DNA of 28,654 nt from a virus. The translations under genes and the position numbers were made by a program. The notes under the pieces are model-generated. The model made no database searches. It worked only from the letters and a program-made list of their open reading frames with translations, and was not told the DNA's origin. The stretch lies in IMG/VR virus record IMGVR_UViG_3300043466_001780, positions 1-28,654 of that record; one strand, given 5' to 3'. Below are positions 1 to 28,654 of this stretch, piece by piece. Numbering within the stretch: position 1 is the first letter of the stretch; each line of letters begins with the position of its first letter.

Positions 1-32
1 TTGTAAATCTTGAGGTCGTATGTGTGTGTCAT
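1..32 (-). CDS. 5' end of a gene coupled to TerL, runs off the left edge
   Basis: An ATG at 32 overlaps the TGA stop of the terminase gene in an ATGA arrangement, the coupling used repeatedly in this genome. Ten codons are visible (MTHTYDLKIY) before the edge. The right edge of the window carries the 3' part of a gene (28323-28654) that is open to its edge and lacks an ATG start, and it could be the continuation. Joining the two ends with a one-base overlap keeps the frame open; a blunt join does not. The identity of the product is unknown. Confidence 0.5.
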   Translation of the reverse strand, partial: MTHTYDLKIY

Positions 33-1357
33 ATCGATGTAAAGTTACCCTTTTTGGCAAATCTATCCAAAAACTGCCGATGGAATGTCCAGAGATAATA
101 CTCGGCACAATCGAATAAGTGTCCGGTTAATGCGTCCGGTGCTTTTTTGCCCGAATCGTCTGCCCGTTGCATTAACTCCATGTCTTGAATCAGGTACTTG
201 CAGGTATCAGATATTATCAAGTTGCCATGTTTTGACAACATAGAATTAAGCAATACGATATAATCAACACTTAGGGGATTAGCCGATAAAAGTCGTATCT
301 GTGCATCACTTACGCCCAGTTCGCCTTTGATTATTTTCCAGTTGGATAGACCTTTTGAAATTGTCGTTCTGTTTCTTCCAGAAGCGTCCCCAGTCAATAT
401 CAGTCTGTGTTGGTTCGGGTACTTTGCTTTGATTCTTTGACATAATTCGGTAACATCAGAATTGATTATCCGTTCCTCTCCGATTATCCTGATTCGCTTA
501 CGGTCTGGAGTGTGCTGAGCATAGATACAAGTCATTGGCGAAACATTAAAGTCGAATGAAATGTAGATAGGCAAGTTCGGGTCTTCCTCAACCTTACCGA
601 CATGAACTGAACGGGTAAATGAATAAGCGTAGATACTGCTTTGTGCGGTAATCAAATGAGCCAATACTTCACGCTTGAATGTTTGAGGGTCAAGAGTGGC
701 TTCTAATTGCTCGATGTAGCCCGGTGGCAGGTTGTGTTGATTTACATACGATTCGGCTTGAACTATTGCAATTCGATTTGATTCAACCTGACTGGCTTCT
801 TTGAGTTCGAGATAGTATTTTACATTATCAGGTGGAGTTGTAGCGGTTAGAATTTTATGGGTAAGATTCAACCCTTTGAAGGTTTGACCACGCATCCTTG
901 CCCTGAGTTTGCCGAGTGCAAATTCAAAGTTCCGCACATCACGAGTTTCATCCACAACAATCCAATCCCACTCCGACCCGTTTACGGTGTTGTAATTTTC
1001 GAGGCTGGTTAATACCGCATAAGACCCCCAGCGAAAGGTAATAACATTCTCCGAACCGATTCGGGAATAAGGTTTAACGCCCTTCATCTGGCGGTTTACG
1101 ATATAATCTCGTTCCGGTTGAAGTCCTGCCCGTTGCCAAGCCGATTCGATTCCGGGCAAGGTGGCTGTCTTCATCATCGGTACGGTTGGGGCACATATTA
1201 ACCCTCGGCTATTCGGTACAGATAGGAATGGTATCGAAGCCATACCAAGCATGAAGGTTTTGCCTACTCCAACGCCCGTAACCATGTGAACTTCCTTAGC
1301 CTCGGAGTGATGGAGTAGATAGTACGCTTGCTGTTGGGCTTCGTTTAGTTCGGTCAA
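29..1357 (-). CDS. terL: Terminase large subunit (packaging ATPase/nuclease)
   Basis: 442 aa motor that drives DNA into the procapsid and cuts it. The N-terminal ATPase has a Walker A GVGVGKT (28-34) and a Walker B WIVVDE (132-137). The C-terminal RNase H-like nuclease has the acidic positions ISFDFN (D269), LTGDAS (D324) and the DALTGHLFD segment (D408, D416), the expected metal ligands of the terminase nuclease fold. Length is normal for the family. The best start is a TTG at 1357 that overlaps the stop of the upstream methyltransferase (TTGA); no in-frame ATG is near. The ATPase and nuclease assignment is firm; the start is less certain. Confidence 0.93.
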   Translation of the reverse strand: MTELNEAQQQAYYLLHHSEAKEVHMVTGVGVGKTFMLGMASIPFLSVPNSRGLICAPTVPMMKTATLPGIESAWQRAGLQPERDYIVNRQMKGVKPYSRIGSENVITFRWGSYAVLTSLENYNTVNGSEWDWIVVDETRDVRNFEFALGKLRARMRGQTFKGLNLTHKILTATTPPDNVKYYLELKEASQVESNRIAIVQAESYVNQHNLPPGYIEQLEATLDPQTFKREVLAHLITAQSSIYAYSFTRSVHVGKVEEDPNLPIYISFDFNVSPMTCIYAQHTPDRKRIRIIGEERIINSDVTELCQRIKAKYPNQHRLILTGDASGRNRTTISKGLSNWKIIKGELGVSDAQIRLLSANPLSVDYIVLLNSMLSKHGNLIISDTCKYLIQDMELMQRADDSGKKAPDALTGHLFDCAEYYLWTFHRQFLDRFAKKGNFTSI

Positions 1358-1989
1358 AACAATCTTAGTTGAGATTTGAAGTCGTGGAAGCGTCTGTTTT
1401 GTTTATCGAAATACTCATGGTCAATTTCGAATCCAACAAAATTAAAACCGCCTTTGTACGATGCAATTCGACTGCTACCTGAGCCTAAATGGGTGTCTAA
1501 GATTAGGTCGGTTGGCTTGGCGTATTTTGATAAAATCCAATCGTATAGTTTTACAGGTTTTTGCGTTGGGTGAAATTTATTTAACTTATCTAAATATGCT
1601 GAGTGCCTAAACATTTTTGGTGCATTATCAAATGAAGTCCATGCAAGTTCGCAATCGGCAAATGATAACCCTTCTGGTATTTTTTTATCCCAAATAATGT
1701 AGTTTTTACATGGTGGCAAATTAAAGTAATTACCGCCCCAAATGATTTGGTTTTTTGATACTCTAAATAATTCTGCAAAGTATTCAAGCGTTGGCGTTTC
1801 CTTATCCCAGTCTTTTGGCTTCCACTTTCTATTCCGTATTTTAGATGATTTTTTACTTTTGCCGACGCCCATATTCATGTTTGCTAAATCTATCCCATAC
1901 GGTGGGTCAACTATTGCCAAGTCAAAATGATTGTCAGCATATCGTTTCATTCCTGAAACGCAATCTTCTAAATATACCTCTGATGTCAT
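1354..1989 (-). CDS. Orphan DNA (N6-adenine or N4-cytosine) methyltransferase
   Basis: 211 aa. Catalytic motif IV DPPY is at 28-31, an HPTQKP motif at 140-145, and SAM-binding motif I DTHLGSGSS at 165-173 followed by GFEID. The order IV then I is that of beta-class amino-methyltransferases. The protein is short, with little room for a separate target-recognition domain. No restriction endonuclease lies beside it, so it is probably an orphan enzyme that protects phage DNA or marks it for packaging or replication. It sits directly upstream of TerL and overlaps its start. Target site and base cannot be read from the sequence. Confidence 0.88.
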   Translation of the reverse strand: MTSEVYLEDCVSGMKRYADNHFDLAIVDPPYGIDLANMNMGVGKSKKSSKIRNRKWKPKDWDKETPTLEYFAELFRVSKNQIIWGGNYFNLPPCKNYIIWDKKIPEGLSFADCELAWTSFDNAPKMFRHSAYLDKLNKFHPTQKPVKLYDWILSKYAKPTDLILDTHLGSGSSRIASYKGGFNFVGFEIDHEYFDKQNRRFHDFKSQLRLF

Positions 1990-2024
1990 ATTGACTTATA
2001 CGCAATTGGCTCAATTTAGTTCGG

Positions 2025-2225
2025 TCATTCGATAGATTCAAGCCACGCATCAACTGAACTGACCCGAGCGTAAAGATTGCCCCGACCTCTGGACATCATA
2101 TCCGTAGTTTCATCCAATCGGTTGTGTCGAGTTACAACGATTTGAACCGTATCGAAATGCTCCATCAGTTCGGCTGTTTTCGTTTCCAGAACTTTATGCA
2201 ATTGGATGGCTTCGGCTTCGGTCAT
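2025..2225 (-). CDS. Small hypothetical protein, paralog of the upstream gene
   Basis: 66 aa, no recognised family. The stretch FDTVQIVVT, followed after about 20 residues by RGNLYARVSS, aligns with VDTVQISVT and AGNFYARLAS in the next gene upstream, so the two are tandem duplicates. The ATG at 2225 overlaps the stop of that gene (ATGA). It lies in the packaging block between TerS and the methyltransferase. Its function is unknown; an alpha/beta single-domain fold is likely from the pattern. Confidence 0.72.
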   Translation of the reverse strand: MTEAEAIQLHKVLETKTAELMEHFDTVQIVVTRHNRLDETTDMMSRGRGNLYARVSSVDAWLESIE

Positions 2226-2449
2226 AAATCATTAGCCCGTTTGCGTGCATCCTCCCGAATATATTCATCTTGCCTTTCGACAAACTCACGAGTGCTGGCT
2301 AATCGGGCGTAGAAGTTACCCGCACCTTTATGAAGGCATTCGGTAACATCGCCTCGTTTGACCGTAACGCTAATTTGAACGGTGTCAACTACCTCCATTA
2401 TTTCGGATAGTTTTATCTCAATGAATGATTCGATTTGTTCTGGGCTCAT
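2222..2449 (-). CDS. Small hypothetical protein, paralog of the downstream gene
   Basis: 75 aa from the ATG at 2449 (MSPEQIESF). An in-frame start at 2500 exists but would overlap the upstream gene by about 50 nt, while the ATG at 2449 sits next to that gene's stop. It shares the VDTVQISVT and GAGNFYARL blocks with the 66-aa protein downstream and adds a charged helical C-terminus (EFVERQDEYIRED). Function unknown. Duplication followed by divergence is the simplest explanation for the pair. Confidence 0.7.
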   Translation of the reverse strand: MSPEQIESFIEIKLSEIMEVVDTVQISVTVKRGDVTECLHKGAGNFYARLASTREFVERQDEYIREDARKRANDL

Positions 2450-2450
2450 T

Positions 2451-2666
2451 TTACCACCTGATGAAGGTGTATACATCGTTATTCTCAATCGCAAATCCAA
2501 GTTTATTCAACTCAAATTCGGTGTTGTTTTTTAGCTTGTAACTCAATACAAGTTCAGTTGCTCCGGTTTCGGCAACGCTGTGGATGTCTGCCAAAATCAA
2601 TCCAAGTTCTTTGAGTTTGGAGCGTTCGACTAATTGTCTTGCGTAATCTGCTGTAAATGTTTCCAT
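2451..2666 (-). CDS. Small hypothetical protein
   Basis: 71 aa with an N-terminal helical part (YARQLVERSKL) and a C-terminal part ending in NNDVYTFIRW. It follows the TerS-like gene closely (4 nt) and precedes the paralogous pair, so it is co-transcribed with the packaging genes. No signal peptide, membrane segment or metal-binding motif is visible, and I recognise no family. Confidence 0.68.
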   Translation of the reverse strand: METFTADYARQLVERSKLKELGLILADIHSVAETGATELVLSYKLKNNTEFELNKLGFAIENNDVYTFIRW

Positions 2667-2670
2667 GATT

Positions 2671-3198
2671 TTATTTGTTCAGTTTATCAATAGCCTCCTT
2701 CGATATGTTTACGGTTATTTGGGGCGGTTGGTATTGTTCGGCTTGATTGTTTGCTGGGTCTGCCTCCTGTGATAACTTGCCGTATTTTTTCGGAGAGAGC
2801 CGTTCCATCAGCCACATTCTTGTTTCAACTCGGAGTTTTGAACGGCTTGTAAATTCACGATTTTCAACTAAGCCCTTGCTGGTTTCGATTGCATCTCCGC
2901 TTGAATCGTCTGCAATAACCAGACAGGATTCAGCCATTCGGTCTGATTGGGCTTGCTTGCTCCGCGTATAACACTCCGAAAACTTTGGGTATTGGTCAAG
3001 CCATAAATAAATAGAACTGGGTGCAGGAAACCAATCAAGTGATTCAGATAAGGCAAAAATACCCTTTTCTGATTTCATTATTTCATCACAGATTCGGTCT
3101 GCTAATTCTTGAGTAAATATTGTGGGTCTGCCCCCTTTATTTTTTACCGCTTCGGGTGCGGTCAACCCTACTGGCTTAACTGGTTGTCTTTTTGCCAT
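2671..3198 (-). CDS. terS: Terminase small subunit-like DNA-binding protein
   Basis: 175 aa. After a basic N-terminus, GGRPTIFTQELADRICDEI begins a helix-turn-helix region that continues to SSIYLWLDQYP. The next segment, FSECYTRSKQAQSDRMAES, is a helical oligomerisation region typical of phage small terminases that recognise the packaging site. The C-terminal third is charged and probably contacts TerL. It is the first larger gene of a minus-strand block that ends in TerL, which supports the call. A consensus promoter (3221-3251) lies just upstream. The protein is a little longer than many TerS proteins but within range. Confidence 0.8.
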   Translation of the reverse strand: MAKRQPVKPVGLTAPEAVKNKGGRPTIFTQELADRICDEIMKSEKGIFALSESLDWFPAPSSIYLWLDQYPKFSECYTRSKQAQSDRMAESCLVIADDSSGDAIETSKGLVENREFTSRSKLRVETRMWLMERLSPKKYGKLSQEADPANNQAEQYQPPQITVNISKEAIDKLNK

Positions 3199-3220
3199 TT
3201 TGATTCAATGCTGAATTTCG

Positions 3221-3251
3221 CAAATATACGAAATTACTTTGATTCTTTCAA
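3221..3251 (-). promoter_or_regulatory. Bacteroidota-type promoter for the packaging block
   Basis: On the minus strand, TTG (complement of 3249-3251) is followed after 20 nt by TATATTTG (complement of 3221-3228), which fits the TAnnTTTG -7 consensus. Transcription would start near 3214, about 16 nt upstream of the TerS-like ATG. It lies inside the short gap between the 66-aa gene and TerS. Confidence 0.6.
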
Positions 3252-3434
3252 CTCGTTCGCTTTGTTCTCGTACCAGATTGCCTTGGATATATCTTGCTCG
3301 GCAGAATCTTTATAGCCTGCACGCATCCGATATTTGAAAGCATTTATTTCGCAAAAGTGAATGAGTTTTTCCGTTCCGTAAACTTTCAACATCATTTCGA
3401 AAGTTTCGATTGATTGTTTTTTGTAATGGTTCAT
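3234..3434 (-). CDS. Small hypothetical protein
   Basis: 66 aa, highly charged and probably helical throughout (MNHYKKQSIETFEMMLK at the start, ending AIWYENKANELKESK). It is the first minus-strand gene left of the repeat-rich intergenic region and precedes TerS. A TACTTTTG -7 match at 3439-3446 would start transcription almost at the ATG, which would make the message leaderless. Function unknown. It could be a small regulator or a TerS accessory protein, but nothing in the sequence decides this. Confidence 0.65.
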   Translation of the reverse strand: MNHYKKQSIETFEMMLKVYGTEKLIHFCEINAFKYRMRAGYKDSAEQDISKAIWYENKANELKESK

Positions 3435-3438
3435 GGGG

Positions 3439-3446
3439 CAAAAGTA
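3439..3446 (-). promoter_or_regulatory. Candidate -7 element
   Basis: The minus strand reads TACTTTTG, a full match to TAnnTTTG, but I see no TTG at the expected -33 spacing. It lies 5 nt from the ATG at 3434, so use would give a leaderless transcript. Weak on its own. Confidence 0.3.
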
Positions 3447-3576
3447 GTATGTTTTACATTATTTTATTTTCATTTGTTTTATTTCATTTGAATTTATTTA
3501 GGTTTATTTGTAATTGTTTAATAATGAGTACTTTAGTATAATATGAATTTTTTCGTGTAGTAGGTTGTAGGTAGTT

Positions 3577-3608
3577 GTAGTAAGTTGAAAAATTCCTCAA
3601 CTTACTAC
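3577..3608. repeat. Perfect 12-bp inverted repeat with 8-bp spacer
   Basis: GTAGTAAGTTGA and TCAACTTACTAC are exact reverse complements separated by AAAATTCC. There is no U tract after it in either direction that would make it a clear terminator. Related single half-sites recur four times in the same intergenic region, which favours a protein-binding site. Confidence 0.75.
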
Positions 3609-3856
3609 GCTTTTGAAAAAAACTTCAAGTTATAACTCTCTAATAATAAATATATTATAATTATTAATTAATATATTTATTTATATTAGAGTAAGATAGT
3701 AGGTTGTTTTTGCATTTTTAACTTTTTTTAAATTTTTTTTCTTCAATTCAATTTTGAAAATTAATTTTGAAAAATAGTTTAAACGGCAAAAACTACCACC
3801 TCTACCTACTACAAATGCCGTAACTTATTGAAAATTAAACCGTTTAGTGTAGTAAG

Positions 3857-4261
3857 ATGAAAAACAACCCAACTACGACCAACCCCCTCGCCTCGGAAAG
3901 CAAAATTCAACAGGTAGCCATCATGGAAATTTGGAACAAATTGCCCCAAACTCGGCTTTGTTTGTTCCATGTTCCGAACGGAATGTTCTCAAATGCTCGT
4001 GAAGGGGCTAAATTTAAGGCTCAGGGCGTTATCTCAGGCGTTCCCGACCTTGTGTTCATCTGGCAGGGGAAAACGCATTACATCGAAGTTAAATGCGAAA
4101 AAGGCAAATTATCAGAAAATCAAAAAGCCCTGCACCAAAAATGGATGGAGCAGGGCGTTGAAGTTAAGGTAATGAGAAGTTCGGAGGAAATTATTCAGTT
4201 TGTCCGGAAATTGGTCGAACAAGATAGACCGTCCGGGGCTGAGAATTTCGCCTCTCAGTAA
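3857..4261 (+). CDS. VRR-NUC domain nuclease
   Basis: 134 aa, the length of a stand-alone phage VRR-NUC protein of the PD-(D/E)XK superfamily. Catalytic features visible: GVPD (61-64), then YIEVKC with E77 and K79, followed by SENQKALHQKW. These proteins cut DNA junctions or flaps during replication and recombination. The first codon follows a repeat copy (GTAGTAAG) without a gap, so the leader is the repeat region itself. The last 71 nt overlap the 3' end of the primase gene on the opposite strand. It is the only plus-strand gene left of 8073. Confidence 0.88.
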   Translation: MKNNPTTTNPLASESKIQQVAIMEIWNKLPQTRLCLFHVPNGMFSNAREGAKFKAQGVISGVPDLVFIWQGKTHYIEVKCEKGKLSENQKALHQKWMEQGVEVKVMRSSEEIIQFVRKLVEQDRPSGAENFASQ

Positions 4262-6356
4262 TTTTTAAAAATTTTAATCGGTTCAGGGCTTTTCCCAAAA
4301 CAACATTTGATATTCTTAGTTGGGTCTTGGATTGAAGAAAAGTTGCAATATCGGAGGCAGTCATGGTAATCGAGAATGGGTCACCCGGTTCGCATATTTC
4401 GTAATATTTGGAAAGTAGTTCCTCATTTACATCGGGTGCGGTGTTGTTTGACGAAATAAGTTGAAGAAGTTCGTTTTCCTCAGCATTAAGGAAAGGCGAT
4501 TCGCCTCCTGATGTATAGCGGTGGTATGCTTCAATTAAAGCGTCGGTCTTGTCAATAGCATAGTAAGTATTCAGGTCGATTGAAGAAGCGTGTATGGGAA
4601 CGATACGCCTGTTACTGCTGTCTGTGATAATATCGGAATCATTCGAAGTTCCGCAAAGCATAGCCAGTCGCTTTATATCCTCATGGTCTTTGCCGTATGC
4701 TCTCCTGAGTGTGGATGAAGTTTGTCCGGATTTGGCTTTCATGTACTTGTAATTAGTTGCCATTTTGCCACCCCACTCGTCATCGCATACTATCCATTTC
4801 ATGCTCATTAATATATCATCATCCTTGCCACCGGATAGGTCAGATACGGCAAAATAGTTAGTCAGTTCGTTTGGTAGTAAACGCTTCCAGAATTGAGTTT
4901 TACCCGTTCCGATTTTTTCACCATAAATAATTGGAATGATTGGGGGCGTTTCTTCACCAAGTGCCCCTGCTATCAATCCGAGGTAGAACTTAGTCAAAAA
5001 TACCTCAATATAATCAAACATAATATCACCGTTTGGCAAATGCCCATTATAACCGGATATAGTGTCCGCCATTTGCTTAATTACTCCAACAGGCTGTCTA
5101 TGGTCATTCTTTTGAATAAAATCCAATAGAGGGTGGTATGATGGTATTTCATGAGAGCGTAGATAAGTCGATAAAAGTTGCTGAGGTATTTTCGGCTCGA
5201 TTTTCTTCAATGCAATATACATTGAGTTCTCTTCTGTTTCGGTAAATACTTCCCCATTATTCTCTAAGCGGTTTGTAATTAAATTGCGTTGGAGTTTATA
5301 ATTTGAGTTAATAAATATCTCAATGGTATCGACTTGGGAAAAGTTTTTATCGGTATGGTTGGAGGCACTATCGAACGCCCTGTTGACGAGTTCTGTTGCC
5401 TCGTTCAGTTCCATTCCGTCCAACTTGGTTATGACATCAATAACCGATTCTTTTGTACGCCCTTGCTTTTTTGCGTGATAAACGGCTTGAAGTGTTCGCT
5501 TCGTTTTTGGTGAAGTTATGTTTATTCCTGCCTCTTTGCAATAGTACATGAATGTACCTAATTTGATACCTTGCCCACCCGATTTCAGGAATGCGTTGTA
5601 ATGCTTATCACAATTAGCCGGGTCGTATTTTTCGCTGAATTGGCTAACGGTATGAAAGTAGGTTCGACCTGCTTCGCCAAAATAATCGGTGAGGGCAAAG
5701 CCAATATTTCTCCATAAATAGTATTGACCCTGAGTTAAGTCGATACGATTAGAAACGATTTGCTCAATGATAAATTCAAAATCAGACGAAGCGACAAAAT
5801 CTGGATGGGTAAGTTTGGGCTGGTCTTTTTTGGGAATGTATTTTTTGAAAATACTGGAACGGTTATTGAAAAATAATCCCGGGTCGTATGATGCAAATCG
5901 GGTACGGCTTACATCCTTGCAGGAACGGTCTATTCCTATTTGGTACTGCTGGGAATAATATTTTTCCAACCCTTCGAAAGCGTCTAAGTGCTTTGCCGGG
6001 TCGATTCGGACAATTACGGCTAATCCATTACCCCGGATTGATTTGAAGCAGGCATAAGTGTATGGGTCAGACCATAGTTTATTTGCGACATCAAGCATAT
6101 TTACTGGCTCGATATTATCAATGTCAATGCAGATGAATCCTGAGTGGGCAATTAATCCGTTTGCATTACGCTCTTTAAATTGACCTGATATAGTTACAAG
6201 TGGAACGGTTTTTTTAAGTTCGGCATCCTGAGTTTCTCGAATCTTTTCAACCTGTTCCTTCCAAGTGCCGTTTTTTACATCGGCAATGAATTGGTCAATC
6301 AGCGTGGTGGCAGTTGACTTGGTATCGTTAATGTTGCGGTAAGAAGAGATTGTCAT
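4191..6356 (-). CDS. Primase-helicase (BT4734-like / PriCT-2 / VirE ATPase)
   Basis: 721 aa. An N-terminal BT4734-like, AEP-type primase domain has FICIDID (74-80), SIRGNGLAV (106-114) and DVSRTRFASYDP (148-159). A PriCT-2-like helical region lies at about 208-278 (YYLWRNIGFAL to YYCKEAGI). The C-terminal VirE/D5-like helicase ATPase has Walker A GEKIGTGKT (479-487), Walker B WIVCDDEW (521-528), sensor CGTSND (568-573) and NRRIVPI (583-589). The same polypeptide should prime and unwind DNA. The start at 6356 overlaps the stop of the helicase gene upstream. With no polymerase in the window, the phage probably uses the host replicase. Confidence 0.88.
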   Translation of the reverse strand: MTISSYRNINDTKSTATTLIDQFIADVKNGTWKEQVEKIRETQDAELKKTVPLVTISGQFKERNANGLIAHSGFICIDIDNIEPVNMLDVANKLWSDPYTYACFKSIRGNGLAVIVRIDPAKHLDAFEGLEKYYSQQYQIGIDRSCKDVSRTRFASYDPGLFFNNRSSIFKKYIPKKDQPKLTHPDFVASSDFEFIIEQIVSNRIDLTQGQYYLWRNIGFALTDYFGEAGRTYFHTVSQFSEKYDPANCDKHYNAFLKSGGQGIKLGTFMYYCKEAGINITSPKTKRTLQAVYHAKKQGRTKESVIDVITKLDGMELNEATELVNRAFDSASNHTDKNFSQVDTIEIFINSNYKLQRNLITNRLENNGEVFTETEENSMYIALKKIEPKIPQQLLSTYLRSHEIPSYHPLLDFIQKNDHRQPVGVIKQMADTISGYNGHLPNGDIMFDYIEVFLTKFYLGLIAGALGEETPPIIPIIYGEKIGTGKTQFWKRLLPNELTNYFAVSDLSGGKDDDILMSMKWIVCDDEWGGKMATNYKYMKAKSGQTSSTLRRAYGKDHEDIKRLAMLCGTSNDSDIITDSSNRRIVPIHASSIDLNTYYAIDKTDALIEAYHRYTSGGESPFLNAEENELLQLISSNNTAPDVNEELLSKYYEICEPGDPFSITMTASDIATFLQSKTQLRISNVVLGKALNRLKFLKITERRNSQPRTVYLVRPISGQTE

Positions 6357-7708
6357 CGGTTATATCTTTGTTGTAGTTCAAGTTGAATTTTTACCCATCC
6401 TTTTTTGTACCCTTTGATTTTCTGATATTGCCAAAGTTCATCAGTTGTCATTTGTGATGGTCTTTTATTTAAGTGTTCAGGTATTGTGGGTTTGACAAGT
6501 TCGGCAAATTCGGCAAATACTGGAGTAATTACTTTTTGTTCTTTTTGGTGTCCGCATTCTGGGCAAATTGAAGTAGATACGAGCATCATTGCCTCGCATG
6601 ATTCGCATAAACGGACAGGGAAGGCATTTTGTTTGTCGGTTTTCTTCTTTTTTTCCGTTAGTGACCAATCTCGTTCAATATCATACCACCCATGCCTGAG
6701 TACATTATCTCCATGGTCAATGATAACAAGGTCTTTTTTATTTGGGGCAGGTCTTAATCCACGCCCGACCATTTGAAGGTATAGTGCGAGTGATTGCGTT
6801 GCTCGGTTCAAAATTACGCATGATATGTGAGGCATATCGAAGCCCTCCGTAAATAATCCAACATTGCACACGCCTTGAGTTAATCCAGAACGGAAACGGG
6901 CTATTGTGTTATCCCTAATTAGTTGGGGCGTTTCACCGTCTAAGTGTTCGCAGTTGATATTTGCGTTTTGAAAGGCTTTGGCAGTATTTTTGGAGTGTTC
7001 AACATTGACACAAAAGACAATAAATGGGCGGTCTTTGGCAAACTTGATATAATTGTCAACCACGCCAGCGTATAAGGTGCTTTTATTGAATTTGGAATAA
7101 AGTTCGGCAGAGTTGAAGTCACCTCCAATAGTTTTTACATTGGTAAGGTCAATATGTTCCTTACTTGCGAACTTGCGAACGGTGCAAAGGAAATCGAGTG
7201 AAGTTAGGTGGCTAATACTTATCGGGTTGACTATATCTTTAAAAATATCCCCTAATGGCTTACCGTCAAGTCGTGACGGTGTGGCTGTCATTCCAACGAC
7301 AAAGGCGTGAGGATAATGGTCTAATATAATCCGGTAAGAATTTGCCATTGCGAGGTGGCATTCGTCAATAAATATAATGTCGGGTGGACAAATTAGGCTT
7401 AACCTATTCCGGAGCGTTTGTACCGATGCGACATTTAGATTTAATGATGGCTTTGTATTGCTACCTTGAATTAATCCTGGTGCAAGCCCGAACGATTCGA
7501 GGCGTTCCGTTGCCTGTGTAAGTAGTTCTTTTCGATGGGCAAGGAATAGAATAGATTTGCCTTTAGCAGTTGCAGAATGAATCATACTTGCAACTATCGT
7601 AGTTTTACCGCCCCCAGTCGGCACGCATAGAATTGAGCGTTTGTGCCGTTGTATGCTGGCTCGGAGCAGGTCGATTGCCTGTATTTGGTATGGTCTTAAG
7701 GTTTGCAT
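6353..7708 (-). CDS. DEAD/DEAH-box superfamily 2 helicase
   Basis: 451 aa. Q-like start LRPYQIQA, motif I PTGGGKTT (30-37), motif II DECH (115-118), motif III TATPSR (141-146), then GLFTEGFDMP and QMVGRGLRP in the second RecA lobe. A four-cysteine zinc ribbon (CESC, then CPEC) follows near residue 370-395. This layout is that of phage and mobile-element helicases used in replication or recombination. It overlaps the primase start by 4 nt and overlaps the end of the small gene upstream, so the three are one operon. Confidence 0.92.
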   Translation of the reverse strand: MQTLRPYQIQAIDLLRASIQRHKRSILCVPTGGGKTTIVASMIHSATAKGKSILFLAHRKELLTQATERLESFGLAPGLIQGSNTKPSLNLNVASVQTLRNRLSLICPPDIIFIDECHLAMANSYRIILDHYPHAFVVGMTATPSRLDGKPLGDIFKDIVNPISISHLTSLDFLCTVRKFASKEHIDLTNVKTIGGDFNSAELYSKFNKSTLYAGVVDNYIKFAKDRPFIVFCVNVEHSKNTAKAFQNANINCEHLDGETPQLIRDNTIARFRSGLTQGVCNVGLFTEGFDMPHISCVILNRATQSLALYLQMVGRGLRPAPNKKDLVIIDHGDNVLRHGWYDIERDWSLTEKKKKTDKQNAFPVRLCESCEAMMLVSTSICPECGHQKEQKVITPVFAEFAELVKPTIPEHLNKRPSQMTTDELWQYQKIKGYKKGWVKIQLELQQRYNR

Positions 7709-7881
7709 AGAATTGGTTTGCCATCAACAAGGTCAAAGTGAATTAAACCAGATGTAAGTATTTCAATAGTTACATCGTTAATCTTAACCCATTTTATCCA
7801 TTTGTCGGTTGCAGTTTCATACATCCCAACTTTGACCAGTTTCAGGTCTGAATCGATTGTTTTGATTTTTAAGTAGTACAT
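7696..7881 (-). CDS. Small hypothetical protein leading the helicase operon
   Basis: 61 aa, beta-rich in appearance (MYYLKIKTIDSDLKLVKVG), ending VDGKPILCKP. Its 3' end overlaps the helicase start by 13 nt. It is the first gene behind the structured RNA leader at 7896-7984, whose U tract ends about 15 nt before this ATG. Function unknown. The position would make it the first product affected by any attenuation in that leader. Confidence 0.65.
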   Translation of the reverse strand: MYYLKIKTIDSDLKLVKVGMYETATDKWIKWVKINDVTIEILTSGLIHFDLVDGKPILCKP

Positions 7882-7895
7882 AATTTTGAGTCAAT

Positions 7896-7984
7896 AAAAA
7901 AGGGCTGAACAGAACGGTGCAAGCATTCTATTCAACCCTGAGTTTATCCGATGAAGGAATATCGTTTAGGCTCTTGCACAGCCT
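7896..7984 (-). ncRNA. Structured leader or small RNA: two hairpins with complementary loops, terminator-like end
   Basis: Read on the minus strand. Hairpin 1 (7984-7968) is AGGCU, loop GUGCAAG, AGCCU. After 29 nt, hairpin 2 (7938-7902) pairs GGGUUGAAUAGAA with UUCUGUUCAGCCC, 13 bp with two G-U pairs, and its 11-nt loop contains CUUGCAC. The loops GUGCAAG and CUUGCAC are exact complements over 7 nt, so a kissing interaction is possible. Six U follow hairpin 2. The two wobble positions are C-A mismatches on the plus strand, so the RNA belongs to the minus strand. A TATTTTTG -7 match at 8002-8009 would start it about 10 nt upstream. It could be an attenuator of the helicase operon or a free RNA of about 100 nt. 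It matches no class I know. Confidence 0.6.
7902..7938 (-). terminator. Terminator-like hairpin with U6
   Basis: A 13-bp stem (two G-U), 11-nt loop and immediate U6 on the minus strand. It lies between the candidate promoter and the first gene of the helicase operon, a position expected for attenuation and not for simple gene-end termination. Confidence 0.6.
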
Positions 7985-7996
7985 GTATTTTGTATC

Positions 7997-8048
7997 TAAC
8001 GCAAAAATAAATTAAAAGTTTTGTAACCTTTGTGAAAATTGTGCGTTA
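7997..8048. promoter_or_regulatory. Divergent promoter region bracketed by an inverted repeat
   Basis: TAACGCA (7997-8003) and TGCGTTA (8042-8048) are exact inverted copies 38 bp apart; three more bases outside the repeat core partly match. The left arm touches the minus-strand -7 element TATTTTTG (8002-8009). A weaker plus-strand element, TAACCTTTG (8024-8032, one base longer than consensus), sits between the arms about 40 nt before the 8073 start. A regulator binding both arms could control both operons. No clear -33 box is visible for either promoter. Confidence 0.45.
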
Positions 8049-8072
8049 AAACAGAAAAAAAACGAAAACACT

Positions 8073-8570
8073 ATGACACATTGGAAGCAACTCACAAACC
8101 CTGACTATTTCGGAAGTCACGATTTATTCGAATCGGACAATCAGTATCGGGAAGTAATCGTTACGCTCGTAACGGTTGAGAAGAAAGCCGTACCGGGTGC
8201 GGATGGAAAGAAGTCGGATTGCATCGTAGCAACTACGAAAGAAACGAAGCCGATTATCCTGAACAAGACGAACTGCAAAACGATAACGAGATTGCTCGGT
8301 ACACCTGCAATCGAAAAGTGGGCAGGTCAGCAGGTAAAAATTGGAGTTGATAAGGTCAAAGCGTTCGGGGATGTAACGGATGCTTTGAGGGTTCGGAATG
8401 AGAAGGTATCGCAAAAGCCAGCACAGGACTATTCAAAGCAGTTGGAGGCAATCCGGAACGCACCTGACTTGGCTACATTGCAGACGCTTTGGAAGGGTCT
8501 GGACAGCGAAGGTCAAACGGCTTGTTTGGCGGTAAAGGATGAAAGAAAATCACAATTAAACACTAAGTAA
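8073..8570 (+). CDS. Conserved phage protein paired with the exonuclease, function unknown
   Basis: 165 aa. The first 120 residues hold a conserved block found in many environmental and Bacteroidota phages: WKQLTNPDYFGSHDL at the start, KPIILNKTNCKTITRLLG, then IEKWAGQQVKIGVDKVKAFG and DALRVR. In those phages it usually stands beside a YqaJ-type exonuclease, as here (1 nt from the next gene). That context suggests a single-strand DNA-binding or annealing partner, but no RecT, Erf or Rad52 motif is visible, so the role is inferred. The C-terminus is a charged helical extension. First gene of the plus-strand early arm. Confidence 0.75.
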   Translation: MTHWKQLTNPDYFGSHDLFESDNQYREVIVTLVTVEKKAVPGADGKKSDCIVATTKETKPIILNKTNCKTITRLLGTPAIEKWAGQQVKIGVDKVKAFGDVTDALRVRNEKVSQKPAQDYSKQLEAIRNAPDLATLQTLWKGLDSEGQTACLAVKDERKSQLNTK

Positions 8571-8571
8571 T

Positions 8572-9192
8572 ATGATAGAGCACAAAGTTGAACAAGGCAC
8601 GCCCGATTGGCATAAGTTGCGTATCGGAAAAATTACCAGCAGTCGTGTCGCTGGCATCATGAAGTCGGACAACCTGAAAGTAGTCGACGAACTTATTTAT
8701 GAACGAGTATGCCCCGATATGGCAGTCTGGGATGAAGTCGATGGCTTCGTATCAGAGGCGATGCAATGGGGGACAGACCATGAGCAGGAAGCGTCTGATG
8801 CTTACACCAAGCAGACTGGTCACGAATTGGAGCAGGTCGGATTCTGCACACATGACCGCTTGGAATACCTTGCAATGAGCCCAGACAGATTAACTCCAGA
8901 CAGGACAGGTGGTATTGAAGTCAAATGCCCTTCGACTAAGACCCACATCCGTACGATTCGGATGGGTGGATTGCCGAACGACCACAAGTATCAAGTGTAT
9001 CAGTACTTTTTGGTAAATGAGAAGTTGCAATGGCTTGACTTTGTATCTTACGACCCCAGATTCACGCCCAGACCTTTGTACATCCATCGAATTGAGCGGA
9101 ACGATATAATCGACGAGTTGAATACATTGGAGGCTGAGGTGGTCAAATTTTGGGCTAAATTTGAGAAGTATTATAACCAAGTAACATTTTAA
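8572..9192 (+). CDS. YqaJ-like / lambda-exonuclease family recombination nuclease
   Basis: 206 aa, normal for the family. The ordered motifs of this PD-(D/E)XK exonuclease are visible: QGTPDWHKLRIGKITSSR at the N-terminus, WGTDHEQEA with E71, MSPDR with D105 and GIEVKCP with E116 and K118, followed by Y-rich helices (KYQVYQYFLV). It resects double-strand ends 5' to 3' to feed single-strand annealing. It is flanked by its conserved partner upstream and the SSB-like gene downstream, forming a recombination cassette. Confidence 0.93.
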   Translation: MIEHKVEQGTPDWHKLRIGKITSSRVAGIMKSDNLKVVDELIYERVCPDMAVWDEVDGFVSEAMQWGTDHEQEASDAYTKQTGHELEQVGFCTHDRLEYLAMSPDRLTPDRTGGIEVKCPSTKTHIRTIRMGGLPNDHKYQVYQYFLVNEKLQWLDFVSYDPRFTPRPLYIHRIERNDIIDELNTLEAEVVKFWAKFEKYYNQVTF

Positions 9193-9195
9193 ATC

Positions 9196-9531
9196 ATGCA
9201 AATAACAGGACAAGTTAAGAAAGTGCATCCAATCGAATCAATTGGGGCTAACGGATTCCAGAAAAGAAGAATCTGGATTGAAACAGAGCAGGACAGCAAG
9301 TATCCGCAGTTGGTTGAGGCTGTATGCGAAGGAAAGAAGGTAGGCGTTGCAGATAGCATAAATGAGGGTGATGTTGTCGAAATCGAAGCGAACCTGAACG
9401 GCAGAGAATACAACGATAAGGTATTCAACACTATTTCAATCTGGAGAGTAACGGTTAAAGTTAAGGCTAATGTAAGCCAGCCAGTACCAGTTCAACCTGC
9501 ACAGGATGAACCTGATGACCTCCCATTTTAA
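9196..9531 (+). CDS. DUF3127-like single-strand DNA-binding protein
   Basis: 111 aa. Starts MQITGQVKKVHPIESIG and continues with alternating strands that fit an OB fold (KRRIWIETEQ, VVEIEANLNGREY, NTISIWRVTV). A flexible linker then ends in the acidic tail DEPDDLPF, closely resembling the C-terminal DDIPF peptide by which SSB proteins recruit partners. DUF3127 is a family of Bacteroidota and their phages. The gene is 3 nt after the exonuclease gene, which supports an SSB role in replication and recombination. Confidence 0.87.
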   Translation: MQITGQVKKVHPIESIGANGFQKRRIWIETEQDSKYPQLVEAVCEGKKVGVADSINEGDVVEIEANLNGREYNDKVFNTISIWRVTVKVKANVSQPVPVQPAQDEPDDLPF

Positions 9532-9550
9532 CCTACTCTTTGAACTCGCC

Positions 9551-9793
9551 ATGGAATCAAACGCTGTTATCGCAAATCTGAACCTAACCTATCAGCGTCA
9601 TCCCGAATCGAATCGCACATCGGTAAGCCTTAACGGGCTTCCGGTGGCGATTATCGAGCGTGAGCCGGGCGAAGTGTTCAAGGTGCAAATGATGTCAATC
9701 AGCACGAACAATACGCATGTAGTCGGGTCGGTTGCGGTGTATGAGTTTTTGAATCAGGAGTGTTCGAGTTGGATTTTTTCGTGCTGGAAGTAA
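9551..9793 (+). CDS. Small hypothetical protein
   Basis: 80 aa from the ATG at 9551 (MESNAVIANLNLTYQ). An in-frame ATG at 9506 would overlap the SSB gene by 26 nt, and the later start is preferred. The pattern is beta-rich (SVSLNGLPVAIIEREPG) and the C-terminus is CSSWIFSCWK. No family recognised. It ends the first plus-strand operon; the repeated promoter cassette begins directly after it. Confidence 0.6.
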   Translation: MESNAVIANLNLTYQRHPESNRTSVSLNGLPVAIIEREPGEVFKVQMMSISTNNTHVVGSVAVYEFLNQECSSWIFSCWK

Positions 9794-9810
9794 AAATAAT
9801 TGGTTTGATT

Positions 9811-9910
9811 TTCAGCGAGTTATAAAAATAATGCAAAAAAAGTATTGACTTTGTTGAAACTCTATGTAACTTGCCCTCGTTATCAGTTTAACATAAACAA
9901 AAACGACATG
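9811..9910 (+). promoter_or_regulatory. Promoter cassette A
   Basis: TTG (9845-9847), a 19-nt spacer and TAACTTG (9867-9873) resemble the Bacteroidota promoter, with a weaker -7 than cassette B. The element is flanked by CGAGTTA (9816-9822) and CTCGTTA (9876-9882), and ends with ACATAAACAAAAACGACATG (9891-9910), identical to the end of cassette B at 10901-10920. Confidence 0.6.
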
Positions 9911-10021
9911 GCACAGATTAAAAAAACATTCGTAAGCAATTCTGGAATAGTCATTAACACATCGAGTAAGTCAATGATTAAAAGATTGTCAACTTCAAAA
10001 TTCTGGCAAGAGCAGAAATAA
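9908..10021 (+). CDS. 37-aa basic micro-protein
   Basis: MAQIKKTFVSNSGIVINTSS, then a basic stretch ending SKFWQEQK. No hydrophobic segment. The ATG sits at the end of promoter cassette A in exactly the place where the 10918 gene starts after cassette B, which argues that it is translated. Nothing is known of its role; a small early regulator is possible. Confidence 0.55.
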   Translation: MAQIKKTFVSNSGIVINTSSKSMIKRLSTSKFWQEQK

Positions 10022-10035
10022 CTAATCAATCTCAT

Positions 10036-10056
10036 CGGGGTCGCATCGTACACGCA
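10036..10056 (+). repeat. 21-bp intergenic direct repeat, copy 1
   Basis: CGGGGTCGCATCGTACACGC plus one A, identical to 10332-10352. Both copies follow a gene end and precede an A-rich leader with the AACGAC motif and a start ATGACAACTCAA. G/C-rich compared with its surroundings. Confidence 0.85.
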
Positions 10057-10094
10057 CAAAAATAAATTCAAACCATTCAAAAACGACACACACA

Positions 10095-10316
10095 ATGACA
10101 ACTCAAAACATTACAATCGAAACAGTAAATTATTTAGGTCATTCAAATGACAGAAATTTTAATGCTAAAGTGCTTTACAGAAAAAACGGGAAACTTCATT
10201 TAGCCCATATTGATATTGACTTCTTTAACAAAAGAGTTTATATTCCTAAACAACCTAAAGAATGTAAAGTATTAAAAGGATTTCAACAAGCGATAAATCA
10301 AAATCAAGGATTTTAA
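10095..10316 (+). CDS. Small hypothetical protein
   Basis: 73 aa, probably beta-rich (ITIETVNYLGHSNDRNFNAK, KLHLAHIDIDFFNKRVYIP) with a short basic helix at the end. The first five codons, MTTQ and the following base pattern, match those of the 10384 gene, as does the leader, so the gene start itself is part of a repeated module. No family recognised. Confidence 0.68.
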   Translation: MTTQNITIETVNYLGHSNDRNFNAKVLYRKNGKLHLAHIDIDFFNKRVYIPKQPKECKVLKGFQQAINQNQGF

Positions 10317-10331
10317 TATTCACACATCCAC

Positions 10332-10352
10332 CGGGGTCGCATCGTACACGCA
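10332..10352 (+). repeat. 21-bp intergenic direct repeat, copy 2
   Basis: Identical over 21 bases to 10036-10056. It is followed here by the second repeat module (10355-10386), which is itself copied at 11148-11180. Confidence 0.85.
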
Positions 10353-10354
10353 AA

Positions 10355-10386
10355 ATCAATCAAACACTTTAAAAAACGACAAAATG
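10355..10386 (+). repeat. Leader repeat before the 10384 gene (copied at 11148-11180)
   Basis: ATCAATCAAACACTTT, an A run, CGACAAA and the ATG match 11148-11180; the second copy has one extra A. The repeated unit ends at the start codon, so it is a shared translation leader. Confidence 0.8.
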
Positions 10387-10830
10387 ACAACTCAATTTGA
10401 AATCAGCAAAAAAAACACGGTAAAAGTTACCGTATGGGCTAACCCAACAACACAGGAGATTTACCCAGCCAATCGTAACTCATTCGGATGGAATGCAGAG
10501 CGTGTTATCGGGGATGAATTTTACAAAAAATATGGCTTTGGTTTAAAGCATTCACAGGGCAAATCAGATTTTAGAAAATTCTACTATTCAGCAAACGAAA
10601 TGCGTAAGGCAGGGTTTCAATTAGTTCAGCGTGGTCAGCGTCCACTCTGGGGTGGTCAGGAAGTTACCGAAACGCCCGAAATTAAGCCAGTGGTTGAATT
10701 ATCTCAAACTTTACAGGCTTGGGTTAAGTCAGGAGCAAAACATCCTGCACCTGTTAGCGTATTGGCTGAAAAACAAGAATCAGGCTTAACTTGGAATCAA
10801 ATCGTAAATTCTATAATTTTTTCAGCCTGA
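10384..10830 (+). CDS. Hypothetical protein
   Basis: 148 aa. The N-terminal half (FEISKKNTVKVTVWANPTTQ, then FGWNAERVIGDEFYKKYGFG) looks globular with aromatic residues; the sequence PLWGGQEV precedes a proline-rich linker. The last 45 residues form a helix (ELSQTLQAWVKSGAKHP). No membrane or metal site is visible. It is transcribed from the cassette A region and its stop is followed at once by cassette B. Function unknown. Confidence 0.7.
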   Translation: MTTQFEISKKNTVKVTVWANPTTQEIYPANRNSFGWNAERVIGDEFYKKYGFGLKHSQGKSDFRKFYYSANEMRKAGFQLVQRGQRPLWGGQEVTETPEIKPVVELSQTLQAWVKSGAKHPAPVSVLAEKQESGLTWNQIVNSIIFSA

Positions 10831-10835
10831 TTTTC

Positions 10836-10920
10836 AACGAGTTAAAAAAATAGTTTTGTTAATGTTGAAACTAAATATACCTTTGTACTCGTTAAACATA
10901 ACATAAACAAAAACGACATG
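10836..10920 (+). promoter_or_regulatory. Promoter cassette B, consensus Bacteroidota promoter
   Basis: TTTG (10855-10858), exactly 19 nt, then TACCTTTG (10878-10885), a full match to the -33/-7 consensus. AACGAGT (10836-10842) and ACTCGTT (10887-10893) are exact inverted copies on either side and may be an operator. The leader ends in the same 20 bases as cassette A. This is the best plus-strand promoter in the window. Confidence 0.78.
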
Positions 10921-11139
10921 AACACAGCGACACAAACACAAGACCTAAACCAGTTGCAGAAATCAATTCACTTCGGAATTGGATGGGAAAAAGTTAGATG
11001 CAACTTTACCCAAATTAGACCAAACGCATTTGTATCAAAATACGAAAACTCAATCACTGGAGATGAGATATTTTTCCTTATCGAAAAGGGCACTTGGAAA
11101 GTATTAGCATCAGGCGATTGCATATCAGATTTACTTTAA
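10918..11139 (+). CDS. Small hypothetical protein
   Basis: 73 aa: an N-terminal TATQTQDLNQLQKSIHFGIG, then a beta-rich body (KYENSITGDEIFFLIEKGTW) ending ASGDCISDLL. It is the first gene after promoter cassette B and should therefore be strongly transcribed. No family recognised. Confidence 0.66.
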   Translation: MNTATQTQDLNQLQKSIHFGIGWEKVRCNFTQIRPNAFVSKYENSITGDEIFFLIEKGTWKVLASGDCISDLL

Positions 11140-11147
11140 TCAGTTTC

Positions 11148-11180
11148 ATCAATCAAACACTTTAAAAAAACGACAAAATG
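11148..11180 (+). repeat. Leader repeat before the 11178 gene
   Basis: Second copy of the module at 10355-10386, differing by one inserted A, and again ending in CGACAAA plus the start codon. Confidence 0.8.
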
Positions 11181-11360
11181 AACACAATCCAATTAATCCA
11201 CTACATTGCTACCCATCCTGAATTTACCTGTATTGTAATAGGTGATAGTGACGATTTTACTCCGATGCAGGCTGTTGAATTTCTTTCTTCATCTTATTGT
11301 GCTGAACCAATATTCAGAATAAATGATACGCTCGAAAAATCAACCCTTTTAGTTTACTAA
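11178..11360 (+). CDS. Small hypothetical protein
   Basis: 60 aa: MNTIQLIHYIATHPEFT, then VIGDSDDFTPMQAVEFLSSS. The acidic centre and short length suggest a soluble regulatory protein, but no family is recognised. Its leader is a copied module, so its expression is probably coordinated with that of the 10384 gene. The following 26-aa gene starts 3 nt after its stop. Confidence 0.62.
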   Translation: MNTIQLIHYIATHPEFTCIVIGDSDDFTPMQAVEFLSSSYCAEPIFRINDTLEKSTLLVY

Positions 11361-11363
11361 CCC

Positions 11364-11444
11364 ATGAAAAAGCACATCGACACCATCATTCCCTATCTAA
11401 TTGCAGTATTTTTAATCGTTCGACTTTATACAATTTTCGCATGA
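11364..11444 (+). CDS. 26-aa single-span membrane micro-protein
   Basis: MKKHIDTIIPYLIAVFLIVR followed by LYTIFA: a basic N-terminus and one hydrophobic helix from about residue 8 to 25. It is linked to the next gene by an ATGA overlap. Too short for ordinary gene finding, but the overlaps on both sides of this micro-gene series support translation. It may act on the inner membrane, for example in lysis timing or superinfection control; this is inference only. Confidence 0.5.
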   Translation: MKKHIDTIIPYLIAVFLIVRLYTIFA

Positions 11445-11623
11445 ACACTACAACATTCACACCCGGCTGGTACTTGCCGAAAAAAAGCAAAACCGTAAAC
11501 GAGATAATTCTTGTTAGCACAAACCCAACCGTTCCAACCTCACCTCATGCCGTTTGGTGCGATGAGCAGTGGTTGGAGATATTCCAAAAATCAGGCGTAA
11601 CGATTAAAACCGATTCGAAATGA
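11441..11623 (+). CDS. Small hypothetical protein
   Basis: 60 aa: TTFTPGWYLPKKSKTVNEI, then a beta pattern and AVWCDEQWLEIFQKSG. The start overlaps the stop of the micro-membrane gene upstream and its own stop overlaps the start of the next one, both as ATGA. No recognised family. The WYLP and DEQWLEIF aromatic patches suggest a small folded domain. Confidence 0.62.
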   Translation: MNTTTFTPGWYLPKKSKTVNEIILVSTNPTVPTSPHAVWCDEQWLEIFQKSGVTIKTDSK

Positions 11624-11721
11624 AACCAAAAGCAACTTTTACCGATTACCTTGTGGCTGGGTTATTAGCCATGTTTGCCTTTATCGTATTGATTCAACTT
11701 TTACGATTTATTTTTGAATGA
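11620..11721 (+). CDS. 33-aa single-span membrane micro-protein
   Basis: MKPKATFTDYLVAGLLAMFA continues FIVLIQLLRFIFE, one hydrophobic helix at about residues 9-30. ATGA overlaps join it to the genes on both sides. It is the second membrane micro-protein within 300 nt, alternating with soluble small genes. Function unknown. Confidence 0.5.
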   Translation: MKPKATFTDYLVAGLLAMFAFIVLIQLLRFIFE

Positions 11722-11918
11722 TGCTCAAACCACTAAAGATAATCGACATCATTCGGGAATTACCGCCCGAATCGAACGCAAACGAGGCTGTATTAGCCGT
11801 TTGGGAGCGTCAAGGTGTGAATCTATCACCCGAGCAAAAACAAGCCATTAGCGAGGCTGTTAAGGTAGGAACAATTAACTCTTTATATTCTCGAGTATGG
11901 AAAGCCAAAAAAAAGTAA
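11718..11918 (+). CDS. Small hypothetical protein
   Basis: 66 aa: IIDIIRELPPESNANEAVLA, then NLSPEQKQAISEAVKVG and a lysine-rich end (WKAKKK). Probably all-helical and possibly nucleic acid-binding by its basic C-terminus. It overlaps the next gene by 22 nt. No family recognised. Confidence 0.6.
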   Translation: MMLKPLKIIDIIRELPPESNANEAVLAVWERQGVNLSPEQKQAISEAVKVGTINSLYSRVWKAKKK

Positions 11919-12094
11919 GATGCGAAGATTGCGATGGGTGCTGTTGCGATTTCGATGGATGCTGTGAAGAAAAAGGCAGATGTCCGCATCACGACGAACC
12001 AGAAGAAACGATGGATATCGAAACCATGGCGTGGTGGGATGCGAATAGCCGAGGCGATGAGGAACGGAAAAGTAAAATGAAGGATGGAATATGA
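11897..12094 (+). CDS. Cysteine-rich small protein
   Basis: 65 aa. Residues 9-32 carry eight cysteines and two histidines: CEDCDGCCCDFDGCC, then C29-P-H-H. This density suggests a metal cluster or several zinc ions. The second half is acidic then basic and ends KMKDGI. It overlaps the gene before by 22 nt and the one after by ATGA. Interactions with host transcription or a metal-dependent switch are possible roles, but no family is recognised. Confidence 0.6.
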   Translation: MESQKKVRCEDCDGCCCDFDGCCEEKGRCPHHDEPEETMDIETMAWWDANSRGDEERKSKMKDGI

Positions 12095-12258
12095 AAATGG
12101 ACACGCACATATTAAAGTCAAGTTTTGTTTGCCACAATAGTGAAAGATTTTTATTCATTATTGGATTCAAACATTACAATTTTGGCATTCAGATACACAA
12201 ATGGGGCATTCGATTAATGCTTATTTGGTGGCACATTTGCATACATTTAAACGATTAA
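12091..12258 (+). CDS. 55-aa His/aromatic-rich small protein
   Basis: Starts MKMDTHILKSSF and continues with FLFIIGFKHYNFGIQIHKWG, ending ICIHLND. Six histidines and three tryptophans, moderately hydrophobic but without a clean membrane helix. The ATGA overlap with the cysteine-rich gene is the main support for translation. No family recognised. Confidence 0.45.
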   Translation: MKMDTHILKSSFVCHNSERFLFIIGFKHYNFGIQIHKWGIRLMLIWWHICIHLND

Positions 12259-12262
12259 AACT

Positions 12263-12625
12263 ATGATACAAAAAAGCGAATTAACACAAGTACCCGTTGA
12301 GCAAAGAGTTCCGGGGAGGATTTATGGGGTGGCGGATGGATTGAATGGTGAATTGCACAGAATGGCTTTTCACAAAAAGGGGCACTACGATACTGCTGAT
12401 GCCAGTTGGACTTACTGGTTCGCCCTACCCGAATCAATGCTACCAGTGCGGGAATTGCCAGACCAGATTAAATTAGACTTGAATGAGTGGAGTTATTCTT
12501 ATTCGAATAGCGTTATTTTATTGCATCGAAAAAAAATACGCCCTGAATTAACCATCCCATCCGGAACAAAATCGGAGCAGATTGCGGAACTTGAGAAAAT
12601 TCTGGCTGAATTGAAACAATCATGA
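12263..12625 (+). CDS. Hypothetical protein
   Basis: 120 aa. The N-terminal part (VEQRVPGRIYGVADGLNGEL, then ASWTYWFALPESMLP) looks like a small beta domain. The last 30 residues, TIPSGTKSEQIAELEKILAE, form a helix. It overlaps the HTH gene downstream by 4 nt. A short leader with AAACGATTAAAACT precedes the ATG. Function unknown. Confidence 0.68.
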   Translation: MIQKSELTQVPVEQRVPGRIYGVADGLNGELHRMAFHKKGHYDTADASWTYWFALPESMLPVRELPDQIKLDLNEWSYSYSNSVILLHRKKIRPELTIPSGTKSEQIAELEKILAELKQS

Positions 12626-12816
12626 CCTACCCAGACCTAATTCACAAAATCCGAGCAACACGATTACTACTCGGGTTGAATCAATCGCAAATGGCTGAGA
12701 AACTCAACATGACCGAACAGCAATATTCACGAATGGAACGCCAAGTAAATACTTTGAGCGTTCCGAGGCTGATGGAAATAGTTAAGATTTTGGAGATAAC
12801 GATAACATTGAAATGA
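12622..12816 (+). CDS. Cro/C1-type helix-turn-helix regulator
   Basis: 64 aa, essentially one HTH domain. IHKIRATRLLLGLNQSQMAE contains helices 1-2 and the first HTH helix, and KLNMTEQQYSRMERQ the recognition helix. The alternating hydrophobic SVPRLMEIVKILEI closes the domain. It is the only clear phage repressor-like protein in the window and could control the divergent promoters or the inverted-repeat cassettes. ATGA overlaps join it to both neighbours. There is no sign of lysogeny genes beside it. Confidence 0.86.
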   Translation: MTYPDLIHKIRATRLLLGLNQSQMAEKLNMTEQQYSRMERQVNTLSVPRLMEIVKILEITITLK

Positions 12817-13085
12817 ACCAGAACCAATTAAAATACCGACTGCGTGATAAGCAGAACCGATTGACTGACACTTGGATGCCAGTTACAAAAGAATTAATCC
12901 TGAGCGGTATTCAATATCGTGAAATAGTCGCAATCAGACGAGCAATTGCGTGGAATCTGAGGCGAAAAGGATTGACCTGTGAAGAGATTGGTGCAATTTA
13001 CAACCAACACCCCAGCACTATTTGTCATGGCTTAGACAAGGTCGATTTAAGTTTGGTGGAAGCGGTTAAGGTGTTTGAGATTTAA
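12813..13085 (+). CDS. DnaA domain IV-like DNA-binding protein (first copy)
   Basis: 90 aa. The C-terminal half reads REIVAIRRAIAWNLRRKG, then LTCEEIGAIYNQHPSTICHG, which follows the pattern of DnaA domain IV (the DnaA-box binding HTH): conserved arginine-rich helix, EIG turn and an H-x-T recognition helix in place of DHTTV. There is no ATPase domain. Such free-standing domains in phages probably bind DNA at an origin or promoter. A related protein is encoded at 13922, on the far side of the methyltransferase gene. Confidence 0.78.
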   Translation: MNQNQLKYRLRDKQNRLTDTWMPVTKELILSGIQYREIVAIRRAIAWNLRRKGLTCEEIGAIYNQHPSTICHGLDKVDLSLVEAVKVFEI

Positions 13086-13089
13086 AAAT

Positions 13090-13920
13090 ATGAGCGAATT
13101 ATATCATAATCACTTTCAGAATTTCAAGGTATATCAGATACCGAAAGCCCAATTAATTATAGCGGATATTCCGTATAATCTTGGGAATAATGCCTACGCT
13201 TCGAATCCTGCATGGTACAAGGATGGAGATAATTCAAATGGGGAATCCGAATTGGCTGGGAAAGAATTTTTCGATACTGATAAAGATTTCCGACCTGCTG
13301 AATTTATGCACTTTTGCTCAACCATGTTGAAAAAAGAACCTCCTGCACCAAAGTCAGACGATGGCAAAAGACAAAAATCAAATGCACCCTGTATGATTGT
13401 TTTTTGCGAATTTGAGCAACAATTCAGCCTGATTGAGTTGGCTAAAAGATACGGGCTAAACCGATATATTAATTTGGTTTTTCGTAAAAACTTTTCGGCT
13501 CAGGTATTAAAAGCAAATATGAAAATAGTGGGCAATTGCGAATATGGGTTATTGCTATATCGAGATAGACTGCCAAAGTTTAATAATAACGGGAAAATGA
13601 TATTCAACTGCATTGATTGGGAAAGAGATGAAGATTCCGAGAAACTGCATCCAACTCAAAAGCCTGTGAAATTATTGAAGAAACTAATTGAGATATTTAC
13701 AGACCCGGGAGATGTGGTAATTGACCCTTGTGCAGGAAGCGGAAGTACATTAGTCGCTGCAATTGAATTAGACCGTAAGGCATACGGTTTTGAGATTAAA
13801 AGAAACTTTCATGCAGACGCTTCTAAGTGGATTAAACAAACAATTCAGCGTAAGAAGGATATTAAAGAATTTGGATTTAACAAGACCGAAACAGAAAAGG
13901 TCGCACCAACACTATTCTAA
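13090..13920 (+). CDS. DNA (N6-adenine or N4-cytosine) methyltransferase with DIPY motif
   Basis: 276 aa from the ATG at 13090; the start at 13075 lies inside the previous gene. Motif IV is DIPYN (26-30), a variant of DPPY. HPTQKP is at 187-192 and motif I DPCAGSGST at 212-220, followed by GFEIKR, so the order is beta-class. Residues 32-66 (NNAYASNP to EFFDTDKDF) form the conserved N-terminal region of this phage MTase family. No cognate endonuclease is adjacent. It is not closely similar to the 1354-1989 enzyme apart from the catalytic motifs. Confidence 0.87.
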   Translation: MSELYHNHFQNFKVYQIPKAQLIIADIPYNLGNNAYASNPAWYKDGDNSNGESELAGKEFFDTDKDFRPAEFMHFCSTMLKKEPPAPKSDDGKRQKSNAPCMIVFCEFEQQFSLIELAKRYGLNRYINLVFRKNFSAQVLKANMKIVGNCEYGLLLYRDRLPKFNNNGKMIFNCIDWERDEDSEKLHPTQKPVKLLKKLIEIFTDPGDVVIDPCAGSGSTLVAAIELDRKAYGFEIKRNFHADASKWIKQTIQRKKDIKEFGFNKTETEKVAPTLF

Positions 13921-13921
13921 C

Positions 13922-14350
13922 ATGAGCAACGCCTACCATCGTGCCGTTAAACTATGCGGTCAACAAGCAGTCAGTCAGATGCTATCGGATATGATTTACG
14001 AAGAACAACGCAGACGATTGCAAGCACTTGCTCCCGACATATCGAAGCGTAAAATTCAAAAGATTGAAGACCTTTCCGAATGGCTTAAATATTACGGATT
14101 CACGCCAGAATCAATCCGGTCAAAATGCAGACTACGAAAGATTATAAACATCCGAAAAGCATTGTGCTATTACCTAACTGAGTTGAATAATCTCAGCCTC
14201 AAAGACACAGCCAATATGCTCGGGTACATTGACCACACAACGGTAATGCACCATCGGGACGATTTCAGCGGATTAATTTCAATCGGGGATAAAGACGCAT
14301 TGAAAATGTTGGCAACGCTGGTGAAACAAAATGAAACGGAGGGCGTATAA
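13922..14350 (+). CDS. DnaA domain IV-like DNA-binding protein (second copy)
   Basis: 142 aa from the ATG at 13922, 1 nt after the methyltransferase stop; the longer ORF form lies inside that gene. An N-terminal helical region (AVSQMLSDMIYEEQRRRL) precedes a domain IV-like region, RKIINIRKALCYYLTEL, then LSLKDTANMLGYIDHTTVMH. The DHTTV core is the signature of the DnaA recognition helix. It ends with TAATG coupling to the next gene. Origin binding or transcription control are both possible. Confidence 0.82.
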   Translation: MSNAYHRAVKLCGQQAVSQMLSDMIYEEQRRRLQALAPDISKRKIQKIEDLSEWLKYYGFTPESIRSKCRLRKIINIRKALCYYLTELNNLSLKDTANMLGYIDHTTVMHHRDDFSGLISIGDKDALKMLATLVKQNETEGV

Positions 14351-14604
14351 TGAGTATGGAAGATATAAAAATATTATACAACAAAGTTGTCTCTGGCAAA
14401 TGCTCACCATTGGAAAGATGTTGGGCAATTAGAAATGCAGTAGGGACAATCACAGGAAGGTATGACAAAGCCGATGAAATAGGGGCAATGATATGCGATT
14501 TGATTATTCCGTACATGCCAAAAGATAAAATGCTTAATAAGCAAGATGATGACTGCACCGAATATTGGCACTTGGTCAGGTCGTATTTACTTAATGGAAG
14601 ATAA
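14350..14604 (+). CDS. Small hypothetical protein
   Basis: 84 aa: MSMEDIKILYNKVVSGKCSP, then ERCWAIRNAVGTITGRYDKA. All-helical pattern, charged, with a C-terminal YWHLVRSYLLNGR. Joined to the DnaA-like gene by a one-base overlap (TAATG). No family recognised. Confidence 0.64.
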   Translation: MSMEDIKILYNKVVSGKCSPLERCWAIRNAVGTITGRYDKADEIGAMICDLIIPYMPKDKMLNKQDDDCTEYWHLVRSYLLNGR

Positions 14605-14626
14605 TAATTAACATCCACAAACAACC

Positions 14627-14887
14627 ATGAGCAACCTATCCACACAAGTTCAGGAATTAGAAAAACGCCTCGAATCGATTGAGTACGAGAACGAGAACCT
14701 TAAAATCATGCTTTACCGGATGATTGCAAGCAATGAATCTGGAATCGAATTAGTGCCGTATAGCGATTACAAGACAGAACTGATTAAAGGGTGCGAATTT
14801 TATACGAGGGATAATTTTCATCATATCGGAGTGAAGTATGCAGACAGGTACAATGTTGAACCCAACAACACACAGGACGAACTATGA
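14627..14887 (+). CDS. Small coiled-coil hypothetical protein
   Basis: 86 aa. Residues 4-35 (STQVQELEKRLESIEYENEN) form a heptad-like coiled coil; the rest includes a YSDYKTELIKGCEFYTRDNF segment. Probably oligomeric. It is coupled to the next gene by ATGA. Function unknown. Confidence 0.64.
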   Translation: MSNLSTQVQELEKRLESIEYENENLKIMLYRMIASNESGIELVPYSDYKTELIKGCEFYTRDNFHHIGVKYADRYNVEPNNTQDEL

Positions 14888-15210
14888 AAATGCCCAATTC
14901 CTACACCTACCGATTTTATTTTAAATTCGGATTCTTTATGATGACATTTATCTGTGCAGGATTAATCGTAGCATGGATTACAGCCTCAACACAGCGAGAT
15001 ATTGCCAAGACCAATGAAATGTACTGGCGGAAAGAAGCAGTCACGAACAAGGCGTTATATTTGGTTTCGATTCATCAGACCGATTTGGTAATTGACCAGA
15101 TAACTTCGCAAGAGATGGCGATGTGGGATTTGTATTGTTCTCGAAAAGAATTATTTCGGGAAAATATTGCTCGGAAGGCGATGGAGGATGTAACTAAACC
15201 GAGTAAGTAA
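14884..15210 (+). CDS. Membrane-anchored hypothetical protein
   Basis: 108 aa with one N-terminal membrane helix at about residues 15-33 (FGFFMMTFICAGLIVAWI). It is followed by a charged helical domain (RDIAKTNEMYWRKEAVTNKA) that probably faces one side of the inner membrane. There is no signal peptidase site. It could be a membrane anchor for its coiled-coil neighbour. Confidence 0.66.
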   Translation: MKMPNSYTYRFYFKFGFFMMTFICAGLIVAWITASTQRDIAKTNEMYWRKEAVTNKALYLVSIHQTDLVIDQITSQEMAMWDLYCSRKELFRENIARKAMEDVTKPSK

Positions 15211-15224
15211 GCGTAAAAATCAAC

Positions 15225-15923
15225 ATGGACACAAAACAGCAATTAGACGATATTCAAAAAGCGATTGATGCAATTAGGGAGAACTTGGGTTTGAACCATT
15301 CGGAAAAACCGAATAGTTGCGAACCAGACTACACACACTTACTGCCCGAGGGGTACGAGTTTTGTGCGGAACAAGATGCGGAGAAGTGGGTGAAGGTGGA
15401 GATGAGTACAGATATACCTGAATTGAAAAAAGTTGGTTATATCTGGAACAATCCAACTATACCATCCACTAAACGCTACCGACCTGTTCGGAAAATAAAA
15501 CCCGACTACACACACCTACTGCCATCCGGCTACGAGTTTTGTGAGGAGGGGGAACATGAGAATTGGGTTAAGGTGAAGATGAGACCTGATAGTATAAATC
15601 CAAGACAAATCGGAGGGTTATCCAGCGGTATTTGTATACCAGACTTTTGGAAACCCTACTACCGCCCCATCCGCCCTATCAAATACCATGTTGCCGTTCA
15701 CGAATCGGTAACGGCTGAACCCGACCCTTATCAGGTCGATTGGAGTAATGCTCCGGAGTGGGCTGATGTGCATTGTTTTGATGCAAATGGGAAAGGCAAT
15801 TGGTACGGGGTAAAGCGTGATTCAGTCGAATGGTATCGTTGCAATATTGGCAATTCTGAATTTACATTACCATCCGGACTTGACTGGAAGCAATCGAAAC
15901 GACTTAACCCGAAATTGAAATAA
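15225..15923 (+). CDS. Hypothetical protein with two tandem PxGYEFC repeats
   Basis: 232 aa. After a helical N-terminus, two repeats follow each other: residues 34-92 (PDYTHLLPEGYEFC to YRPVRKIK) and 93-153 (PDYTHLLPSGYEFC to YRPIRPIK). The C-terminal segment 168-223, starting VDWSNAPEWADVHCFDANG, is a separate domain seen in many phage proteins. The role is unknown; small repeated domains of this type may bind a host component. A related PxGYxFC pattern appears in a structural gene at 18554-19111. Confidence 0.7.
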   Translation: MDTKQQLDDIQKAIDAIRENLGLNHSEKPNSCEPDYTHLLPEGYEFCAEQDAEKWVKVEMSTDIPELKKVGYIWNNPTIPSTKRYRPVRKIKPDYTHLLPSGYEFCEEGEHENWVKVKMRPDSINPRQIGGLSSGICIPDFWKPYYRPIRPIKYHVAVHESVTAEPDPYQVDWSNAPEWADVHCFDANGKGNWYGVKRDSVEWYRCNIGNSEFTLPSGLDWKQSKRLNPKLK

Positions 15924-16330
15924 TGCCTTGCGATTACAAGCAATATCATCCCGAATGGAAAACTCGCATACGCCCGGATATATTGATTCGTGCCGGGAAT
16001 AAATGCGAGTGCTGTGGAGTGCCAAATTATGCAGTAGGTTATCGCGATTCAGATGGTATATTTCAGCGTACCACAGGAAATGAAATGCACAACAAAGCAG
16101 GAAATGGCGAGTTGAATTATAGCGATGCAATGGCAATAATTAAGCATTGTAATGAATCTTGCGATGATAAATTAATTATCATTGTACTCACTATTTCGCA
16201 CACAGACCACGACATAAGCAATAACGATTACGGTAATTTGAAGGCACTTTGTCAGCGTTGCCATAATAGGCACGATTCGATTTACCGGAGGCGAAAAAAC
16301 AGGAATAAGAACCAATTAGATTTATTTTAA
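15923..16330 (+). CDS. HNH endonuclease
   Basis: 135 aa. Zinc-binding CECC (28-31) and CQRC (110-113) frame the HNH core: the SHTDHD segment (H93, H96), N105 in YGNLKALC and H114/H117 in CHNRHD. The basic C-terminus (IYRRRKNRNKN) would bind DNA. The central insertion of about 45 residues between the first cysteine pair and the core is longer than in minimal HNH domains. It may be a free-standing (homing-like) enzyme or a replication/packaging nuclease. It overlaps the stop of the upstream gene by one base. Confidence 0.86.
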   Translation: MPCDYKQYHPEWKTRIRPDILIRAGNKCECCGVPNYAVGYRDSDGIFQRTTGNEMHNKAGNGELNYSDAMAIIKHCNESCDDKLIIIVLTISHTDHDISNNDYGNLKALCQRCHNRHDSIYRRRKNRNKNQLDLF

Positions 16331-16331
16331 A

Positions 16332-16553
16332 ATGAGCGACAAAAGAAAAACCGCAGTTGAATGGTTGATTCAGCAATTAACCGAAAGATATGTATCGGAT
16401 ATAACTCCGGAAGAATGGTTCGGAATGAAGGGTCAAGCCAAGGCACTCGAGCGTGAGCAGATTGAGGAGGCGTATTACGAAGGAAAGCAAAATATTCCAT
16501 CAAAAACACATGATGAATACTACGAACAAACCTATGGCGAATATGACTCCTAA
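16332..16553 (+). CDS. Small hypothetical protein
   Basis: 73 aa, acidic and probably helical: KTAVEWLIQQLTERYVSD, then REQIEEAYYEGKQNIPSK. This pattern is common among small early proteins of Bacteroidota phages, of unknown role. It overlaps the next gene's start by 11 nt. Confidence 0.7.
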   Translation: MSDKRKTAVEWLIQQLTERYVSDITPEEWFGMKGQAKALEREQIEEAYYEGKQNIPSKTHDEYYEQTYGEYDS

Positions 16554-16788
16554 AGAAAAGGCAAAAGAGTTGATTCATTATTATATTAAAGAGTTGTTGA
16601 GTGCTAAATATAGTATCAATGGTTTTGTTATAGATGAATTAGCCAAGCAATCAGCATTAATAGCAGTTGAGGAAATACTTAAAAATAATTGCGGAGCGAA
16701 TACAGATGGACAACAAGCGTACGAAAACGAACTTTATTGCGATGAGTATTTTTGGTATGATGTCAAACAAGAATTAGAAAAGTTATGA
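16543..16788 (+). CDS. Small conserved phage protein (MTPKEKAKEL family)
   Basis: 81 aa from the ATG at 16543. In-frame ATGs at 16510, 16513 and 16534 exist inside the previous gene, but the family begins MTPKEKAKELIHYYI. Residues 28-50 (DELAKQSALIAVEEIL) and the end YDVKQELEKL match the usual pattern of this very common small helical protein in Bacteroidota phages. Function unknown. The stop overlaps the next gene (ATGA). Confidence 0.75.
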   Translation: MTPKEKAKELIHYYIKELLSAKYSINGFVIDELAKQSALIAVEEILKNNCGANTDGQQAYENELYCDEYFWYDVKQELEKL

Positions 16789-16919
16789 AACAAACTAAAC
16801 TCACTGAAACCCAATACATCCTTGCATTTTATCAGTGCGGAATGTCAATCTACGACATAGCCCAAATGTACGGCAAAGCAGAATCGGTAATATTGAGGAT
16901 AGTTAAGACTGGCAAGTAA
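16785..16919 (+). CDS. 44-aa HTH-like micro-protein
   Basis: MKQTKLTETQYILAFYQCGM continues SIYDIAQMYGKAESVILRIV: a helix, a turn and a recognition-like helix, as in small resolvase- or sigma-type HTH domains. ATGA overlap with the previous gene. Probably DNA-binding; no partner is visible. Confidence 0.55.
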   Translation: MKQTKLTETQYILAFYQCGMSIYDIAQMYGKAESVILRIVKTGK

Positions 16920-16949
16920 CAAATCGAAACGAATAGCGTATAAACTACT

Positions 16950-17339
16950 ATGACATTCACACCATCAACACACCCACTCTGGGCACTTGAATCCGATAAT
17001 TACTATGCCGGATGGACGCTTACCCGAAACGAAATTCCAAAAGATACCGTACTAATCGACTTGAATCGTAACGAGGTATTCGAAGGCTTCGATTGCATTC
17101 CTTTGTCCTGTCTTTATCCTGATTGGTTCATGTCCGACAAAGATACACTCGCCTCAGATTGTGCCGTTATAATCAATCTATACGGTAAGCACTCTCATTA
17201 TTTCGTGCAGGTATGGGAAATGGTTGATTGGAATAACGAAGCCCTGATTTATCGAATTTCTCCGGGCAAACTTGAATTTAAACGGGTTGACCGATACCCG
17301 ATTAGTGGGGATGGGTTTTGGATTGGATTAAAACGATGA
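16950..17339 (+). CDS. Hypothetical protein
   Basis: 129 aa, rich in aromatic residues: STHPLWALESDNYYAGWTLT, then IPLSCLYPDWFMSDKDTLAS and HYFVQVWEMVDWNNEA. A beta-rich soluble fold is likely. No catalytic or membrane motif is visible. It overlaps the next small gene by ATGA. Confidence 0.66.
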   Translation: MTFTPSTHPLWALESDNYYAGWTLTRNEIPKDTVLIDLNRNEVFEGFDCIPLSCLYPDWFMSDKDTLASDCAVIINLYGKHSHYFVQVWEMVDWNNEALIYRISPGKLEFKRVDRYPISGDGFWIGLKR

Positions 17340-17476
17340 AAGCACGCCCATCCGACATCCGCCTACGAATCGAGGCAAGGAAATTGAATCGAAGTAAATA
17401 TTACCCAGACTTCTATTATTTTATGTACAGCAAAGTTTCAAAAATCATTGAATTTGAATTAAACGATTGTAACTAA
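17336..17476 (+). CDS. 46-aa basic micro-protein
   Basis: MKARPSDIRLRIEARKLNRS, then YYPDFYYFMYSKVSK and a short acidic end. The N-terminal 20 residues are strongly basic and helical. Supported mainly by its ATGA overlap with the gene before it and its 1-nt spacing to the next. Function unknown. Confidence 0.48.
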   Translation: MKARPSDIRLRIEARKLNRSKYYPDFYYFMYSKVSKIIEFELNDCN

Positions 17477-17477
17477 C

Positions 17478-17921
17478 ATGACAAAAACATTTAAACTAAC
17501 ACCCGAACTGACCTGCCCCGAATTGGAGGGGTACAAGTTGCCTAAGATACCAAATTATCAGGATGATGATATTGAGGGGATGGCTGAATCCCAATACGGA
17601 ACTGACATTGATAGCATCAGAGGGGGTAATCCATACGACTTAAATAAAGATTTGAAAAGTGGCTTTGTTAGAGGTTACTCCAAAGCCCGTGAGAAGTACG
17701 AGTTTACCTTGTACGATATGGCTCAGGCATTCGCTTACGGTAGAACACTTGAGCCATTTGATTCATTTGATGACTTTATCGCATCCCTCCGCACCCCACG
17801 CATCCCGATTGCGATTGAGGTGGAAATGGTGGAGGAATTTGAGATGGTAAGTGGTAATCATTATTTAATTCCCGCCACGCACCCAGACGGAACGGTGAAA
17901 GGAGTGTGGGTTTATGAGTAA
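17478..17921 (+). CDS. Hypothetical protein, last gene of the plus-strand arm
   Basis: 147 aa: an N-terminal PELTCPELEGYKLPKIPNYQ segment, then a helical AYGRTLEPFDSFDDFIASLR and a beta-rich end (IPIAIEVEMVEEFEMVSGNH). It ends 9 nt from the convergent structural block; I see no terminator between them. No family recognised. Confidence 0.66.
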   Translation: MTKTFKLTPELTCPELEGYKLPKIPNYQDDDIEGMAESQYGTDIDSIRGGNPYDLNKDLKSGFVRGYSKAREKYEFTLYDMAQAFAYGRTLEPFDSFDDFIASLRTPRIPIAIEVEMVEEFEMVSGNHYLIPATHPDGTVKGVWVYE

Positions 17922-17930
17922 TTGTATTAA

Positions 17931-18242
17931 TTAATTCAACACCTTCCTCAGCCAAGCATTGCCAACAAACGGAGCAAGTATTGGCATCCACCAGCACGAT
18001 TCTAATTGCCCCAGAGCGATTAACGCCACATTGAAACATATTAGTTCAAGCCAAGCATTCTGGCACAATATACACAACCCTAATGGCTTTGACCAGTGCT
18101 TGTCTTGATGTTTGTGTAACCACCTGCCATATCGCTGAAATATGTGGTTCGGTTGAATCCAAACCTCGAACGCATACGACACGCACGAAACTGCAAAACT
18201 GAAAGACAGCAGGATAAATAAATTAATCGCAAAATCGAGCAT
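17931..18242 (-). CDS. Small membrane protein with a CxxC motif
   Basis: 103 aa. Membrane helices at about residues 5-27 (INLFILLSFSFAVSCVSYAF) and 65-80, with a basic, His-rich stretch between (RWLHKHQDKHW) and a CILC motif at 57-60. It is the last gene of the minus-strand structural and lysis block. A membrane role in lysis or host modification is plausible, but no family is certain. Confidence 0.65.
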   Translation of the reverse strand: MLDFAINLFILLSFSFAVSCVSYAFEVWIQPNHIFQRYGRWLHKHQDKHWSKPLGLCILCQNAWLELICFNVALIALGQLESCWWMPILAPFVGNAWLRKVLN

Positions 18243-18245
18243 AAA

Positions 18246-18551
18246 TTATACTGGAATGTTTGTGAATTGAAACCAGATATGTCCAGCCGAATCGTTGATG
18301 TATGTATTGGTCAATGTTCGATTGGCTGTGGGTATTTTAATGCGAACCATTACGGTCGCATCGTCTGGAAAATTATTAGGTATAGCAATCTGTGCACCCA
18401 ATACAGATATAACTACTTGGACGCTGAATACACCGTTTACGAGTGCTTCAAATGTGTAACTATCGGCATCAGGATAAACCATACCGGGGATAGGAATAGT
18501 TGTTTGGGTGGCTGGGAAATTACCCAAGTTCAATGTGCTAAAAGTATTCAT
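18246..18551 (-). CDS. Small beta-rich structural candidate
   Basis: 101 aa. Alternating strands with Ile/Val and Thr (ATQTTIPIPGMVYPDADSYT, VFSVQVVISVLGAQIAIP), consistent with an immunoglobulin-like or jelly-roll domain as in capsid decoration or tail-tip proteins. It sits at the end of the structural block. The function is inferred from position and composition only. Confidence 0.62.
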   Translation of the reverse strand: MNTFSTLNLGNFPATQTTIPIPGMVYPDADSYTFEALVNGVFSVQVVISVLGAQIAIPNNFPDDATVMVRIKIPTANRTLTNTYINDSAGHIWFQFTNIPV

Positions 18552-18553
18552 AA

Positions 18554-19111
18554 TTATATCAGTTCAGGTGGATTACGACAATCGGAAAACTCTCTGGCAA
18601 AGGTAACATTTATATCAATTGCGAATGATTGAATTTCGGGCATGTATGAGCGTAACTCATTACCTGTATCCGCCTCGTTGAAATTAAAGTAATCGTACTG
18701 AATTGACGCTGGGTCAATCTTGATAGTATCAATCGTTCCGAACGGTGGGATGAATGTGCCCATAATAGTATTTACCGTATAATCTCCCACCTCGTATTGA
18801 TTATTTGCAGTAAAGATAAACACACCTTTGAGCGTGATTGATTGCTCGAATCGTTCCTGACAAGAACCTTGTCGGTCGATTGGTCTGAATGTGGATTTCT
18901 CCAATTCCTCATATCTCAAATAAAACCAATTGCCTTGAGTGTCGATGTTTGGGAATCTAACAAGTTCGGAATTGTCATCCATACGACGCAGGAAGATATT
19001 ACCTGTGTCGGGTTCACGAAAACAGAAGTCATATCCAACAGGGAATATTACATTGTTTTGCTCAATCTGTTGGCGTATGGATGAGATGATATAAATAGTT
19101 TCTGATGTCAT
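18554..19111 (-). CDS. Hypothetical structural protein, possible connector
   Basis: 185 aa. An N-terminal segment FPVGYDFCFREPD, later FRPIDRQG, is followed by a beta-rich region (LKGVFIFTANNQYEVGDYTV). Its position directly after the gp10-like gene, with an ATGA overlap, is where head-closure or tail-completion genes lie in tailed phages. The PxGYxFC pattern resembles the repeats in the 15225 protein. No catalytic motif is visible. Confidence 0.62.
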   Translation of the reverse strand: MTSETIYIISSIRQQIEQNNVIFPVGYDFCFREPDTGNIFLRRMDDNSELVRFPNIDTQGNWFYLRYEELEKSTFRPIDRQGSCQERFEQSITLKGVFIFTANNQYEVGDYTVNTIMGTFIPPFGTIDTIKIDPASIQYDYFNFNEADTGNELRSYMPEIQSFAIDINVTFAREFSDCRNPPELI

Positions 19112-20004
19112 TTTTTCTTTCGTTTCTTAGGCTTGTATGTTCCCATTCTTAACTGCTTTGCTCGTGCTATTCTTGCTCGTTCTTTTGCCTTCGCCTCGGC
19201 TTCTTTCTTCTTGGCTAATGCGTTTCTGGATTTAATTAAAGAGGCTTGTTTTTTATCAGCGATTGCTCTTCTTTTATCATATTGAGATTCTTCAAATTTC
19301 TTTTTATTTTTTAAATCTGCCAATCGTTCTTGAGATTTCTTTAAACTTGCCTCTCGTTTGGAAATTAATTCTTTTTGCTTTTTTACAGCGTCTTTGGTTT
19401 TTGCTTTGCTCTGAATTTGCTTGGTTAATTTGGCATTGGTTGAAGTTTTTGATTTCGCTTTTTTCTTCTTCGCCTTATTCCTTGCAATACTTTTTTCCGT
19501 TGCTGATTTACCGATACCAGACACACTCGGCATATTCGGGAAACTCTCCAACGCCCCTGTAAATACCTTAGCAACATCAATCGCAATTTGTCGTTCCATT
19601 TTTGATATTTCCTTTTGATTCAAAGGGAATATCGGTTCGCCTACCTGCACATCCGATGTCTGTTGCCACTCGGCTATCTGTGCTGTATCGGCATTATTAA
19701 AGCCGTAGGTAACTTCTTTTTCCGCAGTTGATAAGATACTAAGCGAATAGAATAAATCGCCCGTAAAAATCAGGTCTTTCCAGTTTGTTTGCAAGCCTGC
19801 ATCGGTTCGTAATTTTTTATACGGAGCAGACCTATATCGCATCTGTTTGCCCGCAGTTGTTTGCCCCCGATTAAACACCCTTACCTGCATTTCGGAAGAC
19901 CCGATATTAGTCGCATTGATTAATATCTTGCCTATGTTTTTCGTCAACGCCTGCTTAGCGTTTGACAATGCTTTCTCGAACTGCTCAGGCGTTAAGTTAG
20001 CCAT
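19108..20004 (-). CDS. HK97 gp10-like connector candidate with a long basic C-terminal tail
   Basis: 298 aa. Residues 1-165 look like a gp10-type head-tail joining or minor head protein (LTPEQFEKALSNAKQALTK, TNWKDLIFTGDLFYSLSILS, IAEWQQTSDVQVGEPIFPL). Residues about 165-298 are extremely rich in Lys, Ala and Glu, ending MGTYKPKKRKKK, and would form a basic coiled coil. Family members are usually about 130-180 aa, so the tail is an addition. It may contact DNA or RNA inside or at the neck of the head. Assignment to gp10 is moderate. Confidence 0.6.
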   Translation of the reverse strand: MANLTPEQFEKALSNAKQALTKNIGKILINATNIGSSEMQVRVFNRGQTTAGKQMRYRSAPYKKLRTDAGLQTNWKDLIFTGDLFYSLSILSTAEKEVTYGFNNADTAQIAEWQQTSDVQVGEPIFPLNQKEISKMERQIAIDVAKVFTGALESFPNMPSVSGIGKSATEKSIARNKAKKKKAKSKTSTNAKLTKQIQSKAKTKDAVKKQKELISKREASLKKSQERLADLKNKKKFEESQYDKRRAIADKKQASLIKSRNALAKKKEAEAKAKERARIARAKQLRMGTYKPKKRKKK

Positions 20005-20007
20005 AGT

Positions 20008-20403
20008 CTAACGAATCGTAATCCAGACTTCTTTGCCCGAATTAATGGCGTTTCGAATTTTTAAAATCAGGTTATTCGTTGCAATTCTGGAACTGAATAC
20101 ACCGCTATCGTTTCGAGTTGAACCGCATAAGATACAGCCCTCCGTATCTGCTTCGGTATTGCCTGAATGAATGCGAACGCCCTCGTAATTCGGCACATTC
20201 AAAAGCAGTGGCAATTCACGCTTGAATCGATTTGACAAAGTAATTATAACTCGATACCTGCCTTTCGGAATAGCCGTTTCACCTTTAATCTTTTTATCCC
20301 TGACAGCATCCTCACAAGTGAAGCACTCGAATACATTGTCAGCGTATAACTTACCCAATGTTCTTGTCGGTAAAAATGCATCACGAGTTAAAACCAATTC
20401 CAT
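20008..20403 (-). CDS. DUF5675 family protein, lysis-associated candidate
   Basis: 131 aa from the ATG at 20403 (MELVLTRDAFLPTRTLGKLY); an upstream start at 20493 would overlap the preceding gene. The core TAIPKGRYRV, then NVPNYEGVRIHSGNTEADTEG followed by CILCG, is the DUF5675 signature. The HxGN...GC arrangement recalls the active site of L,D-transpeptidase-like folds, so cell-wall activity is possible. It lies 10 nt after a small basic gene and near a holin-like gene. No classical lysozyme is seen in the window. Confidence 0.84.
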   Translation of the reverse strand: MELVLTRDAFLPTRTLGKLYADNVFECFTCEDAVRDKKIKGETAIPKGRYRVIITLSNRFKRELPLLLNVPNYEGVRIHSGNTEADTEGCILCGSTRNDSGVFSSRIATNNLILKIRNAINSGKEVWITIR

Positions 20404-20413
20404 TTTTTTCAAA

Positions 20414-20557
20414 TTATTTACGCTTAGTTTTAGGCTTAGATTTGCCAGCCTTTGATAGAGCGATTGCAACTGCTTGTTTTTGTGGCTTTCCACTTTTTAT
20501 CTCAGTCTTTATGTTTGACGAAATAGTCTTTTGCGAATATCCTTTTTTCAGTGGCAT
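20414..20557 (-). CDS. Small basic conserved phage protein
   Basis: 47 aa from the ATG at 20557; a longer frame from 20716 would run through the holin-like gene. The sequence [20 protein letters not shown], then [16 protein letters not shown], is a common tiny protein of Bacteroidota phages with a conserved [12 protein letters not shown] core. Function unknown; the charge suggests nucleic acid or membrane-surface contact. Confidence 0.75.
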
Positions 20558-20558
20558 C

Positions 20559-20810
20559 TTAATTATTTGGTTTATCTTGTTCAACTCCGAACGCCTGCGA
20601 TACAGCACTAACGAGTGTTGTGATTGCCGTACCGTAAACCACTGCATTAGTCGCAACGGTAACAACAGCAACAGGTAACGATAGTGGAAGCGTTGCGATT
20701 GCACCACCCACGACAACTAATGCACCGCCTATTTTTAATGCAGTGTTGCGAATCTTCTTAGCCCAATTAGGAGTAGGGCTTTCCATTGTTCCGAATGTAA
20801 TCTTGCTCAT
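20559..20810 (-). CDS. Holin-like membrane protein
   Basis: 83 aa with a short soluble N-terminus ([19 protein letters not shown]) and two hydrophobic stretches at about 24-44 ([17 protein letters not shown]) and 47-72, then a hydrophilic tail. Size and topology fit a class II holin. It lies beside DUF5675, in what looks like the lysis region. The ATG overlaps the stop of the previous gene (ATGA). The call is topological, since holins share no sequence. Confidence 0.68.
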
Positions 20811-21055
20811 AATTTATCTCCTATTTTTTTTGCTTTTGACTTGACTGATTTCGTACCAACACAGCCCCACATATTTCGGGCTAATTTATTTGGAACGCCT
20901 GAACCTTTAATCTTTGCCGACCTTGCACAATAGGCATCGCCTCGAGGCGTTCCGGGGCTTACCTTGGCGTTTGCATCGCCAGCGTGATATGTTTTGCCAC
21001 CGACCTCAACAGACCACTTCTTTCCCTTTGCAGAACTACTTTTTATCGTTCCCAT
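20807..21055 (-). CDS. Small basic hypothetical protein
   Basis: 82 aa, rich in Lys, Gly and Ser: SSSAKGKKWSVEVGGKTYHA, then PGTPRGDAYCARSAKIKG. A small beta domain followed by a basic helix (LARNMWGCVGTKSVKSK). Similar small proteins occur near the lysis genes of Bacteroidota phages. Function unknown. Confidence 0.68.
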   Translation of the reverse strand: MGTIKSSSAKGKKWSVEVGGKTYHAGDANAKVSPGTPRGDAYCARSAKIKGSGVPNKLARNMWGCVGTKSVKSKAKKIGDKL

Positions 21056-21057
21056 TG

Positions 21058-21189
21058 TTATCGTTTAACTCCGGGTATTCTTACCGTTCCCGGTCTGGGT
21101 GCTGGTCTGCCTGTGCTTGGTCTTGGTTGTGGTCTTGAACCACCGCAGGAAGCACAACCTGCATACATTGGAAGCATTAAGTTTTTCAT
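21058..21189 (-). CDS. 43-aa Pro/Arg-rich micro-protein
   Basis: MKNLMLPMYAGCASCGGSRP, then a low-complexity Pro/Arg tail (QPRPSTGRPAPRPGTVRIPG). A CASC motif is present. The ATG overlaps the stop of the 331-aa gene (ATGA). Such tails may interact with DNA or membranes. Too short for confident assignment. Confidence 0.5.
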   Translation of the reverse strand: MKNLMLPMYAGCASCGGSRPQPRPSTGRPAPRPGTVRIPGVKR

Positions 21190-22181
21190 CTGTAATATCC
21201 TTTAGATTGCCTTTGAGTTTCAGCGTAGCGAGTTCCATTACACGCTATGCAATTCGTTCTGGGTCTTGACAGCATCGTTCTTGCTTCGACCCGTAATATT
21301 TCCATCCTGCGTTCGTAATCCAATTCGAACTTATTCCGCAGTTCAATCTTTTCCTCTTTGTTGTGAATGGTCTTAGAATTGGCACGACTTGTATTAATTA
21401 ACTCGTCCAATAAATCAACACCTAAGCGATACATGCACGCCTGCTGGAAACTAACACTATTCCGAAAGATACAGGCTATTTGGCTTTGGTCGCACTGGTA
21501 TTGAGCCTCAGCGATTATACCGAAAGTATTGTCAACTGCAACAGAACCATCCCAACCATAAACACGCCAAGCACCAACGCTCGATTCATTGTAAGGACGA
21601 TTGCAACAGCCTCCTACCTTTAAATCAGCAGTGTCAATGGATGTATTATCCATGGTCAAAAACACCTCGCCACCATCGGTAATAAAGTCGGTATTAATTT
21701 CATAAGGCACACCAGCCACAACCGTTTCTGTATAGGTCTTAACCTGACCGATATTGTCCGAAATTGTTACCGTTACTGAACCACTATTATTTACCAATAC
21801 TTTTATATTTGGCACAACAAGAAGCCCGTAGTCATCATTCTTTTTACGAACGAATTTAATACCCCTGTTGAGCGGAGTTGTCGTGTTGTATGTAATCGTA
21901 TTGTTTGGATATTTTCCAGCCTTCATACGGTCTATAATTGAGTTCTGTCGGAAGTCTTGGATAATCCATTGCGACAACTCAGCCACGACCATGTTCATAC
22001 TGAAACTAACCTTATCTTGAATAAAATCGCCTGTTGTCTGCCAGTCCGAATCGGTCATTGCAATAATATCCGCTCTTGATATGCCCGGTAACGATTCAAC
22101 ATAAAGATTGAAATCACTCGGAACATTCCAAGCAGGATTGTTTGACCCAATTATATTACGAAGGCAGTTTATCAGGTTCAT
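21186..22181 (-). CDS. Structural protein of unknown role, zinc-binding C-terminus
   Basis: 331 aa, the largest protein between the capsid gene and the lysis genes. The N-terminus is helical (FIQDKVSFSMNMVVAELSQW), the middle beta-rich (YGLLVVPNIKVLVNNSGSVT) and the C-terminus helical, ending CIACNGTRYAE. Cysteine pairs (GGCCNRP, CIAC) could bind zinc. It follows the 146-aa gene with a 26-nt overlap. Likely a neck, adaptor or tail-like component; no tape-measure features are visible. Confidence 0.7.
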   Translation of the reverse strand: MNLINCLRNIIGSNNPAWNVPSDFNLYVESLPGISRADIIAMTDSDWQTTGDFIQDKVSFSMNMVVAELSQWIIQDFRQNSIIDRMKAGKYPNNTITYNTTTPLNRGIKFVRKKNDDYGLLVVPNIKVLVNNSGSVTVTISDNIGQVKTYTETVVAGVPYEINTDFITDGGEVFLTMDNTSIDTADLKVGGCCNRPYNESSVGAWRVYGWDGSVAVDNTFGIIAEAQYQCDQSQIACIFRNSVSFQQACMYRLGVDLLDELINTSRANSKTIHNKEEKIELRNKFELDYERRMEILRVEARTMLSRPRTNCIACNGTRYAETQRQSKGYYR

Positions 22182-22596
22182 ATAAATATATTACCGAATA
22201 CTCTTTGTTATGTAGCACTTCAACCAACTTGTTTTGATTCGAAGCAACCTCAAATATTTTATCAAATAACTCATCTGGCAAAAACTCTTTAATGTGGATT
22301 GAGTTGTTCCAGTGCAAAGTAAAATAAACACCAGAACCATCGTGCAAGCCTTTCCAAGTCTTGTCGACTACCTCAATGTTTTTATCTTGCTTTACTTCCC
22401 ATAATCCCGATTCAATTCGAGCAGTGTTGTATCGCTTCAAAGCCTTGCCAGCCTTGCATAAGGCAAGAAACTGCACCTCGTTGGGAAGAGGTAACATGCG
22501 AACATGATACCCCGACCCTTCGAGTGTGTCAGCAACCATCCGGAGGGCTTTCGCCACCCGGATGTTTACCGTTTTGTCAGAGTAATTTAAAACCAC
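22156..22596 (-). CDS. Hypothetical protein downstream of the capsid gene
   Basis: 146 aa, starting at a GTG (22596) two bases after the capsid stop; MVLNYSDKTVNIRVAKALRM leads into helices and then beta strands (SGVYFTLHWNNSIHIKEFLP). Head-tail connector proteins are often found directly after the capsid gene, which is the main argument for a connector or decoration role. No diagnostic motif is visible. The 3' end overlaps the next gene by 26 nt. Confidence 0.65.
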   Translation of the reverse strand: MVLNYSDKTVNIRVAKALRMVADTLEGSGYHVRMLPLPNEVQFLALCKAGKALKRYNTARIESGLWEVKQDKNIEVVDKTWKGLHDGSGVYFTLHWNNSIHIKEFLPDELFDKIFEVASNQNKLVEVLHNKEYSVIYLYEPDKLPS

Positions 22597-22598
22597 GA

Positions 22599-23630
22599 TT
22601 AGGTCGCAGCATTAAATTTGAAGATACCATTTACACCCAACAACGGGTCACCTGTGCGGTAATTGTTGTTGTACAATGCAGTGATAGCGTAATGCAAAGA
22701 CAACTGAGCATTCCACTCGTCACAACCTTGTGGCTTGTAGATTTTGAAGTCGTAAACCAATCCCGGAATCAATGGGTCAACGATAGTTGAACGAGTTTCA
22801 GTTTCGGTCAATGTTTCGTATTCGCCCAAGTAGAACGGTACTGGAATGAATTGCAATGCACCAGCCTCAAGAACATAGAAGTTGTTGTTTGCGAGTGCTG
22901 TTGTCAATTGGTCATCCTCGAAATATGCGAACTGACCAGCCTGCATCATGTCGATACCACCGTTGTTACAGCATCCGATTTTCTGCATCTTGGTATAGGT
23001 ACGAAGGTCACCGTTACCGATAGCCATTGGAAGACCTGATACACGAGCATCGCTCAAAGTGTTCAACATCGTAGCCTCACCAATGTAGTTACCTACGGTG
23101 ATACCACCTGTTGCGATTGGCTCAAGTAGATTCAATGCGATTGGGGATGTTCCAGAGTTAGTACCACCAGCATAATTACCAGAGTTTGCAAGCATCTCGG
23201 TAATGATGTCGTTGTTGATGTACTGACGCATCGCATCAAGGCGATTAGCAATGTCCTTAGTCACCCAAGAATTGCGACCTTCGCAAAGTTCACGAATGCT
23301 CTCCTCAGTGTATTTGAACTGCTGAGATGCTTGGAATCCGATTGTAACATTCTCTGCGAAGTTATCGGATTCATCGAAAGGACCGTTCAAGCAAGAATCA
23401 ATCGTGGATGTTACCTCGTTGATTGTTGAACGCTTTTGATACATTACCTGAACGGTTTTGATTTGTCCATTCTGGCGATTCAATGGAACGATGTTCACAT
23501 TGTAGCGATTGTATTGGTCGCTTACGGCTCGTAGAGTTCCAACCTGACTTGATTTGATGGCAGGTGTATGCTCATTAGCCAAATTTAGTAACTGCTCGTT
23601 TATAGCCGGGCAAATTGCGGAAAATGACAT
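22599..23630 (-). CDS. Major capsid protein
   Basis: 343 aa. Supported by position (right after the scaffold gene, with its own strong transcription unit), length and sequence: SQQFKYTEESIRELCEGRNS and ANRLDAMRQYINNDIITEML fit the helical spine region of an HK97-type capsid protein, with beta-rich segments before and after. The glycine- and asparagine-rich body (GNYAGGTNSGTSPI) is typical of Bacteroidota phage capsids. It lacks an obvious N-terminal cleavage domain, so maturation may rely on the separate scaffold. The HK97 fold is inferred. Confidence 0.75.
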   Translation of the reverse strand: MSFSAICPAINEQLLNLANEHTPAIKSSQVGTLRAVSDQYNRYNVNIVPLNRQNGQIKTVQVMYQKRSTINEVTSTIDSCLNGPFDESDNFAENVTIGFQASQQFKYTEESIRELCEGRNSWVTKDIANRLDAMRQYINNDIITEMLANSGNYAGGTNSGTSPIALNLLEPIATGGITVGNYIGEATMLNTLSDARVSGLPMAIGNGDLRTYTKMQKIGCCNNGGIDMMQAGQFAYFEDDQLTTALANNNFYVLEAGALQFIPVPFYLGEYETLTETETRSTIVDPLIPGLVYDFKIYKPQGCDEWNAQLSLHYAITALYNNNYRTGDPLLGVNGIFKFNAAT

Positions 23631-23661
23631 GATAAATAAGTTTATTATTTGCGTTTGAAAT

Positions 23662-23694
23662 CCCTCGTCTGTTGTGGGTTCGAGGGGATAACCC
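23662..23694 (-). promoter_or_regulatory. Predicted H-type pseudoknot in the capsid leader
   Basis: On the minus strand, GGGUU (23694-23690) pairs with AACCC (23680-23676), and CCCUCG inside that loop (23686-23681) pairs with CGAGGG (23667-23662) downstream. The two stems abut without a base between S2 5' and S1 3', so they could stack. The connecting loops are AUC and ACAACAGA. It lies 32 nt before the capsid ATG, inside the predicted 5' untranslated region. It may set translation or messenger stability; a ligand-sensing role cannot be excluded. Confidence 0.55.
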
Positions 23695-23719
23695 TAATGC
23701 GGATGGACGCCTCCTAAGC

Positions 23720-23733
23720 CTGATTGGCATCAG
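23720..23733 (-). promoter_or_regulatory. 5'-end hairpin of the capsid message
   Basis: CUGAU, loop GCCA, AUCAG on the minus strand, a perfect 5-bp stem. The predicted start of transcription from the 23740-23770 promoter falls at or next to its first base, so the message would begin with a stem-loop, which often stabilises messengers. Confidence 0.55.
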
Positions 23734-23739
23734 ACAATA

Positions 23740-23770
23740 CAAAGATAAATATAATTTCGATAAAAACAAA
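23740..23770 (-). promoter_or_regulatory. Consensus Bacteroidota promoter for the capsid gene
   Basis: Minus strand: TTTG (complement of 23767-23770), exactly 19 nt, then TATCTTTG (complement of 23740-23747), a full match to both boxes. It directly follows a terminator, so the capsid gene is transcribed on its own. The leader to the ATG is about 105 nt. Confidence 0.8.
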
Positions 23771-23791
23771 AAACCCGACATTAGCCGGGTT
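23768..23791 (-). terminator. Intrinsic terminator after the scaffold gene
   Basis: Minus strand: AACCCGGC, loop UAAU, GUCGGGUU (8 bp with one G-U pair) followed by UUUUGUUUUU. The wobble is a C-A mismatch on the plus strand, so it acts for the minus strand. It lies 26 nt after the scaffold stop and its U tract overlaps the -33 box of the capsid promoter. Confidence 0.8.
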
Positions 23792-23816
23792 AGTTGTGTT
23801 TGAGCATTAGTAAAAT

Positions 23817-24641
23817 TTATCCGTTCAATCCAGCACGCTGTTTCATCTCAGCGACCCTTTGTGCCGATTCCTGTTGCCACTTGCTGATTTGATTCTTAGC
23901 AGGTACAGGCTGTGTGGTAGCAGGTGCTACATTGCCCTGCTTCGGTGGTTGTGGGTCACCGTTCGATTCTTTGAATATCTTAGATTCTTTACCCTCGATA
24001 ACAATCAGTTCAGACAAGGTCAATTCTTTTTTGTTCTTGTCGTAAACCTTTGCACCGTTCAAATCGGTAACAACTGCTGTACCTGAATCGTCAACTTCAA
24101 CTTTATATTTCTTGTTGAAATCCTGAGTGAATCCGGGTACGACATACTGACTTGCACCGATTAAAGGATGTTTGCTAACCTCGGCTTGAATTGCCTGATT
24201 AACTTTGAACGAACGAATAGCCGATTCAGATTCGGATTTGATAGAAGGAATAACGGTTTCTTCAAAATCTTTTACCCGATTTTCATAATCGATAATCGTT
24301 TGCTTGGCTTGGTTCAATTGCTCCAATAAATCTTTGTTGCCCGACTTTTCGCTTACTCGGTCGTTGACTAATTTTAGCACGCCTTGGAAATCCAATTCTT
24401 TAATTTCGGCTTCGGTTAACCCGAATTGTTTCTTAACGAAGTTCTTTGCTTCGGCATAGGCAGAACCCTTTCCAGCCTTGTGTATTTCATCCTTGACACG
24501 CTCTTTATAATAATTTGTAAAATGGTTTTCGGTCAAGTCCACAAGACTGGAAAGGTCTGTTTCCTCATTGGCAGTTTCGATTGATGTAACTACATCCTCA
24601 GGAACGCCAATAGTTTTTAAAAATTCGATTGCTTTACTCAT
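23817..24641 (-). CDS. Capsid scaffold protein
   Basis: 274 aa, strongly charged and helical, with coiled-coil stretches (LLEQLNQAKQTIIDYENRVK), a beta-containing middle and a Pro/Gln-rich linker before a basic C-terminal helix (AQRVAEMKQRAGLNG) of the kind that contacts the capsid protein. Its place directly upstream of the major capsid gene is classical. No protease motif is visible. Function is assigned by composition and position. Confidence 0.78.
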   Translation of the reverse strand: MSKAIEFLKTIGVPEDVVTSIETANEETDLSSLVDLTENHFTNYYKERVKDEIHKAGKGSAYAEAKNFVKKQFGLTEAEIKELDFQGVLKLVNDRVSEKSGNKDLLEQLNQAKQTIIDYENRVKDFEETVIPSIKSESESAIRSFKVNQAIQAEVSKHPLIGASQYVVPGFTQDFNKKYKVEVDDSGTAVVTDLNGAKVYDKNKKELTLSELIVIEGKESKIFKESNGDPQPPKQGNVAPATTQPVPAKNQISKWQQESAQRVAEMKQRAGLNG

Positions 24642-24658
24642 GATTGCTGACGGTTAAT

Positions 24659-24850
24659 TTACTCGATTACTTCTTTTGACTTCTTTGCTTTTTTTGGTTC
24701 ATCCTCAACTAAAGAAGGAACGATTTCGAAATCAGAAAAACCGTTTTTCTTTAATGCTTTTTGACGCTCAAAAAAATGCTTAGAAAGAACTACTTGCTTG
24801 CCTGTCTTGGTGTCCTGAACCAATACCTGCTTTTCGTTTAATTTCTGCAT
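24659..24850 (-). CDS. Small hypothetical protein
   Basis: 63 aa: MQKLNEKQVLVQDTKTGKQV, then SKHFFERQKALKKNGF and a very basic/acidic end (DEPKKAKKSKEVIE). Small, soluble, charged. Between the secreted protein and the scaffold gene. Perhaps a capsid accessory protein; no family recognised. Confidence 0.68.
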   Translation of the reverse strand: MQKLNEKQVLVQDTKTGKQVVLSKHFFERQKALKKNGFSDFEIVPSLVEDEPKKAKKSKEVIE

Positions 24851-24861
24851 AGTAAATTAAA

Positions 24862-25356
24862 TTAGAATGTACGCCAAGTGCTTGTTGTTCTTACTTGAAG
24901 ACTATCCAAAGTCGTGTTGAATATAACCGTTCCTGCTGGTACTGTTCCCCATAAAAGTAGGCTATCTCTAACTGCTGTGGTTACATTTAATTGACGCAAA
25001 TTAACTGGATTGAAATAAGTGGCATTCAACCAAAGTGCAGTTGCATTAGTAATACCCAATTGACGATAACCAAAGAAGAATCCTGTCTTGCGATAACGAG
25101 TAATTACGGTCTGGGTTTTTACATTCCGCAAATAAACCATTGTGTCCGCACCTGCTGTGCTGTAAACGGCTTCAATGTTTCCAAATCCATTATACTCGAA
25201 TGGATTAATAACGAGATTACCAGACTTCTGACTGCGAATTGTAATAACGCCAGTCGATGTGTTTTGAGATACGGATAGCGTATCTTTTGTTTGACCGCTC
25301 AAACCTGCAAAGGCGAACAGCATCAAACTGATTGTTAGGAAGATTGCTTTTTTCAT
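24862..25356 (-). CDS. Secreted protein with signal peptide in the head gene block
   Basis: 164 aa. MKKAIFLTISLMLFAFAGLS is a typical Sec signal peptide with cleavage likely just after GLSG; there is no lipobox cysteine. The mature part is beta-rich (GVITIRSQKSGNLVINPFEY) and ends GTVIFNTTLDSLQVRTTSTW, a pattern seen in Bacteroidota surface and phage proteins. A -7 match lies just upstream (25377-25384). It may modify the host surface, for example to block superinfection. That role is inference. Confidence 0.75.
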   Translation of the reverse strand: MKKAIFLTISLMLFAFAGLSGQTKDTLSVSQNTSTGVITIRSQKSGNLVINPFEYNGFGNIEAVYSTAGADTMVYLRNVKTQTVITRYRKTGFFFGYRQLGITNATALWLNATYFNPVNLRQLNVTTAVRDSLLLWGTVPAGTVIFNTTLDSLQVRTTSTWRTF

Positions 25357-25376
25357 TTTAATTTATTGTTGTTTTA

Positions 25377-25384
25377 CAAAGTTA
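25377..25384 (-). promoter_or_regulatory. Candidate -7 element for the secreted protein gene
   Basis: The minus strand reads TAACTTTG, a full match to TAnnTTTG, about 20 nt before the ATG. No TTG is present at the normal -33 spacing, so the call is tentative. Confidence 0.35.
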
Positions 25385-25392
25385 CGAAATAA

Positions 25393-25629
25393 TTATTCCC
25401 ATTCGTTTATCTTGTTTTCAATCACCTGCAAACGCTTTTCGATTGATTGAATATTGCCGTTAATTAATCCTTGTTGTTTGGCTTGCTCAACTTTAATATC
25501 AACAAGGTCTTGTTGAATATTATCAATTCCGGTAATTAATCGCATCATAAAGAATGCAACTACGGCAAGGGCTATCGGAAAGGCATAGGCTTTGATTCTA
25601 TCAATTAGAATGGCTTCGGTGTTACTCAT
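25393..25629 (-). CDS. Membrane-anchored coiled-coil protein
   Basis: 78 aa from the ATG at 25629; an ATG two codons upstream (25635) is equally possible, and a still longer frame overlaps the head gene. One membrane helix at about 14-33 (YAFPIALAVVAFFMMRLITG), then a coiled coil to the end (IEKRLQVIENKINEWE). The shape is that of holin or spanin-like accessory proteins. Its place between the head gene and the secreted protein suggests a membrane pair with the latter. Confidence 0.68.
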   Translation of the reverse strand: MSNTEAILIDRIKAYAFPIALAVVAFFMMRLITGIDNIQQDLVDIKVEQAKQQGLINGNIQSIEKRLQVIENKINEWE

Positions 25630-26476
25630 TTTCATCAGGAGAGATAAATACTGGAATGGCTTTGTGTCGGCAATTGAAGCCTCCACGATATGTGCAAAAT
25701 GATTCTTTTGTTGTTGCTGGGTTCATGCCTGAACCGTTATTAAATGCCCAATTAATTTCACTTTGAAGTTTATCAATTGGGATATTACTTTGATACTTTC
25801 CAACCCACCTTACACACTGCGGTCGGCTGTCACCAATTAGACTGCCTATGTATCGAATGCTGTTTGGCTTGTACTCAGTTCTGAATCTATCGTAAATCAT
25901 GCCATCGTACTGCATAATTCCATCCTGAGCCCATACATTAGCATATCGAGCCATTCGGTTAAACTTATCTTTGTCCGATGCAAGTAGGAACTCTCTTAAA
26001 CGATTCTTGGTATCCGTTACCTTAGCACCTGCGAACACATTACGATTAATAGCATCTCGAATTGGTTGTCTTATTTCCGCAGTCAATCCAGTGCCAGTCA
26101 TATTCTGAACAATCGTTTCAGTCTGCATCAAACGAATTTGACTTACACCTAATTTATCAAAATCAAACGAGAAGGTGCTGTTATATTGTCGCAGTACCAT
26201 CTCGCTTAACTTTTCAATTTCGGGCAGGCTTCGGACAATTTCGGACACGCTTGCTGGGTAGGTACTTGCGTTGATTGCTTTGGCAATTTCTGCGTCCAAT
26301 CCGGTAAGCAGTCGGCTGTTCTGCTCTGATAGTACGAAAGTTCCATCAGACAATTGAAAGCCATCCAAGTATTTGTCCAGTAACTTAATGATTCTCGCAG
26401 TGGCATTGTCTGCACCTTTACGGGCGTTGTCAACCAAGTTATCAATGAGTAAGTCGATTTCATCCTCTGGCTTCAT
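25622..26476 (-). CDS. SPP1 gp7-like minor head / head morphogenesis protein
   Basis: 284 aa. The C-terminal part has the family pattern: IGSLIGDSRPQCVRWVGKYQ, then INWAFNNGSGMNP and CTYRGGFNCRHKAIPV. The N-terminal two thirds are helical, with a GTGLTAEIRQPIRDAIN segment typical of these portal-bound proteins. They help connect the portal to DNA ejection or head assembly. It starts on the last base of the portal gene (TAATG), as expected. Length is normal. Confidence 0.85.
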   Translation of the reverse strand: MKPEDEIDLLIDNLVDNARKGADNATARIIKLLDKYLDGFQLSDGTFVLSEQNSRLLTGLDAEIAKAINASTYPASVSEIVRSLPEIEKLSEMVLRQYNSTFSFDFDKLGVSQIRLMQTETIVQNMTGTGLTAEIRQPIRDAINRNVFAGAKVTDTKNRLREFLLASDKDKFNRMARYANVWAQDGIMQYDGMIYDRFRTEYKPNSIRYIGSLIGDSRPQCVRWVGKYQSNIPIDKLQSEINWAFNNGSGMNPATTKESFCTYRGGFNCRHKAIPVFISPDENE

Positions 26477-28311
26477 TACTCGGCAAACTCAGGTACAATT
26501 ATAGTCGTAGCAGGTGGCGGAACGATTACATTGAACTCGGCTTCCATCAATTGAAGCACATCAACCTCTTCCATTTCGTAGACATCATCTCGCTCCATAA
26601 CTCGTTCGAGAATGTAGTAACAATATGCATGCTTCTGAACACTTCTGGTATCAATCGCACCCATCCGTTGCATACGCTCGATGTCCTCCATGGATTGACC
26701 GTATAACGGGTCAAACTGAACCATTAACTCGATTATTTCACTCGCTTCGGCTTTACCCGAAAAGCGTTTTTTCATCAAGTCTTTTTGGGCTTTGACTTTG
26801 ACCGGAATCGGTGCGTTTGCTTCGTTCAGTTGTTTCAATTCCTCAATTATCATACCTTCATCACGAATAGCAAACGATGTCGGCTTGACGATAATTGGAG
26901 GCTCAGGATTAACGATATTCCGCAACCTAATCAAGTAATTCAGATGGTTGAAAATGATATGGTCAAAGATATGATTGCTCATTGCCATAATCATTGCGTA
27001 TTTGCCCTCTCTATCAACCTTCTTAGCCTCGCCTGATTGTGCTGAATCAGTGAACAATTGATACAACTCCAACTCGGCTTTGTGTATTAATGTTTCCCAA
27101 GCCTTTTGCATGTATTCCAATCCTTCGACTGGTGGCGATACATACGAAACTGGGTCATCAATTAGCGTTTGATTTTCAAGCGTAGTTGAATCAGGTACTT
27201 TGATTTGATACACTCCGAATGGGCTTCTAACCAACACGCCTGAACCGTTGCAGGTATTGCAGTTGTTGCGTGTATCGTTACCCAAACTATCTGTACCCCA
27301 TACTAATCCATTCTGACACCCCTCAGCAGTACAGGGCATTTGCTTCTCAACTCGAATCGGATTCGAAGTCATTACCCTCGCACCTTTCCAGTCATCAAAT
27401 GTCTTTAACGCCTCGTTTGCATAACCAACAAAACCGACAAAGAACGATTCCATGTAGTCGACAAATTGAGGCATGAAAGTATTCTGCAACAAGGCTGAAC
27501 CGCTGTTGAATGTGTAAGGAGACCAACCCATGTAAGTTGATTCACCCCATACCGCTTTGCGTGTCTTGTAGTCGTATTGTCCGATTGCAGATTTACGAAA
27601 CCCACCATTCAACACAATAGGCAACTCACCTAAGTTGTGCCGATACATAAGTTCCGTACCGAATGTGGACTTGTTGTCTGGCAGTTCGATTTCGTAGTGC
27701 CTGTAATAAGCCTCCTTGTCGATTGTGTAGAATATCCGCCCTGTTGTACCAGAATTTAAGTAGAAGCGTTCTTCTGGCTTATAAAAGGTAATTCTGTCCT
27801 TTGTAAGTCGAGTTATACAAACAGAATAAATCTGGTATGGATATAAGTCGACCTTTTGTGTTGGGTCTGTCGTGCCCTCTCCGAATGGCATCCAAGTAAT
27901 GTATCCGTTTGGGTCATCAATTATACGCTCGCAGGCAATTTTGAAAATATACTGCCAGTAATCGTACCCAGTGCCGTAACCCTCGGACATACCAAATACA
28001 GGGCGTTCAATGTATTCTTCCGTATTTTCATCGACCTTGTAACTAAACTTAGCCGAACCGATAGGACTGAACACCTCGTTCTTTGCCCGACTGATTGCCC
28101 CTTTTGTAATCGCCTCGAAATTAGCAAGACGATACCGATAGATATCGTCCGCTTCGTTCGGGCGTTGCAGGTAGAGCAGTTTACCCGGATTATGTCCTTG
28201 AGTATGGACAATCATCGAATAATACTGCTCTGCCCAACGCAGATAAGCATCTGGTCGTTCTTCAGGGTCGAAGTCGAACCCGAAACCCGTATCAATAGGC
28301 TCTATTGCCAT
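26476..28311 (-). CDS. Portal protein with a cysteine-rich insertion
   Basis: 611 aa, the dodecameric gate through which DNA enters and leaves the head. Position (upstream of the gp7-like gene), length and the helical, acidic C-terminal half (AEASEIIELMVQFDPLYGQS) support the call. Around residues 327-357 there is a cysteine-rich segment, CTAEGC, then CNTCNGSG, resembling a zinc ribbon or DnaJ-type CxxCxGxG motif within the portal body. Family-level sequence identity is low, as usual for portals. Confidence 0.82.
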   Translation of the reverse strand: MAIEPIDTGFGFDFDPEERPDAYLRWAEQYYSMIVHTQGHNPGKLLYLQRPNEADDIYRYRLANFEAITKGAISRAKNEVFSPIGSAKFSYKVDENTEEYIERPVFGMSEGYGTGYDYWQYIFKIACERIIDDPNGYITWMPFGEGTTDPTQKVDLYPYQIYSVCITRLTKDRITFYKPEERFYLNSGTTGRIFYTIDKEAYYRHYEIELPDNKSTFGTELMYRHNLGELPIVLNGGFRKSAIGQYDYKTRKAVWGESTYMGWSPYTFNSGSALLQNTFMPQFVDYMESFFVGFVGYANEALKTFDDWKGARVMTSNPIRVEKQMPCTAEGCQNGLVWGTDSLGNDTRNNCNTCNGSGVLVRSPFGVYQIKVPDSTTLENQTLIDDPVSYVSPPVEGLEYMQKAWETLIHKAELELYQLFTDSAQSGEAKKVDREGKYAMIMAMSNHIFDHIIFNHLNYLIRLRNIVNPEPPIIVKPTSFAIRDEGMIIEELKQLNEANAPIPVKVKAQKDLMKKRFSGKAEASEIIELMVQFDPLYGQSMEDIERMQRMGAIDTRSVQKHAYCYYILERVMERDDVYEMEEVDVLQLMEAEFNVIVPPPATTIIVPEFAE

Positions 28312-28322
28312 TTACGGGTGGA

Positions 28323-28654
28323 TTAAACTAAACCTAAATCAAGAACATATTGAGTACCCATAGTCAAGCCTTGGTACATCACTTGAACATTCATGAAGCG
28401 AGCATCCTGACTGTTATCAGGTACATTCACATTCATCATCAGAGTAAAGTTTTCAACCAACCAAGAACGACCATCGCAAGAACCGTAAACCAAATAGTAC
28501 TTAGATGGGTCTGCTTGAACATCGTTGTAGAATGCTTCTTTCTCGAATACAAGTGGTGAGCCTGTTTCGGTAAAGTTATAATCTTGGAAGTTCAATGTCC
28601 ATACACGACCTAACAGCGTTTCTGGGTCGCAAGAGCCGATACGCTTAGTTGTGT
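28323..28654 (-). CDS. Gene before the portal, 5' end missing at the right edge
   Basis: About 110 codons visible. The reading frame stays open to the window edge, so the TTG-initiated form from 28595 is not the true start. Visible segments: KRIGSCDPETLLGRVWTLNF and, further on, ADPSKYYLVYGSCDGRSWLV. No known family; its position 11 nt before the portal suggests a head or packaging accessory role. It may be the continuation of the gene that begins at 32 and runs off the left edge. Confidence 0.75.
   Translation of the reverse strand, partial: TTKRIGSCDPETLLGRVWTLNFQDYNFTETGSPLVFEKEAFYNDVQADPSKYYLVYGSCDGRSWLVENFTLMMNVNVPDNSQDARFMNVQVMYQGLTMGTQYVLDLGLV

Follow-up and report, generated by a model that had tools for sequence, protein, structure and literature searches.

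A putative leader RNA of phage replication operons in which an upstream hairpin and a terminator hairpin carry matching loop codes

The window analysed here, the whole of a 28,654-nt virus record (IMGVR_UViG_3300043466_001780), carries on its minus strand a replication operon of a small ORF, a helicase gene and a primase gene, and a compact RNA element (7984-7896, minus strand) lies between a promoter box and the first of these genes (Table 1). TAnnTTTG boxes are an established Bacteroidota promoter type, and the one in the window, TATTTTTG, ends 17 nt ahead of the element. The element itself consists of a first hairpin (H1), a linker containing a weak second hairpin (H2), a terminator hairpin (H3) and a U6 tract, and the small ORF starts 15 nt past this tract. 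The first-pass annotation of this DNA had placed the RNA between a -7 element and the replication operon, and had described two hairpins with exactly complementary 7-nt loops, one of them a perfect 5-bp hairpin bearing the loop GUGCAAG, and a U6 stretch following the terminator stem; sequence and fold bear this out (box 8009-8002, H1 pairing A7984-U7980 / A7972-U7968, U-tract 7901-7896, ORF start 7881). Its terminator stem of 13 bp with two G-U pairs is corrected to 16 bp (7939-7924 / 7916-7901) with three such pairs (7935/7905, 7930/7910 and 7925/7915). The folding energy of the window RNA lies 4.6 SD below that of shuffled sequences, and none of 200 shuffles was equally stable.

Table 1. Features of the RNA element and of the operon downstream of it, in window coordinates.
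Feature	Position	Strand	Basis or remark
-7 promoter element TATTTTTG, Bacteroidota-type TAnnTTTG	8002..8009	-	sequence
H1 5' arm (AGGCU)	7980..7984	-	fold and family covariation
H1 loop GUGCAAG, first strand of the 7-bp kiss	7973..7979	-	seven codes in the family, all matched
H1 3' arm (AGCCU)	7968..7972	-	fold and family covariation
Linker, 28 nt, containing small hairpin H2	7940..7967	-	
H2, UCC / GGA	7958-7956 / 7949-7947	-	longer UUUCC..GGAAA in relatives
Terminator hairpin H3, 5' arm	7924..7939	-	fold; family covariation
H3 loop CUUGCAC, second strand of the kiss	7917..7923	-	matches the H1 loop exactly in all 16 copies
Terminator hairpin H3, 3' arm	7901..7916	-	fold
U6 tract of the intrinsic terminator	7896..7901	-	sequence
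61-aa ORF, first gene past the terminator	7696..7881	-	no family match
ResIII/DEAD helicase of the operon	6353..7708	-	Pfam PF04851 2e-30, PF00271 1e-14
Primase/VapE-type protein	4191..6356	-	BT4734-like_N, PriCT_2 and VapE-like domains

The element could not be assigned to a known RNA class. Against Rfam 15, the window gave no match at the gathering cut-off and only chance-level matches at E values up to 10, in agreement with the earlier remark that it resembles no known riboswitch class. Relatives were collected by a pattern search with the window loops, which retrieved four more contigs with identical loops, and by helicase searches, which yielded further contigs with other loops in their leaders; with further pattern searches and a helicase of another type, the set grew to 16 copies of the RNA, carried by 15 related viral contigs that are all metagenomic. 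A search via the 61-aa ORF for extra members returned only contigs that were already known. Among cultured phages, blastn with family members gave chance or tRNA matches only, and six regions near the helicase or primase in cultured Flavobacterium, Cellulophaga and Nonlabens phages held nothing convincing. One pattern scan of bacterial genomes produced 11 matches, the structure being present in none, and model R1 of the RNA found nothing in 395 genomes from the class of a Polaribacter MAG, a search that was insensitive under its strict filters. R1 was built on L007-type members and detected the window type only with filters off (E about 0.002). Primase relatives do occur in Flavobacterium, Cellulophaga and Nonlabens phages and, together with the TAnnTTTG box, point to a Bacteroidota host.

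Across the family, seven 7-nt loop codes occur (GUGCAAG, GGGCAAG, GUCAGAG, CUGGCAG, GUAGCAG, GUGGAAG and GUGAGAG), and in all 16 copies the terminator loop is the exact Watson-Crick reverse complement of the H1 loop, with a spacing of 48-52 nt between the two strands of the kiss. Alignment A5 was fitted to the H1/H2/H3 structure with the kiss left out of the fitting, so that covariation in the kiss constitutes an independent test. On this alignment the kiss helix is 98.8% paired, four of its seven pairs have changed on both sides and G-U never occurs; the one unpaired case stems from misalignment of L006, and direct reading of the sequences found the kiss intact in 12 of 12. Only two of the seven pairs are invariant, the conserved loop letters being AG/CU at one end only. 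The codes are connected by a minimum spanning tree of nine compensated substitutions, a minimum counted over codes and not along a phylogeny, as related contigs are not independent. Between L006 and the window, one compensated pair lies in the kiss and another in H1. H1 is 98.3% paired across the family, with three of five pairs changed on both sides; 13 of the 17 modelled pairs of H3 have likewise changed on both sides, and H2 is 91.7% paired with changes that are partly one-sided. For the whole structure on alignment A5 the covariation score was 0.631 versus 0.214 +/- 0.023 in shuffles, none of the 500 shuffles reaching the observed value, and shifting the partner by one column lowered it to 0.157 or less. 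Variable sites made up 8 of the 14 kiss positions versus 19 of the 63 others outside the inner terminator stem. A search of 2.1 Mb of shuffled sequence for a 7-nt loop-loop pair 35-75 nt apart, run with much weaker stem limits, gave 13 matches.

A chance loop match, which the first-pass annotation had judged unlikely, is ruled out by the covariation and the shuffled-sequence search, since the loops of the relatives change yet stay matched. Independent variation of the loops among homologues was looked for, and strict covariation was seen instead, with compensatory changes in H1, in the terminator stem and in the kiss. The stems contain 52 G-U pairs across the family when read on the RNA strand, which upholds the earlier assignment of the pairing to the minus strand and disfavours a DNA cruciform or a plus-strand RNA, where these pairs would become C-A mismatches. 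The kiss is confined to the loops; positions flanking the 7-mer pair inconsistently, which leaves a strand-exchange antiterminator longer than the kiss unsupported. Linker length is 24-30 nt in 15 of the 16 copies, the value for L001 being mis-measured at an inner H3 mismatch (the L001 sequence itself has a normal terminator stem), and the U-rich tract is likewise present in 15 of 16, missing only from the second copy in L058. Judged from these sequence comparisons, we conclude that the loop-loop pairing is real and that the element represents a structured RNA family without an Rfam match.

The surroundings of the RNA are consistent with a position in the leader of replication operons. In 14 of the 16 copies H1 is preceded, at a distance of 14-33 nt (14-16 nt in nine), by a TAnnTTTG box, and no such box was found inside the RNA or between it and the ATG in any of the 16; as far as the TAnnTTTG consensus goes, transcription of the operon must therefore pass the terminator. 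The helicase, or a small ORF preceding it, has its ATG 4-21 nt past the terminator stem (a figure of 23 nt for L001 derives from the mis-measured stem), the 61-aa ORF being missing in several relatives in which the helicase ATG comes first. The gene upstream of the RNA is divergent in nine helicase-group contigs and out of range in the others. The same RNA stands ahead of a second DEAD/ResIII helicase type in L021 and L027-L030, and L008 and L028 have the kissing RNA in common while their downstream helicase types differ, suggesting that the leader moves as a module. In L058 and L060 it lies behind a RusA-like gene and ahead of a DnaB-type replication module that is non-homologous to the helicase operon (the RusA and DnaB names were read from translations and not from a profile search), and the RNA thus appears to track operon position and not one particular gene. 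The relatives L013 and L014 have the helicase without such a leader, a small ORF starting MKKRKTIEISNKVL standing in its place. In L009, a methionine-type tRNA gene (2633-2705) is located between the promoter and the kissing RNA, and the same holds for L011 and L061. The related L010 lacks a tRNA at this site and has the promoter and the sequence GCGGGnnAGAGC in common with L009, a comparison that suggests insertion or loss of the tRNA at that point.

We consider it probable, if well short of assured, that the RNA is the 5' leader of the replication operon and serves in cis as a transcription attenuator with a built-in kiss. RNA polymerase would start a few nucleotides before H1, which would fold first, and when the 5' arm and loop of the terminator emerge, all seven loop nucleotides would be available to the H1 loop. 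As long as the kiss held, completion of the terminator stem would be delayed or strained and transcription would read through into the replication genes; were the terminator to close fully first, polymerase would halt at the U-tract, releasing a compact RNA about 95 nt long. Predicted folds of the growing transcript show that in seven of eight members the most stable pairing uses both loop sequences until the 3' arm has been transcribed, and that the finished terminator wins once this arm is complete; these predictions ignore pseudoknots, and with H1 folded the pairing would be the loop-loop kiss. By simple A-form counting, a stacked H1-kiss-H3 rod would measure about 73-87 A. The linker with H2 folded spans, on a rough estimate, only about the length of this rod, so that the kiss is expected to strain closure of the terminator, and on this model the kiss and the complete terminator should compete. 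Termination would then be partial, the kiss altering its efficiency, presumably in the direction of read-through, and the balance may be set by a phage or host factor or by transcription speed.

A related arrangement is known from the guanidine-IV riboswitch (GGAM-1 or mepA), for which a kissing loop involving the terminator hairpin has been proposed to give read-through (PMC11611296, PMC7736828) and in which growth of the terminator stem is proposed to strain the kissing loop (PMC11611296). Both are leader RNAs in which a kiss or pseudoknot involves the terminator hairpin, here a kiss of 7 bp in all copies, and it is this precedent, together with the rod and linker geometry, that leads us to favour attenuation in cis with a kiss that promotes read-through. 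Several points speak against it. In principle, a 7-bp kiss and a complete terminator can coexist; the second copy in L058 is folded but devoid of a U-tract, and its fold may have a role beyond termination; and the helicases of L013 and L014 do without the leader.

The two copies in the L058 record were found with model R1. They share the code GUCAGAG/CUCUGAC, and their stems differ and resemble different subfamilies. Copy 2 (3376-3471, minus strand) has kept H1, H2, H3 and the kiss, ends GGGGAUAACUAUG with no U-tract, and lies directly ahead of an ORF that weakly matches replisome organizers. It is either a decayed terminator or a fold with a function besides terminating, and the shared code together with the missing U-tract leaves room for a trans or non-terminator role. 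One such role would be for the terminated RNA of about 95 nt to act in trans, its loops kissing the same loops on the nascent leaders of other phage copies, with self-limitation of the replication genes or superinfection immunity as the outcome and the loop code as the determinant of specificity. We regard this as rather unlikely, even though loop codes diverge among otherwise similar leaders and the two L058 leaders combine one code with different stems. The code shared by these two happens to be the family's most widespread and could simply be ancestral, the complement lies within the same molecule so that an intramolecular kiss should win, the exact 7-nt code showed no enrichment elsewhere in its own genome in five records, and the PF00589 profile detected no integrase in five records, some of them partial.

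Plasmid kissing antisense RNAs and the CI RNA of phage P4 offer models for such action in trans. In ColE1, RNA I and RNA II carry fully complementary hairpin loops of about 7 nt whose codes vary between relatives; those form an intermolecular sense-antisense pair, whereas here a single molecule contains both loops. The C4 antisense RNA of phage P1 is a short phage RNA comparable to the CI RNA of P4. In P4, CI RNA brings about termination within the replication operon of the phage itself (PMC4825925), which offers a precedent for action in trans. CI shares with our element its short length, a link to premature termination ahead of replication genes and RNA-RNA pairing (PMC4825925), and the RNA described here likewise lies in a replication-operon leader; unlike CI, which pairs with separate sites on either side of itself, it finds its complement in its own terminator loop, and it matches no Rfam family. 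A second precedent is the IsrK RNA of prophage Gifsy-1, for which a single promoter gives both a short terminated RNA and a longer read-through transcript on which the short form acts (PMC4825925); cis kissing of the terminator loop does not feature in the passages considered.

Less probable still is a constitutive terminator that yields a stable free RNA, the kiss fastening the 5' hairpin to the 3' hairpin, as protection against nucleases or for host-protein binding, and having no part in cis regulation. The strong terminator and the low folding energies relative to shuffles would suit such an RNA, as would a compact fold that begins almost at the expected transcription start in the nine copies with a box 14-16 nt before H1; a full stop would, however, silence replication genes that have no other visible promoter, and the terminator tract is missing from copy 2 of L058. 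A riboswitch binding a small molecule at the kissing interface, in the manner of guanidine-II or guanidine-IV, appears improbable. The guanidine-IV layout, with a hairpin loop that pairs with the terminator hairpin, is matched, but the loops there form a highly conserved ligand pocket, with required loop nucleotides that are 97% conserved (PMC7736828), whereas here they drift yet stay complementary, with no letters conserved except AG/CU at one end. Seven codes thus argue against identity with guanidine-IV, from which the element also differs by its third small hairpin and by preceding phage replication genes and not mostly transporters, and the lack of an Rfam match counts against a riboswitch as well. 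A packaging RNA like the pRNA of phi29, whose molecules are linked into a ring by complementary loops, would also be one small phage RNA with two complementary loops, but it can practically be dismissed given the location in a replication-gene leader, the ordinary type of terminase large subunit in this phage and the fact that one of the two hairpins is a terminator.

The replication genes of these Bacteroidota-type phages appear to follow a structured RNA switch outside the curated families. More tentatively, we suggest a new phage RNA family in which an upstream hairpin reads the terminator loop by a drifting, lineage-specific seven-letter code, and which would control the start of replication in cis and possibly, in trans, act against related phages. 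The natural and always-matched loop codes represent ready-made compensatory mutants, with which one may ask if an intrinsic terminator can be governed by a kissing loop that has no ligand pocket, and if leader RNAs serve as compatibility determinants between related phages.

Two further observations concern the window outside the operon leader. At 12622-13085, a small HTH_3 repressor-like ORF is followed by one that weakly matches a DnaA C-terminal domain. The intergenic stretch 3532-3670 contains a perfect 12-bp hairpin (GUAGUAAGUUGA/UCAACUUACUAC) that is possibly a two-way terminator.
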